Below are positions 1 to 64,000 of a stretch of 64,000 bases of DNA, in pieces; the stretch's first letter is position 1, and every line of letters begins with the position of its first letter. Source of the stretch: Nostoc carneum NIES-2107 (GTDB lineage: Bacteria; Cyanobacteriota; Cyanobacteriia; Cyanobacteriales; Nostocaceae); contig AP018180.1 of NCBI GenBank assembly GCA_002368155.1, positions 1,955,947 to 2,019,946 of the forward strand, in the 5' to 3' direction. The position numbers were made by a program, and so were the translations under genes. The notes beneath the pieces are model-generated. The model saw only the letters and a program-made list of their open reading frames with translations. It did not search any database and was not told where the DNA came from.

Positions 1-2495
1 CGCATGGCGCGGTAAGTGTCCCTTAGCGTAATTCCGGCTGGTGCTTGACGGGCGCGATCAATGATTTGCAGCAGAATGGTGCTTAACTCGTCGCTAGTGC
101 TTACCTTTTCCTGTAGGAACTGGAAACTAGCGCGGTAATACTGACCAATGGTTAAAGCCCGTTCTAGGGTTTTTTCCCCCAGTGGGTGGGCTATGCCTGG
201 GCAATTGGAGTAAAAGCTTTCGATGGCGTGAAGGATAAGAGCAATCCGCATAATATGCGTCGCCCACTTAGCCAGCCACGCTCTTTCGGATGCGTTGGTC
301 GCTTTTGTATACTCAGCCTCAGCCAAATCTATGATTCGCCCGTAAAGAGCGTCAGCTTTGGGGGATAGCGTGACATTGGTTTGTGGCAGAGCCGCCAGCC
401 AATCGTAAAGCAGGGGCAGCTTTTCACTTAGGGAGCAATAGCCCTTAGATTTTTTCTGGGGCAGGCGCTGAGGAACGGCGAACAAAAAACGCGCTTGCAA
501 TCCATTGCTGTCTTCAGGATCTTGAAATAGCTTGCGAAAAACCCCTGGTTGAATTCCTCCGCTCAAGCTTAAAGCTGAATCCTCTACAAAAAAGCTGTCG
601 TTAATTGAAACGCGATCAGAGGAAATAACCCCACCATTCCAAACTTTCAATAAAATTTGCAAACCCTCATCAGATCCGCCTTTTGCAAACTGCCCTAATG
701 ATTTAAAAAGACCATCAAGTTCATCCCGTGCCCACACTGCGCCATTGTCGCCAACTTCAGAAAGGCGCTTTACTACAGCCTGGATAGTAGCTATATCAAA
801 GATGAATTTCCGAAAAGTAGGCGCGGCAGGTTCATCGCCTTGGTGACCACCCTTTTCCCACTCTCGGTAATCAAACTGAAACTGCTTTTGTGCTTCCTGA
901 TATCGGGCATTTTCCCGTGCCTGCCTTTCCCTTAATGGATAAAAAATCAAGTCATCCCCTCTAGATTTACCGCCACCAGTCTCCAGGACGGTCGCAGTCC
1001 AGGTGATAGCTGGTATTTTGTGGGATTCGACATCTAGGTGACACCTTACACCTATAAGGCTAGCCACAGAGGGTAGCAAAGATTGCCACAAAACAACCGG
1101 ATCAATATTCCTTATTTCAGCATCGCGGCACATATCACGCGCTAACGAGGCGGGCAGCACTTCACTCCAGTTAATCGTCGCACCGCCAGCGCTCAAAAGT
1201 GCTTCCAGCCGTTGCTTTTCGCTGCTAGCCAATTCTTGTGCCTTTAGAGTTTCGGTCGCAACTATGCGGTCGAAAACTTTTCTGTCGAATTTTTGTTTAC
1301 CACTAATTTCTATGTACAATTCGTCTATTTTGCTACTCTTGTCCATTACAGAAAAGGTAGACCCCAAAATAGCGTTGACAGTGGTGACAATAGCCTCAAA
1401 CGTATATTTGATACCATTTTTATGGTCAACACTAGGCGTTGACAATACCCCATTGTCAACGTTGACAATGGCACTTTGTACTGAATTTACATTTTTATTG
1501 AGTAATGGTTGTTGCTTCTTTAACCATGCTTCGTAGCAACCCCGCAGCTTCTCATCATCCAAAGATGGGTGTTTGGCGATCGCCTCAGCATTTTTCCACC
1601 ACCCAAGAGCTTCGCCGCGAACATCAGATCCAAGAGGTGGGGTGCATCGGGAGCAAAAATCGTCGTATAGCTGTCGGGGTGTGCCGCTATAGGGGAGACT
1701 CAATTCGTCTAGCCGTCGGGCAGTGGCTACTAAATTCAGGCTAAGTTTCTGGGCTGCATCATTACGAGCGCCGTTGCCTGTTCCGCTTTCTACTAAACTG
1801 CGATCGTCTCTACCCAGGTATATCTCTAATGGTGGGCTTCCAACTGGGCTTCCAGTAATAGCCTGTGCTTGTGTTGGCGTGGGTGCAGCAAATCTGGGTG
1901 TATTCGCTGCTTGATGACGCTCAATCATTAGATCGAGTAACCACATCGGGCAGTTGGCAATTCCAATTTCTTGTGGCGATCTCACCCAATGATAACTACC
2001 CGTCTCTGGGTGTACTGATGGCGGTAGTACACTTTGCTGTCCGTCCCAGCGAAAATCGAGTTGTTCTTCTTTGCCGTCTTCCCCCTTGATTCCGGTAAGC
2101 AGTTTGAAAGCCTTTACTACACCCCAATATTGGGGTGGAACATAGTAAAGCATTTGTCTGCGCCCTGGTTTGCCAGAGCTAAAAGTTACTGTATCTGGCA
2201 GATCGCCATTGGAAAGCTTCATTAACATCGGTTCGGCACTTAGCCCATCAACGTCAATGGCTAAAATCCCTCCCGATATCTCACCTGTGCGGATGCCATA
2301 GCCTCTGGCTCTGCCTCGTAATTCGCGGGCGATCGCACCCCTAGACAATGGCTTTTCACTCTGCCAGTTGGATCGATACGGGCGCTTGCTGTCATTCACT
2401 GGGGTTAATGCCCAGCTTTCAGGAAGATGTCCCAACCCTAAAATCAGGTATTGCGATTTTTGGTAGGATTCACTATAATTTTTATGTGAATTCAA
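1..2495 (-). CDS. DUF3987-type primase/helicase-like replication protein (C-terminus outside window)
   Basis: The frame is open on the minus strand from 2495 past the left edge (over 830 residues). The N-terminus resembles the bifunctional primase/polymerase-like module of plasmid proteins (WALTPVNDSKRPYRSNW, then GIRTGEISGGILAIDVDG). The middle has a P-loop-like ETGGGKSRGD motif, followed by WARDELDGL and a KVWNGG segment typical of DUF3987 proteins. The start is TTG at 2495, chosen because a strong AAGGAGG lies 6 nt upstream (2508-2502) and no in-frame ATG is near. Its role is probably replication initiation or DNA unwinding for a plasmid-like stage of the element. A candidate antisense RNA covers its start site. 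Confidence 0.75.
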   Translation of the reverse strand, partial: MNSHKNYSESYQKSQYLILGLGHLPESWALTPVNDSKRPYRSNWQSEKPLSRGAIARELRGRARGYGIRTGEISGGILAIDVDGLSAEPMLMKLSNGDLPDTVTFSSGKPGRRQMLYYVPPQYWGVVKAFKLLTGIKGEDGKEEQLDFRWDGQQSVLPPSVHPETGSYHWVRSPQEIGIANCPMWLLDLMIERHQAANTPRFAAPTPTQAQAITGSPVGSPPLEIYLGRDDRSLVESGTGNGARNDAAQKLSLNLVATARRLDELSLPYSGTPRQLYDDFCSRCTPPLGSDVRGEALGWWKNAEAIAKHPSLDDEKLRGCYEAWLKKQQPLLNKNVNSVQSAIVNVDNGVLSTPSVDHKNGIKYTFEAIVTTVNAILGSTFSVMDKSSKIDELYIEISGKQKFDRKVFDRIVATETLKAQELASSEKQRLEALLSAGGATINWSEVLPASLARDMCRDAEIRNIDPVVLWQSLLPSVASLIGVRCHLDVESHKIPAITWTATVLETGGGKSRGDDLIFYPLRERQARENARYQEAQKQFQFDYREWEKGGHQGDEPAAPTFRKFIFDIATIQAVVKRLSEVGDNGAVWARDELDGLFKSLGQFAKGGSDEGLQILLKVWNGGVISSDRVSINDSFFVEDSALSLSGGIQPGVFRKLFQDPEDSNGLQARFLFAVPQRLPQKKSKGYCSLSEKLPLLYDWLAALPQTNVTLSPKADALYGRIIDLAEAEYTKATNASERAWLAKWATHIMRIALILHAIESFYSNCPGIAHPLGEKTLERALTIGQYYRASFQFLQEKVSTSDELSTILLQIIDRARQAPAGITLRDTYRAM
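2451..2479 (+). promoter_or_regulatory. sigma70-type promoter for a counter-transcript
   Basis: TTGCGA at 2451-2456 and a perfect TATAAT at 2474-2479 are separated by 17 bp. They lie inside the 5' end of the DUF3987 gene and point the opposite way, so a transcript would start near 2486 and run over that gene's start codon and ribosome site. Confidence 0.6.
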
Positions 2496-2650
2496 AATTA
2501 CCCTCCTTAAGGAGAAAATAAGGAGAGGTTCACAAAAACTGCCAAAGCTGGGTTACAGATAGAGCTGGTGAAAGCTCAATGTTTCTGTAAAAATTGAATT
2601 GAAATGAATTTTTGTGGGCTTTGGCAGTAATGTGAAGCCCCTTTTTTTTT
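2486..2650 (+). ncRNA. candidate antisense (copy-control-like) RNA over the replication gene start
   Basis: Between the + strand promoter (2451-2479) and a terminator (GGGCTT at 2616-2621 pairing with AAGCCC at 2635-2640, then nine T at 2642-2650) lies about 165 nt with no ORF. It can fold into nested helices: CTGCCAAAGC (2539-2548) with GCTTTGGCAG (2618-2627), TTACAGA with TCTGTAA, and GAGCT with AGCTC. The RNA is complementary to the TTG start and AAGGAGG of the DUF3987 gene. This is the arrangement of countertranscribed RNAs that control plasmid replication genes. The function is inferred; promoter, folds and terminator are seen directly. Confidence 0.6.
2616..2650 (+). terminator. intrinsic terminator of the antisense RNA
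   Basis: A 6-bp stem GGGCTT/AAGCCC with a 13-nt loop is followed directly by C and nine T residues on the + strand. Confidence 0.75.
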
Positions 2651-3011
2651 AGGTAATCGCGCTAACTGAAGCGTGTCTTTGTTAGTAGAAAACTGCGTTT
2701 AGGCTTTTAGCACCCACATTGGGTAAATTTAAAGTGTACTGCATTAACATTAGATAATACAACAAAAAATTGGATTTGTGGAAGTATTTTCATAATCCTG
2801 AAATCCTTGTAAAGTCTGGCTTTCTTTTACATTATGATGTGGTGAAAAACTCCCAATAATTGTTTTAAGAATTGCGAGATTAGAAAAATTTTTCTAAGGT
2901 TGAATTCAATACAGATTTAGATTCGATGCGGGGCGTTCCACAAGGTTGCCGGAGGCATCGCTAAAATTGCAACCCTGGAAAATTTTTTCTAGGGTTGAAT
3001 TCAACGCAGAT
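2651..3011. repeat. intergenic: two direct repeats with palindromes and an ATTCGATGCGG tail
   Basis: No gene is seen. A unit made of a palindrome (TAGAAAAATTTTTCTA at 2881-2896; AACCCT...AGGGTT at 2971-2996) followed by GAATTCAA, CAGATTTAG and ATTCGATGCGG occurs twice, about 97 bp apart. The second copy runs into the last codons of the ATPase gene that ends at 3012, so its C-terminus (APHRI) is made of repeat sequence. The CCCCGCATCGAAT part recurs at about 9105 and 10084. Confidence 0.7.
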
Positions 3012-4880
3012 TTAGATTCGATGCGGAGCGATCGCGTAGCCATCTTTTTCGCTACCAACCAGATTTTCTGCTTGCACCAGGGCGGCTAAGGCTTCGCGCA
3101 GATAACGAACACTTGGCTTTTCTTTACCCCACTTCCGCGAGTTTCTGATTGCATCAAATGTGACAGGAAAGCTAACAGCACCCTTGATGATCGACATAAT
3201 TTGCTCAAAATCCACAACCACCGCTTCCTGGGGTTCGATGTCTTCATGGGGTGTGAGGGAGAAAAAGCCCTCCAGTTGGTTAATCACCGAATTGGGCGTG
3301 GCTTTGTGCTGTTGTACCAACTCCGGGAATAAGCCTAGAAGCGATCGCGCTGGGTCTGGCTGACCATTTCCTGGGTGATTCTCAGTCTTCAACCATTCTG
3401 GCATCACCCCCAACTCCCCGCCGGCGACAGGCTCACCAAAGTTATTAGGATTAGCCTTGAAGTAAGCACCACTGGCAACATTAATCTTTCTCAGTCCTGA
3501 AACCTTCACGGATTGGGCTACACAGCCAATAAAGCTAACTGACTGCTTAAAAGTGTCAGCCAGTCCCGCTGTCGCTTTGCCTGCTATAGAGGATAGGTTA
3601 GAGGCGTGAAGGACAAGGATTAGCGTGCCCCCGCACTTAGCAAAGCGGTTGAGTAAATATTGAATCGCCCAAGTGCGATCGCCCTCCTCTAGGAGTGAAA
3701 GTAACCGCGTGGCTTCATCAATGACCAAAAGAAGGTTCTGATTGGTGTATGGTTCAGCCCCATCTAACTTCCTGAGAAACAGCAACAACTCATCAGTTAC
3801 TGACTTATCAGCTGCGTCTGAGTCTCTGTTAGGGAAACTCAAAGCAGATGTGAGGTTGCAGGCAAACGGGTAAACATCAACGCCCGCCGTGAAATATTGA
3901 GTATCAAGGCTAGAATCTAGTGCTTTTGATAGTGTGGCTAGGATTGCGGCTAGAGTACCTTTACCGCCGCGCTGAGTACCACAAATAACCACAACCTGAG
4001 AGCCTAAGCACTCATCAATCTTGAATCCGCCCTCAATTAAGCGATTGACCACTGCTTTTGCTCTTTGGTCTAGGGGTAGTTCGCGGTTGATAGAAGCAGG
4101 CGATAGCGAAGCGCTGCCGCCTACGGCAGATCGCTCTTGCTGGATAGCTCTGTGTACCTCTGTAATCTCGGTTTTTGGCGGTTTTCCAGTGATTGCTGGC
4201 TGTTGAGTGACTGATTCAATCTGAATTACTCTCTCGCAGTCAATCTTGCTACTAACGTATTGCACCTGGGCAACATGGCTCTGTGTTGTCTCAAAGGCAG
4301 GAAATTTACCATGTAGGCTGTATTGCTCTTTCAGCCATCGGTAGGCGTAAAACCGCTTACCTGATTCAAGCTGGTTTAGACACTCTGTAATCGTTGTCAT
4401 GCATTCTCGCAGCATGATGTATTCTTGCCTTTCCGCAGGGTGCAAATACAGCTTTAACTGCTCAAATTCGTCGTAACCATCAAGGAATTCTTTTCTTGCC
4501 TCAGAATTTCCCATACTGCCTACCACATTAAGCAGTCCGCCTCGGATAAATGGGAAAGGGTTAAAAGTCCCAGTACTGGATGTATCTTGGATTTGCGCCC
4601 AAATGTAACCTGTAGCACCCAATAACAAGCCAACTGGGGCAAGGGGTGATGTTGCGTGAAAGATTGCGCCAACGATTACAGTGGCAATCCCTGCGGTCTT
4701 AGCTAGGCTACTGCCTATTTTTTCTTCATGGGCGAGTTCGAGTAATTGGTCTTTTCTCTCAGCCAACCATTCTGCTGTGTGTCCGGCTTCTAAGAATTCA
4801 ATTTCAGGATACTGGCTGATAATGGCTGCGGTTTCGCGTGTTATCAGTTTTACTGGGCGATTGTTATTATTATTTTGCAT
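3012..4880 (-). CDS. membrane-associated P-loop ATPase of plasmid type
   Basis: 622 residues from ATG 4880. There is a hydrophobic segment around residues 65-95 (GIATVIVGAIFHATSPLAP), then in the second half a Walker A (GTQRGGKGT), a Walker B (NLLLVIDEATR) and a sensor-like ILVLHASN stretch. This resembles TraG/FtsK/Zot-like NTPases of conjugation, phage assembly or plasmid maintenance, but I cannot assign it to one family. It is followed by two small membrane-protein genes on its 5' side in the same direction, which could form a membrane complex. A GTG at 4946 would add 22 residues, but those codons lie in a MITE-like repeat, so the ATG is preferred. Confidence 0.6.
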   Translation of the reverse strand: MQNNNNNRPVKLITRETAAIISQYPEIEFLEAGHTAEWLAERKDQLLELAHEEKIGSSLAKTAGIATVIVGAIFHATSPLAPVGLLLGATGYIWAQIQDTSSTGTFNPFPFIRGGLLNVVGSMGNSEARKEFLDGYDEFEQLKLYLHPAERQEYIMLRECMTTITECLNQLESGKRFYAYRWLKEQYSLHGKFPAFETTQSHVAQVQYVSSKIDCERVIQIESVTQQPAITGKPPKTEITEVHRAIQQERSAVGGSASLSPASINRELPLDQRAKAVVNRLIEGGFKIDECLGSQVVVICGTQRGGKGTLAAILATLSKALDSSLDTQYFTAGVDVYPFACNLTSALSFPNRDSDAADKSVTDELLLFLRKLDGAEPYTNQNLLLVIDEATRLLSLLEEGDRTWAIQYLLNRFAKCGGTLILVLHASNLSSIAGKATAGLADTFKQSVSFIGCVAQSVKVSGLRKINVASGAYFKANPNNFGEPVAGGELGVMPEWLKTENHPGNGQPDPARSLLGLFPELVQQHKATPNSVINQLEGFFSLTPHEDIEPQEAVVVDFEQIMSIIKGAVSFPVTFDAIRNSRKWGKEKPSVRYLREALAALVQAENLVGSEKDGYAIAPHRI

Positions 4881-4896
4881 ACGTTTTTTAAGGTAG

Positions 4897-5000
4897 TAGT
4901 CTGTCAGGGTTGAAATGAGGGACAGTAGTGTGAGCGTCTCGCTCACGCGGGCAAGATGCCCGCACTACCAAAAATTCCTCAAAACAAAATTGACAGACTA
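4897..5000. mobile_element. 104-bp MITE-like element with TIRs and 4-bp target duplication
   Basis: TAGTCTGTCA at 4897-4906 and its inverse TGACAGACTA at 4991-5000 are terminal inverted repeats. GTAG flanks both ends (4893-4896 and 5001-5004). The inside is a nested hairpin containing GTGAGCG/CGCTCAC and GGGCAAGATGCCC. There is no coding capacity. It separates the ATPase gene from its upstream neighbours. Confidence 0.7.
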
Positions 5001-5061
5001 GTAGGTGGTTGTGGGGTGTGGTAGATGCGACCCGCGATCGCTATATTTGCCTTTTGAGTTC

Positions 5062-5087
5062 AACCTGAGAAAAATTTTTCTCAGGTT
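5062..5087. repeat. 26-bp perfect palindrome, copy of an element-specific family
   Basis: AACCTGAGAAAAA joined to its exact inverse. It lies 13 bp past the stop of the membrane-protein gene ending at 5100. Related copies are at 2881, 2971, 9985, 11218 and 21495, most of them just after gene ends, which suggests terminators or protein-binding sites. Confidence 0.7.
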
Positions 5088-5099
5088 ATGAACCGTGCT

Positions 5100-5750
5100 T
5101 TATTTGCCTGAGAGAACCTTTTCACCCCAGCGCCCTAGTTCCGCGCAGAAGATAGTGAAAACGTTAAACATAATGCATTGAAGGACAACGCCTGGGTCTT
5201 CAAATCCCCAAGGGTTACGAGAGGCGATCGTCAAAATAAAGTCAAACGTCCAGAGCGCGACGGCGATCGCACCGATTACCTTCTTGTCTGCGTTAGCGAA
5301 CTTTGAGCCATTGAATGCTGCTGATTGAAAGCTTTGGATAACAAACGAAATCCCGACGCAGATGTAAAACAATGGGCTTGCGAGTAGTCCCGCGTGTGCC
5401 GAAATGCTGGGCGGAGTCAGGCTAAGAGCCATCCCAGGCAACCAGCCCCAACCAGTCCACTGGTTCTCATACCAGGGAAATAGGGGAGAGCCTTGGAATA
5501 GAATTTGCCAATAGCCATCAGATGAAAGCACTACAAGGAATATAAACATTAATTTTCCTAGAAATGTGCTGCCCGTCGCCCCAGGTGTAAGCATCTGATG
5601 GAAGATAATTGTCACCAGACTAAAAGGAAATAGTGCGACCTTGAGCGTCCAATCCACTAGCGTTTCTAAAAATGTCTTTCTACCTTTTGATGCTGACGGC
5701 GCTTGCTCTGACTCTGACTGTTTTGGTGATTCTGGTTTCTTAATTGCCAT
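5100..5750 (-). CDS. hypothetical integral membrane protein
   Basis: 216 residues from ATG 5750, preferred over a longer start because it only slightly overlaps the upstream gene (stop at 5740). A charged, Pro/Ser/Gln-rich N-terminus (KKPESPKQSESEQ) is followed by about four hydrophobic segments (FPFSLVTIIFH, LMFIFLVVLSS, PLFYICVGISFVI, GAIAVALWTFDFILTI) and a last one near the C-terminus. I do not recognise the family. It sits in a run of small minus-strand genes between a P-loop ATPase and a ParM/ParR pair, so a role in a membrane complex of the plasmid-like module is possible. Confidence 0.55.
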   Translation of the reverse strand: MAIKKPESPKQSESEQAPSASKGRKTFLETLVDWTLKVALFPFSLVTIIFHQMLTPGATGSTFLGKLMFIFLVVLSSDGYWQILFQGSPLFPWYENQWTGWGWLPGMALSLTPPSISAHAGLLASPLFYICVGISFVIQSFQSAAFNGSKFANADKKVIGAIAVALWTFDFILTIASRNPWGFEDPGVVLQCIMFNVFTIFCAELGRWGEKVLSGK

Positions 5751-6159
5751 CGTTAGGTGCGTCCTGACAAGCTGTCTGTGATGTGTACTTCGAGATAAAC
5801 CGCCCTTTAACAATCCGACCAATACAAAAGTCGGCGGCATCGTAAACCCATGCCTGCTTTGTGGCGTATCGGTTTAGTGTTGTTTTTTTGAGTCGTGGGA
5901 GCCTCACCGGGTCGTCTAGATAGTCGCTTAGGGTCAACGTCTCCCCAGTCCGTACTAACCCCGTCTGTGAGAGTTTGTCGCTGGTCTTTTTTCGTTCAGC
6001 TAGCTCTTGCCTTTTTCGTTCCTGCTGGCTCTGTAGCTCCTGAGATGCCATGTAAGCTGGCATCTTGTAGCCCAGATTGATGAATAGAGGGGATACCAAA
6101 AAAAGCATCCCCGCCCCGCCAGCAAGGAACGGAGCAATATATTTGTCCGTTCTGCTCAC
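5740..6159 (-). CDS. hypothetical small membrane protein
   Basis: 139 residues from GTG 6159, chosen because AGGAG lies 5 nt upstream and the upstream gene ends 8 bp away. One transmembrane segment (FLAGGAGMLFLVSPLFINLGY) near the N-terminus is followed by a charged, coiled-coil-like stretch rich in Gln, Glu, Arg and Lys, then a soluble tail. The family is not recognised. The 11-bp overlap with the next gene suggests co-translation and a shared complex. Confidence 0.5.
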   Translation of the reverse strand: MSRTDKYIAPFLAGGAGMLFLVSPLFINLGYKMPAYMASQELQSQQERKRQELAERKKTSDKLSQTGLVRTGETLTLSDYLDDPVRLPRLKKTTLNRYATKQAWVYDAADFCIGRIVKGRFISKYTSQTACQDAPNDGN

Positions 6160-6167
6160 GTTAACTC

Positions 6168-6431
6168 CTATGCTTCTTGAATCAGCGCCCGAATCAGCGC
6201 TACTTTTTCCCAAGATTTAAGCTCGTGCAACCTATCCACTACCGCTTCTGCATTCTCGGTTATTGGTTCGTTAGAATCGCTGCCAAGCCAAAGTTCATGG
6301 GCAATACGACCAATTAACCAGAGGCAATCATTCTCAGCCATCCCGGATAAATCCTCGCCCCAAGTCTCAGTCATCTCTGCAATTAACTTGTTGTCCGCAG
6401 ACAAACTAAAAAATCCAACTGGTTTAGACAT
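6168..6431 (-). CDS. hypothetical small protein
   Basis: 87 residues from ATG 6431 (MSKPVGFFSL); AGGA lies upstream. It is acidic and mostly helical by composition (WLIGRIAHELWLG, ENAEAVVDRLHELKSWEKVALIRALIQEA). No domain is recognised. It belongs to the minus-strand run of small genes from 7192 to 5100, probably one operon. Confidence 0.5.
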   Translation of the reverse strand: MSKPVGFFSLSADNKLIAEMTETWGEDLSGMAENDCLWLIGRIAHELWLGSDSNEPITENAEAVVDRLHELKSWEKVALIRALIQEA

Positions 6432-6526
6432 TGTTAAAATCCTATATGTTGTGTATTTACGTGCGACGTAGATGCATCCTGTGGGTGTGATCGCAGTGAT
6501 TGGAACCCAATGCGATCGCATACCCA

Positions 6527-6799
6527 TCAAAAAAGCGACATCTGAACAGCCTTCTCACTAACTACCGATACCTGCGATGCCCTGTAACCAGGTACGTGGT
6601 AGCACTTGCGGAGGCTGTTCTTGTTGAGAATCAGTTCGCCCTTCCGTCGTTGCCCTGGCAGTGGGACAAACTTAAACCTGGGGTGGTCAATGCGGGCATA
6701 GGGGTCGCTGTACAAATATCGGTAAAGAACACCGTCTATCTGGTAGACCGCGCCGCCTTGCAGCCTTGTTGCTTCATAAATCTGCTCTAACTGTTGCAT
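6527..6799 (-). CDS. hypothetical small protein
   Basis: 90 residues (MQQLEQIYEATRLQGG...). It has a basic middle (PLPGQRRKGELILNKN) and aromatic residues, with no recognised domain. Its ATG overlaps the stop of the upstream gene by 1 bp (6799), a sign of translational coupling in the same operon. Confidence 0.45.
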   Translation of the reverse strand: MQQLEQIYEATRLQGGAVYQIDGVLYRYLYSDPYARIDHPRFKFVPLPGQRRKGELILNKNSLRKCYHVPGYRASQVSVVSEKAVQMSLF

Positions 6800-7014
6800 T
6801 ACACACCTCTTAACCTGTCAGCCGCCCAATTCAACGCGCTTAACCCATCAGCGAGGGTGAAATCAGCGTCCTCTCTACCCTCTGTGCAGAGGTGTCGAAA
6901 CACCTGCGGGTATTTGGTTTTAAAGTTTTGAAGCTGAGAAGCGATCGCCTCCAAGAACTTGAGTGCCTCATCCTTCGATGCCTGATCCAAATACAGCGCC
7001 CTATCAATTCCCAT
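6799..7014 (-). CDS. hypothetical small protein
   Basis: 71 residues (MGIDRALYLDQASKDEALKF...). It is mostly helical and acidic. It overlaps the ParR-like gene by 11 bp upstream and touches the next gene downstream, so it is probably translated with the partition pair. No family is recognised. Confidence 0.45.
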   Translation of the reverse strand: MGIDRALYLDQASKDEALKFLEAIASQLQNFKTKYPQVFRHLCTEGREDADFTLADGLSALNWAADRLRGV

Positions 7015-7192
7015 CTCGTTCTCCTAGTTGCAGTAACGTTACAGTGACTAGCTTCTGGCGTTGTTCTCGCACAGAAGCGCGGATAATTTCGCCCAACCAT
7101 TTACTAGGTGGTGTACCATCGCGGTCTGCAAGCGCCCGAATAATTGGTACTAAATCACCAGGGACATGGTAAGAAATTCGTTCTGCTTTCAT
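7004..7192 (-). CDS. ParR-like ribbon-helix-helix protein
   Basis: 62 residues. The N-terminal half reads as a ribbon-helix-helix fold (a short beta strand RISYHVPGDL, then helices LVPIIRALADRDG and PPSKWLGEIIRASVREQ). Its ATG overlaps the stop of the actin-like gene by 4 bp (ATGA). In type II partition systems a ParM-like filament is capped by an RHH adaptor bound to a centromere; the gene order and the repeat array upstream (8396-8513) fit that. Assignment rests on context plus fold pattern. Confidence 0.6.
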   Translation of the reverse strand: MKAERISYHVPGDLVPIIRALADRDGTPPSKWLGEIIRASVREQRQKLVTVTLLQLGERDGN

Positions 7193-8331
7193 TGGTTTTC
7201 CTCCTTTAATCCAAGTAAGCTAATGGTTCCAGGGTTTGGTAATACAATCAGGCGATCGCTATTAGGGAACTGCGACTTAACAAAGTCCTCTATGGGCGGT
7301 ATTTCAAAGCCTCCGCCGCAGCAGAAGACATAATCACCATCTAGCAAAACATCATCAACCTCTCTAAGTACTTTCCTGGTGGCTGGATGCTTGTCTTTCC
7401 AGTCCTGTAATGCGGTCGCAAGGTTAACACCCAAGTCGTTGCGAGAGCCTGCCACGATTGCTTGGTATTTATCTCCAACAACTTTGGAGCGTTCTAGGGC
7501 TTTGCGTAGCTGGTCAAGATAGATGGTTTCATGGTCACCCGTGTTGGCAGTTTCAGAGAACTTATCAACAATTGCAATCACGCCGCCGCCACTGCCAGAG
7601 CGTGGTATACCCGCTAATGGTTTACTGCCAAAGCAGTTATAGGGTGTCAGGGTGATTGTGCCGTTGCCAATGTCCAATATGTAAAACAGTCTGGCTTTTG
7701 GGTCTTTCTCCTTTATCAGTTTGTGGGCTGCGATCGCGCCGCCGTAACCTTCAGGGTGAGCTATAAAGTACCGCCATTGGGTCTGATAAGTGATGCCATC
7801 CTTTGAGAACTCTTTGACTTTCTGGAGATTGTTGAACAGTTCCTCACCACGAGCCAGAGCCAAGCAATCAATATCAATTGATAAGTGCTTACGTGTGCGA
7901 TCTCCATTAACTCTTGTTGCTTCATCTAGAAAAGTTGGATGGGATGCGATCGCGCCCAGAACCATGTGAGGAAAGTATTTTACTTTCGCCCCAGGTGTTG
8001 TCCCAACTTCAATGCGCTGCTTTGAATTGTTGATAATCTCAGCGTCCGCACCAACCAGCCAACTTTTACCGTCCCAATCGAATGCCCCAAGCATACTCTG
8101 TGGACTAGAAACCTGCGAGATAACAGACCGGATAGCATCAAAGTAATCGTTCGCTAGAAATTTGATGCGACCATTGCCTGCATCAATCTTCAAGCGCGAC
8201 ACTTTGACCCGCTTCTGATTCTTACCTCTGGTACGCTTTTGTGGTGGCGCATCCTCAAGTACCGCCGCGTCGCCAACGTTTATCAAATCATCTATAGATT
8301 CAATCGTGGCTAGTCCATTAGACTCGCTCAA
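7189..8331 (-). CDS. ParM/StbA-like actin-family ATPase
   Basis: 380 residues. Actin-fold landmarks are present in order: a phosphate-1 loop (LKIDAGNGRIK, about residue 47), phosphate-2 (FYILDIGNGTITL, about residue 207) and an adenosine motif (VFCCGGGFE, about residue 335). A basic N-terminal stretch (KKRTRGKNQKRVK type) precedes the first motif. Such proteins form filaments that push plasmid copies apart. It is followed by an overlapping RHH gene and preceded by an array of TTTCA/TGAAA sites, together a full partition cassette. That is unusual in a chromosomal excision element and suggests a plasmid origin or an autonomous stage. Confidence 0.8.
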   Translation of the reverse strand: MSESNGLATIESIDDLINVGDAAVLEDAPPQKRTRGKNQKRVKVSRLKIDAGNGRIKFLANDYFDAIRSVISQVSSPQSMLGAFDWDGKSWLVGADAEIINNSKQRIEVGTTPGAKVKYFPHMVLGAIASHPTFLDEATRVNGDRTRKHLSIDIDCLALARGEELFNNLQKVKEFSKDGITYQTQWRYFIAHPEGYGGAIAAHKLIKEKDPKARLFYILDIGNGTITLTPYNCFGSKPLAGIPRSGSGGGVIAIVDKFSETANTGDHETIYLDQLRKALERSKVVGDKYQAIVAGSRNDLGVNLATALQDWKDKHPATRKVLREVDDVLLDGDYVFCCGGGFEIPPIEDFVKSQFPNSDRLIVLPNPGTISLLGLKEENQ

Positions 8332-8395
8332 AATTACCTCCTTCGTTTACGTTATTTATCTGAATTAAGTACTTGCTTAATGCTTTTAAAGCGCC

Positions 8396-8513
8396 GTTTC
8401 ACGCTTCATGTTTCACGCGCTTAATGGCGTTTCATTCTGTTTCACGACCCTGAAACACTGATACAACCGTTGAAACACGCAACATGAAACAGGTTATGAA
8501 ACAAATCTGAAAC
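8396..8513. repeat. centromere-like array of GTTTCA/TGAAAC sites
   Basis: Four GTTTCA sites (8396, 8410, 8429, 8439) are followed by five sites in the opposite direction, TGAAAC (8451, 8471, 8485, 8497, 8508). The spacing is 10-20 bp. They lie just upstream of the actin-like gene, where parC-type centromeres and ParR autoregulation sites are usually found. Confidence 0.7.
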
Positions 8514-8857
8514 AACTTGCTTTCGTTAAATTACGTAATTCAGTTTTCAAGGTTCAGGCACACAACACCACAGCGATCGCAGATGTGCGATCACTTAATG
8601 CAGATGTGCGTGGTTAGTGAATAACCTGTGGTGTAGGTAACAGCCCTTGCAACAACCCTCTTAAGGAAATCCGTCTTGGCGTTTTGCGTTGATTGACGTT
8701 GTTTACCTGACCTCTCTACTCTAGCTCACTAGTCCACTAATAGATTAGTAAGGAAGTAACAGATATCTTATAAGAGAAAGGCGTATTAATCGGATATACT
8801 GATGAGTTAATCTACTAGTGAGTTACTTTATTAATATACAAGCTTCAAGTATTGAAA
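8514..8857. promoter_or_regulatory. intergenic with inverted repeats upstream of an XRE regulator
   Basis: No gene is seen. ACTAATAGATTAGT is a 14-bp palindrome near 8736, and CTCACTAGT (about 8722) is inverted as ACTAGTGAG near 8814. These are candidate operators for the HTH gene that starts at 8858. Confidence 0.4.
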
Positions 8858-9079
8858 ATGAAGAACGATTTAACAGTGCATTGCAAAATCAAAGATTTAA
8901 TGGATTCACAAGGAATCAGCCAGCTTCGACTTGCCGAAGAAACAGGGCTATCTCCTGGCACTATTGGCAGGTTGTACAGGAATCAGGTTTCTAGAATTGA
9001 CAGTTCAACGCTGGTCGCTCTGGCAAAATACTTTGGGCTAAAGTCTGTCAGTCAAATCATTGAGTTTGAAATTGGATAG
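8858..9079 (+). CDS. XRE/Cro-type HTH transcriptional regulator
   Basis: 73 residues from ATG 8858. The whole protein is one helix-turn-helix domain (ISQLRLAEETGLSPGTIGRLYRNQVSRIDSSTL split over residues 20-55), of the short plasmid/phage repressor type. It is divergent from the partition operon, with the centromere-like array and several inverted repeats between them, so it may control replication or partition. No clear Shine-Dalgarno is seen. Confidence 0.75.
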   Translation: MKNDLTVHCKIKDLMDSQGISQLRLAEETGLSPGTIGRLYRNQVSRIDSSTLVALAKYFGLKSVSQIIEFEIG

Positions 9080-9196
9080 GAGGTATCAGACCAACGCAGG
9101 ACAACCGCCCCGCATCGAATGTCAAAGCGTATGCTTTTTAAACTGTTTCGATGCTGAATCAATCGCCAAAATATTAGAAGCTGGAGGTTTGCCCAA

Positions 9197-9823
9197 ATGA
9201 CTCAAGCAATACAAAAACTAGTCACATTCGATGAATTTGTAGAATTTTTAAAAACACAACCAGAAAATATTCACTATGAATTGTATGATGGAGCAATTAT
9301 TCAAATGCCACAACCAAAAGGAAAGCATGAAGAAATTATTGCTTTTTTAGTAATGATTATAATGGTCGAATGTCACAGTCTTAAGCTTAAGTATGGTATA
9401 TCGAATAAGGCACTAGTACAGGCTGAGAATAAACAATCTGGATACTTCCCAGATATTCTTGTAATGAATCTATCCAATTTAGGAAACGAACCCCGCTGGC
9501 AAGAAGAGTCTATCTTAACTCAACCAGAATCAATACCATTAGTGGTTGAAGTAGTTAGTACTAACTGGCGTGATGATTATCACAAAAAGTTTGCCGATTA
9601 TGAAGAAATGGGTATTAAAGAATATTGGATTGTGGATTATTTAGCTTTGGGTAGTAAGGTGTTAATAGGCAACCCCAAACAGCCAACAATCACAATTTAC
9701 TCTTTAAGTGATGAGGGTGAATATCAAGGCAAGCAATTTAGAGGTACAGACCGCATAGAATCACCTACATTTCCAGCGTTGAATTTAACTGCTCAACAGA
9801 TTTTTTCAGCAAATAATGAGTAA
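9197..9823 (+). CDS. Uma2-family (DUF820) putative endonuclease
   Basis: 208 residues. The family pattern is complete: N-terminal TFDEFVEFL, then YELYDGAIIQMP, SGYFPDILVM, PLVVEVVSTNWRDDY and KKFADYEEMGIKEYWIVD. The PD...EVVS...K residues form the PD-(D/E)XK-like core. These genes are present in very high number in cyanobacteria and their role is unclear. It starts with a good context after GGAGG and stands alone, with repeats downstream. Confidence 0.85.
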   Translation: MTQAIQKLVTFDEFVEFLKTQPENIHYELYDGAIIQMPQPKGKHEEIIAFLVMIIMVECHSLKLKYGISNKALVQAENKQSGYFPDILVMNLSNLGNEPRWQEESILTQPESIPLVVEVVSTNWRDDYHKKFADYEEMGIKEYWIVDYLALGSKVLIGNPKQPTITIYSLSDEGEYQGKQFRGTDRIESPTFPALNLTAQQIFSANNE

Positions 9824-10008
9824 AACACTACAACTCACACAGGTTGACCCTCAGAACTAGGGACGATACCTGCGGCACGCGAGTACGCGATCGCACAGGT
9901 AGGCTTAACAGTACGGGCGATACCTGCGGCACGCGAGTACACGATCGCACAGTTAAGCTGACAGCACTGAGGGGCAATCGTCTGACCCTAGAAAAATTTT
10001 TCTAAGGT
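9824..10008. repeat. intergenic with 54-bp imperfect tandem repeat and palindrome
   Basis: GCGATACCTGCGGCACGCGA occurs near 9863 and again near 9918, each followed by a HIP1-like CGATCGCACAG. A palindrome of the element-specific family (CCCTAGAAAAATTTTTCTAAGG) is at 9986-10007. Confidence 0.6.
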
Positions 10009-10111
10009 TCATGTCCACATACTAGCGATCAGATGGCGACGACGGAAGCCGAGAATGACGGCATCACCACAGTTAGGCGATCGCCCCGCATCGAATGTAA
10101 CGGTGCTTTGA

Positions 10112-10213
10112 CTATTTTTGCAATTCCTCAATAAGTATATCTGCGAAGGCTTTATACAAATCCCTGGATTCCGGTCTAGGACGCACCCTAACACGCTTGA
10201 GGGCACGTTCCAC
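10112..10213 (-). CDS. possible small ORF downstream of the GIY-YIG gene
   Basis: 33 residues from GTG 10213 (MERALKRVRVRPRPES then DLYKAFADILIEELQK). It starts 36 bp past the stop of the RHH/GIY-YIG gene in another frame. The frame is also open upstream into the end of that gene, so it could be a frameshifted tail or a small partner. It is basic at the start and helical at the end. Weak support. Confidence 0.3.
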   Translation of the reverse strand: MERALKRVRVRPRPESRDLYKAFADILIEELQK

Positions 10214-10248
10214 TGCTGCCTGATCGTCTGCCGGGGTCAGGCTAGAAG

Positions 10249-10848
10249 TCAGGCTATCAACTTTCCCTCAAGGATGTTTAACCGTTGTTTTACGCCGTTC
10301 AACTCTGCCTTAAGTTGTTCCGTTTCATTATCTATCGGGAGACTAAAGCCTCGCCGCATCGCCTCAACAATTACGGTGGTACGGTCTTTACCTGTAACTT
10401 CGATTTCTTTTTGGATCGCGTCAATCAAATCGTCAGGGCATCTAATAGCGATATGCTGAGTTTTTGGCTGAGATTCCTTATTTAATTCTGGCTCTAGTTC
10501 CTCAATCAAACTACACTCAAATGCTGCTAAGTTTTCAGCATCGGCAAGTAGCCAAGAAATTCTTGTATTTTCTCCAGCTAGGACAAAGTTAGCAAGCCTG
10601 TGATGATTCATGAACCGTTTACAAAGGCTTGCTGTCTTACCTATGTATAACAGTCGTCTGTCATTCCAAACAAAATAAATAGCAGGCTCATTGGGCAAAC
10701 GTCCTTTTTCGCTTACCAACAATGACGGCATCGAAGCCCGAAGCATATCAACAATCACTGCTGTTTTTTCTTGCCCAGTATCAGCTACTTTCTGTTTAAT
10801 AATTGCAGCGATATCATCTGGACACCTTATTGCAATTCGTTCGCTCAT
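10249..10848 (-). CDS. RHH - GIY-YIG nuclease - RHH fusion protein
   Basis: 199 residues in three parts. Residues 4-38 (IAIRCPDDIAAIIKQKV...) and 133-167 (IAIRCPDDLIDAIQKEI...) are two copies of the same ribbon-helix-helix domain. Between them is a GIY-YIG module (AIYFVW, then LLYIGKTASLCKRFMNHH at about 57-82, ending with FECSLIEELEPELN). A leucine-rich tail may be a coiled coil. GIY-YIG nucleases cut DNA in homing, repair or restriction; RHH domains bind operators as dimers. Two RHH domains in one chain could bind DNA as a single-chain dimer. Upstream repeats with an 11-bp period (10892-10970) are likely its binding sites. Confidence 0.75.
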   Translation of the reverse strand: MSERIAIRCPDDIAAIIKQKVADTGQEKTAVIVDMLRASMPSLLVSEKGRLPNEPAIYFVWNDRRLLYIGKTASLCKRFMNHHRLANFVLAGENTRISWLLADAENLAAFECSLIEELEPELNKESQPKTQHIAIRCPDDLIDAIQKEIEVTGKDRTTVIVEAMRRGFSLPIDNETEQLKAELNGVKQRLNILEGKLIA

Positions 10849-10891
10849 GGTCTGACCTCTGTATGACGCTAAAAATAAAGCTTATCACACT

Positions 10892-10970
10892 GTCAGTCAA
10901 CCGTCAGTCAAGTGTGCTACACAGGAAAGTGCTACATTTGTCAGTCAAATGTCAAACAAATGTCATACAG
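10892..10970. promoter_or_regulatory. operator-like GTCAGTCAA repeats with 11-bp period
   Basis: GTCAGTCAA at 10892, 10903 and 10940, with variants GTCAAACAA at 10951 and GTCATACAG at 10962. Within each block the repeats are exactly 11 bp apart, about one helical turn, as in operators of RHH proteins. They sit about 45 bp upstream of the RHH/GIY-YIG gene start. Confidence 0.6.
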
Positions 10971-11039
10971 TAGTAAACATGATAGGCGATCGCCTGCCTG
11001 AGAAACAACGCGATCGCCCATTCACCAAACTTAGAGGTC

Positions 11040-11192
11040 ATGATGAATACCCAAAATTGTAAGGCTTGCCCATATTTCAAGCAATCTGCCAATATCCGCA
11101 ACGCTGGAACCTGCCAGCTATTTGGCGGAGTTGTGAGAGCAAGCGATACCTGTGGCAGTGGGTCTGTACTAGGGCGATCGCCCTACCCCTAA
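11040..11192 (+). CDS. small cysteine-rich protein
   Basis: 50 residues from ATG 11040 (a second ATG follows at 11043); GAGG lies 4 nt upstream. The sequence has NCKACPYF, TCQLF and DTCGSG, giving four Cys that could bind a metal (C-x2-C...C...C). No family is recognised. An 11218-11241 palindrome follows 26 bp after the stop. It stands alone between the RHH/GIY-YIG operator and a repeat-rich stretch. Confidence 0.5.
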   Translation: MMNTQNCKACPYFKQSANIRNAGTCQLFGGVVRASDTCGSGSVLGRSPYP

Positions 11193-11885
11193 ACCAAAAC
11201 AAGAAATAGGAGCATTCACCTTAGAAAATATTTTCCAAGGTTTTGTGGTTCCAAATTGGTAGAAGATGTAAAAAAAGCAACTTACCCCTTCCATATCCGA
11301 AAAAAAGTCAGCTTTTGTCAACAATGGAAACGCGGGTACAGGTTTTTTGACACTTGATATCGACTTCGCTGCGTAGCCAAAAGTGTGATTTGAACGATAT
11401 TTTGGTTCTTGTCAGATTTTGGTGATGATGAAAGGTTACGCACTTTAAGGCAGAAGGCAGGAGGCAGATGGCAGAAGGTTTTAAAACGTTTTCTTATCCG
11501 GGCGTGGGATTTGTGACTTCAAGGGGCGATCTCAAGAAGGCTTTCTTGTAATGCAGATGTTCTGTAATCCAAGCAAAGCTTTAATTGTGGAAATTTTTTC
11601 TTCCTCTTCCTTCTGCCCTCTGCCGTCTGCCCTCTGCCTTACCCCAACCAAGATCACCAAAAGTTGCCAAGAACCGATATTTTTGCCAAACGGTGACGAA
11701 ATGCTTCAAAACTCATTAAGACAAGATATACTTCATACTTGAGACATGAGTTGTAAGAATGATAATCGTATAGTTTGGGGAAGACAGGGGTGACAAAAGC
11801 AATTATTGGAAAGCTTACCCATCTTAGTTTCGGTCTTAACGTACAAATTTCCCGTTTTTGTACCGTGACCCCTATGATAAATTTT
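11193..11885. repeat. repeat-rich intergenic with a foldback structure
   Basis: No convincing gene is seen. A palindrome lies at 11218-11241. The segment around 11403 (GGTTCTTG...TTTTGGTGAT) is inverted near 11650-11675. Inside it, purine-rich GGCAGAAGGCAGGAGGCAG (about 11451-11480) is inverted as CCTTCTGCCCTCTGCCGTCTG (first 20 or so bases from about 11609). Together these form a foldback of about 280 bp, perhaps a MITE-like or repeat-expanded element. Confidence 0.5.
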
Positions 11886-13235
11886 CTATATATTAGAAGA
11901 TAAAACTTTCATCTCTAGCGTAAAAATACTACCCTTTCCCACCTGACTTTCAACTGTGAGATGCGCTTGATGTTTTTGGGCGATCGCCACAGCTATCGCT
12001 AACCCCAACCCTGTACCGCCAGTTTTACGAGAGCGATCGCTATCCACACGATAAAAGCGCTCAAAAATTCGCTGCTGTTGAGTAGGCTCAATGCCAATTC
12101 CTGTATCTTTCACTGCAATCACAGCAGTGCGATCGTTCTTGACTAGGCTGACAGTCACATAGCCGCCACTGGATGTATAATGAATGGCATTGGCAATCAA
12201 GTTTGACACTAAGCGGTAAAGTTGTGATTCATTGCCTAAAGTGTAAACTTCGCTACTAGGAATTTGGCAAGTTAAGTGAATATCCGCAGTGGTAGCCAGT
12301 TCTAAAAATTCCTCGGTTAAATCCGTCACTAAATCATTTAAGCAACAGGGCTGAAAGGGTTTTGGTGATGAATTTTGCTCCAGACTAGTCAACAAAAGTA
12401 AATCTGCTATCAAATGGCTCAACCGTCGCCCTTGACGTTCAACAGTCTGGAGCATCATTTGTATATCTTGTTGATTTGATTGTGGGATGCGGAGGACAGC
12501 TTCCACAGTCGCTAAGAGGCTGGCCAGGGGCGATCGCAGTTCGTGGGCAGCATTAGCAGTAAACTGTTGCTGTTGCTGATAGGACTGGTAAATCGGTTGC
12601 ATTGCTAATCCAGAAAGCCACCAACTAGATATGGCTACAAAAATCAGGGTAATAGGCAATCCAATTGCCATAATCCATTGAATTCGCCGATTTTCAGCGT
12701 AGAAAGGCTCTAAATTCCGCCCAATTTGCAAATAGCCCCAGGATGAACGGTCATTAGCACCATGCAATATCGTTGTGAATTGGAGATAACGAATGCCGTT
12801 AGGCGTGTGAAAGGTTTGCCATGTAGCACGATTGAGACTTTGAGGCAGAGATGATGGTTGGTTGGGTGAAAAAGCTAGAAATTTACCTTTTTGATTAAAT
12901 AGCCGAATATAGTACGTAGTGCGATCGCTGATGCCAATGGTATGCCGTTGAATTAGTGCTGGGGTAGCTTCGCAGGGTTGTCCACTCAAACATAAATCTG
13001 GAAAAATTTGTTGCAGCACAGCAGTTGGTTCTTCCGCAGCAGGCAGCAGTGGTTCTACACTATCGTGGAGAGTGCCTGCGATTGACTCAATTTCGCGCTC
13101 CATTGCTGCCCAGTTTGCTTCCACCATTGCGCGATACATCCCCAAGCAAGAAACACTCAAAATCAAGGCCATGACTCCGGCATACCAGAGGGCTAACCGT
13201 AGACGACTGCGCCGAAACAGTGAGTAGCTATTCAT
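11886..13235 (-). CDS. nrsS: sensor histidine kinase of the nickel/redox type (NrsS/RppB-like)
   Basis: 449 residues. An N-terminal transmembrane segment (LWYAGVMALILSVSCLGMY), a periplasmic domain to about residue 185, and a second transmembrane segment (IMAIGLPITLIFVAISSWW). Then comes an H-box (ANAAHELRSPLASLL, with the phosphorylated His) and an ATPase domain with N-box (LVSNLIANAIHYT) and G-boxes (DTGIGI, GGTGLGLAI). It overlaps the response regulator by 4 bp. In Synechocystis the same pair (nrsRS, also named rppAB) controls the nrsBACD nickel-efflux operon, and matching efflux genes follow here. Confidence 0.8.
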   Translation of the reverse strand: MNSYSLFRRSRLRLALWYAGVMALILSVSCLGMYRAMVEANWAAMEREIESIAGTLHDSVEPLLPAAEEPTAVLQQIFPDLCLSGQPCEATPALIQRHTIGISDRTTYYIRLFNQKGKFLAFSPNQPSSLPQSLNRATWQTFHTPNGIRYLQFTTILHGANDRSSWGYLQIGRNLEPFYAENRRIQWIMAIGLPITLIFVAISSWWLSGLAMQPIYQSYQQQQQFTANAAHELRSPLASLLATVEAVLRIPQSNQQDIQMMLQTVERQGRRLSHLIADLLLLTSLEQNSSPKPFQPCCLNDLVTDLTEEFLELATTADIHLTCQIPSSEVYTLGNESQLYRLVSNLIANAIHYTSSGGYVTVSLVKNDRTAVIAVKDTGIGIEPTQQQRIFERFYRVDSDRSRKTGGTGLGLAIAVAIAQKHQAHLTVESQVGKGSIFTLEMKVLSSNI

Positions 13236-13939
13236 GGCTGAGAATTAAGTAGGGAGTTAAAACGATAGCCTGCGCCAGGAACGGTTTCAATGGGGCAGGG
13301 GCAGTGATGATTTGCTAACTTCCGACGTAGTAGGCGCATTTGAGCGGCAACCACATTGCTAATTGGCTCCTCGTCCATGTCCCAAAGTTGTTGACGCAAT
13401 TTACTTCCGGGAATAATGCGATTGGGATTCTGCATTAAATACATCAGCAGTTGGAATTCTTTGGTGGTTAAAGGAATGGAGAGAGGGGCGAATTGGTCTA
13501 AATTTACTTGTAGCAGATTGTTCGCTACATCCAAGGTAAAGCCTGCGACAGTCAAAGTAGGGGGTTGCAGTTGAGGCGATCGCCTCTGTAGCGCCCGCAA
13601 CCGCGCCAGCAATTCTTCCATGACAAACGGTTTGACTAAATAGTCATCGGCTCCCGCATCCAACCCTGCCACACGATTTTCTGGCTGCCCCAACGCAGTC
13701 AGCATGAGTACTGGTAAAGGATTTTTGTGTAATCTGAGCTTTTGGCATAACTCCAGCCCCGACATTCCCGGAAGCAGCCAATCGACAATAGCGACGGTGT
13801 AATCTGTCCATTGGTTTTCCAGGCACAGCCAAGCCTGAGAGCCATCTGGTACCCAATCCACGATATATCTCTCACTAATTAAGACTTGCTTGATTGCCTG
13901 TCCTAAATCCACTTCATCTTCCACTAGTAAAATTCGCAT
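13232..13939 (-). CDS. nrsR: OmpR-family response regulator (NrsR/RppA-like)
   Basis: 235 residues from ATG 13939 (MRILLVEDE), preferred by alignment to the family; an ATG at 13960 would add seven residues. The receiver domain has the acidic pair EDE, the phosphorylated Asp in AIVDWLLPG, the switch Thr (MLTAL) and Lys (LVKPF). The C-terminal winged helix has LTTKEFQLLMYLM and the final PGAGYRF. It is expected to bind 11-bp tandem TTTCA boxes such as the one at 13989, which lies 50 bp upstream of its own start. Confidence 0.8.
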   Translation of the reverse strand: MRILLVEDEVDLGQAIKQVLISERYIVDWVPDGSQAWLCLENQWTDYTVAIVDWLLPGMSGLELCQKLRLHKNPLPVLMLTALGQPENRVAGLDAGADDYLVKPFVMEELLARLRALQRRSPQLQPPTLTVAGFTLDVANNLLQVNLDQFAPLSIPLTTKEFQLLMYLMQNPNRIIPGSKLRQQLWDMDEEPISNVVAAQMRLLRRKLANHHCPCPIETVPGAGYRFNSLLNSQP

Positions 13940-13988
13940 CGCTCCCAGCAAATCAACCATGAGCTTGATTTTACCGAAACATCTGCAA

Positions 13989-14007
13989 TTTCACCTGGAT
14001 TTCATCT
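13989..14007. promoter_or_regulatory. candidate NrsR/RppA box upstream of nrsR
   Basis: ATTTCACCTGGATTTCATC is a tandem TTTCA repeat with an 11-bp period, as expected for OmpR-type regulators. Near-identical boxes lie at 15576-15595 and 17367-17386. The IS1-family insertion begins 4 bp after it and its target duplication overlaps the box end. Confidence 0.6.
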
Positions 14008-14010
14008 ACG

Positions 14011-14764
14011 GCGTTGCATAAATGCGGGATGAATTAGCTAAATACGGGTATTTCTCCATACTTCAGGTAATGTAGTAACAATTTAATTGATAGCTTAAGC
14101 ATATCTACAGATTTGGAGTAACATAATGTTTTGCGATGTAGACGTGCCAGATAATGGCGTAAACGTGTATTTTCTCCTTCTACTCGTGTCATATATGTTT
14201 TGCTAATAATATGGTCTCCTGGGTTAATGAAACTAGCGTAAACAGGCCATCCATCTGTGACGTAAAAATAGCATCCCCAGAGGCTAACAATATTCCATAA
14301 AGGTTTAAAGGTTTCTGCACTATGGTCTCCTACAACCCAAGCCAAAATTCCCCTATTAAAGTGGTCTAACGCCGTCCATATCCAAATTTTGTTTTTTTTG
14401 ACCGCACAAAAGTTTCTAGTTCATCTAATTCCCCAACGGATGGTATTTTATCTGTTGGCGGTGCCTCCGGCAACTTTTCGCCGATTTGTTTTACCCAGTT
14501 AATTATCGTCGTGTGATGAATCCCTGTTTGACGTTCAATTGCTCTAAAGCCTGCACCATTAACGTATGCTTTTAAGCATTCTACTTTCTTCTCATCTGAG
14601 TATCCTTTTGGTGGGCTGTAGATATCAATGAATTGGCGATCGCAATTAGTACAGATGTGATTCTGTTTACCTCGTCGCCAGCCATTTTTCCTAATCTCAG
14701 TAGAGCCGCAGTATGGACAATTCACAGTAGCGCACCTAAATTCATCCCTCTATTATGCAACGCC
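14011..14764 (-). mobile_element. complete IS1-family insertion sequence (754 bp)
   Basis: Terminal inverted repeats start GGCGTTGCATAA (14011) and end TTATGCAACGCC (14764), with further partial matches inside (GGGATGAATT). An 8-bp target duplication TCATCTAC flanks both ends (14003-14010 and 14765-14772). It holds one transposase in two overlapping frames. The intact TIRs and perfect duplication suggest recent insertion, here directly next to the nrsR control box. Confidence 0.92.
14034..14725 (-). CDS. IS1-family transposase, two frames joined by -1 frameshift
   Basis: The first frame (14725-14366, 119 residues) has a zinc-finger start (CPYCGS, CTNCDRQF) and an HTH (FRAIERQTGIHHTTIINWV). 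It ends at FGYGRR. The second frame continues the DDE domain (WTALDHFNRGILAWVVGDHS, WGCYFYVTDGWPVY, ENTRLRHYLARLHRKTLCYSKS). The switch lies at TCAAAAAAAAC (about 14391-14401), a run of eight A typical of programmed -1 slippage in IS1 elements. The product would be about 230 residues. It moves only this IS. Confidence 0.88.
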
Positions 14765-14774
14765 TCATCTACCC

Positions 14775-15389
14775 TCAATTTTTAGCAGACTGCAAGGAGT
14801 ATAGTACTTCGCGATAACAGACAAACCAAAAATAAAGCGCGATATTCAGCCCACTCAACAATTTAGGAATACCTTCTAATAAGCTAGGAGTTCCATCACC
14901 CTCTAAATGCAGAGAATCTACTGTAATAGCAATAAATAATAAGACTAAACTAGCGATAAGGAGAATGTAAGGTGTTGATTTGATTTGTCGTCTACAAGCT
15001 AACCCATACAAGATAGCAATAATTGTGTAGCAGAAAATAGTTACTAGCTTGGGAATGCCAAATTGCAGAAAAATTATATGGAGTCGATAAATTCCATTAA
15101 CTAAATAACCTGCTGTTAAAATTGCGGAGTAAAGAAAAAATTGATTATACCTATTATTAGGTTTAATAGTTTTTAGTAAAGCAAAACTAAAAGCACAAAC
15201 TATAGGTGGTATAGAACATAGTATTTGGAATCCATGTGTAAACAATCCTGCACCTGGATATAATGGGGTAGGAGGTGGTAAGAACAACCCTCCAACTGAT
15301 ACATCAAATATTTTATTATAAATAATAAAGAAAATAATTAATAATAAACATAAACTATTAAACCAAAAAATATTTTTATGATTTAGCAT
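14775..15389 (-). CDS. hypothetical polytopic membrane protein
   Basis: 204 residues with six hydrophobic segments (for example SLCLLLIIFFIIYNKIF, CSIPPIVCAFSFALL, IFCYTIIAILYGLAC, ILLIASLVLLFIAIT). No family is recognised. A candidate NrsR box (15576-15595) lies about 190 bp upstream in the same direction, so it may belong to the nickel-response regulon between nrsR and nrsD. Its 3' end lies next to the IS1 insertion. Confidence 0.55.
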   Translation of the reverse strand: MLNHKNIFWFNSLCLLLIIFFIIYNKIFDVSVGGLFLPPPTPLYPGAGLFTHGFQILCSIPPIVCAFSFALLKTIKPNNRYNQFFLYSAILTAGYLVNGIYRLHIIFLQFGIPKLVTIFCYTIIAILYGLACRRQIKSTPYILLIASLVLLFIAITVDSLHLEGDGTPSLLEGIPKLLSGLNIALYFWFVCYREVLYSLQSAKN

Positions 15390-15575
15390 ATAGGAGTTAA
15401 AAAATATTTACCTAATTTTAATTTAGAGAAATTGATTTTTTGGTAATTAAATTAAAAACATTCTTGAAAATTGTCATTTCTCCTAATGATTGCTTTTTTA
15501 GAAGAAATTCCCACTGCGTGAACAGTGGGATAACACAATCTATTTCGATTTAATTCTGAAATTAACACGCTGTAT

Positions 15576-15595
15576 ATGAAATCTGGATGAAATCC
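15576..15595 (-). promoter_or_regulatory. candidate NrsR/RppA box
   Basis: On the minus strand GGATTTCATCCAGATTTCAT is a tandem ATTTCAT repeat with 11-bp period, matching the boxes at 13989 and 17367. It lies in the 320-bp intergenic stretch upstream of the membrane-protein gene; nothing else is seen in that stretch. Confidence 0.55.
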
Positions 15596-15709
15596 GGGAG
15601 AGGATGTTTAGAAATCTGTGGAGTTCCTCTCGCCATCCGCCGTTTTGGGCATAGGGCATTGGATTTCTTCCCCATGCCCTATGCCCGCGAAATCTCTCGC
15701 CTTGAGAGC

Positions 15710-17119
15710 TTAACTTTCTGATTGCTGGCTCTTATACCTGGAGTGATGGCTATCATCTGAATAGGGGTGAGAATGACGCATTAATCTGTGTTGATGAGGA
15801 TGGGTATGTGGTTCGGATTCTAGTATCCCCTGGTGATGATCGTGCTGATGATGTTCATCGTGGATATGTAAGTGTTCGTGCCAAATGTTTTCATGGACGT
15901 GTTCATTTTCATCCACTGGGGGTTTCAGGGTAAGTTGGACTACAACTAACAGTGCCAAACCAACAAAGCTGCCATAGAGGAATTCACCTTCCGGAAATTT
16001 GCCTCCTAGCCACCCAGCGAGAGGATAAGAAATTGCCCACCACAAGTGACTCCAAGCAAAATGTGCGCCGTATACACGTCCTTGGGCATCATGGCTAATG
16101 CGCTCTGCAATCAAAGTTTGGGTGGGTAAATTCACACAATTTTGTCCAAAACCAGCCAGTAACCACAAAATCATCAATAAATTTAAAGAAGCATAATTAG
16201 CAGGTAGTAAAGGCAAAGTTATCAAAAACGCACCGAACAACACCAAGCTTTTTTTATTAATACGTTGACTGATTGCACCAAAAGCTACTGCGGAAAGCGT
16301 TGCACCAATACCAAAAGCAGCCATTACCCAGCCGTACTGCACATTTCCTAGTTTGAGAGTCCCCTGGACATAGCCAACGGTATTCACCAAAATCTCTGCT
16401 CCAGCAATAGATGCAACTAACTGCATGAAGAGTGCGTATCGAATAGGTGCATCACTAAAAAGGCGGCTTGTACCGTCTTTTATATCTTGCCAGGTTCTAC
16501 CACTTGTAGTTGATGAATGTTGACTTGGTTCTACTTTTAAATGACCAGGTAGAGTAAAAATCAATACTGCCGCCACAAGGAAAGTTACAGCATCCAAAAA
16601 GAAAACTTGTCTGGCACCGATGAAAGCGGCGACACTGCCAGCAATACCAGGGCCAAGTACACCCAGTAATTGATAAGTAGCACTAGAAAGAGCGATCGCA
16701 CCTGCATAATCATTCTTACCAGTTACTAGCGGAATAGTGGCTTGGTAAGTTGGCGTAAAAAAGGCATTGAAGACGTTAAGCGCAAATATTAGGGCATAGA
16801 CTTGCCAAACTTGTGTCACAAAAGGCAACAGGCTAACAATTACCATCCGTACACAATGTGTTCCTACCAGTACCAATTTGCGGTCAACACGGTCAGCCAA
16901 AGCCCCAGCTAAGGGAGATAGTAAGACAAATGCAGTAATTCGCAACGTCAACGCCAAGGCAAGTACAACTGCGCTACTATCTCCAGCTAACTCAAAAGCT
17001 AGCAGAGCCAAACCTACCCAAGTCAGCCCATCTCCTAACAAATTAATGGTTTGAGCTGCGTAAAGTCTCGCAAAAACAGGGTTTCTCAAACTGGCAAAGA
17101 AATGAAACCTCGTAATCAT
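15710..17119 (-). CDS. nrsD: MFS exporter with His-rich tail (NrsD-like nickel exporter)
   Basis: 469 residues. About twelve hydrophobic segments, with the MFS signature between helices 2 and 3 (GALADRVDRKLVLV). The cytoplasmic C-terminus from about residue 415 is very rich in His (HEHLHIHDEHHQHDHHQ, then HTHPHQH), as in NrsD and NreB nickel exporters of the inner membrane. It sits with NrsR/NrsS-like regulators and an NrsA-like RND pump. A G/C-tract operator (17205-17223) upstream suggests separate control by a CsoR/RcnR-type nickel sensor, as InrS controls nrsD in Synechocystis. Substrate nickel is inferred. Confidence 0.8.
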   Translation of the reverse strand: MITRFHFFASLRNPVFARLYAAQTINLLGDGLTWVGLALLAFELAGDSSAVVLALALTLRITAFVLLSPLAGALADRVDRKLVLVGTHCVRMVIVSLLPFVTQVWQVYALIFALNVFNAFFTPTYQATIPLVTGKNDYAGAIALSSATYQLLGVLGPGIAGSVAAFIGARQVFFLDAVTFLVAAVLIFTLPGHLKVEPSQHSSTTSGRTWQDIKDGTSRLFSDAPIRYALFMQLVASIAGAEILVNTVGYVQGTLKLGNVQYGWVMAAFGIGATLSAVAFGAISQRINKKSLVLFGAFLITLPLLPANYASLNLLMILWLLAGFGQNCVNLPTQTLIAERISHDAQGRVYGAHFAWSHLWWAISYPLAGWLGGKFPEGEFLYGSFVGLALLVVVQLTLKPPVDENEHVHENIWHEHLHIHDEHHQHDHHQGILESEPHTHPHQHRLMRHSHPYSDDSHHSRYKSQQSES

Positions 17120-17204
17120 GGTCTGTCGATGTTTATTAAAGCTAATTTATCCCTGTTTGTCAGAGGGATAGGTTTTAAAAGTTTGCTATCAAATAATTTC
17201 CAGC

Positions 17205-17223
17205 ATAACCCTTAGGGGGGTAT
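17205..17223 (-). promoter_or_regulatory. CsoR/RcnR/InrS-type operator upstream of nrsD-like gene
   Basis: On the minus strand ATACCCCCCTAAGGGTTAT is a G/C tract flanked by inverted AT-rich ends, the form bound by CsoR/RcnR-family metal sensors. It lies 86 bp upstream of the MFS start. No such sensor gene is seen in the window. Confidence 0.45.
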
Positions 17224-17245
17224 CTAATAATTACCACTTTTGGAA

Positions 17246-17386
17246 TGCCCAATCCACGATATAACGCTCACTAATCAGACTTGCTTGATTGCCAGCCCTA
17301 ATCCGCTTTGTCTTCCACTAATTTGGCAAATCAAGCATGAGCTTGATATTAACTAAAACATTTACTATTTCACCTGGATTTCATCT
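17246..17386 (-). pseudogene. decayed duplicate of the nrsR 5' end and its control box
   Basis: The stretch from CCCAATCCACGATATA (17247) through CTTGCTTGATTGCC, GTCTTCCACTA, CATGAGCTTGAT and the box at 17367 matches 13850-14007, the start of nrsR plus its upstream box, in the same order with gaps and changes. It cannot code. It shows that the regulatory region was duplicated and that one copy now serves the efflux operon. Confidence 0.75.
17367..17386 (+). promoter_or_regulatory. candidate NrsR/RppA box of the RND operon
   Basis: ATTTCACCTGGATTTCATCT, tandem TTTCA with 11-bp period, 60 bp upstream of the adaptor gene. It is identical over 19 bp to the box in front of nrsR. Confidence 0.6.
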
Positions 17387-17446
17387 GCTCTTTGGCAGAC
17401 TAGGAAGAACTTTTGTGTAACCAAATATCGATTGTGAGGAGTGAGC

Positions 17447-18070
17447 ATGAAATTATGTGGGCTAGTAGGTTCCATTCTGGCAGCGAGTTTAACCATCAGT
17501 GCGCCTACAGTTGTATTTGCTCACGCTGGGCATGGTGATGAATTTCAGGCAACAGGTGGTATTAATCGCGTGAAAGTCAATGCTCAAACCGATCAACTGT
17601 TAGGCATTGTGGTCACGCCGATCGCCTCCTCTGCCAAATCTGGATCTGCTGTCATGATTCCGGTGACAGCACTGGTTGATGCCAATGGGAAACAGATAGT
17701 CTTTGTGCAGTATGAAAATTTCTATGAACCCGTTGAAGTCACAACTGGCGCAACTAAGGGTGAACTAATTGAAGTCACCAAAGGATTATCAGTTGGGGAA
17801 AAGCTGGTTACTCAGGGTAGTTTGTCACTCTATGCCGAATCTCGCAAAACCCAAACTGCGATCGCCACTCCCCAAACCGACGCGGAACACGCTAAAGCAC
17901 ACTCTGACGGTACTGCTCACAGCCATGACACCCCAAAAGCCAGTGGAGTATCAAAGGGTATTTTAGCCTCCGTCGGTGGTGGAGCAGTCCTAGTGGCAGG
18001 AGCGATCGCTGTTATAGTTAGCAATCGCAAAAAGAAAAGCGACTTTTCTGATAAGAAGGGAGACATTTAA
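17447..18070 (+). CDS. short periplasmic RND adaptor (NrsB-like)
   Basis: 207 residues from ATG 17447, chosen because AGGAG lies 5 nt upstream. A signal peptide ends near VFAHA, followed by a metal-ligand-like HAGHGDEF. The next 100 residues resemble the beta-barrel and membrane-proximal parts of HlyD/CusB adaptors (IPVTALVDANGKQIVFV, VEVTTGATKGELIEVTKGL, GEKLVTQGS). A His-rich linker (DAEHAKAHSDGTAHSHD) and a C-terminal transmembrane helix follow. The long hairpin and lipoyl domains of normal adaptors are missing. It is 5 bp upstream of the pump gene, clearly one operon. Confidence 0.7.
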   Translation: MKLCGLVGSILAASLTISAPTVVFAHAGHGDEFQATGGINRVKVNAQTDQLLGIVVTPIASSAKSGSAVMIPVTALVDANGKQIVFVQYENFYEPVEVTTGATKGELIEVTKGLSVGEKLVTQGSLSLYAESRKTQTAIATPQTDAEHAKAHSDGTAHSHDTPKASGVSKGILASVGGGAVLVAGAIAVIVSNRKKKSDFSDKKGDI

Positions 18071-18075
18071 TTGAA

Positions 18076-21000
18076 ATGTTGAACTCCATTCTCAATCAGA
18101 TTCTCAAAACCTCAATTGTCCAGCGTTGGTTCATAGTTATCTCTGCGATTTTAGTGACGCTGTGGGGAGTATTTACTATTACTCAGATGCCACTGGACGT
18201 GTTTCCTGAATTTGCGCCCCCCCAAGTCGATATTCACACCGAAGCGACTGGACTGGCTCCAGAGGAAGTGGAATCACAAATTACTGTACCCATTGAAAGC
18301 GCGGTGAATGGTTTGCCTGGCGTGACAACAGTGCGATCATCCTCCAAAGTCGGGCTATCGATGGTGCAGGTGGTATTTGACGAGGATGCCGACATTTATA
18401 AAGCGCGGCAATCAGTGACAGAACGACTCCAGCAGGTGACAAATCAGTTACCTGAAGGGGTGCATCCACCGGAAATTTCACCGTTAGCATCGCCATTAGG
18501 CACGATTTTACAGTATGCCTTTACTGTGAATGGGCAGGGTAAAACCTCGTTGATGGATTTGCGCCGTCTGGTAGATAGCACCCTGAGCAACCAAATTTTA
18601 TCTGTGCCGGGAGTCACCCAAGTCACCGTTTACGGCGGGGATGAACGACAAGAACAGGTGTTAGTCGATCCAGAAAAATTGCGATCGCTTAATGTTTCGC
18701 TGACCGAAGTTACCAATGCTGCCAAAGGCGCAAATTCTAACGCCCCTGGTGGATTTTTAATTGGTGGTGGTCAAGAACTTTTGGTACGCGGTATTGGGCA
18801 GGTAAAATCAATTACAGATTTGCAGCAATCTGTGGTGAAGGTTAAAGATGGGAAACCGATTTTACTCAAAGATTTAGCGGAGGTACAAACGGGTGCAGCA
18901 CTGAAGCGGGGGGATGCTAGCTTTAATGGGCAACCGGCTGTGGTGATGATGATTAACAAACAGCCTGATATCGATACCCCCACGGTGACAAAAGCGGTAG
19001 AAGCGGTGCTGCAATCTTTGCAACCTACTTTTCCCCCTGATGTGCAAGTGAAACAAACATTCCGACAGTCCAATTTTATTGATACTGCCATTCGGAATGT
19101 TAGCAGTTCCTTAATCGAAGGCATCGTGATCGTGTCGGTGATTATGCTGCTGTTTCTGATGAATTGGCGCACTGCCTTAATTACTTTGAGTGCGATTCCC
19201 TTGTCGTTGTTGATTGGCGTAATGTTGATGAAAGCCTTTGGCTTGGGAATCAATACCATGACTCTAGGTGGATTGGTGGTTGCCCTGGGCGGCTTTGTCG
19301 ATGACTCGATCGTCTACATGGAGAACTGCTATCGCAAACTCCGAGAAAATCAGGCGCAAGGTCATCCCATCCCTGCTTTTAAGGTAGTGTTTGACGCATT
19401 TGTCGAAGTGCGATTAGCAGTTGTCTTTTCCACAGTGATTATCATTGTGGTATTTGCACCAATTTTTAGTTTGACAGGTGTAGAAGGTAACATCTTTGCA
19501 CCAATGGGTTGGGCATATCTGCTTTCCATCGCGGCTTCTTTATTTGTCGCCATGACCCTCACCCCTGCACTGTGTGCCATTTTACTGGCGAATCAAACCT
19601 TGCCTCAAGAAAATACCTTTGTTTCTCGCTTGGCACAGCGTCTTTATCGTCCACTGCTCAACATCTCACTAAAATCGCCACAAATCATTCTGGCTGTAGC
19701 ACTTGCAGCATTGGTTGCTGCTTTTGCGACTGTTCCCGCTTTAGGACGGGTGTTTCTGCCCGAATTTCAAGAAAAATCGATGGTCAACTCAATGGTCTTA
19801 TTTCCCGGCGTGTCGCTGGATATGACCAATCGCGCAGGTATGGCACTGTACACCTCACTCAAGGATAATCCTCTGTATGATTGGGTGCAAGTCCGATCTG
19901 GGCGCGCTCCTGGTGATGCTGATGGGGCAGGAGTGAGCATGGCCCATGTGGATGTAGAATTGAGTGACCGGGCGATGGAAGACCGGGAAGCCAGCATTAA
20001 ACAACTGCGCGAAGCGTTCAACAAATTGCCCGGTGTCGCATCAAATATTGGCGGATTTATCTCCCACCGCATGGATGAAGTGTTGTCTGGGGTAAGAAGT
20101 GCGATCGCTGTGAAAATCTTTGGCCCGGATTTAATTGAACTGCGAAAGATTGGGGAACAAGTGCGAGATGTGATTCAACCTATTGCTGGCGTTGTAGACT
20201 TGCAACTAGAACCTCAACTACCCATTCGTCAGGTACAAATCCACTATGATCGGGCGGCGGCTGCAACTTATGGATTGAGTATGGAGCAGTTGTCAAACGT
20301 GGTGGAAACTGCCTTGAATGGTCGTGTGGTATCGCAAGTAGCAGAAAATCAGCAGCTTATTGATATTTCTATCTCCTTGACGGAGAAAGCCCGCAATAGT
20401 TTAGATGCCATTCGCGCTATTCCTCTGATTACCCCAACTGGGCAAACCATCCAACTGAGCGCGGTTGCGAAAGTAGACTACGGTATGGGAGCGAATGTTG
20501 TGAATCGGGAAGACGTATCACGGCTGATAGTTGTTTCGGCAAACGTCGCCGATCGCGATTTGGGCAGTGTCGTTGGCGATATTCAATCCCAAATTCAACA
20601 AAAAATCAAACTACCCAATGGCTATTTCATCCAATACGGCGGACAGTTTGAATCAGAGCAGCGTGCTACCAATAACATACTAGTGTTTAGCATCTTGGCA
20701 GCGATCATCATTGCCGTATTGATGTTCTTCTCCGTTAAATCGCTCTCTGCGACAATCGCCATCATGCTCAATCTGCCCTTGGCGTTGGTGGGTGGTATTG
20801 TTTCAATCTTGTTAAGTGGTGGTGTCATCTCTGTCGCTTCTCTTGTTGGTTTCATTACCTTATTTGGCGTTGCTGTTCGCAATGGCTTGTTGTTGGTAGA
20901 CAACTACAACAACAAGTTTGCCCAGGGAATGCTCCTTAAAGATGTGATTGTTAAAGGTTCCCTGGAAAGAATTGATGCCATTTTGATGACAGCACTTACC

Positions 21001-21204
21001 TCAGCTTTGGGAACACTCCCGCTAGTGCTGGCGAGTGGTTCTGGCAATGAAATTCTGCAACCGTTGGCGATCGTGATTTTGGGCGGTTTATTTACTTCTA
21101 CAGCTTTGACTTTATTAGTCATTCCGGCTCTCTACGCCAAATTTGGCAAACAGTTAATGCCTCAACAGAAACCTGTTTTAATTAACCAAACATGGTCAAA
21201 CTAA
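18076..21204 (+). CDS. heavy-metal-efflux RND pump (NrsA/CzcA/CusA-type)
   Basis: 1042 residues, the full family length. TM1 is near residue 20, followed by MPLDVFPEFAPPQVDI and the porter domain (EEVESQITVPIE, PGVTTVRSSSKVGLS). The TM4 motif reads ALGGFVDDSIVYMEN. The central Asp and Glu of the proton relay are kept, but the first Asp of CzcA (DFG...) is Ala, as in CusA-type pumps. The second half repeats the layout, ending with GSLERIDAILMTALTSALGTLPL. It exports metal ions across the envelope with proton import. Nickel is inferred from the nrs-like neighbours; copper-type pumping is the alternative. Confidence 0.85.
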   Translation: MLNSILNQILKTSIVQRWFIVISAILVTLWGVFTITQMPLDVFPEFAPPQVDIHTEATGLAPEEVESQITVPIESAVNGLPGVTTVRSSSKVGLSMVQVVFDEDADIYKARQSVTERLQQVTNQLPEGVHPPEISPLASPLGTILQYAFTVNGQGKTSLMDLRRLVDSTLSNQILSVPGVTQVTVYGGDERQEQVLVDPEKLRSLNVSLTEVTNAAKGANSNAPGGFLIGGGQELLVRGIGQVKSITDLQQSVVKVKDGKPILLKDLAEVQTGAALKRGDASFNGQPAVVMMINKQPDIDTPTVTKAVEAVLQSLQPTFPPDVQVKQTFRQSNFIDTAIRNVSSSLIEGIVIVSVIMLLFLMNWRTALITLSAIPLSLLIGVMLMKAFGLGINTMTLGGLVVALGGFVDDSIVYMENCYRKLRENQAQGHPIPAFKVVFDAFVEVRLAVVFSTVIIIVVFAPIFSLTGVEGNIFAPMGWAYLLSIAASLFVAMTLTPALCAILLANQTLPQENTFVSRLAQRLYRPLLNISLKSPQIILAVALAALVAAFATVPALGRVFLPEFQEKSMVNSMVLFPGVSLDMTNRAGMALYTSLKDNPLYDWVQVRSGRAPGDADGAGVSMAHVDVELSDRAMEDREASIKQLREAFNKLPGVASNIGGFISHRMDEVLSGVRSAIAVKIFGPDLIELRKIGEQVRDVIQPIAGVVDLQLEPQLPIRQVQIHYDRAAAATYGLSMEQLSNVVETALNGRVVSQVAENQQLIDISISLTEKARNSLDAIRAIPLITPTGQTIQLSAVAKVDYGMGANVVNREDVSRLIVVSANVADRDLGSVVGDIQSQIQQKIKLPNGYFIQYGGQFESEQRATNNILVFSILAAIIIAVLMFFSVKSLSATIAIMLNLPLALVGGIVSILLSGGVISVASLVGFITLFGVAVRNGLLLVDNYNNKFAQGMLLKDVIVKGSLERIDAILMTALTSALGTLPLVLASGSGNEILQPLAIVILGGLFTSTALTLLVIPALYAKFGKQLMPQQKPVLINQTWSN

Positions 21205-21589
21205 TAACGATGATGTTGTGATTGGTACTTTCAGAACCACTTTCACTTTCTAAGGTTGACAATCCTTACGGGACTTTTCGGTTGGATCTGAATGAGCGAT
21301 TAGAACTTGATGCTGCCTCTTGAGTCAAAAATTTTGATAGAATCAAGTCCTAATCAGGATTTCAGCCTTCATGTGGCGGCTGGTGACAGCTTCGCTGATA
21401 CTGTTGGCGAAAGTGTTACAAACGGATAAACAAAGGTGTTACAACTAAAAGCCGCAACCACAGATTGAAGGTTTGAGCTTTGACATCAGTGAACTACCTT
21501 AGAAAAATTTTTCTAAGGTACGTCCTTTTTTGCTTGACACTCCCCAGCTATCAAGGCGAGGGGAGTGTCATCGGTGGCGATTCCGTTAA
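21205..21589. repeat. intergenic at the element edge: palindrome and IS200/605-like hairpin
   Basis: No gene is seen. A perfect 26-bp palindrome (TACCTTAGAAAAA and inverse) is at 21495-21520. A strong hairpin with an 11-bp stem (TGACACTCCCC at 21535-21545 with GGGGAGTGTCA at 21560-21570) lies 30 bp from the nifD border. It looks like the ends of cyanobacterial IS200/IS605-type elements and may be a remnant or part of the recombination site. Confidence 0.6.
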
Positions 21590-22390
21590 TCATAATGCGT
21601 CATCACCAGACCACTGAGCAACTACACGTAAGCCTAATTCTTCTAATAGAATCCGGCTAGCCCAAGCATCACCACCGATGTTGTAGTCACCAATAATAGC
21701 TACGTCATAAGGAGTAGAGTCGAAAGGCAGTGTACCGTCTTTCTTAGCTTGGTCGGCTCTGGGGAATACCCAGTCACGAATTTGGTCGTTAGCAATGTGG
21801 TGACCCAAGGACTGAGAAACACCACGGAAGCCTTCGCAACGTACAGGAATAACAGGCTTGTTAATTTCTTTAGCTGCTTTCTTAGCTACTGCTTCGATGT
21901 CATCCCCAATCAAACCAATGGGACATTCAGATTGAATAGAAACACCACGGCTGAGGGGGAACAGTACTTCGAGTTCTTGAATCAGCTTTAAGAGTTTTTT
22001 GTCACCACCGAAAACGATGTCTCTTTCTTGGAAGTCGGAGGTGAAGTGCATGGTACCAAAGGTATCAACACCAGTTGTACCAATGTAGTAGTTACGACGA
22101 CCAGACCAAGACCAGTAACCGCAACCTACAGGCCCGTGGCTGATGTGGATCATGTCCTTAATAGGGCCCCAAACCACACCTTTTGAACCTGCATAAGCAC
22201 AACCACGAGCGGTCATTACACCAGGTAGAGATTTGATGTTAGACTTAACGCCGCAGTCAGACTTGCCTTCTTCGTATACATTTAAGTGCTTTTCCCGTTT
22301 TTTAGCTGCTTTTTCGGGATAGGCTTGGAGAACTTCTTTAATTAGTTCTTTTCTTTCGTCAACGATATTCTTGTTTTCTGGAGGAGTCAT
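21590..22390 (-). CDS. nifD: nifD 5' part, nitrogenase MoFe protein alpha chain, interrupted
   Basis: 266 codons with normal NifD sequence: FeMo-cofactor and P-cluster ligand regions including the Cys in [11 protein letters not shown] (P-cluster), RGCAYAG and [21 protein letters not shown] and [13 protein letters not shown]. The last residues after WSGD (DAL, stop) come from the inserted element. The rest of nifD should lie beyond the left edge, on the far side of the element. Together with NifK it reduces N2. It is 151 bp downstream of nifH in the same direction, as in other Nostocales. Confidence 0.95.
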
Positions 22391-22498
22391 TTCTAGTCTC
22401 TCTTGCTCCTAAGGAACCGGGATATTTAGGGTAGGGGATTTCCCCTATGGGGTTGGGGACTCTGCGTCCCCGTGGGGGATAAAAATTAGATCAAAGGT

Positions 22499-22528
22499 AA
22501 AAGGGAATTGATGTAGATGTTCCCTTTT
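22499..22528. promoter_or_regulatory. hairpin in the nifH-nifD spacer
   Basis: AAAAGGGAA (22499-22507) pairs with TTCCCTTTT (22520-22528). A second hairpin GGGGAC/GTCCCC lies just downstream in the nif mRNA direction. Such stems in the nifH-nifD spacer are known processing or stability sites that help give more nifH than nifDK mRNA. Confidence 0.6.
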
Positions 22529-22541
22529 CCTAAAACTTTGC

Positions 22542-23300
<759 letters not shown>

Positions 23301-23330
23301 ACAAAGTGGTCAGTAAATAAATGGGGAGTT

Positions 23331-24698
23331 ATGCGGGTAGGTTACGTCCGAGTATCCACAAGAGAACAGGCAGATACAGACGCACTCGAACAGCAAACAG
23401 CCCGGATTGAAAAGGCTGGGGCTGTTTTGATTTTTTCAGATGTTGAGTCTGGAAGGTCAGATAAACGCACAGAATTTAATAAAATGCTGACCATGTGCAA
23501 GCAAGGGAAAATAACAGAAATTGTGATTACTCGCATAGACCGTTTAGCACGGAGTGTAATCACGATCCATCGCACCCTTGTAGCATTGGAAGAGTATGGA
23601 GTTAAGTTAGTAGTTCTTGATGCCCCAGTTGACCCATCATCGCCTTTTGGATGGTTCTCTGTGAATCAAATGGCAGGCTTGGCTGAATTTGAATCGAGAT
23701 TACTTTCAGATCGAATTCGGCATGGATTAAATTACTTCCGAGAACAGAAGAAAGCCAGTCCCCGTCCGCCATTCGGGTATCAGAGACTAAATGAGAAATA
23801 TGCACCAGATATGACATTGCATGAATCAGGTAAATCTAAATGGGCGATCGCATCTGATATCATTGATTATTTCTTATCTGACAACGCCACATTAAGAAGT
23901 ACCGCAGTTTATATACTAAATACTTACGGAATTTCATGGACAGCAGCTGGATTGAAGTATTGGCTAACTAGCCCAGTATTAAGAGGGCATACTGCTTACA
24001 ACATGCGAGGTAATCTCAACAAACCTGAAAAGTGGGAGGTATATCAAGACACTCATGAGCCGCTACTTTCTCATGAGAAATTTAAACATATAGAGAAAAA
24101 ATTGGCAGAGAACCGACATAAGTATAGTTACGGCAACAACAAAAATAGTACTCAAGAGGAATTACCCTTATTAGGACAAATCATTTGTGGTGACTGTGGT
24201 TATCAATGCTTTTGTAAAAAAACAAAGTGGTCAACTCATAGAGTTAGATGCAAAAAACATGAAAATCTAGGAGATGCTTTCTGTAAGAATAAAACTAGTA
24301 CGTACCTGCCAGATATTATTTCAGTTGTAGATACTGCTTTAGCTGCTCGGTATGAAGAAGTTAAGAACTACACTCTTGAGAGTATTGAAGTTCCGGCAGA
24401 TAGTCCAGAACTCACTACCAGATACGAACAATTGAAAATGCTACGGCAGATGCCCCAAAACCCGATTATTCAATCAGCTATTGACCAAACGTTGCTGGAG
24501 ATTCAAACAATCAAACAAAGAGAAGTTGCTACTATCCAAATCAATGTTGCATTGGTACGTACTTTGTCCACCTGCTTTGGTAACAGGAAATATTGGGAAA
24601 GCTTGAGCAGCAAGGATAAGAGAGCAATTTACCAAGAATTAGTTGAAAATGTCACTGTTTTGAATGGGGAAGTACTAGGGGTGAAGCTGCTGGTATAA
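23331..24698 (+). CDS. large serine recombinase of the nifH element (XisF-like)
   Basis: 455 residues. The N-terminal resolvase domain has YVRVSTREQ with the catalytic Ser9, and the Arg residues of TRIDRLARS. Then a recombinase domain (PRPPFGYQRL) and a zinc ribbon (CGDCGYQCFCKK...C...C near 285-330) and a coiled-coil tail. It is somewhat shorter than XisF (514 residues) but has the same layout. It starts 40 bp inside the border and reads inward, so excision would separate it from any promoter lying in antisense nifH. Its job is to excise the nifH element. Confidence 0.92.
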   Translation: MRVGYVRVSTREQADTDALEQQTARIEKAGAVLIFSDVESGRSDKRTEFNKMLTMCKQGKITEIVITRIDRLARSVITIHRTLVALEEYGVKLVVLDAPVDPSSPFGWFSVNQMAGLAEFESRLLSDRIRHGLNYFREQKKASPRPPFGYQRLNEKYAPDMTLHESGKSKWAIASDIIDYFLSDNATLRSTAVYILNTYGISWTAAGLKYWLTSPVLRGHTAYNMRGNLNKPEKWEVYQDTHEPLLSHEKFKHIEKKLAENRHKYSYGNNKNSTQEELPLLGQIICGDCGYQCFCKKTKWSTHRVRCKKHENLGDAFCKNKTSTYLPDIISVVDTALAARYEEVKNYTLESIEVPADSPELTTRYEQLKMLRQMPQNPIIQSAIDQTLLEIQTIKQREVATIQINVALVRTLSTCFGNRKYWESLSSKDKRAIYQELVENVTVLNGEVLGVKLLV

Positions 24699-24846
24699 GT
24701 CCTTGGGATTCCATCCTAGAGAATTCAATCTCAAACTCTTCTTCGCTTAAAGCCATGAGACGTTTAATCTCTGGCATTTCTAAATCGCGAATTTTGTGGA
24801 ATCTCAAAGCAGTGCGGAGTAGTATCTGTGCGGCGGTTTCTTTCAT
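24652..24846 (-). CDS. small hypothetical protein convergent with the recombinase
   Basis: 64 residues (MKETAAQILLRTALRFHK...), helical and charged, with LSEEEFEIEFSRMESQ. Its 3' end overlaps the end of the recombinase gene by 47 bp. No family is recognised. Being a small protein next to the recombinase, it could be a directionality factor, but nothing in the sequence proves this. Confidence 0.4.
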   Translation of the reverse strand: MKETAAQILLRTALRFHKIRDLEMPEIKRLMALSEEEFEIEFSRMESQGLIPAASPLVLPHSKQ

Positions 24847-24918
24847 GAGTACGAGTGAAGCGCTAATTTTAAGTTAATCGAAGCCGCAGAGATTTCTGTT
24901 AGTGGCAAGCATTTGAGG

Positions 24919-25056
24919 TCAAACACGCTCAAGAATCCAATCTGGGTTACCGCCTGGGATGCGATGCCTAAGGCAACCCCTGCGGGGAACGCACTTCAAT
25001 TCTTTGATCCTATCTTTGTACTCAACTGTGCAACCATTAAAATAACCTGAGTTCAA
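24919..25056 (-). pseudogene. remnant ORF with a repeat insertion
   Basis: Between 24847 and 25231 the only coding-like trace is a 45-residue minus-strand frame (LNSGYFNGCTVEYKDRIKELK... ending IPGGNPDWILERV). It lacks an ATG, and a Nostoc-type repeat (near TGCCTAAGGCAACCCC) is inserted in frame, adding RRGCLRHR. It is probably the tail of a decayed gene. Confidence 0.3.
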
Positions 25057-25231
25057 GATAAGCTGAAACCCTGATTACGCCGTTGCTTAATTCTAGGATC
25101 TGTCAACGTACTTGCGTTGATTCAAACATTTGAGCTTGAATCAACCTCCTTAACCCGAACTGACGTTACTTAGAGAATTGGACAAATACAAGGCTTGATG
25201 TAATATACTGAGAAATTTAATTAACCTCAGT

Positions 25232-25963
25232 ATGAAACTAAACCAAGCGATCGCAGTTATTCAAACTATTAAAGAAGATTCTCGCAAGCGTCGGACAGAG
25301 ATTTACCAAAAAGCGCAGAAAGAAGGGTTGTTTGCTGGATTGTCGAGAACCTACCAGCCAAGGGAGGATGACGGATTTGTTTACCCTTCAGAATCTCAGA
25401 CATTGCAATTTAAGGCTGAAGACTTATTAAGAGAGTACGAACAAGCAGCCAAGGACTTGTTTAACTTTGCAGCTACTCAAGACTGGGGGAACGTCACAGC
25501 TAAGGCTGATGTTGTTGTGGGAGAGACAACAATTGTGCGGGATGTTCCAGTAACTTATCTATTGTTCTTGGAGAAACAGATAGAAGACTTGCGATCGCTA
25601 ATATCCAAGCTTCCTACCCTTGATATCTCAGAAGAATGGCAATTTGATGCACAAAGAGACTGCTGGGTGACTTTACCTAAATCGACAACCAAAACCAAGC
25701 AAGTGGTTAAGCCTGTGGTATTCTACGAAGCAACAAAGGAACACCCGGCACAAGTAAAGGAAGTGTCAGAGCAGGTTCCAGAAGGGACTTGGACAACAAT
25801 TAAGCTATCAGGTGCATTGCCAGCGTCCAGAGTTAAGCAACTCAAGGAAAGGCTGGATGCACTAGAGCGAGCAATTATCTTTGCTAGAGAACAGGCTAAT
25901 TCCATAGATGTTACAAAACAAAATGTTAGCGATCCGATTTTTGGTTATTTGTTTGCACCTTAA
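25232..25963 (+). CDS. DUF7873-like protein, encoded just upstream of tRNA-like RNAs
   Basis: 243 residues. It matches from memory a family of unknown function found in actinobacteria and their phages (MKLNQAIAVIQ, then FAGLSRTYQPREDDG, ATQDWGNVTAKADVVV, VPVTYLLFLEKQIEDLR, KLPTLD, VVFYEATKEHPAQVK, WTTIKLSGALPASR). It is all-alpha/beta with a C-terminal helical part, no signal peptide and no catalytic motif that I can name. The stop is 9 bp before the first of two permuted tRNA-like RNAs, and a terminator follows them, so gene and RNAs are probably one transcript. That suggests it binds or processes these RNAs. Family name moderately sure; function unknown. Confidence 0.7.
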   Translation: MKLNQAIAVIQTIKEDSRKRRTEIYQKAQKEGLFAGLSRTYQPREDDGFVYPSESQTLQFKAEDLLREYEQAAKDLFNFAATQDWGNVTAKADVVVGETTIVRDVPVTYLLFLEKQIEDLRSLISKLPTLDISEEWQFDAQRDCWVTLPKSTTKTKQVVKPVVFYEATKEHPAQVKEVSEQVPEGTWTTIKLSGALPASRVKQLKERLDALERAIIFAREQANSIDVTKQNVSDPIFGYLFAP

Positions 25964-25971
25964 GTCATAAT

Positions 25972-26113
25972 GAAACTGGAGTACAGTTTTAGATTTAAAT
26001 AAGGATGCTTCTGTAGGTGCAAATCCTACCCCTCGGACGTAACCGAGGGTAGCCAAATAGTAAAGGCCATCCTCTAAAGCTCAAAATCAGGCTTAGATTA
26101 TTACTCCAGTTTT
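25972..26113 (+). ncRNA. permuted tRNA-like RNA 1 (Y RNA/YrlA-like)
   Basis: An outer helix AAACTGGAGTA (25973-25983) / TACTCCAGTTT (26102-26112) encloses a tRNA-like module with swapped halves. In order: anticodon-stem 3' strand AGGATG (26002-26007), 5-nt variable loop, T-arm GTAGG-TGCAAAT-CCTAC (26013-26029), acceptor 3' strand CCCTCGG, loop ACGTAA, acceptor 5' strand CCGAGGG (26043-26049), TA, D-arm GCC...GGC (26052-26067), and anticodon-stem 5' strand CATCCT (26068-26073). All stems pair perfectly and match tRNA lengths. Bacterial YrlA RNAs, partners of Ro60/Rsr, are known tRNA mimics held on a basal helix; this fits, but no Rsr gene is seen here. Confidence 0.75.
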
Positions 26114-26137
26114 CATGTAAGCCACGTCTGCCAGTAT

Positions 26138-26271
26138 CACTCGTTTTGGTCAGTGCTATTGCAACACGGGTTCAAATCCCGTCTCCCGCTCCAAAACTTG
26201 CGGGAGTAGTCTAGCGGAAAGGCGGCAAAGCGTAAGGTTGAACCATTGCGAACGGAAATCAAAAGACTGTG
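26138..26271 (+). ncRNA. permuted tRNA-like RNA 2 with encoded CCA
   Basis: A second module of the same type, 24 bp after the first. Anticodon-stem strand GCTATTGC (26155-26162, one bulged A) pairs with GCAAAGC (26225-26231). T-arm ACGGG-TTCAAAT-CCCGT (26166-26182) has the canonical T-loop. Acceptor strands CTCCCGC (26183-26189) and GCGGGAG (26200-26206) are joined by TCCAAAACTT, so a discriminator plus CCA is encoded in the loop. TA, then D-arm GTC...GGC with GG in its loop. A basal helix TCGTTTTGGT / ATCAAAAGA (26141-26150 / 26258-26266) closes it. It could be a Y-like RNA or a permuted tRNA precursor. Confidence 0.7.
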
Positions 26272-26294
26272 TGGGGCGGAAAATACATAACCTG

Positions 26295-26336
26295 ACCCCG
26301 GAGTAAGGATATCGCTCTGGGGTTTTAAAATTTTTA
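26295..26336 (+). terminator. intrinsic terminator after the tRNA-like RNAs
   Basis: ACCCCGGAG (26295-26303) pairs with CTCTGGGGT (26315-26323), 9 bp with one G-U, followed by TTTTAAAATTTTT. Confidence 0.75.
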
Positions 26337-27012
26337 CTTCGTCGCTTGGCTTTGTTGCATAAAAGAAAAAAGACACACCAATCCGCTATTGGAATTGAAA
26401 TTAGCCATCCACTTTACAAGTGTCCGGCTTGCTTAACTGGATCATGCGATCAAGTGCCGCACATTGGAGGAATAACTCGACGGCTTGATTGTCAAAAAAG
26501 TGTCGTCGTAACTTGCCGCCAAAAATGATCTTGAGCCGAAACATAGCAATTTCGGACAAAGAACGCCAAGCTTACGTCCCAATTGGTTGATTTGTCGCAG
26601 ATTCTCATTTCTAGGATGCGGTTGAGCAAGGATTGTGTGGGTGTTGTTGAAATTTGGCATTGCTACTAGGAACAAAGCGTAGACTAAGAGTTAGCAAAAC
26701 TGAATGCTCAATTAATAGATTTATAGGCAGAGAGCGATTACTCTCTGCAATCCTATTCATACTTTGGTAGTGCTTGCTACTTGTTATTGAGACAACAAAA
26801 AGCAACACTAATCAAGTGAAATCTGCAAAGACTCTCAAGAATGGTGATTTTCGACATAGTAACAGTTTAATACTCTACTTAACCGCAGTGGGCGATGTTA
26901 ATGCGGTGATAGAGAATAGCGTAGTTTAGTGCCGCAAGCAGAATAAACAGAAGCTTGTAAGAATGGAAATAGACTACTGAGGCTGTTATCTATCACGCGA
27001 AAGCAGAAAAAA
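26337..27012. other. intergenic with a probable IS remnant
   Basis: GGCTTTGTTGCATAAAA at about 26348 looks like the terminal repeat of IS6/IS5-like elements. The frames to its right are broken on both strands and I cannot identify a transposase, so this is at best a decayed insertion. No gene is supported here. HIP1 sites are absent from this stretch. Confidence 0.3.
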
Positions 27013-28179
27013 ATGGCTTTTTATCATGAATTTCAGCGTTATCGGAGCTTGCACCCAGCACAGATGCTCCAAGGTCTGGTTGGTTCCATTTTGCTGCACT
27101 CTATTTTATTGATGGGGAGCATATATTGGCTCAGAGCTTTTGTGCCTAAGCCTCAGCAAGAGATTCCAATTGAGGTAGTTGAAGTTTCTCCCAATGAAAC
27201 AACCATCCCTCCAAAAACCTCATTTCGGGCCACTAAAAATTCAATTGCGGGTGGTAAAGCTTCACCAAAAAGACCTATTTCTGCTGTGAAGTCATCTAAT
27301 AGAGTGGCACATCAAACTTCTGTTCATAGTCCAAAGGAGTTAACAGCCTTATCTCCCCTCAAAGTATTCCAACCAGCACCAAAGCAGCAGCAACGCCAAT
27401 CACCAAATCTATCTCCTCAACAACCCAAAGCGCGAACAACAAAGTTCGCATCTCCAACTATACCAGTAGCACCCAAGCCTCAAAAAATCGCAGTCGCGCC
27501 GATTACACCAGCAGCGCCCAAAGTTGAGCCAACAGTCCTCAAAAGTGCAACCATACCAGTAGCACCCAAGCCTAAAAAAATTGCATTAGCACCGACTACA
27601 CAACAGCCAGTCTTAACCAGAAAAACAGCGCTTCCAAATGCCATTACATCACCAGTACCCAATCCTCAGAACTTAGGACTGTCGGGAACTAGATTAAGTG
27701 GGCGAACACCATCTCAAGGGATGCCTTCTCATTACACAGGTGCAGCAAGCTTGCTGGGTGGTACTTTGAGTGTATCTAGTCGAAATTTTAGCGGTAATAA
27801 TCTGGCAGCCTTACCTAATTCTAACCGCGATCGCCTTGCTCCTTCTGGTATTGATGCCCAAAGTCAAGACATAGATATTACCTCTTACTTAAACCAATTA
27901 CAGCAACAAGTGAAGCAGCAGTGGCTACCAGGACTAAGCCAGTCTTCCCGGCGAACGGTAATTAACTTCAGTATTAACCGTTCCGGTCAACTGAGCAATC
28001 TCCAGCTTGCACAAACTTCTGGATTTAGCGTCACTGATCAAGCAGCGCTCAATGCTATACAGCGAGCAGCGCCCTTTGCACCTTTGCCTACAGGATATCC
28101 CAACAAATATATCCATATTCAATTTACATTTGATATTACTGTTGATGGGGAACTAAATTTATCGGGGGATGGTGGTTAA
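27013..28179 (+). CDS. TonB-like energy-transducing protein
   Basis: 388 residues. One N-terminal membrane anchor (LVGSILLHSILLMGSIYWL, about 20-40), a long Pro/Lys-rich linker with repeats of IPVAPKP and APITPAAPK, and a C-terminal TonB domain (LNQLQQQVKQQWLPGL, FSINRSGQLSNLQLAQTSG, AALNAIQRAAPFAPLP). TonB couples inner-membrane proton force to outer-membrane receptors. No ExbB/ExbD or receptor gene is next to it. The TonB domain has the YP-like end GYPNKYIHIQFTF. Confidence 0.85.
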   Translation: MAFYHEFQRYRSLHPAQMLQGLVGSILLHSILLMGSIYWLRAFVPKPQQEIPIEVVEVSPNETTIPPKTSFRATKNSIAGGKASPKRPISAVKSSNRVAHQTSVHSPKELTALSPLKVFQPAPKQQQRQSPNLSPQQPKARTTKFASPTIPVAPKPQKIAVAPITPAAPKVEPTVLKSATIPVAPKPKKIALAPTTQQPVLTRKTALPNAITSPVPNPQNLGLSGTRLSGRTPSQGMPSHYTGAASLLGGTLSVSSRNFSGNNLAALPNSNRDRLAPSGIDAQSQDIDITSYLNQLQQQVKQQWLPGLSQSSRRTVINFSINRSGQLSNLQLAQTSGFSVTDQAALNAIQRAAPFAPLPTGYPNKYIHIQFTFDITVDGELNLSGDGG

Positions 28180-28280
28180 CAACAGTTATACCTAATAGAT
28201 GAAGTTCATCGAAAATAAAAGTCCAGCAGCTAAAGTAGATGGGGTTTAGGGAAAACTCATCCTACCTGCAAAATCATAGA

Positions 28281-28637
28281 ATGAAAAAGAAACTGAGAAG
28301 AATTCTTATCAATGGAAACATCTACTTGTGGAGATTTTCTACAAGATATATAAAAACCAATGATATTATAAATCCATACCAATGTTACGATACATTTACT
28401 GCTTATTTAGAAGGATATAAATCAACTCCTTTAAGAATTAATTTTGTGACTTATGAAGATCCCTGGTTTGGTGGGCCACTTCGATGTGGAGAAACAAATC
28501 TTCATAGACCAAAATTCGCTTGTGTGTTTATAAAGGAAGCCTTAAAGTATGGTTGGAATCCAGCCAAAGATTGCAAACCCTTGATCATCGAAAAAGGCAA
28601 TGAGTTCTTTACTAAAATGGGATATCAAATTAAGTGA
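28281..28637 (+). CDS. hypothetical protein
   Basis: 118 residues from ATG 28281 (MKKKLRRILINGNIYLW); an ATG at 28239 would add 14. It is basic at the start, then DTFTAYLEGYKSTPLRINFVTYEDPWFGGPLRC. The composition is like a cytosolic enzyme accessory, with no family recognised. Its stop overlaps a GTG of a small ORF (GTGA), so the two may be a pair. Confidence 0.5.
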   Translation: MKKKLRRILINGNIYLWRFSTRYIKTNDIINPYQCYDTFTAYLEGYKSTPLRINFVTYEDPWFGGPLRCGETNLHRPKFACVFIKEALKYGWNPAKDCKPLIIEKGNEFFTKMGYQIK

Positions 28638-28783
28638 TTATCGCATTCTCAGTAACTTTCACCTTTGAGATTGAACAAGCTTGTGCGATCGCTCGTGATC
28701 GACAAATTGTAGGTTACCCATTCGATAGTTGTACTCTACTTACACTTTGTACAGAAAAACAACTGGAGTTTGGGAGAAAATGA
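28634..28783 (+). CDS. possible small protein coupled to the gene before it
   Basis: 49 residues from GTG 28634, overlapping the upstream stop as GTGA. The sequence (VIIAFSVTFTFEIEQACAIARDRQ... LLTLCTEKQLEFGRK) is a plausible helical protein. It could be a remnant. Weak support beyond the overlap. Confidence 0.3.
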   Translation: MIIAFSVTFTFEIEQACAIARDRQIVGYPFDSCTLLTLCTEKQLEFGRK

Positions 28784-28813
28784 TTTTTTAAACAACCATT
28801 GTAAGGTTAGACT

Positions 28814-29209
28814 ATGTCAGACTTCAGTAGTGAACCGATACCTGAATTAAAAAATCCTCAAGAAATTTTTCAAAGTGGTGACTTAACCTTGAGAATTGAG
28901 GGAGAAATAGTGCCTATAGTTGATGTCCATCTAGAGCAACAACAATCGATTTACTTTGAACACCATATTTTGCTATGGAAGCACCCTCATGTTCGCCTTG
29001 GTGTTAAAGGTCTTAAAGGCGCAGCGAAGCGTTTTTTTGCGGGACTGCAAATATTCATCAGTGAAGCACATGGGCCGGGAAACATCGCGTTCTCTCGTGA
29101 AGCACCAGGACAGATTGTAGTGTTGCGATTAGAACCAGGACAGACAGTGGACGTGCGCGAACATCAGTTTCTGCTGGCTACTAGTAATATTGAGTACGTG
29201 TTGTACTAG
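28814..29209 (+). CDS. AIM24-family protein, short form or truncated
   Basis: 131 residues. The pattern FQSGDLTLRIEGE, VRLGVKGLKGAAKRFFAGLQIFISEAHGPGNIAFSR split by short gaps, and LEPGQTVDVREHQFLLATS is that of AIM24/TIGR00266 beta-sandwich proteins. These are usually 220 residues or longer; this one ends at NIEYVLY, where others continue. It is probably truncated by decay or deletion. The role of the family in bacteria is unknown. Confidence 0.65.
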   Translation: MSDFSSEPIPELKNPQEIFQSGDLTLRIEGEIVPIVDVHLEQQQSIYFEHHILLWKHPHVRLGVKGLKGAAKRFFAGLQIFISEAHGPGNIAFSREAPGQIVVLRLEPGQTVDVREHQFLLATSNIEYVLY

Positions 29210-29314
29210 TTCCAAATTTGAAAGCGGTGCTTGGTTATGTTATCGCCATGATATGAGATTTAGGTCGTCGCTCCTCCTGAGAGTTATTTACCATTGGCAG
29301 GTCTGCTGATTGCG

Positions 29315-30406
29315 TTAATTGAATTGCCAGATATGGATAACGCTGTCCTCATTGCTACTAACAAGAAGCTTTCCATCCGGGCTAATAGCAACTCTTAAAA
29401 CAGAACTAGAACCATCTTCAAAGGTGCCTAGCAATTTTAGAGTGTCTAGGCTCCATAGTTTAATAGTGCCATCATCATTACCGCACACAAGAATTTTTCC
29501 GTCTGGGCTAATGGTCAGGGATTGAACTGAACTAAAATTGTCAGAAAAATCATGCAAAAGTTTCCCAGTTTGAAGATTCCATAATTTTAGGGTACTAATT
29601 GAACGATTTCGAGAAACTAGCTGACCAAAACTGCCACTAACGAGCTTTTTACTATCTTTCGTAATGGCAATAGCATCAACTGGGGTCTTGTGTCCTTGAA
29701 GGGTATAGCGTATTTTGCGATTTTTTAAATCAATCAGCTTAATTGTGTTGTCATCACTGCCACTACTACTAACAAGGGTTTGCATATCGGGACTAATTGC
29801 CACATTACTCACATAAGCTGAATGTGCAGCAATAGTATTAAGTTGCTTTCGAGTATGTAAATCCCAAAGCTTGATTGTATGATCATCGCTGCCACTGGCA
29901 ATCAATCTGCCATCAGGACTAATAGCAACGGTTTCTACTGGTAATGTATGTCCGCCGTCAACGCGAAGCATCTTCAAGGTGCGTAAATCCCAAATCTTCA
30001 TTGTTGGGCTGGTTATTCCACCACTAACAACAAGCTTTCCATCTGGACTAATGGCAATTGAGGTAACGCCGTCTGACTGAGCATTTATACTACGCAGCAA
30101 CTTTCCTGTATGTATATTCCAGAATTTAATAGTATCGTCCCTACCCCCACTAATCAGGGTTTGTCCATCTGGACTAATCACAATTGCTGGCACCCCAAAA
30201 GTTACTTTTTGATGACCAGTCAGCGTGTGAAGTAGTTGAAGATGGGGTTCTTTAATGGGGGAATTTGAACTAGAAGGATGTACATAAATGATAGTGAGAG
30301 TAAGTGTTAATACAATAGCTAAGGCTTTATTTACTTTTTTTCGATTTAATAAAATTTTTGGGTATTTACTAGATAACAGTTTTTGTATAAATTGAGTTTT
30401 TATCAT
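29315..30406 (-). CDS. WD40-repeat protein with N-terminal membrane anchor
   Basis: 363 residues from ATG 30406 (MIKTQFIQKLL); an earlier ATG at 30481 adds 25. A hydrophobic anchor or signal (ALAIVLTLTLTIIYVHP) is followed by about seven WD repeats, each with the S-P-D-G-(K/R/Q)-x-(L/I) turn (VVISPDGQTLISGGRDDTIKFW and relatives). This makes one beta propeller, probably facing the periplasm. Such proteins are protein-protein scaffolds and are common in Nostoc. No effector domain is fused. Confidence 0.85.
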   Translation of the reverse strand: MIKTQFIQKLLSSKYPKILLNRKKVNKALAIVLTLTLTIIYVHPSSSNSPIKEPHLQLLHTLTGHQKVTFGVPAIVISPDGQTLISGGRDDTIKFWNIHTGKLLRSINAQSDGVTSIAISPDGKLVVSGGITSPTMKIWDLRTLKMLRVDGGHTLPVETVAISPDGRLIASGSDDHTIKLWDLHTRKQLNTIAAHSAYVSNVAISPDMQTLVSSSGSDDNTIKLIDLKNRKIRYTLQGHKTPVDAIAITKDSKKLVSGSFGQLVSRNRSISTLKLWNLQTGKLLHDFSDNFSSVQSLTISPDGKILVCGNDDGTIKLWSLDTLKLLGTFEDGSSSVLRVAISPDGKLLVSSNEDSVIHIWQFN

Positions 30407-30481
30407 AGATGCATTACCAAGAATATCCAGTGCAAGATATTCAATGATACTCTTTGAGATGCAATTGTTTGAGCGTATCAT

Positions 30482-30799
30482 TCAATGCACGATTGCACTT
30501 TTTTCCTCTAAGAATTTTAGAGGCGATGCCTGTGGCGGTAAACTACGCTCTATTCCCCATCCTTAAAAATCTGTATTGATGGATATTCCTCCATTATCCG
30601 CCAGTAATAGCTTTTGGGCAGTGACTGCACTTTACCACCGCAACGATAAATAAAGAGAGTGATAGCGTTCCTCGCACTGGGGAAGGCGATCGCATTTTTA
30701 CCTCAGCCAACAAAATAGTAACCAAAATCTGTATATGTACTAAGATGCTCTCGGGAGCTATTTATCCTTTCTTCAGCAGAATTATTGCCAAATTTCACT
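30482..30799. repeat. intergenic with CCTCTAAGAATTTTAGAGG palindrome
   Basis: The palindrome lies near 30507-30525 after GCACTTTTTT. A related copy follows the GH29 gene near 32130, and TTCTTAGAGGA versions occur near 52650, 52714 and 54071. This is a dispersed small repeat of the nifH element and its host. No gene is seen. Confidence 0.55.
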
Positions 30800-32056
30800 A
30801 TGACAAATAATTGGTTTAATACAGCTCGATTAGGGATGTTTATTCATTGGGGACATAGTTCTCAGCAAGGATGTGAGTTATCTTGGCCGTTAGCTGGGGG
30901 TGTATTCAGCCTGCCTTTTTGCAAAGATATGCCCGTTGAGAAATATCACTCCACAGCTAACACTTTCAATCCGCAGGAATACAATCCTCAAGAATGGGCA
31001 GATTTAGCAAAAAGTTTAGGAATGCAGTATGCCATATTAACAGCCAAGCATCATGATGGTTTTGCCCTATTCCATACCCAACAATCAGACTTTTCAATTG
31101 CATCTACACCTTATAAAAAAGATATTGTACGCGAATTTATCGCAGCGATGCGTTCTGTGGGATTGCGTATTGGTCTTTATTTTTCACTCTCAGACTGGCA
31201 TCATCCTGACTATCCAGCTTGGAGAGAGGTAGATAAACCTTATCGCTTTGACCAACTACCTCAACCTACACCACAACAGTGGGAGCGATATATTCAGTTT
31301 TTGTTCAATCAGATACGCGAATTGTTGACTAACTACGGTCAAATTGACATCATTTGGTTTGATGGCAGTTGGGAACGCACTCCAGAGCAATGGCAAGCTC
31401 AAAAATTAGCAAACATGATTCGTGATTTACAACCTAATATTCTCATCAACGATCGCCTACCTAATTGTGGAGACTTTGAAACTCCTGAGCAGTTTATTCC
31501 GCCTCAACCACCTGCTCATCCTTGGGAAACCTGTCTGAATATTAACGAGAGTTGGGGATATAACAGAGATGATCGCAACTTCAAATCTTCTCGTCAATTA
31601 ATTCATACAATATGCGAAGTAGCAGGCAAAGGAGGCAATCTTTTGCTTAATGTTAGTCCAATGGGTGATGGAAACATCCCTCCTGAGCAGTTAGAACGTC
31701 TCAAAGATATAGCAGATTGGATGTCTAGCCACGATGAAAGTATACTTGACACAACCCCAGGATTAGAACCGTGGCAATTTTATGGCCCCTCAACTCGTAA
31801 GGACAATCGCATTTATCTACACCTATTAATGAAACCTTACGAAACAATATCAGTTAGGGGTATACCAATCAAACGAGTAAAATCGGTGTTTGTGCTTGCT
31901 GATGGCACAGCACTAACCTACACAAGTCGTTGTGCAATTATCGATTCTATATTCAATTCTAATCCTTTAGGAGAATTAACAATTGATGTACCTGAATCAG
32001 TAATTAATCAATACGTTACAGTGATTTGTATTGATATTGATTCCCAGATTAATTAA
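30800..32056 (+). CDS. GH29 alpha-L-fucosidase-like glycosidase
   Basis: 418 residues from ATG 30800. GH29 marks are present: RLGMFIHWGHSS, FNPQEWADLAKSLGMQY-type helix, AILTAKHHDGF, LYFSLSDWHHPDYPAW and the nucleophile region DIIWFDGSWE (Asp). Also WGYNRDD and GGNLLLNVSPMGDG. It lacks a signal peptide, so it is cytosolic. It hydrolyses terminal alpha-L-fucosides. No fucose pathway gene is beside it. Confidence 0.88.
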   Translation: MTNNWFNTARLGMFIHWGHSSQQGCELSWPLAGGVFSLPFCKDMPVEKYHSTANTFNPQEYNPQEWADLAKSLGMQYAILTAKHHDGFALFHTQQSDFSIASTPYKKDIVREFIAAMRSVGLRIGLYFSLSDWHHPDYPAWREVDKPYRFDQLPQPTPQQWERYIQFLFNQIRELLTNYGQIDIIWFDGSWERTPEQWQAQKLANMIRDLQPNILINDRLPNCGDFETPEQFIPPQPPAHPWETCLNINESWGYNRDDRNFKSSRQLIHTICEVAGKGGNLLLNVSPMGDGNIPPEQLERLKDIADWMSSHDESILDTTPGLEPWQFYGPSTRKDNRIYLHLLMKPYETISVRGIPIKRVKSVFVLADGTALTYTSRCAIIDSIFNSNPLGELTIDVPESVINQYVTVICIDIDSQIN

Positions 32057-32218
32057 TATAACTTAACTAACATTAGTTGGTTGAGGACTTATTCAATAGA
32101 TGCGTCGCCTTTGTTCGTACACTGCACTTTTTTCCTCTAAGAATTTTTTAGGAGCGATCGCCTATGACAAAACAAAAACCCCACAGGTTAAGTGGGGTTA
32201 GTTGGGGTACGAGAATGA

Positions 32219-32860
32219 TTAAATGCTGTTGGCGTAGTCGTATTTACCACCACGTTCCAGGGCGCGTTTGTAAGCAGGGCGCGCCTGAATGCGTTCAATA
32301 AATTGCTTAATCTTTGGTCGGTTCTCAATTTGTTCAGGAAGCGTAGCGACAATTTCCAAAGGAAAGCTCATTTGGATATCGGCTGCGGTAAATTCTTCGC
32401 CTACAAACCACGTACTCTTACCAAGTTCAGCTTCTATATAGTCAAAGTGAAGCTTGATTTGGGGCGCGATAAATGCATCTTTGGCGCTGCTATCCCCTGT
32501 CCCAAAAAGCTGGAAAACGAGGTTCATTACCAGAGGTGGCATTGCCGATCCTTCGGCATAATGCAACCAATAGGTGTAACGCAGACGTTCTGGTGTACCG
32601 GATTCTGGAATTAGCCGACCATTGCCGTAGCGCTCTACTATGTATTCGATAATAGCTCCTGACTCAGCAACAGTCAGTCCGGCATCTGTAATTACTGGTG
32701 ACTTACCAAGTGGATGAACTTGCCGTAGAGATGCTGGTGCGAGCATCGTCTTGGGGTCGCGTTCGTAGTACTTGATTTCGTATTCGATACCTAATTCTTC
32801 AAGGAGCCAGAGCACGCGCTGCGATCGCGAGTTGTTGAGATGATGGACAATAATCGTCAT
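32219..32860 (-). CDS. glutathione S-transferase
   Basis: 213 residues. The N-terminal thioredoxin-like domain has HHLNNSRSQRVLWLLEELG (catalytic Ser/Asn region), the cis-Pro in GKSPVITD and the glutathione-binding AESGAIIEYI. A helical C-terminal domain has FTAADIQMSFPL. It conjugates or reduces electrophiles with glutathione. Its ATG is 2 bp from the stop of the next upstream gene, so they are co-transcribed. Confidence 0.9.
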   Translation of the reverse strand: MTIIVHHLNNSRSQRVLWLLEELGIEYEIKYYERDPKTMLAPASLRQVHPLGKSPVITDAGLTVAESGAIIEYIVERYGNGRLIPESGTPERLRYTYWLHYAEGSAMPPLVMNLVFQLFGTGDSSAKDAFIAPQIKLHFDYIEAELGKSTWFVGEEFTAADIQMSFPLEIVATLPEQIENRPKIKQFIERIQARPAYKRALERGGKYDYANSI

Positions 32861-32862
32861 AG

Positions 32863-33354
32863 CTAGTTTCTACCTCGCTGTTGCATTTCTTGTTGGCGCA
32901 TGGGCATAGCGTCTATTTGCTCAAAAATTGCTGTGGCTGCGACTGGTGTAGCTTCCTGGCGCTTAACACCACCATCTTTACCTACCAAAATGACGCGGAA
33001 ATTATCTTGATCAACGCCAAAGCGCGATCGCAAATTAGCCGCAGAAGATTCATCTATTAATTGTCCATTGGCATAGCTTTTATCTGTTGCCAAAACCTGA
33101 ACCAGAACTAAATCCCTATCTGTAAAACCGTTTTGTTGCTGGTCAAATAACTGCATCTGGTGCTGATAGCTATGGTTATCAACGGAAGGCGAAAAGATTA
33201 TTAGTACGCGGTTTTGCCATTTTTGGGAATTGAGGTTAAATAAAGACATTTTGATAGCTTGATTGCTTGAAAGCAGGGTATTACCAGCAATGCTGACTGG
33301 CAACAGAATAGACCATGCGGTGAGAGTAAGGGCAATTAATACTGACTTATTCAC
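32863..33354 (-). CDS. DUF4174 periplasmic protein
   Basis: 163 residues. Signal peptide (LIALTLTAWSILLPVSIAG), then the DUF4174 pattern: QNRVLIIFSPSVDN, a QMQLFDQQQNGFTDRDL helix, and FRVILVGKDGGVK. The fold is thioredoxin-like but without a CxxC, so a redox function is not clear. It is 2 bp upstream of the GST gene in the same operon. Confidence 0.75.
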   Translation of the reverse strand: MNKSVLIALTLTAWSILLPVSIAGNTLLSSNQAIKMSLFNLNSQKWQNRVLIIFSPSVDNHSYQHQMQLFDQQQNGFTDRDLVLVQVLATDKSYANGQLIDESSAANLRSRFGVDQDNFRVILVGKDGGVKRQEATPVAATAIFEQIDAMPMRQQEMQQRGRN

Positions 33355-33673
33355 GATGGAATTGTTATCTTATACCATCATCTCAAGTTATCATCAGTTT
33401 CCTTATGATTCCTCTATCTGGCGGTTTGTTTTGGGTATTAGTTGAGGTAAGTTAATTACATCAACGAGGTGATGTAATGTGAAAAAATTGATACTTTTTT
33501 CAACTGTGCAAAAGGCTTATCGTCAAATAAAATTCTCACAAAATCGATTTCTCAAAATAATATTAGCGCCTACCTAAATACAGGCAAGCGCTATTTTTTA
33601 TATTTAAATTCAGGGAAAATATAGTAAGATGAACTCCCTGATGTTTACTATTAATTGATTAATATTTAATTTC
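33355..33673. terminator. intergenic with a hairpin followed by T run
   Basis: AGCGC...GCGCT with an inner CCT/AGG pair at 33565-33592, then TATTTTTTA. It would end rightward transcripts and perhaps leftward ones from the GlsB-like gene. Nothing else is seen. Confidence 0.45.
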
Positions 33674-33946
33674 TTACATAGCACTGCGGCGATTTAGCAA
33701 GTTCCACAAAAAAATGGCGACGATTGCACCCAGAACTGCTACAAACATACCGGGAATGCTAAGAGTTGAAGCCGCTAAAGTAAAGGTTCCTGTATTGAAG
33801 AATACACCCAAACTGCCACCTACAAAAGCACCAATGATTCCTAGAACAATTGTTCCTAAGATGCCACCACCTTGATGACCGGGATAGATAGCCTTGGCAA
33901 TAGCACCAGCAATTAGACCTAAAACAACCCAAGCAACAATATTCAT
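33674..33946 (-). CDS. GlsB/YeaQ/YmgE-family stress membrane protein
   Basis: 90 residues from ATG 33946 (MNIVAWVVLGLIAGAIAK). Three transmembrane stretches, with the family marks YPGHQGGGILGTIVLGIIGAF and the Gly-rich GGSLGVFF. The transglycosylase-associated family is induced in stress in many bacteria; its function is unknown. A longer upstream start would only add a poorly conserved stretch. Confidence 0.88.
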   Translation of the reverse strand: MNIVAWVVLGLIAGAIAKAIYPGHQGGGILGTIVLGIIGAFVGGSLGVFFNTGTFTLAASTLSIPGMFVAVLGAIVAIFLWNLLNRRSAM

Positions 33947-34265
33947 GGTTTTAATTTGAGCAACGTTTTTTACTGACAAATATACAATAGCAATCCCAGT
34001 AATCATATTTGCTCTACCAACAGAACCAATTATTAATAGCCTTAAGAATGAATTGCTATTACTTCTTGTGATATAGTTCTCAATTAAATCAAGAAAAAAA
34101 CTCCTATTAGGTCTAAAAATAGGAGCCTGTAAATATTGCTTGTAATTGCAGGATACTCATTTCTGATTCTTTTTATCAGTCTACTTGAAGATTAAGCTAA
34201 AGTTAGAAAGCTCAATATTAATTTGATAAGGTAAAGAAGTAAATAGCTTGTAGCTGCTGCGACCA
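33947..34265. terminator. intergenic with leftward terminator-like hairpin
   Basis: CTCCTATT (34101-34108) pairs with AATAGGAG (34118-34125). It is preceded by seven A, so on the minus strand it is a stem followed by a T run. Nothing else is seen. Confidence 0.45.
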
Positions 34266-34643
34266 ATGTTTAAGATTTCATCAATTGCTGGCTTGCTTCC
34301 ATTCGCCACCGTTACAACTACCTTGGCACTGGCAACAATTATTTTCTCTCCATCAAAAACTCTATCACAAACACCAAGCGACGGACGCAACACAGTTCCC
34401 CAGCCTGGTTGCTTATCTGGGTATCCTGATGGCACATATCAAGGTTCGCGCCCAGTTACACGCTATGAATTTGCTGCTGGTTTGAATGCGTGCTTAAATC
34501 AACTAAATCAACTTATTCCCGCTAATAGAGCAGATTTAGCAACGAAAGAAGATTTAGAAATTGTGCTCAAACGACAAAGAGAATTAAATCAACAACTTCG
34601 AGAACTCAACGAGCGAGTTAATACCCCAAGAGATACAAAATAA
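34266..34643 (+). CDS. short secreted SLH-domain protein
   Basis: 125 residues. Signal peptide (LLPFATVTTTLALATIIFS), then one S-layer-homology unit (CLSGYPDGTYQGSRPVTRYE, FAAGLNACLNQLNQL) and a C-terminal coiled coil (LKRQRELNQQLRELNERV). This is the N-terminal layout of cyanobacterial OprB/SomA porins without the barrel. It is either a small peptidoglycan-binding protein or a truncated porin. Confidence 0.7.
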   Translation: MFKISSIAGLLPFATVTTTLALATIIFSPSKTLSQTPSDGRNTVPQPGCLSGYPDGTYQGSRPVTRYEFAAGLNACLNQLNQLIPANRADLATKEDLEIVLKRQRELNQQLRELNERVNTPRDTK

Positions 34644-34691
34644 GAAAGTATTTGATAGCAGTTAGTGTATGCGATCGCTCTATCGCTCCCG

Positions 34692-35132
34692 TTAGTAAGT
34701 TTGTGTTAATTGTTCTATCAGTTGCAGTAGGTTTTTCTCAATTTGTAAGAGAGCTTCCGAGGGAGAAGTTTTATCTATATCATGAACAAGCCAATATTCA
34801 ATAGCATCTACCCATTGCGGAAAACGCTCATTCATCAGTGGTCGGTGTTCAAATTCATCTAGGGCAATGATTTTGGTAGCTGATTGAAAATCAAGCTCAC
34901 TGGCTGCTAGTGGAAACCGTTCATTGTCAGGTAGGTTCACTAAGCGCACAGCTAAAGCATCAAGCGCATATCGAGAAATTGTCCCTACATTTTCTACACC
35001 CCGCTCAAGTGCTAAACCTCGTGAATCAGCCTCCCAATCTAACCCCTGTTTGGTGGCAAACCAATTAAAAAGATGTTCAGCAAAGCGGCTGCGGTAATAA
35101 TTACCAGTACAAAGAAACAAAATTTTATTCAT
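34692..35132 (-). CDS. low-molecular-weight protein phosphatase family
   Basis: 146 residues. The P-loop is right at the N-terminus: ILFLCTGNYYRSRFAE, a C-x5-R motif (Cys9, Arg15). The usual DP pair near the C-terminus is replaced by a DIDKTSP region, which may keep one Asp. It acts as a tyrosine phosphatase or arsenate-reductase-like protein. It stands alone. Confidence 0.8.
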   Translation of the reverse strand: MNKILFLCTGNYYRSRFAEHLFNWFATKQGLDWEADSRGLALERGVENVGTISRYALDALAVRLVNLPDNERFPLAASELDFQSATKIIALDEFEHRPLMNERFPQWVDAIEYWLVHDIDKTSPSEALLQIEKNLLQLIEQLTQTY

Positions 35133-35250
35133 TAAGTTGATTCAGTGATTTTAATTAAGCCTGTGGGCTTTTTACTAGTAAATTGGCTGATTTGCAAGCT
35201 ATATGGGCTACTTTTGCTAGATTATGGGGTACGCTTTCTGTATCAGAGCT

Positions 35251-35655
35251 TCATTGAAAAAACTGCTTGATGTAGTTGAGATATCCTTGTCGCCCACCTT
35301 TGTTAGTCCACAGTTTAATTGAAGATTGAATTCGTTTTAGACAGTCTACGATTTCTGTTAAAGTTTTGGGTGTCATATTTTGGTCAAGCGGTTGGTTAGT
35401 TTCATCTTCAATGGATGTTCGTCCTAACCGTAATTCGCAAATCGCTTTTACTTGTTCGGCTACTTGGGCAGATATTCCTCTAATTGGACGTGATGGTGCT
35501 GAACGACCTTGAGCTTCGGCACTATAAAGACGGGTTAATGATTCAATTGCTGTCATTACCTCAGCATCAATCAAATCAGGTCTATCAAGATAGACTTGTA
35601 TAATTGCAAACTCTATATTTTGTAGAACATCTAAATGTTTATCTTCAACGCTCAT
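35251..35655 (-). CDS. conserved cyanobacterial hypothetical protein
   Basis: 134 residues, all helical by composition (DVLQNIEFAIIQVYLDRPDL, LTEIVDCLKRIQSSIKLW), ending with GGRQGYLNYIKQFF. It has no signal peptide. I recognise it only as of the kind often found near cyanobacterial regulators. It is divergent from the nuclease-like gene. Confidence 0.5.
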   Translation of the reverse strand: MSVEDKHLDVLQNIEFAIIQVYLDRPDLIDAEVMTAIESLTRLYSAEAQGRSAPSRPIRGISAQVAEQVKAICELRLGRTSIEDETNQPLDQNMTPKTLTEIVDCLKRIQSSIKLWTNKGGRQGYLNYIKQFFQ

Positions 35656-35797
35656 AATTAACGCTCTGCCCGTATTTTTAACTATTGTTGGGTATTTCTC
35701 ATTTTATGCTTGTATGCTCGTTTGAAGTGAAAGCATTTGCTGAAGCGCTGAAAGTGAAATAATAAACTAATATGCTCTGCTGCTTGGAGATACAGCG

Positions 35798-36343
35798 ATG
35801 ACCTACACCATGCATGAAGCTCAAGAAGTAGCAAAGCTGGCTGCTAGTGACATCGAGGCTTGGCTGCGTTCCAGACCAGAAACCATTGACGTTGTTAACG
35901 TTGAGGATGACCCCAACTACCAACGCAGAGATGTTGACCTCATCTGGACAACGCAAACAGGGGAATTGTTAATTGAGGTGAAGGGCGATAGGTGGAATAA
36001 AACTCGTAACTTTTTCTTTGAAATCCACAGCAACCTGGAGAAGGCAACCCCCGGCTGCTTCATGTACACCGAGGCAGATTGGCTATTTTATTACTTTGTC
36101 AACACCCGCCAACTGTACCGCTTACCCATGCCAAAAACGCGAGAGTGGTTTCACATCACCATGCGGCGGTTTCGGGAGCGCTCGACTACAACGCCAGTAG
36201 GGAGTAAGCTATTACACAACTGTGGGGCGATTAGTGACAATTACTACGGTGATGTTGGAAGTCCCAGGGGTGAAGATGGAGCAGCTGTAGGGGGTGATGG
36301 GGCGATCGCACACAGTAAGTCGGTGTCTGCAGTCATGATATGA
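35798..36343 (+). CDS. PD-(D/E)XK-type nuclease-like protein
   Basis: 181 residues. The core RRDVDLIWTTQTGELLIEVKGDRW has the Asp...Glu-x-Lys pattern (D..EVK) of restriction-like nucleases, followed by a helix (FFFEIHSNLEKA). The C-terminal 35 residues are Gly/Ser-rich and look disordered. It lies between a helical hypothetical gene and the WYL regulator of the CRISPR locus, so it may be a defence-related accessory. No methyltransferase partner is seen. Confidence 0.6.
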   Translation: MTYTMHEAQEVAKLAASDIEAWLRSRPETIDVVNVEDDPNYQRRDVDLIWTTQTGELLIEVKGDRWNKTRNFFFEIHSNLEKATPGCFMYTEADWLFYYFVNTRQLYRLPMPKTREWFHITMRRFRERSTTTPVGSKLLHNCGAISDNYYGDVGSPRGEDGAAVGGDGAIAHSKSVSAVMI

Positions 36344-36402
36344 GTGTTATAGCTAAGAAGGGGCATTGCTGAACATGGGATGATGCCCAATTCATCCCGC
36401 AT

Positions 36403-37389
36403 TTATAAATTTTCGGACAGGTCTACTGAAAACTTTCTCCATATCCTTTTATATTCTTTTTTGATTTCATCAGCCAGCAATTGGGGACTTAAAATTTGAA
36501 CATTTTCTCCATATTTCAATATACGTTGTCGAAACCAAAACCAATAATCTATAGTCGCTTCTATTTCACGAAATTTTTCTTCCGGGTCGCTATCAATAAC
36601 AACTTCATCTTTGCGTCGAGGCTTGTAGTTAGCTAATTGTCCGCTAGTGCGGTAGCGTACTTTTAATGTAGGAAAATCACAAGATACCCAACGAGTTTCA
36701 GATGCAGCACCCACACTGACAATTTTATCGAGTCGAAAGATATGGTTTTGGTCGATGTTATGCCAATAGTCAAACCGCCAAGAACGCCAATCAGGAATAA
36801 AAGCAAATAGATAAAGAAGACCGTCATGCATACGCAGTTCAGAACGGTCAATATCCCAAATTCGTCCTTGTGTTCCTGGTTTGCTCTGATAGCGGATAGT
36901 ATAACGGCATTGTTGCACAAAGCGTTCTTGAAGTTGGCGGACGATCGCATCTAAATTGCGATCGCTATAATCAACAGGAGGACTAAAATCGACTTTCACA
37001 AATGATGGAATATCTGATTCTGTCAGGTTACCAATGCGTTGAATTTGGCTGGCTTGTGCCGAAAAGCCCATATCAGATAAGAAATATGCGGCTACTGCAA
37101 GGGCTTCTCTCTGTTCTGTCGAGAGAAGCACAGGAAATTTTGACTCGACTAGTTCATAAGGGCTGTGAGTACTGCTTTTAATTTCAATACCGCAGTCTCT
37201 CAGTTTGCGAATTGTGCGGGTAATTTTTTGCTTGATATCAGCACTATCGGCTGATTTACCATGTTGTTCTAAAAAGGTTAAAAGTAAATCTTCTAAATCT
37301 TTGCGTCGTCGCGGTTTTTCAGCTAGAAGTCTCAGGATTTCTAGAGCAAAGGCGATTTGGTTGTAATTGCCGTCATTTTTGGCGGGCAT
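36403..37389 (-). CDS. WYL-domain transcriptional regulator at the CRISPR locus
   Basis: 328 residues from ATG 37389 (MPAKNDGNYNQ). An N-terminal winged helix (ALEILRLLAEKPRRRKDLEDLL), then a WYL domain with YTIRYQSKPG, LYLFAFIPDWRSWRFDYW and FRLDKIVSV, and a C-terminal WCX-like part. Proteins of this kind (for example next to cyanobacterial type I-D loci) sense ligands and control cas expression. Its 5' end faces the distal end of CRISPR array 1, 70 bp away. Confidence 0.8.
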   Translation of the reverse strand: MPAKNDGNYNQIAFALEILRLLAEKPRRRKDLEDLLLTFLEQHGKSADSADIKQKITRTIRKLRDCGIEIKSSTHSPYELVESKFPVLLSTEQREALAVAAYFLSDMGFSAQASQIQRIGNLTESDIPSFVKVDFSPPVDYSDRNLDAIVRQLQERFVQQCRYTIRYQSKPGTQGRIWDIDRSELRMHDGLLYLFAFIPDWRSWRFDYWHNIDQNHIFRLDKIVSVGAASETRWVSCDFPTLKVRYRTSGQLANYKPRRKDEVVIDSDPEEKFREIEATIDYWFWFRQRILKYGENVQILSPQLLADEIKKEYKRIWRKFSVDLSENL

Positions 37390-37459
37390 ACTTGAGGAAA
37401 ATATTCCTACAGATGGCAAAGAATCATTAACTTGAGAGTTTAGCAGAAAATTTTGGCTT

Positions 37460-40400
37460 GTTTCATTAATTTGAAAGTTTAATGCAACCTGAGACGCTAG
37501 CAGTAGGCGCAGACATTTTCAATCCCTTCGCCGGGTTTCATTAATTTGAAAGCTATTATGATGGCGTGTGCTTTGTAGCGAACGGCAAGTTTCAATCCCG
37601 TTGCCGGGTTTCATTAATTTGAAAGCAGTCCAACGTCACGTTAACACACTGGAGGTAAAAGTTTCAATCCCGCGAACGGGTTTCATTAATTTGAAAGTAA
37701 CTTTTCGTCATCTGACAGATCCTTGTCCTTCTCGTTTCAATCCCGCGAACGGGTTTCATTAATTTGAAAGCCTTATTGCTTGCAAAGTATCCATCTTTTA
37801 CTCCATGTTTCAATCCCGCGAACGGGTTTCATTAATTTGAAAGTGAAATAGTTAAAATCGTAATTAACTGCTTGGTAAGTTGGTTTCAATCCCGCGAACG
37901 GGTTTCATTAATTTGAAAGCAAATACGCGACCGTCACACGATATGAGACATACTATGTTTCAATCCCGCGAACGGGTTTCATTAATTTGAAAGACGATAA
38001 GGAACGGGTAGATGTCATTGGTAGTAGTAAGTTTCAATCCCGCGAACGGGTTTCATTAATTTGAAAGTTGACGTAATCAATGGACACACAGCTAGCGTTA
38101 AACAGGTTTCAATCCCGCGAACGGGTTTCATTAATTTGAAAGCTCCTAACATCTCCACAGTAGGTGCGACAGCAAACACGTTTCAATCCCGCGAACGGGT
38201 TTCATTAATTTGAAAGCTGCCTTCGCTAGGATGATGAATTGCTACTGCTGAGTTTCAATCCCGCGAACGGGTTTCATTAATTTGAAAGATAGTAGCTGTA
38301 AATTACGCCATTTGCTACAACTCCCGTTTCAATCCCGCGAACGGGTTTCATTAATTTGAAAGGTGACTGGACGGGTAGGGTCAATTGCCATTACTTGTTT
38401 CAATCCCGCGAACGGGTTTCATTAATTTGAAAGGGCGTATATACATCAGTACTTACACCCTTTTAGAAGTTTCAATCCCGCGAACGGGTTTCATTAATTT
38501 GAAAGGTTCTCCCTAGCGGCGCAGATTCATCAAAATTCTTGTTTCAATCCCGCGAACGGGTTTCATTAATTTGAAAGTAGTTCCATGAGGTGGCACGGCA
38601 ACCGTGACCAGTTTCAATCCCGCGAACGGGTTTCATTAATTTGAAAGGGGCGGGCTTGGGTTCTGTTGGCGATCGCTTATGTTTCAATCCCGCGAACGGG
38701 TTTCATTAATTTGAAAGTTCAGTTAATCCCCGTAGTACAAGTCAATGAAGCGTTTCAATCCCGCGAACGGGTTTCATTAATTTGAAAGACTGATTCCCAT
38801 CTATCCAACTAATTCGATTCCGGTTTCAATCCCGCGAACGGGTTTCATTAATTTGAAAGATGGCGGCAGCGTTACCGTTAACGGCTATCTCAGTTTCAAT
38901 CCCGCGAACGGGTTTCATTAATTTGAAAGCAAACAAGAAGACTTAGAGCGAGAATATTTACGCTTGATGTTTCAATCCCGCGAACGGGTTTCATTAATTT
39001 GAAAGTTGCTGTCGCACCTACTGTAGAGATGTTAGGTGAGGGTTTCAATCCCGCGAACGGGTTTCATTAATTTGAAAGGATAAAACTACTCAGCCTGTTG
39101 TGTACGACAGCGAAGTTTCAATCCCGCGAACGGGTTTCATTAATTTGAAAGTGGGCGTGTCTGAGTGGGAGAAAGCAGTGCATTACTATGTTTCAATCCC
39201 GCGAACGGGTTTCATTAATTTGAAAGCTTCCGCTGGTGTTGTAACATTAAGTTCCCAAGATTGTTTCAATCCCGCGAACGGGTTTCATTAATTTGAAAGT
39301 CCTGAATCCTTCGCGGTGTTCTCGATTCCCGATCCAAGTTTCAATCCCGCGAACGGGTTTCATTAATTTGAAAGTTGCTTTGTGACGATGATTTTAAATC
39401 TGATGTAGGGGGTTTCAATCCCGCGAACGGGTTTCATTAATTTGAAAGATTATCGGCACGATATTCTCTCTCGATACGCGAGTTTCAATCCCGCGAACGG
39501 GTTTCATTAATTTGAAAGCATAGCTGATGACTTCTATCTCTTTCTCCTGCAAAAATTGTTTCAATCCCGCGAACGGGTTTCATTAATTTGAAAGAAGAAA
39601 TGTTTGAGCAGTAGGCGTGCCACTTACTTGGGGTTTCAATCCCGCGAACGGGTTTCATTAATTTGAAAGTTGCGCGGTGTCAAAAGTTTGCGTGGCTAAA
39701 TTTTTGTTTCAATCCCGCGAACGGGTTTCATTAATTTGAAAGCAAAGAAACAGGTATTTTGGCTGGTTCCAAAAGTCTCTGTTTCAATCCCGCGAACGGG
39801 TTTCATTAATTTGAAAGACAATACTAAAAGCTGACTTAGTTAGTACTGGCTTGTTTCAATCCCGCGAACGGGTTTCATTAATTTGAAAGCTAGCTGTCGC
39901 GGAATTCGAGAGCGCCGTCAAAGACGTTTCAATCCCGCGAACGGGTTTCATTAATTTGAAAGTTGGGGTATGTGAAATCTAGTGGGGTATGATTCCAGTT
40001 GGTTTCAATCCCGCGAACGGGTTTCATTAATTTGAAAGATTAGAGACGCTGTTAACGCTGCAACACCTAATAGTTTCAATCCCGCGAACGGGTTTCATTA
40101 ATTTGAAAGGATGTTGTTATCGATAACAGTAATCCAGAAATGTAGTTTCAATCCCGCGAACGGGTTTCATTAATTTGAAAGTTAATAGGTTGGCTTTATA
40201 AGGGTATAGGCATTTTCTAGTTTCAATCCCGCGAACGGGTTTCATTAATTTGAAAGTAAGGGACTTTCCCCTCATTTGCTAGCGTTCTCACTAGTTTCAA
40301 TCCCGCGAACGGGTTTCATTAATTTGAAAGTTTACTGGGACTGTTTTCCGGAATGGGACGACTGTTTCAATCCCGCGAACGGGTTTCATTAATTTGAAAG

Positions 40401-40548
40401 AAGGGACTTTCCCCTCATTTGCTAGCGTTCTCACTAGTTTCAATCCCGCGAACGGGTTTCATTAATTTGAAAGTTCTGAAGACCAGAGAGTTTACTACAT
40501 TTATTACTGCAGTTTCAATCCCGCGAACGGGTTTCATTAATTTGAAAG
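37460..40548 (-). CRISPR. CRISPR array 1: 42 full-length repeats of 37 bp plus one half repeat
   Basis: The repeat in crRNA direction starts CTTTCAAATTAATGAAACCC and ends GGGATTGAAAC, typical of type I-D. By position 42 repeats run from 37516 to 40548 with 41 spacers of about 33-39 bp. A half repeat (GTTTCATTAATTTGAAAG, 37460-37477) lies one spacer length to the left. The two leftmost full repeats have changed palindromes (CCTTCGCCGGG and CGTTGCCGGG instead of CGCGAACGGG), so the left end is old and the leader is on the right. Two spacers are duplicates shifted by 1 bp (40257-40293 and 40401-40436). Confidence 0.97.
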
Positions 40549-40745
40549 TCCGCCAGCCACAACCGAGTTATAGAGCGAGTTCCATAAGCAATTTTGGCGG
40601 GACTGTTTTAAAAGTCCATTTCAGCCGTTAGAAACAGCGAGCCAAAGATTACTCAAAACTCTGAAACTATTTAATTGTCTAGGTTCTGGCGATTTGGCGG
40701 GAGGTGGGGGGTTTTTGCCCGTGCTTTCCCCTGCCAAAAACTCAG
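40549..40745 (-). promoter_or_regulatory. leader of CRISPR array 1
   Basis: On the minus strand the stretch GGGGAAAGCACGGGC, CCACCTCCCGCCAAAT, CCAGAACCT and TGGCTGGCGGA matches the leader of array 2 (50756-50951) in the same order. The array is transcribed leftward, away from cas3. Confidence 0.85.
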
Positions 40746-40907
40746 CGGTATTTGCAGATTATAAGCTGATTTTTTTACGGATACAAAGGATAACTTTACA
40801 AAAATTATACAGTGTCATGTCAAGAAAAGAACATTGATATCAAATTTTGATAGCAACATTTCCGAAACCAGTATTAGACTGAGTGCAAATCACACAGGGT
40901 AAGTAAG

Positions 40908-43043
40908 GTGAAACTTTCTTTACAACCTCTTTACTCTCAACTCAACCCAGGAATTGAGAACTGTCCCCTTGGCTGTAAGTCTCAATGCCTTGTCACACAA
41001 AGAGCTAGCGACCTTCAACCACCCACTGGATGTGTCTGTCCACTTTCATCACACCAGGCAAACACTTATCACGAAATTATACATAGTGATGCAGATATTA
41101 TCTGTAATCAAGCCGCAACTGGAGATGGTAAAACCTTGGGTGCAAATTTACCCAGCCTAATTAATCCTGATTTTCGCATCATGGGGTTATATCCCACAAT
41201 TGAACTTGTGGAAGACCAAGCGCAACAGCAATACAAGTATCATGCACTGTTTGGGTTAGATGCTGCTCAACGAGTAGACCGTTTATTTGGTGCGGAATTA
41301 AGCAGAAGGGTAAAGCAAGCAACTAAAAGTAATAAATTTCAAGAGTTACTGCTGGCGATTGAACAAAAGCCAATTTTGCTCACTAACCCCGATATCTTCC
41401 ATTACATCACTCATTTTCAATACCGTGACCCGGCTTATGGTAGCGATCAACTACCATTAGTATTGGCAGAATGGCCTGACTTGTGGGTATTTGATGAATT
41501 TCATATTTTTGGGAGTCATCAAGAAACAGCGGCGTTAAATAGTTTGGCTTTTATTCGTCGCAGCCAAGAAAATCAACTCCGTCCCCGGCGATTTTTGTTT
41601 ACTTCCGCCACGCCAAAACCAGATTTTATCCAACAGCTACGCACAGCTGGGTTTAAGGTAGCTGAGGTAAAGGGAGTTTATGCAAGTGAAGCCAAGCCAG
41701 GATTTCGCCAAATTCTACAAGCTGTGGAATTAGAATTAGTGGAATTAGCCAAGGATGCAGATATGCAAACATGGTTAAGGGAGATGATTCCCACTATTGA
41801 GCAAATTTTAAATGCAGAGTCTCAAGCCAGGGGATTAATTATAGTTAATTCTGTAGCAAAAGCTGGTCAAGTAACTCGGTTGTTAAATGCATTATTACCA
41901 GGGGTAATTGTTAGCGAAATTAGCGGACGCATCGACAGACAACAAAGATTGCAGGTACAAAGCGACTTGAAAGATGCACAACAGCCAGTGTTAGTGGTGG
42001 GTACATCTGCGGTTGATGTTGGTGTTGACTTCAAAATTCACCTGTTGATTTTTGAAAGTAGCGACTCTGCAACAGTAACGCAGCGTTTGGGAAGATTGGG
42101 GAGACATCCAGGTTTTAATAGTTACAAAGCATTTATTTTGATTCCCGGTCATACTCCTTGGGTAATGGCGAGACTGCAAGAAAAACTCAGTGAGTATCAG
42201 ACTCTCACCAGAGAGATTTTAGCAGATGCGATCGCCTACGCCTTTGACCCACCCAAAGAATTTGCACAATATCGTCAACGTTGGGGTGCATTACAAGCAC
42301 AGGGAATGTTTTGGCGGATGACGCAAGAGAATGCAAAGGTGAGTCAATCTGTGCGCGATCGCATGAGTGAAGATTTGCAGCGTGTATATTCCCAAAGTAT
42401 TGAGTCAGCACGAGGTTACTGGTATAAAAAGCAGAAAACTGATGTAGAAAAAGCTACTCAAAAACAACTTTTAAGCTTCAGAGGCGGTTCAACACTGCAA
42501 ACTGCTGTTTGGGATAGCAACAATTTTTACACTTACGATTTGCTACGACTTTTACCTTATGCGCGAGTAGAAATCATCAACCGCGAGACATTTTTAAATG
42601 CAGCTAATAACTCCGGACGAGGTGAAGAAGAATTTCCCGATGATTTTATCAATGTTTATCTTCGCATTCAATCATGGGTTGAACAGCGAATTGAGCATCT
42701 AAGTTTACATACAAATCATCTCAGTAGCGAATTACCAACTGGCGAACTTTACTTACTAGATAAATTAACCCTCATCGGACATCCACAAGCTGATGTCATT
42801 AACTGTTTGCAAAAAAAGAAACTCTTAACTTTCTTAGTTCCAGTCAACAAAAACAAACAAAGTAGCCATTGGGAAGTCAGCCGTACCCTTAACCTCAGTC
42901 CTTTATTTGGTTTATATCGCTTAGTTGACGCTAGTGAACAAACTTACGCCTGTGCATTCAATCAAGATGCATTACTTCTCGAAGCTTTAAAGTGGCGCTT
43001 AAAAAAATTCACCACCAACCGCTTTGAATCTTCCATTTTTTAA
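40908..43043 (+). CDS. cas3d: type I-D CRISPR helicase Cas3' (no HD domain)
   Basis: 711 residues. SF2 helicase motifs: ATGDGKTLGANLP (Walker A), LWVFDEFHIFG (DExH-like), FTSATPKPDF (III), VVGTSAVDVGVDFKIHLLIF and TQRLGRLGRHPG (VI). There is no HD nuclease motif; in type I-D the HD is on Cas10d, encoded next. It unwinds DNA bound by the I-D effector. Start GTG 40908 with AAGTAAGG before it. First gene of the cas operon. Confidence 0.93.
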   Translation: MKLSLQPLYSQLNPGIENCPLGCKSQCLVTQRASDLQPPTGCVCPLSSHQANTYHEIIHSDADIICNQAATGDGKTLGANLPSLINPDFRIMGLYPTIELVEDQAQQQYKYHALFGLDAAQRVDRLFGAELSRRVKQATKSNKFQELLLAIEQKPILLTNPDIFHYITHFQYRDPAYGSDQLPLVLAEWPDLWVFDEFHIFGSHQETAALNSLAFIRRSQENQLRPRRFLFTSATPKPDFIQQLRTAGFKVAEVKGVYASEAKPGFRQILQAVELELVELAKDADMQTWLREMIPTIEQILNAESQARGLIIVNSVAKAGQVTRLLNALLPGVIVSEISGRIDRQQRLQVQSDLKDAQQPVLVVGTSAVDVGVDFKIHLLIFESSDSATVTQRLGRLGRHPGFNSYKAFILIPGHTPWVMARLQEKLSEYQTLTREILADAIAYAFDPPKEFAQYRQRWGALQAQGMFWRMTQENAKVSQSVRDRMSEDLQRVYSQSIESARGYWYKKQKTDVEKATQKQLLSFRGGSTLQTAVWDSNNFYTYDLLRLLPYARVEIINRETFLNAANNSGRGEEEFPDDFINVYLRIQSWVEQRIEHLSLHTNHLSSELPTGELYLLDKLTLIGHPQADVINCLQKKKLLTFLVPVNKNKQSSHWEVSRTLNLSPLFGLYRLVDASEQTYACAFNQDALLLEALKWRLKKFTTNRFESSIF

Positions 43044-43120
43044 TTGTTGATTGTTGACTGTTGACTATTAAATCTAGAATTTTTACTTTTTACTTTTGAC
43101 TTTTGACTTTTGACTTAATT

Positions 43121-46042
43121 ATGTCTACCCTCCTACAAACTCTCCTCATCGAAACTCTTCCAGAAGATACAGACCCAATTTTACATGGCTATATTGAGAA
43201 ATTACTGCCATATCTCGAACAAGAATTTGCTGCAATTTCTGCTTTAGGCGGGACTTATGAGGCGCATTATCAAATATTGTCTCAATTAGGAAACAAATTT
43301 GCTCAAGAAAAAGCTCAAAATTGGTCAAATCGTGCGGATCAAAATTTACTAGTTCATGTTCTCAATGGCTTACTCACAGCTTGGAACATCAGCAAATATT
43401 TACCGCAACCTTTATCGGAAACTGAAAAATATCTCCTTTGTTTAGGTTTAACTCTGCACGATTACAATAAATATTGCAACGGACAGGGAGAAGAAACACC
43501 GAAAAATTCCCAAGTCGCAGAAATTCTCAATATCTGTCGCGATTTAGGCGAAAAACTCAACTTTCAATTATTTTGGTCAGAATGGCAAGAATATTTACCT
43601 GAAATTGCTTACTTAGCACAAAATACCCAAAATAAAGCCAGCACAAATATTTACCCCGCTAACTGGCCTGTACCAAAAATTAAAGACCGTCGTCGTTTAG
43701 AAAATCCCCTGCGTCGGTTGCTAGCTTTTGGTGATATTGCAGTCCATTTCACTGACCCCGGCGATATCGATACTCAAACCGGAGGCGATAGACTGCGGGA
43801 ACAATTGCGATTTTTGAATATTAACAAAAGCTTGGTTTATCATCGCTTACGAGATACCATCGGGATTTTAAGTAATGGTATTCATAACGCCACAATTCTT
43901 TTTGCTAAACAACTCGATTGGGAACCGATTTTATTTTTTGCTCAAGGTGTAATTTACCTAGCACCACCAAATAGCGAAACTCCAGATATTCACGAACTCC
44001 AAGAATTTATTTGGCAGCAAATCAGTGGAGTTTTAGCAGATAAAATGATGGGTGGCGATATTGGCTTTAAGCGAGAAGGTAAAGGCTTAAAAGTTGCACC
44101 TCAAACCATAGAATTATTTGCACCAGAAGAACTAATTCCCAAATTACCAAGGGTAATTGAGGTGAAAGTAGCAAATATTAAAGACCCTGCTACACCTAAA
44201 CGTTTAGAAAAATTAGATTTAACTGTAAGTGAGCGAGAATTTCTCAATCAAGGTGCAGATATTCGTGCTGATAGAATCGCTGAGTTTATTTTTCTTGCTG
44301 AAAAAGAGTTTTTCGGAAATTCGCCAGCATACATCAGTTGGATGCTAAATAAATTAGGAGTACAAGACAAAATCACACCCGAACAAACACAAATCCAATC
44401 GGGAGGCGTAAAATATGGCTGGTATCATGCATCTGCTTATTATGTTGCTACTCATGCAACTTTAAAACCCGAAGAAATCTTAGAACAAATGGAAATTTGG
44501 GCAGAAGATTTAGCAAATTGGGCAAGTGATAACAACTTACTTCCCTCACATTCTAGTCCTACTCGTGAAATTTTCTCTCAATACTTAACGCAATATTTAG
44601 AAGTTAAAGGCTGGTCAAGCAATTATCCCTCATTCAGTGCGGAATTTACAGCTTATGCTGATGCGAAAACTAAAGTCGCTAAACAACCTATTTGTTCCTT
44701 AAGTTCTGGGGAATTTGCATCAGAAGACCAAATGGATTCTGTAGTGTTATTTAAACCACAGCAATATAGTAATAAAAATGCTTTGGGTGGGAGACAAATT
44801 AAACGCGGAATTTCTAAAATTTATGCTTTAGAAATGTTAATGCGTCAAGCTTTCTGGTCTGTCCCTGCTGGCAAGTTAGAAGAACAACAACCAGTATTTT
44901 TATATATCTTCCCCGCTTATGTTTATTCTCCCCAAACAGCAGCAGCTATCAAATTGTTAGTTAATAATATGAAGCAGATTAATCTTTGGGATGTTCGCAA
45001 ACAATGGTTAGAACAAAAAATGAATATCAATGCTTTGCAATCAGTTCCTTGGTTAACAGAATCAGCTACATCTGGACGCTTTCACAATGAAAAATACAAT
45101 AAAGAAGATTTGCCTTTTATGGCAATGAATTACACAACTACCAGAGGTAAAACCCTGACCGATGCATGGGTACAGCCTGCTTTCTTGGCTTTATCGCTAC
45201 CAATTTTACTCGGAGTAAAAGTTATAGCCACTAGTAGTTCAGTTCCTTTATATAATAGCGATCGCGATTTTAGAGAATCTGTAATTCTCGATGCGCCTGC
45301 ATCATTTTGGAACTTGCTGGGATTGTCTAATTCTCTGCGAATCCAAGATTTTCAAAATGCTATGCAACGGCTGTTATTTGCCTATAGTCTTCATTTAGAT
45401 ACTCGTAGTTCTCCCCCTGATGCTAAATGGCGAGATTTGATTAAAACAGTGCGCGAGGTGACAACAAATGTACTCAATATTTTTGCTTTAGCTACAGAAG
45501 GATTGCGACGTGATAAACGCGATATACCCAGCCAAGAAGAAGTTAAACGTTATTGGCAATATGCCCAAGCCTGGGTAAAACAAGATAATTCAGCCACAAA
45601 TCAAGGAGCATATATTATGAAGATTACGGAAAAACTTGTGCAGCAATACCGAGTATTTTATCAAGCAAATCTTAGTGAATCGAGCCACACAATTTTACTG
45701 CCACTATCAAAAGCATTGGAAATGATTTTATCAGTTCCTCAACAAGTTGATGTTGACGATTTAATATTGCAAGCTTCTGGACAAATTCAAGATGCTTTAG
45801 AACGTCAAGAAGTCTATAAACGCCCTTTAATGATGGATAAATCAGTTGATAAAGCCACAAGACTAGAACGCGAATTAACAGCGATTCATACATTTATGAC
45901 AACCTGTGTGCGGGAATTATTTCTCGAACTTTATAAAGGCGATCGCGCTTTATTACAAGAAAACCGCAACCGCATTAAATCGGGGGCAGAATTTGCCTAC
46001 CGGTGGTTAGCTTTGCAAGAAAAGTCTGCTAAAGCATCCTAA
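43121..46042 (+). CDS. csc3: type I-D large subunit Cas10d (Csc3)
   Basis: 973 residues from ATG 43121. An HD nuclease motif LTLHDYNKY (His113-Asp114) is at the N-terminus, as in Cas10d and unlike other type I large subunits. The rest is a long Cas10-like protein with no GGDD. It is the nuclease and PAM-reading large subunit of the effector complex. The spacer before it is made of TTTTGACT heptamer repeats (43080-43118), which may have displaced the native leader. Confidence 0.92.
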   Translation: MSTLLQTLLIETLPEDTDPILHGYIEKLLPYLEQEFAAISALGGTYEAHYQILSQLGNKFAQEKAQNWSNRADQNLLVHVLNGLLTAWNISKYLPQPLSETEKYLLCLGLTLHDYNKYCNGQGEETPKNSQVAEILNICRDLGEKLNFQLFWSEWQEYLPEIAYLAQNTQNKASTNIYPANWPVPKIKDRRRLENPLRRLLAFGDIAVHFTDPGDIDTQTGGDRLREQLRFLNINKSLVYHRLRDTIGILSNGIHNATILFAKQLDWEPILFFAQGVIYLAPPNSETPDIHELQEFIWQQISGVLADKMMGGDIGFKREGKGLKVAPQTIELFAPEELIPKLPRVIEVKVANIKDPATPKRLEKLDLTVSEREFLNQGADIRADRIAEFIFLAEKEFFGNSPAYISWMLNKLGVQDKITPEQTQIQSGGVKYGWYHASAYYVATHATLKPEEILEQMEIWAEDLANWASDNNLLPSHSSPTREIFSQYLTQYLEVKGWSSNYPSFSAEFTAYADAKTKVAKQPICSLSSGEFASEDQMDSVVLFKPQQYSNKNALGGRQIKRGISKIYALEMLMRQAFWSVPAGKLEEQQPVFLYIFPAYVYSPQTAAAIKLLVNNMKQINLWDVRKQWLEQKMNINALQSVPWLTESATSGRFHNEKYNKEDLPFMAMNYTTTRGKTLTDAWVQPAFLALSLPILLGVKVIATSSSVPLYNSDRDFRESVILDAPASFWNLLGLSNSLRIQDFQNAMQRLLFAYSLHLDTRSSPPDAKWRDLIKTVREVTTNVLNIFALATEGLRRDKRDIPSQEEVKRYWQYAQAWVKQDNSATNQGAYIMKITEKLVQQYRVFYQANLSESSHTILLPLSKALEMILSVPQQVDVDDLILQASGQIQDALERQEVYKRPLMMDKSVDKATRLERELTAIHTFMTTCVRELFLELYKGDRALLQENRNRIKSGAEFAYRWLALQEKSAKAS

Positions 46043-46104
46043 TTTTCTGTCATTCTCTCTGCATCTTTACGCGCTCAAAATCATCAACGAATAGGAACAA
46101 AATC

Positions 46105-47103
46105 ATGAGCATTCTTAAAGCATTACAACCCGAATTTCAATCTGTATTTCCTCGTTTAGCATCTGGGAAGTATATCCACTTCATCATGCTACGTCATAGC
46201 CAATCATTCCCCGTATTTCAAACAGATGGAATTCTCAACACTGCACGCACCCAAGCTGGTTTAGGAACTACAGATGAAAGCAAAAAACAAATCAGCCGTT
46301 TGGTAATGTTTAAACGTAAACAAACCACCCCCGAACGACTTGCTGGACGCGAATTACTTCGCAGTTTGAATCTGACTAGCGCCGATGAAACCAATAAAGA
46401 TAAATACTGTGAATATAACGGCGAAAAATCTTGTAAAAAATGTCCTGATTGTATTATTTATGGATTTGCGATCGGTGATAGCGGCTCGGAACGTTCTAAA
46501 GTATATTCAGACTCAGCTTTTTCTCTAAGTTCTTATGAAGAATCACACCGCAGCTTTACCTTTAATGCTCCCTTTGAAGGTGGAACAATGAGTGAAGCAG
46601 GAGAAATGCGTAGCAGTATCAATGAATTAGACCATGTAATTCCAGAAGTAACATTCCCCACAGTTGAAACTCTGCGTGACCCTACCTACGAGGGTTTTAT
46701 CTATGTTCTAGGTAACTTGCTACGTACTAAACGTTATGGCGCACAGGAATCACGCACCGGGACAATGAAAAACTATATTGCAGGAATTGTATTTTGCGAT
46801 GGTGAAATCTTTAGCAACTTGCATTACACTCAAGCACTTTATGATGCTTTGAAAGGTGATGCTCCAATTGCTGATATTTTGCAGAAGGTAGAAGAAGTGA
46901 CAGATAATTTACTGAGTGATGAACCTGTACGTACAACAAAGCGGCTGTTTGGTTCGCAATTAGAAGAATTGCTAAATGAAGTCAGTGCATTGTATCAAGA
47001 TGAAACTCGTTTAACAGAAACAATAAATGCACTCTATGGACAAACCAAAGCCTATGCAGAATCATTTGGAGCATTGAAAAAGAAAGGTAAAAATAATTCG
47101 TAA
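46105..47103 (+). CDS. csc2: type I-D backbone subunit Cas7d (Csc2)
   Basis: 332 residues. RRM-type Cas7 with family marks: LRHSQSFPVFQTDGILNT, a Cys cluster CEYNGEKSCKKCPDC that is likely zinc-binding, and MRSSINELDHVIPEVTFPT, then LLRTKRYGAQESRTGTM. It binds the crRNA spacer in a helical row. It is 62 bp after csc3 in the same operon. Confidence 0.93.
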   Translation: MSILKALQPEFQSVFPRLASGKYIHFIMLRHSQSFPVFQTDGILNTARTQAGLGTTDESKKQISRLVMFKRKQTTPERLAGRELLRSLNLTSADETNKDKYCEYNGEKSCKKCPDCIIYGFAIGDSGSERSKVYSDSAFSLSSYEESHRSFTFNAPFEGGTMSEAGEMRSSINELDHVIPEVTFPTVETLRDPTYEGFIYVLGNLLRTKRYGAQESRTGTMKNYIAGIVFCDGEIFSNLHYTQALYDALKGDAPIADILQKVEEVTDNLLSDEPVRTTKRLFGSQLEELLNEVSALYQDETRLTETINALYGQTKAYAESFGALKKKGKNNS

Positions 47104-47136
47104 CTTATCTGTTTGTTTTCTCTAGAAAATTAAATT

Positions 47137-47220
47137 GTAGGGTGTGTTATCGCTTTAGCGTAACGCACCGTCAACACCATCAAATCAAGGTGCGTTAGCC
47201 TATGGCATAACACACCCTAC
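47137..47220. repeat. 84-bp MITE-like hairpin repeat
   Basis: GTAGGGTGTGTTAT at 47137 is inverted as ATAACACACCCTAC ending at 47220, with CGTAACGCACC/GGTGCGTTAG nested inside. This is a common cyanobacterial dispersed repeat, here inserted between csc2 and csc1. Confidence 0.75.
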
Positions 47221-47247
47221 CTTTTTCAAATACTTCTACAAAAACAA

Positions 47248-48039
47248 ATGGCACTCTATCATTGCACTTTGACGCTACACGATAATGTTTTTTTTGCGAC
47301 GCGGGAGATGGGTATTCTTTATGAAACAGAAAAATATTTACATAACTGGGGACTAAGCTTCGCGCTGTTTGCAATTAATTACATTCCCCAACCATATCGA
47401 CTACAGGGAGAATTGGCACAAAAGCCAACATATTTAGATGCTAGTGCTGAACAAAATCTCCTGCATTTAAATCAAGCGAGAATTTATGTATTTCCTGCTC
47501 AACCTATCAATTGGTCATATCAAATCAATACTTTTAAAGCTGCTCAAGTTACCTATTATGGCAAATCAAAACAGTTCGGTGATAAAGGTGCAGATAAAAA
47601 TTATCCAATTAATTATGGACGGGCTAAAGAAATAGCTGTTGGAAGCGTATATCGTACCTATATTATTGCCCCAGAAACTATTAAAATACCCCGGTGGATA
47701 CGTTTGGGTAAATGGGCTGCAAAAGTTAGAGTAGAAGCTGTAAAAATACCAGAGCAAGTTATACAAAATAAATCTGGCGATTACACCTGTTTACATCCTT
47801 TAAACCCGTTGGATTTATCAAGTAATACGCGAATATTACTCTATAACCGAATTGTCATGCCTCCAGCAAGTTTGGTAAGTCAGTCACAGTTACGCGGTGA
47901 ATATATCGCCACGAAAAAGGCTGATTGGCAAGACTTCAAATCAACATTAACTGGGCAGCAATCTCAACAACTACCAGATGAAATTTCTTTACCTACAGGA
48001 GTATTTTATGGAGCCGGAAACATTGCTGCAACAGCATAA
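47248..48039 (+). CDS. csc1: type I-D subunit Cas5d (Csc1)
   Basis: 263 residues. MALYHCTLTLHDNVFFATREMG is the usual Csc1 start, followed by LYETEKYLHNWGLSFALF and the conserved GRAKEIAVGSVYRTYIIAPE. It caps the 5' handle of the crRNA in the effector. The end overlaps cas6 by 32 bp. Confidence 0.9.
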   Translation: MALYHCTLTLHDNVFFATREMGILYETEKYLHNWGLSFALFAINYIPQPYRLQGELAQKPTYLDASAEQNLLHLNQARIYVFPAQPINWSYQINTFKAAQVTYYGKSKQFGDKGADKNYPINYGRAKEIAVGSVYRTYIIAPETIKIPRWIRLGKWAAKVRVEAVKIPEQVIQNKSGDYTCLHPLNPLDLSSNTRILLYNRIVMPPASLVSQSQLRGEYIATKKADWQDFKSTLTGQQSQQLPDEISLPTGVFYGAGNIAATA

Positions 48040-48892
48040 ATCTTCAACATTACATTCCATAGTTGTGGAATTAGCCGCAGCAGATGTAGGAGAAATCCCA
48101 CCTACTTTATCTCGCGCACTGCACGCCCTTGTACTTAAATGGTTTGCTATGGGTAACCCATCTGTTGCGGAAACTATCCACGCTAGCCAAAATTCACCAT
48201 TAACAATTTCGGGTTTATTGGGAAACCGTCGCCATAATGGAGTGCGTGTAGGAGATCATTTTTATTTCCGGATTGGTTTACTAGACGGTAGTTTAGTTGA
48301 ACCTTTAATGCGCGGGTTTGAACAGTCAGAAACTCAATCTATAGTACTAGGTGATTTTCCCTTTGTATTACGCCATATCTATGCATTACCAGGAACTCAC
48401 CAATTAGCAGGTGCAGCTGATTATGGATTACTGTCACACCCAACGCAAGTTTTGAGTGAAATTGAAATGCATTTCCTTTCTCCTACTAGTTTCAAGCAAA
48501 ATCAAGGAGTGCAAACTTTTCCATTACCCGAATTAGTGTTTAACTCGTTGCATCGAAGATGGAATATTTTTGCACCAGAACAATATCATCTCCCTAGTTG
48601 CGAATGGAATGCTTTGGTTTCAGCCTACGACCTGAAAACCTACGCACTCAAAATGGAAGGAGGTACGGAAGTTGGGGCGCAGGGTTGGGTGCGCTACCGA
48701 TTTAGTAGTCCCCAAACGGCTCGGATTGCTACTATTTTGGCAAATTTTGCTTTTTTTGCTGGGGTAGGGCGTAAAACTGCAATGGGGATGGGTCAGACAC
48801 AACTAAACAATTCAAAATTCAAAATTCAAAATTCAAATATTCAGAATAGGGAAAAACCTGGTCGCAGGAGTTTTGAGGCTCACAGCAAATGA
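48008..48892 (+). CDS. cas6: crRNA-processing endoribonuclease Cas6
   Basis: 294 residues from ATG 48008 with AGGAG 6 nt upstream; a longer start at 47978 is less likely. The family pattern LHSIVVELAAADVGEIPPTL, LTISGLLG, and a Gly-rich end GVGRKTAMGMGQT is present. The last 24 residues (SKFKIQNSNIQN...) come from AATTCAAA repeats that grew into the gene, a harmless-looking tail. It cuts the repeat hairpin (CCCG...CGGG) to give crRNAs. It overlaps cas4 by 4 bp. Confidence 0.92.
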   Translation: MEPETLLQQHKSSTLHSIVVELAAADVGEIPPTLSRALHALVLKWFAMGNPSVAETIHASQNSPLTISGLLGNRRHNGVRVGDHFYFRIGLLDGSLVEPLMRGFEQSETQSIVLGDFPFVLRHIYALPGTHQLAGAADYGLLSHPTQVLSEIEMHFLSPTSFKQNQGVQTFPLPELVFNSLHRRWNIFAPEQYHLPSCEWNALVSAYDLKTYALKMEGGTEVGAQGWVRYRFSSPQTARIATILANFAFFAGVGRKTAMGMGQTQLNNSKFKIQNSNIQNREKPGRRSFEAHSK

Positions 48893-49473
48893 ACGAACAA
48901 TACTATCTCCCCCTAGCTTATTTAAATGCTTGGGAATATTGCCCTCGTCGTTTCTTTTTGGAATACGAGCTTGGGGAAAATGCAGACAATGAACACATTA
49001 TCATTGGTCGTCATCTGCACCGCAATGTTGATGACGAAGGCAAGAATATTGAAGGTGACAAAGTAGTTTACCGACATCAATGGGTGTGGAGCGATCGCCT
49101 TTTGGTTAACGGCATTATCGATGCGGTGGAAGAAAGAGATAACCAATTAATCCCTTTGGAGTTTAAAAAGGGACGTATGGCCAACCACAAAAGCGATCAC
49201 TTTCAGTTGTGCGGTGCGGCTCTGTGCCTAGAAGAGCGTACAGGAAGCTCTATTCCTTACGGCGAAATTTTTTACTATGCCAACCGCCGCCGTGAACGTG
49301 TAGATTTTACATCTGCATTGCGACAAGCTACAGAACAAGCAATTTCAGCAGCGCGGGCTGCCATAGGTGGCATAATGCCTTCACCTATTGACCATCCTAA
49401 AAAGTGCCAAGATTGCAGCTTACAGAAAATTTGCTTGCCGAAAGAAATCAAAAAACTACGCCTTGAGGTCTAA
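48889..49473 (+). CDS. cas4: CRISPR adaptation exonuclease Cas4
   Basis: 194 residues. WEYCPRRFFLEY (first Cys), the RecB-like core PLEFKKGRMA (Glu and Lys) with QLCGAALCLEE, and the C-terminal KKCQDCSLQKICLP (three Cys). Together the four Cys hold a 4Fe-4S cluster. It trims prespacers and sets the PAM-side length. ATG overlaps cas6 (ATGA). Confidence 0.94.
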   Translation: MNEQYYLPLAYLNAWEYCPRRFFLEYELGENADNEHIIIGRHLHRNVDDEGKNIEGDKVVYRHQWVWSDRLLVNGIIDAVEERDNQLIPLEFKKGRMANHKSDHFQLCGAALCLEERTGSSIPYGEIFYYANRRRERVDFTSALRQATEQAISAARAAIGGIMPSPIDHPKKCQDCSLQKICLPKEIKKLRLEV

Positions 49474-49476
49474 ACG

Positions 49477-50454
49477 ATGTCTATTCTTTACGTAACTCAA
49501 CCTGATGCAGTACTTAGTAAAGCTGCCGAAGCTTTTAAAGTTGCCTTAAAACAGGAAGATGGTGGTTGGGAGAAAAAATCAGTTCCCGCCCAAACTGTCG
49601 AACAAGTTGTATTGATGGGAAATCCGCAGATTACTGGTGATGCTCTGGTGTACGCTTTGGAACTGGGTATGCCTGTTCATTATCTTTCTGGCTTTGGTAA
49701 ATATTTGGGGTCTGCTCTTCCAGGGTACTCTCGTAACGGCCAATTACGGCTGGCGCAGTATGCTGCTTATTATGACAAAGCCCATCGTTTGGAGATTGTC
49801 AAAACCATTGTTATTGGCAAGATTCAAAATCAACATAGTGTTTTATACCGCCATGACCAGAAAGATAATCCTCTCAAATCTCGCAAACAGCTAGTTAAAG
49901 AACAGATAACTCTTGACGAAGTACGTGGTGTTGAAGGATTAGCTGCACGAGAATATTTTGCTGCTTGGTCAGCAATGCTTGAGGAACAATGGTCATTTAA
50001 CGGGAGAAATCGTCGTCCCCCAACAGATGCAATCAATGCTTTACTGGGATTTGCTTATGGTCTTTTGCAAGTACAAGTAACTGCTGCTGTACACATGGCT
50101 GGTTTAGACCCTTATGTTGGTTATCTGCACGAAGCTACTAGAGGACAGCCTGCAATGGTTCTTGATTTGATGGAAGAATTTCGTCCTCTCGTTGCTGACA
50201 ACTTAATACTTTCGGTCATCAGCCATAAAGAAATTAAGCCTGACGATTTTACCGATCATCTTGGTGCCTATCGACTTTCGGAAAGCGGACGCAAACAGTT
50301 TTTACAAGCATGGGAGCGAAAAATGAACGACGAGTTTAAACATCCCACTTTTGGCTATCGTTGTAGCTATCGTCGAGCAATTGAATTGCAAGCACGTTTA
50401 TTAAGCCGACATTTACAAGAAGGGGTTCCCTACAAAGCCCTAACACTACGATGA
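49477..50454 (+). CDS. cas1: CRISPR integrase Cas1
   Basis: 325 residues of the I-D/I-A-like branch. The catalytic Glu lies in GVEGLAAREYFAAW, the His in DPYVGYLHEATRGQPA and the second acidic residue in LDLMEEFRPLVAD. The N-terminal beta domain is normal. With Cas2 it inserts new spacers next to the leader. Starts 3 bp after cas4 and overlaps cas2 by 4 bp. Confidence 0.96.
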   Translation: MSILYVTQPDAVLSKAAEAFKVALKQEDGGWEKKSVPAQTVEQVVLMGNPQITGDALVYALELGMPVHYLSGFGKYLGSALPGYSRNGQLRLAQYAAYYDKAHRLEIVKTIVIGKIQNQHSVLYRHDQKDNPLKSRKQLVKEQITLDEVRGVEGLAAREYFAAWSAMLEEQWSFNGRNRRPPTDAINALLGFAYGLLQVQVTAAVHMAGLDPYVGYLHEATRGQPAMVLDLMEEFRPLVADNLILSVISHKEIKPDDFTDHLGAYRLSESGRKQFLQAWERKMNDEFKHPTFGYRCSYRRAIELQARLLSRHLQEGVPYKALTLR

Positions 50455-50744
50455 CTACTTTGTTCTACCTCATAATTTATGATTTGCCTGATAATAAAAA
50501 GGCGAATAAGCGGCGCACAAAACTACATAAAATGCTCTCTGGGTATGGAACTTGGACGCAGTACAGTGTGTTTGAATGTTTTTTAAACGCTGTGCAGTTT
50601 GCTAAATTGAAGGTGCAAGTTGAAAGCTTGATTAAACCCACTGAAGATTCAGTACGTATCTATGTCTTGGATGCTGGAGCAGTACGTAAAACTATTACCT
50701 ACGGTTCTGAACAACCTCGACAGCAAGAGACGATCATATTATGA
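50451..50744 (+). CDS. cas2: CRISPR adaptation protein Cas2
   Basis: 97 residues. LIIYDLPDNKKANKRRTKLHK gives the ferredoxin-like first strand with its Asp; then GYGTWTQYSVFECFL. It forms the dimer at the centre of the Cas1-Cas2 integrase. Last gene of the operon, 11 bp before the array-2 leader. Confidence 0.95.
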   Translation: MTTLFYLIIYDLPDNKKANKRRTKLHKMLSGYGTWTQYSVFECFLNAVQFAKLKVQVESLIKPTEDSVRIYVLDAGAVRKTITYGSEQPRQQETIIL

Positions 50745-50755
50745 TGCTACTAGTC

Positions 50756-50951
50756 AGATTTTTGGCAGGGGAAAGCACGGGCGAAAACCCCCCACCTCCC
50801 GCCAAATGGCCAGAACCTTGATAATTCAATAGTTTCAGCTTTTTAAGTATGAATGTAGAGCCTGTTAATGAATGCCGGAAACGGACTTTTAAACTCGACT
50901 TGCCAAAATCGCTGGTAGAAATGGCTCTATAATTAGCTTCTGGCTGGCGGA
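50756..50951 (+). promoter_or_regulatory. leader of CRISPR array 2
   Basis: Homologous over its length to the array-1 leader in inverse orientation (GGGGAAAGCACGGGCGAAAA, CCTCCCGCCAAAT, CCAGAACCTTG, GGCTGGCGGA). Both arrays thus read outward from the cas operon. Confidence 0.85.
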
Positions 50952-51498
50952 CTTTCAAATTAATGAAACCCGTTCGCGGGATTGAAACATAACTCTGGAA
51001 AAGGAAGCTGAGAATAAAGTTAGCTTTCAAATTAATGAAACCCGTTCGCGGGATTGAAACGTGCAATGTGTGAAAGTGCCCAAGGTGGTTGCCTTGGCTT
51101 TCAAATTAATGAAACCCGTTCGCGGGATTGAAACAAAATGTACTTCCTTGAGTAACAAGCACAAGCTTATACTTTCAAATTAATGAAACCCGTTCGCGGG
51201 ATTGAAACCTTTCGGCGGGGGATATCCCAATGTTCGCGGCTTCGACTTTCAAATTAATGAAACCCGTTCGCGGGATTGAAACTTTACGTCTTTCCTCTAA
51301 AAGCGCAAGCACCTGAGCTTTCAAATTAATGAAACCCGTTCGCGGGATTGAAACAAAAGTTTCCTTTATCGTCTCTTTTACGGGCAGTCATCTTTCAAAT
51401 TAATGAAACCCGTTCGCGGGATTGAAACCTCAGGGCTTGTTGTGCTGCAATAGGAAGAATACTTTCAAATTAATGAAACCCGTTCGCGGGATTGAAAC
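50952..51498 (+). CRISPR. CRISPR array 2: 8 repeats, 7 spacers
   Basis: Same 37-bp repeat as array 1, in the + direction (starts at 50952, 51024, 51098, 51172, 51246, 51318, 51392, 51462). All eight copies look identical, and spacers are 33-37 bp. The array is short and conserved, so it is probably younger or turns over faster than array 1. Confidence 0.97.
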
Positions 51499-51724
51499 AA
51501 ACTCTAACAGCAGAGCTTTCTGCTTACAACTCTACCAATTTTTGAGAGCAGCGATAAAAGCGGACTGCGATCGCCCTAATCAAGCGAGGAAAACTGATGA
51601 GCGATACCAGCCAGGTTACTTGGGAAAGTCGCCCCCTCAGCGCTACATCATCAAAAATCAGGCATAAAACGATTTGAAGGGGCTATTTGCCTTTATGCTG
51701 AAGCGGAAGGGAGAAAAAACATTT

Positions 51725-52576
51725 ATGAGACAAAATCCCACCTACCACCTTAGCTTACTGAAAGCCCTGACTCTAGCTTTCTTTGTATTGGCATCCGTAA
51801 TGCCCCCAACTGTTTTAGCCAACGAAAGCGAAAAAGCGACATTCAACAGTACAACCACGCTCCAAACTATACTGAAGAGCAGTCATCGCTCAGAGCAGAA
51901 TCGCCTCCGAGACAAGTACCGCCACCCCGCCGACACTCTCGAATTCTTCGGTCTGCGCTCCAATATGACCGTAGTTGAATTATGGCCGGGGGGTGGGTGG
52001 TATACTGAGATATTAGCCCCATTTCTAGCACCCAAGGGACAACTCATAGTTACTAACTTGACTCCCAGCACGAGTAAACCCGCTTTGGCTTTCCAAAAGA
52101 AACTAGCAGCTAATCCAGAGATTTTTGGTAAGGTCAAAGTAGCCCAAATCAATCCCCCAAATGAACTTACCCTAGCCCCAGACAACTCTGTGGACATGGT
52201 TGTTACCTTCCGCAATATTCACAACTGGGTCAAAGCTGGCTATGACGGGCAGGTTTATGCAGCAGCTTACAAAGCACTCAAGCCAGGAGGCATCTTAGGG
52301 GTGGAAGAACACCGCGCCAAAGTGGGCACTTCTTTAGCTGAGAGTATAAAAACTGGCTATATGTCTGAAGACGGGGTAATTGCTGCTGTACAGAAAGCAG
52401 GCTTCAAATTGGTGGGCAAATCAGAAATTAATGCTAACCCAAAAGATACCAAAGACTATGAAGGTGGAGTGTGGACACTACCTCCAACCTTGAGCCAAGG
52501 GCAAAAGGATAAGCAACGCTTCCTTTTGATTGGAGAGAGCGATCGCATGACTCTTAAGTTCGTCAAACCAAACTGA
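51725..52576 (+). CDS. predicted secreted methyltransferase (COG4798-like)
   Basis: 283 residues from ATG 51725. Signal peptide (ALTLAFFVLASVMPPTVLA), then a Rossmann methyltransferase with VVELWPGGGWYTEILAPFL (SAM motif I), FRNIHNWV and LKPGGILGVEEHRA. The family is periplasmic by prediction, which is unusual for SAM enzymes; its substrate is not known. It begins about 220 bp past CRISPR array 2; the DNA between has no gene. Confidence 0.8.
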   Translation: MRQNPTYHLSLLKALTLAFFVLASVMPPTVLANESEKATFNSTTTLQTILKSSHRSEQNRLRDKYRHPADTLEFFGLRSNMTVVELWPGGGWYTEILAPFLAPKGQLIVTNLTPSTSKPALAFQKKLAANPEIFGKVKVAQINPPNELTLAPDNSVDMVVTFRNIHNWVKAGYDGQVYAAAYKALKPGGILGVEEHRAKVGTSLAESIKTGYMSEDGVIAAVQKAGFKLVGKSEINANPKDTKDYEGGVWTLPPTLSQGQKDKQRFLLIGESDRMTLKFVKPN

Positions 52577-52895
52577 TGATTGCAATAGATGCGTACGTAG
52601 CAACGATGACCATCGCATCTGCACGGAAATAACTGTTGGTGTGCGCCCTTCTTAGAGGATGCATAGCGATCGCTCCTCCGAATTTACCAGCAGTTTGAAG
52701 GCAGTATTACAGCATAATTCTTAGAGGAAACCCAAGCGATCGCCTATTGGCATTATTTCTTTATATTTATATCCACACAGCAGCATTTTAACTGCCATTG
52801 CTCGTGTAATTTCACGTTTATTCCAGCTTTGTTTGATAAAATCATCTGATGATTGCTCTATTGTTTTCTCACGTATCCAATAGGATTGCTATAAG
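52577..52895. repeat. intergenic with TTCTTAGAGGA repeats
   Basis: Two copies of CTTAGAGGA followed by GCGATCGC (about 52651 and 52716). The same unit recurs near 54071. No gene is seen. Confidence 0.5.
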
Positions 52896-53756
52896 GTGAA
52901 TAAATTGTTGACCGGAAAGCTGCATTCAAGACTGGGCAAAGAAGTTCTACAAGATTGTAATCTTAGAGATATTACAGACCAACAAGTCCAGCAATTGAAG
53001 CAATCTCTCTGGGAACATGGGGTTATTGTTGTCAGAAAGCAAAAACTGACGGCATCCCAGTTGAAGGACTTTGCCATCCAGACATTCGGTGACTCAACCC
53101 TCGGCCGTCGCCCTAAGCCTCTAGATCCAGAAATCGCAAGAGACTTACAAAGTCCTGGAGTCGCCATTTTAGGTAATCCCAAGGGGCATAGGGGTGAGGT
53201 CGTGGAGAAAATTGCTTGGCAATGGCATCACGACAAAGACCATCTCCCCAAAACAGAGGGACTGGATATGAATAGCCTCTATGTCGTAATGCTTTATGGC
53301 GTGGAAATCCCAGAACAAGGAATAGATGGACAGCCTCACACCACTGAATTTCTCGACATGGTGGCAGCCTATAACAATCTTGATCATCAACATCGGCAGC
53401 AATTAGAGCAACTGTGGATGTATCACCTGTCACCTATCCCCCCACAACCAGGGGTGGAGATTCCAAGAAAATTACATCCAATTGTCTCAACTCACAAAGT
53501 AACTGGGCGCAAAGGATTATATTTGGGTTCAGACACTTCAATTCTCAAGGGGCTAGAAGACCAACCAGAAGTGGCCAAACAGTATTGGCAGGAATTGTTT
53601 GCGGCAATTGTTTCCTGTACGCCAGTTTATGCCCATATTTGGCAAAAAGGAGATATTGTGTTTTGGGATAACTCCCAAGTTATGCACACAGGTATGCCCT
53701 ACGATGCAAATAAGTATCAGAGGATTGCCCTGCGTGTTGGTGTTGTAAATAGCTAA
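52896..53756 (+). CDS. TauD/TfdA-family Fe(II)/2-oxoglutarate dioxygenase
   Basis: 286 residues from GTG 52896. The iron ligands are the H-x-D in WQWHHDKDH and the distal His in SQVMHTGMPY, with the 2-oxoglutarate Arg in QRIALRVG. The family oxidises taurine, alkylsulfonates, herbicides and similar substrates. The substrate here is not known and there are no transporter genes beside it. Confidence 0.85.
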   Translation: MNKLLTGKLHSRLGKEVLQDCNLRDITDQQVQQLKQSLWEHGVIVVRKQKLTASQLKDFAIQTFGDSTLGRRPKPLDPEIARDLQSPGVAILGNPKGHRGEVVEKIAWQWHHDKDHLPKTEGLDMNSLYVVMLYGVEIPEQGIDGQPHTTEFLDMVAAYNNLDHQHRQQLEQLWMYHLSPIPPQPGVEIPRKLHPIVSTHKVTGRKGLYLGSDTSILKGLEDQPEVAKQYWQELFAAIVSCTPVYAHIWQKGDIVFWDNSQVMHTGMPYDANKYQRIALRVGVVNS

Positions 53757-53774
53757 AAACGGTTAAAGATTAGA

Positions 53775-53885
53775 CTAGTACAACAAGGCAAAAGTAAAAA
53801 GGCAAAAGTAAAAAGAAAGAATGATGATTTTGTAAGCTTTTCGCTTGTTTTAAATGGGTGGCTTACTTCCGCCGTATTGTACTAG
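53775..53885. mobile_element. 111-bp MITE, copy 1
   Basis: CTAGTACAA at 53775 and TTGTACTAG ending at 53885 are inverted ends. The interior starts with repeated GGCAAAAGTAAAAA. A second copy with the same ends is at 58127-58340. The rest of 53757-54103 shows no gene. Confidence 0.65.
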
Positions 53886-54103
53886 GCTTGCTCTGGCGGT
53901 GATTAAATGCCCGTTGGTAGTTCGGTAGACGGGGTAAATTGCGGACTAGGCTGGGATGATTTATCTAAAAGCAATAGCCCAAAAGCATATACAGTAATAG
54001 TTTCAGGCTATCTTGACTTTGGTGTCAGCGCTCACTAGATTTACCCCAAAAAGGCGATCGCTCCCTCAAATTCTTAGAGGAAAACCAAGCGTAAGCGATC
54101 GCT

Positions 54104-54412
54104 TTAACTCTCAAAACGCTGATGTCCAATATGAACCTGCCACTCCACAATTCTAGCAGAGTCCGCTAACATCCCATCTCGCACACGGGGGCTACTGTTG
54201 ACAATGGCTTGAGCTGCTTCTAAATTCTCCCCCTGAATTACCCACAGTCCCGTTCCATCGTGGGGAAAAAACGGGCCGCAGCACAGTAATATTCCTTTCT
54301 CTTGCTGCTCACGAAACCAAGCCAGTTGGTCTTGGTCATGTTCTGGATGAGTCTTTTTATACTCGTAATACTCTGGAACAGTTGCTACGACAACGGCAAA
54401 CAGTTTAGACAT
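54104..54412 (-). CDS. YciI-like protein
   Basis: 102 residues. FAVVVATVPEYYEYKKTHPEHDQDQLAWF, split by loops, then GILLCCGPFFPHDGTGLWVIQG and SSPRVRDGML are the YciI/muconolactone-isomerase-like fold, with the conserved His and Asp of the family (HPEHDQ). Often small stress or degradation enzymes; the reaction is unknown. It is alone and convergent with the dioxygenase. Confidence 0.8.
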   Translation of the reverse strand: MSKLFAVVVATVPEYYEYKKTHPEHDQDQLAWFREQQEKGILLCCGPFFPHDGTGLWVIQGENLEAAQAIVNSSPRVRDGMLADSARIVEWQVHIGHQRFES

Positions 54413-54669
54413 ATTTTCTTGTTGACTGATTTATACCTTTTGTAATGGTATTTTTAGGGCGCAGTCCATTGCAACCATTCAAATGGGAATCCTGGTAATA
54501 GTTGCGTTTCTGTACAGTTGTGGTGGTAGGGTATAACCTCTGCTTACTGGGTATTACTGGCGGATGATGGACAAACGGGCATCGATGCAGATTTATCAGT
54601 TAGAGGTTAAACAGTGATTACCAAGGCGATCGCAATTCTAAATCCTCTGAACGGTTACAAGTTGTTTGG

Positions 54670-55389
54670 GTGATATATTTTAAAAAATATCATCCAAAAA
54701 CAATGAAATATGATCAGGCTAGTCAAAAAAGAGAAATTACTATTGATAGCAGTCTAGGTGCAGCTATTTACAGTAAATCTCTTCTGATGATTTATGACTT
54801 TTTCGTCCTAGGTTTATCAAACACATTTTTCTGGAAATGCCCAACTAAATTAATTCTTGAATTTTACAACCAACACATCTCTGCTAAACATTTAGATGTA
54901 GGAGTAGGAACTGGCTACTTTTTAGATAAGTGTAAGTTTCCCAACCCTAATTCTATTATTTCCTTAGTAGATTTAAATCCTAACAGTCTTGAAATTACAT
55001 CGCAGCGTATACATCGATATAAGCCTAAATCTTTTCTTGCTGATGTTTTCCAACCATTGCCCCTAGAACCAACAAGTTTTGATTCGATTGGAATCAACTA
55101 CTTATTGCATTGTCTTCCTGGTAATAATATTTTGAGCAAAGAGATTGTTTTTAAAAATCTCAAAACATTGCTTAAGGATGATGGTGTGATATTTGGAACA
55201 ACCATTCTTGGCAAAGGAGTATCGCACAACTTATTTGCTAGACAATTAATGCGTACATACAATGCTAAAGGAATATTTGGCAATATAAATGATTCTTGCG
55301 AAGATTTAGCAAAGATTCTCAAAAAACACTTTCGTACTTATGAAATCCGTATTGTAGGTTGTGTAGCTTTTTTTGTAGGTCGTAAGTAA
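54670..55389 (+). CDS. class I SAM-dependent methyltransferase
   Basis: 239 residues from GTG 54670 (an ATG at 54703 is also possible). HLDVGVGTGYFLDKC is motif I; SLVDLNPNSLEI is motif II with the acidic ribose ligand; FDSIGINYLLHCLPG and LKTLLKDDGVIFGTTIL follow. A hydrophobic patch (LLMIYDFFVLGLSNTFFW) precedes motif I. Similar enzymes methylate small molecules in secondary metabolism. No biosynthetic genes are near. Confidence 0.85.
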   Translation: MIYFKKYHPKTMKYDQASQKREITIDSSLGAAIYSKSLLMIYDFFVLGLSNTFFWKCPTKLILEFYNQHISAKHLDVGVGTGYFLDKCKFPNPNSIISLVDLNPNSLEITSQRIHRYKPKSFLADVFQPLPLEPTSFDSIGINYLLHCLPGNNILSKEIVFKNLKTLLKDDGVIFGTTILGKGVSHNLFARQLMRTYNAKGIFGNINDSCEDLAKILKKHFRTYEIRIVGCVAFFVGRK

Positions 55390-55592
55390 ATCAAATTTTT
55401 AATTATGGGTAAGAAAGAGCCTTCACCTGCTTTCAGCTATCGCTCAGATGGCACTATTTTATCGTTACCCGTTGATATAACGAAGTGTGTAAGCTCTCAT
55501 TTAACTGGTATCCTTAATTAGGAACTTGCATTCTGGCAACAAAGCCGTTTCGGACAGATATTTTCAACCCAATAACCACAGGGATCGCAGGT

Positions 55593-56342
55593 ATGACAAA
55601 ACTAGAGGGGAAAGTCGCAGTTGTTACAGGTGCGTCTAAAGGCATCGGTGCGTCGATTGCCAAACATCTGGCTGCCGAAGGTGCAGCAGTGGTTGTCAAT
55701 TACGCCTCTAGCAAAGAGGGGGCTGATCGCGTAGTGGATGAGATTATTAGCGCCGGTGGAAAGGCGATCGCAGTTCAGGCAAATGTTGCCAAAAAAGCAG
55801 AGATTGAACATCTGTTTACAGAAACACAGCAAGCATTCGGCAGGGTTGATATTTTGGTCAACAATGCGGGAATTTATGAATTTTCCCCACTTGAAGACAT
55901 CACAGAAGCGCACTTCCATAAGCAATTCGATATCAATGTTCTGGGATTGATCCTCACCTCGCAACAAGCCGTAAAACACTTCGACTCTACAGGCGGTAGC
56001 ATTATCAATATCAGTTCCATCGTCAGCACCCTCCCCTCCCCAAATGCTTCCATCTATAGCGCTACCAAAGCGGCTGTTGATGCCATCACGAAGTCGCTAG
56101 CTAAAGAGTTAGGCCCCCGCCGCATCCGTGTCAACTCCATCAATCCTGGCATGGTGGAAACAGAAGGTACGCACACAGCAGGAATTACCGAAAGCGAAGG
56201 TCGCCAACAAATTGAAGCGCAAACACCACTAGGTCGCATTGGACAGCCACAGGACATCGCCCCTGCCGTTGTCTTCCTTGCTTCCGCTGATTCCGCCTGG
56301 ATTACTGGCGAAACGCTGTACATCACGGGTGGGCTTCGCTAG
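55593..56342 (+). CDS. short-chain dehydrogenase (FabG-like)
   Basis: 249 residues. VTGASKGIG at the N-terminus binds NAD(P); NNAG, the catalytic Ser (ISSIVS), Tyr and Lys (YSATK) and NPGMVETEG are all present. It reduces a ketone or oxidises an alcohol; the exact substrate is unknown. It is followed by a flavoprotein gene in the same direction 110 bp away. Confidence 0.92.
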   Translation: MTKLEGKVAVVTGASKGIGASIAKHLAAEGAAVVVNYASSKEGADRVVDEIISAGGKAIAVQANVAKKAEIEHLFTETQQAFGRVDILVNNAGIYEFSPLEDITEAHFHKQFDINVLGLILTSQQAVKHFDSTGGSIINISSIVSTLPSPNASIYSATKAAVDAITKSLAKELGPRRIRVNSINPGMVETEGTHTAGITESEGRQQIEAQTPLGRIGQPQDIAPAVVFLASADSAWITGETLYITGGLR

Positions 56343-56451
56343 CTTTAGATGCCATAACTCAATTCCAACCCTACCTCAATAGGCAGAGAGTTTTTAACTC
56401 TAAGTATGAGATTGTGATGAAAGCAAACTATCTCCAAGGAGAAGAGCGCTG

Positions 56452-57828
56452 ATGGAAACAGCAGATGTCATTGTGATTGGCAGTGGTCAAGGAGGCATTC
56501 CACTGGCGGCTGATTTTGCCAATGAGGGACGTAGGGTTGTCTTGTTTGAGCGAGATGCTTTAGGCGGCAGTTGTATCAACTATGGCTGCACTCCGTCCAA
56601 AGCATTCTTAGCAGCGGCTCATGCAGCAGGGCGATCGCGCCAGTCTAAGAAGTTAGGCATCTACACACAGGTTGAAGTCGATTTTCCCGCTGTTATGGAG
56701 CGAGTTCGAGGAATCCGCAGCAGCTTTAATCAGGGGATTCGCCAACGATTGGAGACTGCGGGTGTCAAAGTCATTTGTGCTGAAGCTGCTTTTGTGGGTG
56801 AACGAACGGTTAAAGGTGGAGATGTTACCCTTCAGGCTCCTTTGGTAATCATTAACACAGGCACATCATCGCTGATTCCTGAGATTCCCGGACTTGCTGG
56901 TACTCCCTATTTAACCAACCGCAACTTCTTTGACTTGAACAGCTTACCAGCTCGTTTATTGGTAATTGGCGGCGGCTATATTGGCTTGGAATTGGGACAA
57001 GGACTAGCGCGTTTGGGGAGTCAAAGCCACTTAATTGTGCGAGGCGATCGCGTACTTGGGCAGGAAGAATCTGATGTCAGCGAAGTCTTAGCAGAAGCAT
57101 TCAAGCAGGATGGGATTGAGCTGCACTTTGGAGTCAATGTGAATCACGTCGCCCACGAGAATAATCTGTTTAGTTTAACCCTGAGCAATGGCGAACAACT
57201 CCAAGGAGAAGCATTGTTGGTTGCGATTGGACGAAAACCCAATACAAATGCATTAAATGCCGCCGCCAGCGGCATTGAGCTAGACGATCGCGGGTTTATT
57301 AAAATTGATGACCAGTTCCATACCACCTGTTCTGGAGTCTATGCCATTGGGGATGCTGCCAAACAACCTGCATTTACCCATGTGTCCTGGGAGGACTATC
57401 GCCGCTTAAAAGCAATTTTATGTGGAGAAAACCGGACAAAGAGCGATCGCGTCCTTGGTTATGCGGTTTACACAGAACCCCAGGTGGGGCGAGTGGGTAT
57501 GACCCTAGAACAGGCTCAAAAACAAGGCATCAACGCCCGTGCTGTCACCTTACCCATGAGCCAAATTGCCCGTGCCATCGAGTGGGGGCATGATCTGGGA
57601 TTTTACCGTATGGTAATCGACAACGACACAGACAAAATCCTGGGAGCAACCCTGGTGGGGTACGAAACTGCTGAACTAGTCCATGTATTTTTATCCCTCA
57701 TGGAAGCAGGCGCAACTTGGCAGTTGTTAGAGCGATCGGTTCACATCCATCCTACATATGGTGAAGCTTTACCCAGTCTGGCACGGTTATTGCTTGGAGA
57801 TAATATGCCTGGATGTCCGAATATGTAA
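56452..57828 (+). CDS. flavin-dependent disulfide oxidoreductase (mercuric-reductase-like)
   Basis: 458 residues. FAD-binding GSGQGGIPLA, the redox pair GGSCINYGCTPSK (Cys41-Cys46), a second nucleotide site VIGGGYIGLELGQGLARLGS, GVYAIGDAAKQPAFTH, and the C-terminal HIHPTYGEALP with His and Glu. This is the class of lipoamide dehydrogenase, glutathione reductase and MerA; it lacks the MerA N-terminal metal domain and vicinal C-terminal Cys. The substrate is not known, and a SDR gene lies upstream. Confidence 0.88.
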   Translation: METADVIVIGSGQGGIPLAADFANEGRRVVLFERDALGGSCINYGCTPSKAFLAAAHAAGRSRQSKKLGIYTQVEVDFPAVMERVRGIRSSFNQGIRQRLETAGVKVICAEAAFVGERTVKGGDVTLQAPLVIINTGTSSLIPEIPGLAGTPYLTNRNFFDLNSLPARLLVIGGGYIGLELGQGLARLGSQSHLIVRGDRVLGQEESDVSEVLAEAFKQDGIELHFGVNVNHVAHENNLFSLTLSNGEQLQGEALLVAIGRKPNTNALNAAASGIELDDRGFIKIDDQFHTTCSGVYAIGDAAKQPAFTHVSWEDYRRLKAILCGENRTKSDRVLGYAVYTEPQVGRVGMTLEQAQKQGINARAVTLPMSQIARAIEWGHDLGFYRMVIDNDTDKILGATLVGYETAELVHVFLSLMEAGATWQLLERSVHIHPTYGEALPSLARLLLGDNMPGCPNM

Positions 57829-58004
57829 TAGAAGTGCGATCGCACCAATCACAGTATCGTTTTGATTTCACTTTTTTGGACGAGGTGCATGTGCTCGCTG
57901 CCTTTGAGAGCGAACCTTTTGAATATTGGAAAATGAAAACCAGACTTTGCACATTGCTGCTTTATGGAGGAATAGACGGGCTTAGTCTTCAGGCTGATGA
58001 CTAA
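57813..58004 (+). CDS. possible small protein overlapping the flavoprotein end
   Basis: 63 residues (MSEYVIEVRSHQSQYRFDFT...). Its ATG overlaps the flavoprotein 3' end by 16 bp in another frame. The composition is plausible (EVHVLAAFESEPFEYWKMK), but no family is known. It may be chance. Confidence 0.35.
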   Translation: MSEYVIEVRSHQSQYRFDFTFLDEVHVLAAFESEPFEYWKMKTRLCTLLLYGGIDGLSLQADD

Positions 58005-59280
<1,276 letters not shown>

Positions 59281-59637
59281 TTACTTGTTTAAAATAGCGG
59301 CTTTGACATTTGAAACACGAGCCATTGCAGCGCTAATATCATCAGCAGATACTCCATTTGCAGCCATTGCATCGCTGAGGTGTTTAGCAATAGTATCAAA
59401 GTGTTGGGGCTGGATATTCATACCTGTGTGGGTTTTATCCATTGGACGACCTGCATATTGCTTTGGCCCTTCCAGTAACTGAGCTACGAAAGCAACAAAG
59501 TGACCACGTTGCTTCGCCATATCTGTCTTAGCGAAGAATGTATTCACACTGCTGTCTGCTTGGATGCGTTTGTGTAAATCTGCAACTACTTTATCGAGAG
59601 TTGCTTGTCCGCCAATCTTTTCGTACAGTGCGCTCAT
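59281..59637 (-). CDS. glbN: cyanoglobin, truncated hemoglobin
   Basis: 118 residues, group I truncated globin: LYEKIGGQATLDKVVADLHKR split by loops, FFAKTDMAKQRGHFVAFVAQLL, PMDKTHTGMNIQPQHFD (proximal His) and a final NVKAAILNK. In Nostoc commune the glbN gene also lies between nifU and nifH and the protein is made under nitrogen starvation at low oxygen. It likely supplies or buffers O2 near the nitrogenase. Same strand as the nif genes. Confidence 0.93.
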   Translation of the reverse strand: MSALYEKIGGQATLDKVVADLHKRIQADSSVNTFFAKTDMAKQRGHFVAFVAQLLEGPKQYAGRPMDKTHTGMNIQPQHFDTIAKHLSDAMAANGVSADDISAAMARVSNVKAAILNK

Positions 59638-59827
59638 ATCCTTATTCCTTTGAAGCGAGTTGGATTATGGAATTCGCAATTAGGCGTTGTATACTTGCCT
59701 ATGTGCTTTAGCTGTCTGTTGTCGGTAGGACTGAATTCATTGATGCGAAGCGAATTGTCTGGGTCAAATCCTACTTTCTGTGTCTTAGCTGATGCACAAT
59801 AGGTGTATTTGAGCAGTGCGTAAAGTC

Positions 59828-60769
59828 TTAGAGGAATGGCTCGACCGCTTCAACTATCAGGTTCTTGCTGACACGATCCTGCAATCTGGCTTCTATAGCA
59901 ATCTTGAGAGTTGCTGTACTGCTAGAACAAGAACCACAAGCTCCTTGAAGCAGAACCTTGACGCGAAGTACGTCCCGTCCCGCTTCGCTAACGCCATCTA
60001 CATCATAAAGTTCAACATCTCCGCCATCCGCAATCAGAACTGGTCTGACTTCTTCATCTAAGACTTTTTGAATCAGTGCAATTTTCTGCACATTTGTGAG
60101 TCCGAGTTGTGATTGTTTACCAGTAGCAATATCGGTTGCAATTTTCACGCCGTAGTTGTTGATTGCAGGTGTTGCGGCTTCTTGCTGAACTTCTTTAATA
60201 ATATCATCAATATTCGCTAAACAGGAACCGCATCCGCCACCAGCTTTTACATAATTTGTTACTTGTTCCGCATCAGTGAGGTTATTTTCCCGAATCACGC
60301 GCCGAATCTTGGATTCGCTGATGCCAAAGCAGCTACAAATTAACGCTCCTTCATCATCGTCATCATGAACATCTCGAACAATGCCGCGATAATTATAAAT
60401 AGCGGCTTCTAGTGCTTCTTGCCCCATCACAGAGCAATGCATCTTTGCCTCTGGCAATCCACCCAAGTAATCTGCAATATCTTTATTGGAGACATTTAAG
60501 GCTTCATCTAAAGTTAAGCCCTTAATCATTTCGGTTAAAGCACTGGAAGATGCGATCGCACTCGTGCAGCCAAAAGTTTGAAAGCGGGCATCAAGAATCT
60601 TATCGCTGGCGACTTCAACTTTTAGGTGTAGTCTCAAAGCATCACCACAAGCAATGCTACCTACTTCCCCAGTCGCTACCTTTACTCCAGCTTGCTCAGC
60701 TTCTTCAATAACTCCCTGATTTTTGGGATTGTAAAACAATTCTAATACTTTATCTGTGTAGTCCCACAT
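59828..60769 (-). CDS. nifU: nitrogenase Fe-S scaffold NifU
   Basis: 313 residues in three parts: an IscU-like domain (GSIACGDALRLHLKV, TFGCTSAIASSSA, MHCSVMG), a central 2Fe-2S domain (LICSCFGISE ... GGGCGSC) and a C-terminal Nfu domain (LLQGACGSCSSST). In the Nfu domain the usual YDVDG...VKV is split by VSEAGRDVL, which comes from a short Nostoc repeat (CGTCCCGCTTCGCTAACGCC) inserted in frame. The Cys ligands are untouched. It receives sulfur from NifS and builds clusters for NifH and others. Confidence 0.95.
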   Translation of the reverse strand: MWDYTDKVLELFYNPKNQGVIEEAEQAGVKVATGEVGSIACGDALRLHLKVEVASDKILDARFQTFGCTSAIASSSALTEMIKGLTLDEALNVSNKDIADYLGGLPEAKMHCSVMGQEALEAAIYNYRGIVRDVHDDDDEGALICSCFGISESKIRRVIRENNLTDAEQVTNYVKAGGGCGSCLANIDDIIKEVQQEAATPAINNYGVKIATDIATGKQSQLGLTNVQKIALIQKVLDEEVRPVLIADGGDVELYDVDGVSEAGRDVLRVKVLLQGACGSCSSSTATLKIAIEARLQDRVSKNLIVEAVEPFL

Positions 60770-60786
60770 AGCCGATTTTAGATTTG

Positions 60787-60930
60787 CGAATTTGGATTGG
60801 GTATTGGGTATTGGGTATTGGGGAATGGTAATCGGGGGTATTGGGTACTGGGTATCGGGGATTGGGTATTGGGTACTAGGAAAATTCTTCCTAATCCCCA
60901 GTCCCTAGTCCCCAGTCCCTAGTCCCTTAT
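60787..60930. repeat. heptamer tandem repeats between nifS and nifU
   Basis: ATTGGGT-type heptamers (about 60796-60880) are followed by CCCAGTCCCTAGTC-type units (about 60896-60925), which are roughly their inverse. The stretch could form a long hairpin in the nif mRNA. Confidence 0.75.
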
Positions 60931-60932
60931 CC

Positions 60933-62141
60933 CTAACGATGAGCCAGTGTTTGTTCCTGCGCTTGCAACCAACCCGCTTCATCATTTTTGAAGGGTGAAA
61001 GGGCGCGCAAACGTTCGACAATTTCTGGCATAACCGCAATTACTTGATCGATTTCGGCTTCTGTGGTGTAGCGGCAAAGGCTAAAGCGGATGGAACCATG
61101 CAAAGTGGTGTAGGGTAAGCCCATTGCCCGCAATACGTGGGAAGGTTCCAAAGAGCCAGAAGTACAAGCTGAACCGGATGAGGCACAGATACCGTATTTG
61201 TTGAGCAGTAGCAGAATGGCTTCTCCTTCAATATATTTGAAGCCGATGTTCGTTGTGTTGGGCAATCTCTGCGTTGTATCGCCGTTAACTTCACAATCAG
61301 GAATTTTGGCGAGTAAGGTTTGTTCTAGGCGATCGCGCAGCCTTCTTTCTCTTTTTGTCGCCTCTTCTAAATGTAACAGTTCCAGTTCGGCAGCTTTGCC
61401 GAGAGCAATAATTCCTGGAACGTTTTCTGTTCCTGCACGCCGTCCCCGTTCTTGGTGTCCACCAAGTAAGAAGGGACGGAATCTCACGCCACGGCGTACA
61501 TACAAAGCGCCAATACCTTTGGGAGCGTGGATTTTGTGACCGGATAAAGTAAGCATATCTACGGTGCTTTTCTTCATATTCAGAGGGATTTTCCCTACTG
61601 CTTGCACCGCATCGACGTGGAATAAAGCACCATGCTCTTTCGCTCGCAATCCAATCTGCTCGATTGGGAAAACCACGCCAGTTTCGTTGTTGGCATACAT
61701 CGTTGTCACCAAGGCGGTGTTACCTGTCAAGGAAGCTTCTAGCTCATTGAGATCCAATTGTCCCTGACGATTTACTGAAAGATAAGTAACACTATAACCT
61801 TGAGTTTCTAATTGTTTGCAGACATTCAGTACTGCTGGGTGTTCAACTTGAGTAGTAATAATGTGGCGTTTGTCAGGTTGTGCCAACAGTGCAGCGCGAA
61901 TAGCTGCATTATCACCTTCAGTACCGCAACTAGTGTAAACAATTTCCGATTCATCTGCTCCCAGAAGGGCTGCAAGTTGCTCTCTTGCTGTTTTCACTGC
62001 TTTGGCAAGTTGTCCGCCAAAGGTATGCATACTAGAGGGATTGCCGTAATATTCCGTTAAGTAGGGCAACATCACCTCTACAACTTCTGGGTCTACCTTC
62101 GTGGTGGCATTATTATCGAGATAGATGCAGTTGTTTTGCAT
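60933..62141 (-). CDS. nifS: cysteine desulfurase NifS
   Basis: 402 residues. YLDNNATTKVDPEVVEVMLPYL, PLP residues in MYANNETG and HVDAVQAVG, the PLP Lys in LSGHKIHAPKG, and the catalytic Cys loop in ASSGSACTSGSLEPSHVL. It takes sulfur from cysteine for NifU. ATG at 62141, 57 bp after the fdxN stop. Confidence 0.96.
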   Translation of the reverse strand: MQNNCIYLDNNATTKVDPEVVEVMLPYLTEYYGNPSSMHTFGGQLAKAVKTAREQLAALLGADESEIVYTSCGTEGDNAAIRAALLAQPDKRHIITTQVEHPAVLNVCKQLETQGYSVTYLSVNRQGQLDLNELEASLTGNTALVTTMYANNETGVVFPIEQIGLRAKEHGALFHVDAVQAVGKIPLNMKKSTVDMLTLSGHKIHAPKGIGALYVRRGVRFRPFLLGGHQERGRRAGTENVPGIIALGKAAELELLHLEEATKRERRLRDRLEQTLLAKIPDCEVNGDTTQRLPNTTNIGFKYIEGEAILLLLNKYGICASSGSACTSGSLEPSHVLRAMGLPYTTLHGSIRFSLCRYTTEAEIDQVIAVMPEIVERLRALSPFKNDEAGWLQAQEQTLAHR

Positions 62142-62198
62142 TGGTTTTAAATTTAGGAATTATGAATTATCAAGGATGAAGGGTGAAGGGTGATTACT

Positions 62199-62261
62199 TT
62201 ATCCTTCATACTTCATCTGAGGTTGACGCTTTTGCAACTGCTCAGAGAACTTCTGAGAATA
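62199..62261 (-). CDS. fdxN: fdxN 3' end (last 20 codons), interrupted
   Basis: The frame reads YSQKFSEQLQKRQPQMKYEG and a stop, matching the C-terminus of FdxN of Anabaena PCC 7120 (YSQKFSEQIQKHQ...). Upstream of TATTC the frame is foreign. The rest of the ferredoxin gene must lie beyond the fdxN element. It encodes a bacterial-type ferredoxin of the nif cluster. Confidence 0.88.
   Translation of the reverse strand, partial: YSQKFSEQLQKRQPQMKYEG
62257..62261. promoter_or_regulatory. fdxN element recombination core
   Basis: GAATA on the + strand, TATTC on the nif strand, at the Tyr-Ser codons of fdxN. TATTC is the known core of the fdxN element in Anabaena PCC 7120. Confidence 0.85.
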
Positions 62262-64000
62262 GAAGTATTCACTATCAAATATAATAAAGGTTGTGTCTAT
62301 GCGCTTTTATGGAAAGTTGGGGTTACGCAAGGGTTAGCGGTGAGGAGCAGCAAACAGATAAAGGTGCGTTGCGTAAACAAATAGAACGCTTGCAAAATGC
62401 TGGATGTTCAAAAGTATACTGGGATATTCAGTCACGGACAACCGAAGTTAGGGAAGGGCTACAACAATTAATTAATGACTTGAAGACATCTGCAAAGGGT
62501 AAAGTAGTATCTCTGCAATTTACCCGGATTGATCGGATCGGTTCATCATCAAGGTTGTTTTATTCATTGTTGGAAGTATTGCGTTCCAAGGGGATTAAAC
62601 TCATAGCTTTAGATCAAGGAGTTGATCCAGACAGTCTGGGTGGAGAATTAACGATTGATATGTTGCTTGCTGCTGCCAAATTTGAGGTGAGAATGGTAAC
62701 TGAGAGGTTAAAGAGCGAACGCCGTCATCGCGTCACCCAAGGGAAAAGTCACCGAGTTGCGCCATTGGGTTACCGCATCCACAATGATAAATATGTACGC
62801 GATCGCTCTCCATGTGTTTGCTTGTTAGAAGGGCGACGAGAATTAACTGTATCTGACGTAGCTAGATATATTTTTAATACTTTTTTTGAATGCGGTTCTG
62901 TTGCGGCTACCGTTCGTAAGTTACACTCAGATTTTGGCATAGAAACAAAAGCTTTTGATTGGCATAAACCAGAGAAATCTTCAAGAATTATCAGCGATAA
63001 CGACTTAGATACAATTGTCTTTACACCAGCTAAAGCTAACCACCCCTTGCGTTATCCTTGGTCTGGATTGAGATGGTCAATTCCTGGTTTAAAAGCATTA
63101 TTAGTTAACCCTGTTTATGCAGGAGGTTTACCTTTTGATACTTATGTGAAATCAAAAGGTAAGCGCAAACATTTTGACGAGTGGAAGGTGAAATGGGGAA
63201 CCCACGACGATGAAGCCATCATTACCTGCGCCGAACATGAACAAATCAAACAGATGATCCGCAGTAATCGCCATAACCGATGGGCTTCCAGAGAAGATAA
63301 CGAAATAAACCCATTTTCTAATTTAATTAAATGTGCTAATTGTGGAGGCTCAATGACTCGCCATGCCAAACGAGTAGATAAGCAGGGACAAGCTATCTAT
63401 TATTTTCAGTGCCGTTTGTATAAAGCTGGCAATTGTAGTAATAAAACTATGATTTCATCAAAAATATTAGACATTCAAGTTGTGGATTTATTGGCACAGG
63501 AAGCCGAACGTTTAGCAAACTTAGTAGAAACAGATGAGCCAATTATTATAGAGGAACCCCCAGAAGTGAAAACTCTGCGTGCATCGTTGAATAATCTGGA
63601 AACCTTACCACCAAGTTCAGCCATCGAACAAATCAAAAATGACCTCAAAGAACAAATTGCGATCGCACTCGGAGCAAGAAATAACGCATCCAGAGAATCC
63701 TTGATTGCGAAAGAACGCATTATCCGGGCTTTTGCTAATAAAAGTTACTGGCAAGGACTGAATGCTCAAGATAAAAGAGCAATCCTCAATGGTTGCGTTA
63801 AAAAAATCTCCGTAGATGGTAACTTTGTCACAGCCATTGAGTATCAGTACTAGTACCGTCGTGAATTCAAAATTCGTCTTGAAAAGTTTGCTCAACGGGG
63901 GGCACCCCCGCACGCAACTTTCCGCAAAATTCAAAATTAATTTTCTAGCTTGAAGGACGGCAAATCATCACCCCTTCTTTCTGTGTTTGGGCTTTGGGAT
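62262..64000. mobile_element. fdxN excision element (start; right part outside window)
   Basis: It begins at the TATTC core inside fdxN and carries xisF 48 bp inside the border, as in Anabaena PCC 7120. xisH and xisI would be expected just past the right edge. Confidence 0.88.
62309..63853 (+). CDS. xisF: fdxN element serine recombinase XisF
   Basis: 514 residues from ATG 62309 (MESWGYARVSG), the same length as XisF of Anabaena PCC 7120. Catalytic Ser10 in YARVS, TRIDRIGSSSR, recombinase domain (APLGYRIHNDKYV), zinc ribbon (CANCGGSMTRHAK ... CRLYKAGNC) and a coiled-coil end. It excises the fdxN element in heterocysts; in 7120 it needs XisH and XisI. The nifH element recombinase is a shorter relative. 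Confidence 0.95.
   Translation: MESWGYARVSGEEQQTDKGALRKQIERLQNAGCSKVYWDIQSRTTEVREGLQQLINDLKTSAKGKVVSLQFTRIDRIGSSSRLFYSLLEVLRSKGIKLIALDQGVDPDSLGGELTIDMLLAAAKFEVRMVTERLKSERRHRVTQGKSHRVAPLGYRIHNDKYVRDRSPCVCLLEGRRELTVSDVARYIFNTFFECGSVAATVRKLHSDFGIETKAFDWHKPEKSSRIISDNDLDTIVFTPAKANHPLRYPWSGLRWSIPGLKALLVNPVYAGGLPFDTYVKSKGKRKHFDEWKVKWGTHDDEAIITCAEHEQIKQMIRSNRHNRWASREDNEINPFSNLIKCANCGGSMTRHAKRVDKQGQAIYYFQCRLYKAGNCSNKTMISSKILDIQVVDLLAQEAERLANLVETDEPIIIEEPPEVKTLRASLNNLETLPPSSAIEQIKNDLKEQIAIALGARNNASRESLIAKERIIRAFANKSYWQGLNAQDKRAILNGCVKKISVDGNFVTAIEYQY

What the first reader, a model, noticed from the sequence alone, without database searches (positions are those of the whole stretch)
25232..26336. DUF7873-like gene followed by two permuted tRNA-like RNAs: possible new RNA-protein system
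Two modules in tandem each contain a T-arm, 7-bp acceptor stem, D-arm and anticodon stem at tRNA spacing, but with the 3' half before the 5' half and the acceptor strands joined by a short loop. Each is closed by a basal helix. This is seen directly by perfect pairing (for example CCCTCGG/CCGAGGG, AGGATG/CATCCT, CTCCCGC/GCGGGAG). Bacterial Y RNAs (YrlA) that work with Ro60/Rsr mimic tRNA in this general way. Here no Ro60 gene is seen; a DUF7873-like gene stops 9 bp upstream and a terminator follows the RNAs. Inference: the protein is a partner or processor of these RNAs, and it rides on an excision element.
Basis: partly seen in the sequence, partly recalled or inferred. Interest (0 to 1): 0.92.

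Follow-up and report, generated by a model that had tools for sequence, protein, structure and literature searches.

The report
Phage-borne double permuted tRNA-like RNA
Next to a gene of unknown function sits an unclassified RNA that imitates two tRNAs with their halves in swapped order; the gene and the RNA travel together through phages and bacteria, which points to an undescribed RNA-protein machine.

Summary
Window 25232-25963 encodes a DUF7873 protein; an RNA with two circularly permuted tRNA-like modules follows (about 25970-26325). The pairing is widespread. Two or more modules lie downstream in 132 of 196 DUF7873 loci, against 6-9 of 196 in three controls. In 40 actinobacterial homologues 97% of cells pair, with two-sided changes at 33 of 71 pairs (7-11 when slid). 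The RNA is in 29 of 30 genomes with DUF7873 against 1 of 165 without, and in 71 of 72 against 1 of 75 in an actinobacterial sample. Phages carry the same pair, often among tRNA genes, and bacterial proteins nest inside phage diversity.

It shares the permuted body of the Y RNA YrlA but fails the other tests: Rfam stays below threshold, the Ro60 motif is rare, and Ro60 is absent from 17 of 29 DUF7873 genomes or records. The window's own genome has Ro60, with other tRNA-like RNAs. DUF7873 models well (pLDDT 92) without a solved-structure match. Best reading: a tRNA-mimic ribonucleoprotein of phage origin that works like Ro60-YrlA. Expression, binding and function are untested.

The parts
25232..25963 (+). 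DUF7873 protein gene (243 aa)
   Evidence: Pfam PF25283, E 2.2e-95, 319.5 bits; AlphaFold model mean pLDDT 92.4
25970..26325 (+). proposed single structured RNA with two permuted tRNA-like modules (ends not mapped)
   Evidence: homologous RNA downstream of DUF7873 elsewhere; covariation in actinobacterial homologues
25972..26114 (+). module 1 with its outer helix (25972-25983 with 26101-26114)
   Evidence: fold z -5.2; coordinates; homologous basal helix in A3 (helix 1, 92.5% of cells paired, no pair changed on both sides)
26002..26073 (+). module 1 tRNA-like core: anticodon 3' strand 26002-26007, T-arm 26013-26029, acceptor 26030-26036/26043-26049, D-arm 26052-26067, anticodon 5' strand 26068-26073
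   Evidence: partial match of module 2 model R1 at 26013-26067, 16.9 bits
26101..26291 (+). module 2 with closing helices, as matched full length by covariance model R1
   Evidence: 113.7 bits, E 7e-22 and 113.6 bits; the window's own copy (L003) was in the training set, so this score is partly by construction
26159..26228 (+). module 2 tRNA-like core: TTGC 26159-26162 with GCAA 26225-26228, T-arm 26166-26182, acceptor 26183-26189/26200-26206 with encoded TCCA 26190-26193, D-arm 26209-26223
26127..26280 (+). closing helix of module 2: TCTGCC 26127-26132 with GGGGCGGA 26273-26280
   Evidence: read from the sequence; taken as the counterpart of ACCGCC/GGGCGGT in homologues; several R1 closing pairs are non-standard in the window
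26296..26322 (+). terminator-like hairpin CCCCGGAG ... CTCTGGGG followed by TTTTAAAATTTTT
   Evidence: fold; similar hairpins after homologues; not listed by the stricter scan

Best explanation
DUF7873 and the RNA form one two-component module. The RNA is a single transcript of about 330-360 nt with two tRNA-shaped arms. In each arm the 3' half precedes the 5' half, so the acceptor stem is capped by a loop and the arm is open where a tRNA has its anticodon loop; there it continues into a conserved core that joins the two arms. By analogy with the Ro60-YrlA particle, I infer that DUF7873 binds the core and that the arms engage enzymes that recognise tRNA bodies (processing, modification or decay enzymes, or tRNA-directed nucleases). 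The module is mainly a phage cargo, often in tRNA gene arrays, that bacteria have taken over more than once. Shown: the structure, its conservation, the near-obligate co-occurrence in two samples, the phage context. Inferred: that it is one transcript, binding, the partners of the arms, and a role in tRNA handling or in defence against attack on tRNA.
For: Two-sided changes at 33 of 71 pairs in 40 actinobacterial RNAs, 97.0% of cells paired against 38.9-51.1% when slid. The non-permuted alternative (module 1 acceptor 5' strand with module 2 acceptor 3' strand) is paired in only 61.4% of cells, one position in 0 of 40. Co-occurrence: 29 of 30 genomes with DUF7873 carry the RNA against 1 of 165 without, adjacent in 28 of 29, Fisher p 3e-32; 71 of 72 against 1 of 75 in an actinobacterial order. 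Model R1, trained on bacterial loci only, matches at E <= 1e-6 in 81 of 88 phage or viral loci, near-identical copies counted. No other gene family recurs in more than 8 of 80 bacterial loci, apart from a reading frame that overlaps DUF7873 on the other strand. tRNA genes lie in the fetched stretch of 39 of 80 viral, 7 of 10 GenBank (9 phage, 1 plasmid) and 10 of 80 bacterial loci. Tree: bacterial rows lie inside phage diversity, 9 label changes, at least 2 forced by starred branches. The 73rd base differs by module: A in 95 of 125 module 1 copies, U in 106 of 125 module 2 copies.
Against: No expression or binding data. DUF7873 is slightly acidic (median pI 6.2, net charge -2 over 84 proteins), unusual for an RNA binder. 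No solved-structure match supports an RNA-binding fold. Outer helices diverge in the window's own clade and in distant phages; R1 matches L067, L069 and L231 only weakly, L063 only at a distant place (E 0.011), and L178, L179 and L204 not at all. In G043 gene and RNA lie on different contigs; G115 and G303 have the RNA without the gene, G032 and G243 the gene without the RNA. The tRNA-like core alone is not diagnostic: core-only R1 matches also occur at Ro60 loci (E down to 2e-7) and elsewhere, 90 of 195 genomes having some match at E <= 0.001.
Confidence: 0.5

Rival explanations
1. A chargeable, processed RNA: RNase P and 3' enzymes open the acceptor loops, leaving pieces with CCA ends held together by base pairing, as in permuted tmRNA; the arms are aminoacylated or bind EF-Tu.
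For: The base after the discriminator is C in 107 of 125 module 1 and 114 of 125 module 2 copies, CCA is encoded in 45 and 42 of 125, and the discriminator is module-specific. Rfam permuted tmRNA aligns weakly to the same T-acceptor-loop stretch (13.6 and 19.3 bits, threshold 47).
Against: CCA is not kept in most copies; 15 of 125 module 1 loops are only 4-5 nt, discriminator included, too small to process into free ends; no tag reading frame was recognised by eye (none was searched for systematically).
Confidence: 0.18
2. A decoy or bait against host defences that attack tRNA, presented by DUF7873.
For: Location in phage tRNA arrays. Phage tRNAs can counter tRNA cleavage (established knowledge, recalled); PMC7824862 (passages) treats RNA repair in such conflicts; PMC7790460 (passages) proposes that YrlA's tRNA-like domain may inhibit an anticodon nuclease.
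Against: The anticodon loop, the usual target, is missing; 72 of 147 genomes of a Streptomyces-order sample carry the gene; of three proteins scanned against PADLOC only a Vibrio phage homologue gave a weak match (KwaB, E 4.6e-4).
Confidence: 0.17
3. A 3' untranslated element that controls or stabilises the DUF7873 mRNA in cis.
For: The RNA lies downstream of the gene in nearly all loci seen; in the window its outer helix starts 8 nt after the stop codon.
Against: Gene and RNA are separable: different contigs in G043, RNA without gene in G115 and G303, opposite strand in L165, about 200 nt apart in L007 and L008.
Confidence: 0.08
4. A divergent member of the Ro60-associated Y RNAs (YrlA).
For: YrlA has the same permuted order of T-arm, capped acceptor and D-arm; sub-threshold Rfam matches of 24.5-37.1 bits at the RNA in 8 of 10 loci.
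Against: The gathering score is 69 bits; no match in L003 (the window's copy) or L020 up to E 1 nor in the window up to E 10; the second alignment shown leaves much of the Ro60-side stem unmatched; GTTATC is in 8 of 125 RNAs (GTTAT[CT] in 21) and GGCCGA in 4 of 125; Ro60 is absent from 17 of 29 DUF7873 genomes or records, 8 of 9 phages; no significant co-occurrence with Ro60 (p 0.10 in both samples).
Confidence: 0.05
5. Decayed tandem tRNA genes without function.
For: A permuted order is what the junction of two tandem tRNAs looks like; phage tRNA arrays are a frequent setting.
Against: Covariation, conserved helices outside the tRNA bodies, and near-obligate pairing with one gene.
Confidence: 0.02

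Closest known systems
Bacterial Y RNA YrlA (Rfam RF02553) with Ro60/Rsr
   Same: tRNA-like body in permuted order (T-arm, loop-capped acceptor, D-arm) extended by a helix at the anticodon position; non-coding; found next to a dedicated protein gene.
   Different: Two modules joined by a conserved core; the Ro60 motif is rare; partner gene is DUF7873, whose model has no match to solved structures; Ro60 is absent from 17 of 29 genomes or records; below the Rfam threshold.
Permuted (two-piece) tmRNA, Rfam RF04321
   Same: 3' tRNA half before 5' half, spacer in the acceptor arm, CCA encoded in a minority of copies.
   Different: Two modules, each with D-arm and anticodon stem; no tag frame recognised by eye; only weak sub-threshold alignment; no consistent G3-U70 alanine signal by eye.
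GOLLD and other large RNAs of phage tRNA arrays
   Same: Structured RNA in phage-derived tRNA clusters (GOLLD: PMC9569102, passages).
   Different: No Rfam match to GOLLD in the window or in the 10 loci scanned.
Circularly permuted tRNA genes of algae and archaea (recalled; two paper searches gave only listings or nothing)
   Same: Halves in swapped order with a spacer between the acceptor strands.
   Different: Those yield normal tRNAs after splicing (recalled); here the anticodon ends run into conserved helices.
Pfam DUF7873 (PF25283)
   Same: The protein is a clear member.
   Different: Family of unknown function with no paper in the library searched; the RNA beside it is in no family that I could find.

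Membership tests
DUF7873 (PF25283) | profile match above the curated cut-off over most of the protein | tested here: met
   319.5 bits against 27, residues 2-241
YrlA / bacterial Y RNA | match to Rfam RF02553 at the gathering score | tested here: not met
   window none up to E 10; at the RNA of 8 of 10 loci 24.5-37.1 bits against 69, none in the other 2
YrlA / bacterial Y RNA | permuted tRNA-like body with T-arm, capped acceptor stem and D-arm | tested here: met
YrlA / bacterial Y RNA | Ro60-binding stem motif (GGCCGA ... GUUAUC; motif recalled) | tested here: not met
   GTTATC in 8 of 125, GGCCGA in 4 of 125 RNAs
YrlA / bacterial Y RNA | Ro60 (TROVE) gene present in the genome | tested here: not met
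   present in 12 of 29 DUF7873 genomes or records, 1 of 9 phages; the window's own genome has one, about 670 kb away, so not met for the family, met in this genome
YrlA / bacterial Y RNA | binds Ro60 and tethers PNPase | not testable with these tools
   needs pull-down
permuted tmRNA | Rfam RF04321 gathering score | tested here: not met
   13.6 and 19.3 bits against 47
permuted tmRNA | tag reading frame and alanine acceptor identity | not tested
   only looked at by eye
functional tRNA gene | recognised by ARAGORN or by the Rfam tRNA model | tested here: not met
   window: 0 genes, no Rfam hit at gathering score
one covarying RNA family linked to DUF7873 | compensatory changes and linkage across lineages | tested here: met
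   the covariation count was made on actinobacterial RNAs only

The most novel reading that the evidence does not exclude
DUF7873 and its double tRNA-like RNA are an undescribed ribonucleoprotein system, evolved in phages from tandem tRNA genes, that interferes with or supervises the host's tRNA-handling machinery and has been domesticated repeatedly by cyanobacteria and actinobacteria: a second, independent invention of the Ro60-Y RNA principle with an unrelated protein.
Probability: 0.42. Interest if true: 0.93.

Novelty: categorically new. Interest (0 to 1): 0.86.

Why it matters
A gene and structured RNA found together in about half of a Streptomyces-order sample (71 of 147), 15% of a cyanobacterial sample (29 of 195) and many large phages match no Rfam family at threshold and no paper that I could find, and the protein, of confident predicted structure, has no match among solved structures at E <= 0.001. 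The nearest precedent, YrlA, suggests how such an RNA could work, so the question what phages gain from a tRNA look-alike becomes directly testable in non-pathogenic Streptomyces and in laboratory actinobacteriophages.

Tried and rejected
Rfam: no family reaches threshold in the window; permissive matches are weak, the tRNA-like ones among them. Y RNA membership rejected. Non-permuted tRNA with a long anticodon insert, the arrangement I read at Ro60 loci, rejected for this RNA by pair counts. Decayed tandem tRNAs rejected by covariation. Function through protein similarity: no PHROG, NCBIfam or PADLOC match for the window protein (the Vibrio phage homologue L067 has weak PHROG and KwaB matches), only marginal sequence matches in the PDB (best E 0.022), no Foldseek match at E <= 0.001 in PDB or BFVD; in BFVD the best E is 1.8e-3, and unnamed or uncharacterised phage proteins reach probability 0.98 (A0A2H5BQ40 of Vibrio phage Vp_R1, TM 0.54 by its own length), not followed up. 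Conserved neighbours as a clue: none in more than 8 of 80 loci. Linkage to the serine recombinase: not found in 11 cyanobacterial loci, L072-L082. A promoter just before the RNA was not found in the window. Aminoacyl identity: acceptor pairs looked at by eye vary; not counted. A module 1 alignment (A5) was made but no model was built from it. Papers: nine searches gave no description of this RNA or of DUF7873 (listings and starts of abstracts only, plus passages of four papers); the primary Y RNA papers are not held, so their content is known here only through citing papers and recall.

Selection to bear in mind: the sequences of A3 were picked by a detector that demands T-stem and acceptor pairing, so helices 4, 5, 11 and 12 are favoured by selection; the other nine were not, and they hold 20 of the 33 pairs with two-sided changes. 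A3 holds 40 of the 41 actinobacterial RNAs left after a redundancy filter; L103 was dropped because its module 1 was mis-detected. R1 was trained on 31 sequences, at least nine of them from genomes of the cyanobacterial sample and at least one (L138) from the actinobacterial one. In one search I counted only full-length matches at E <= 1e-14, a line drawn after seeing the list; three weaker full-length matches (G104, G121, G008) and many core-only ones exist, 90 of 195 genomes having some match at E <= 0.001. The centre motif was widened after a narrower form missed actinobacteria (1 of 48). L220 was left out, and four of 200 loci with under 450 nt downstream out. Adjacency of gene and RNA was computed for the cyanobacterial sample only.

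None of these moved the odds.

Full report
WHAT IS THERE. The ORF at 25232-25963 is a DUF7873 protein (PF25283, 319.5 bits). ARAGORN, and Rfam at the gathering score, find nothing in the window. Module 1 folds better than all 200 shuffles (z -5.2); module 2 alone does not stand out (17 of 200 shuffles as good), so folding energy alone would not have settled it.

IT IS CONSERVED. DUF7873 is in 30 of 195 genomes of the same order; I read the DNA after the gene in all 30 loci. The arrangement recurs with very different stem sequences in most; it was not seen after the gene in L014 (its RNA is on another contig) or after the 45-residue fragment L032. Genes broken by stops or truncation (L028, L030, L031) still have the RNA nearby. 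tblastn finds DUF7873 in 73 of 50,697 phage records and 4 of 72,556 plasmid records. A simple detector (T-arm, 7-bp acceptor with a capping loop, then U and a purine) found at least one module downstream in 181 and at least two in 132 of 196 loci with enough sequence. The controls had at least one in 42 (upstream), 39 (shuffled) and 65 (reverse strand), and at least two in 9, 6 and 7 of 196.

STRUCTURE. In 40 actinobacterial RNAs (A3) a 71-pair structure with 13 helices is paired in 97.0% of cells; sliding the partners gives 38.9-51.1%. Thirty-three pairs show changes on both sides (7-11 when slid), and the covariation score is 0.287 against 0.057-0.077. Twenty of the 33 lie in helices that played no part in choosing the sequences. 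The basal helix of module 1 has no two-sided change and its anticodon stem only one. The spacing is that of a tRNA by reading of the alignment: 7-bp acceptor, two bases, D-arm, one base, anticodon stem, variable region of about 3-6 nt, T-arm. The opposite, non-permuted pairing fails (61.4% of cells, one position 0 of 40). Helices outside the tRNA bodies and a proposed pseudoknot tie both modules into one RNA; the pseudoknot pairs hardly vary in A3, so it rests on a few unlike cyanobacterial cases read by eye (L005 and L020), while L018, L021 and L024 did not show it clearly. A centre motif T[CT][AG]CTC[CT]A is in 23 of 25 cyanobacterial, 45 of 48 actinobacterial and 25 of 52 viral RNAs, against 4% of shuffles.

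LINKAGE. Covariance model R1 of module 2 was built from 18 actinobacterial and 13 cyanobacterial copies. It matches at E <= 1e-6 in 81 of 88 phage or viral loci, none of them in training and some near-identical to each other; L165 has it on the opposite strand; L067, L069 and L231 are weak, L063 has only a distant match, L178, L179 and L204 none. In the 195-genome sample, full-length matches at E <= 1e-14 occur in 30 genomes, 29 of which are among the 30 with DUF7873; gene and RNA lie within 2.5 kb in 28 of the 29. The exceptions are G032 (gene fragment, no RNA), G115 (RNA, no gene) and G043 (different contigs). In an actinobacterial order sample of 147 genomes, 72 have the gene, 72 the RNA at E <= 1e-10, 71 both (G243 gene only, G303 RNA only). 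Ro60 shows no such tie: it is in 11 of 30 and 44 of 72 genomes with the gene (p 0.10 each). Core-only R1 matches are common elsewhere, including Ro60 loci, so only full-length matches were counted.

PHAGE CONTEXT. In GenBank phages of Gordonia, Arthrobacter, Rhodococcus, Rhizobium and Vibrio tRNA genes lie around or just after the gene, and an unannotated stretch after it holds the RNA or a weaker likeness of it; the Klebsiella phage has two tRNA genes about 3.3 kb downstream. No tRNA is annotated within 4 kb in the Pseudanabaena and Microcoleus phages. ARAGORN finds tRNA genes in 39 of 80 viral, 7 of 10 GenBank (nine phage, one plasmid) and 10 of 80 bacterial loci. A tree of 110 proteins places bacterial rows inside phage diversity, with 9 label changes (5-95% range 6-9; at least 2 forced by starred branches); cyanobacterial rows fall into two separate groups; the bootstrap had not settled, many forks are open and three branches are long. 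No other gene family recurs in more than 8 of 80 bacterial loci, except a reading frame that overlaps DUF7873 on the other strand.

PROTEIN. An 84-sequence alignment gave a model of mean pLDDT 92.4, pTM 0.69; two of the five models scored above 91, three 72-74. Foldseek finds nothing at E <= 0.001 in the PDB or in predicted viral structures; a few uncharacterised phage proteins come near in the latter. Sequence profiles find nothing firm. The proteins are slightly acidic.

HOW IT MAY WORK. YrlA is described as a stem that holds Rsr/Ro60 plus a tRNA-like domain that is modified by TruB and DusA and binds PNPase (PMC8394870, passages), and the domain has been proposed to inhibit a tRNA nuclease (PMC7790460, passages). 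The new RNA has the same topology twice, so the same kind of work is the most economical guess: DUF7873 holds the core and the arms present two different tRNA faces, one with A73 (95 of 125) and one with U73 (106 of 125). Whether the acceptor loops are opened is undecided: the base after position 73 is C in 107 and 114 of 125, CCA is encoded in 45 and 42 of 125, but 15 module 1 loops are only 4-5 nt. Origin: a permuted module is what the junction of two tandem tRNA genes looks like, so birth in a phage tRNA array is plausible (inference).

KNOWN OR NEW. It is not a YrlA by Rfam score (24.5-37.1 bits in 8 of 10 loci against 69), by motif or by partner; works-like is kept, membership is not. The Ro60 loci of this order hold a different thing: tandem tRNA-like units in normal order with a Y-type stem in the anticodon arm, read by eye in three loci. 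Nine literature searches found no description (listed under tried and rejected); the library lacks most subscription papers and all bioRxiv preprints, so prior description elsewhere cannot be excluded. I rate it categorically new because I could match neither the RNA family, nor the protein's fold, nor their pairing to a described system, while the tRNA-mimic principle has the YrlA precedent; a stricter judge could call it a new variant of tRNA-mimic RNPs.

Noticed in passing
G000:C1:1310888-1311769 (L001 2480-3195, minus strand): Upstream of the Ro60 gene in the window's own genome lie tandem tRNA-like units in normal order whose anticodon arm carries a Y-type stem (GGCCGA ... GUUAUCG; motif recalled); similar arrays at Ro60 loci L042 and L055. 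Units there score over the Rfam tRNA threshold; YrlA matches at such loci stay under theirs.
   Followed up: partly
window 22542-58840: nifH is split: C-terminal part at 22542-23282 (minus), N-terminal part near 58.8 kb (minus), with a serine recombinase at 23331-24698; an element of about 35 kb that holds the DUF7873-RNA pair.
   Followed up: partly
window 21590-22390: The nifD-like frame is only 266 aa and may be cut by another element.
   Followed up: no
Deinobacterium chartae (control genome): The only one of 14 control genomes with DUF7873 is also the only one with Ro60.
   Followed up: no
L028, L030, L031, L032: DUF7873 genes broken by stops or truncated; the RNA is still nearby in the first three, so the RNA may outlive the gene.
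   Followed up: no
L063 downstream of 4738: In the Microcoleus phage the stretch after the gene reads as a tRNA-like unit in normal order rather than permuted (by eye).
   Followed up: no
L007, L008, L028, L120: Insertions tolerated inside the RNA: long stretches in the module 1 acceptor loop (L007, L008, L028) and a hairpin in the D-loop (L120).
   Followed up: no
L067 3995-4747: The Vibrio phage homologue shows a weak PADLOC match to KwaB (E 4.6e-4), and its RNA stretch seems to have one module only (by eye).
   Followed up: no
L069 / W06 (Rhizobium phage RHph_TM21B): This phage carries both a Ro60 gene (113.4-114.1 kb) and DUF7873 (107.5-108.3 kb) about 5 kb apart, by a tRNA array.
   Followed up: no
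L065 2063-2591: Gordonia phage Phendrix carries a tmRNA in the same array (Rfam, 89 bits) that the record does not annotate in the stretch shown.
   Followed up: no
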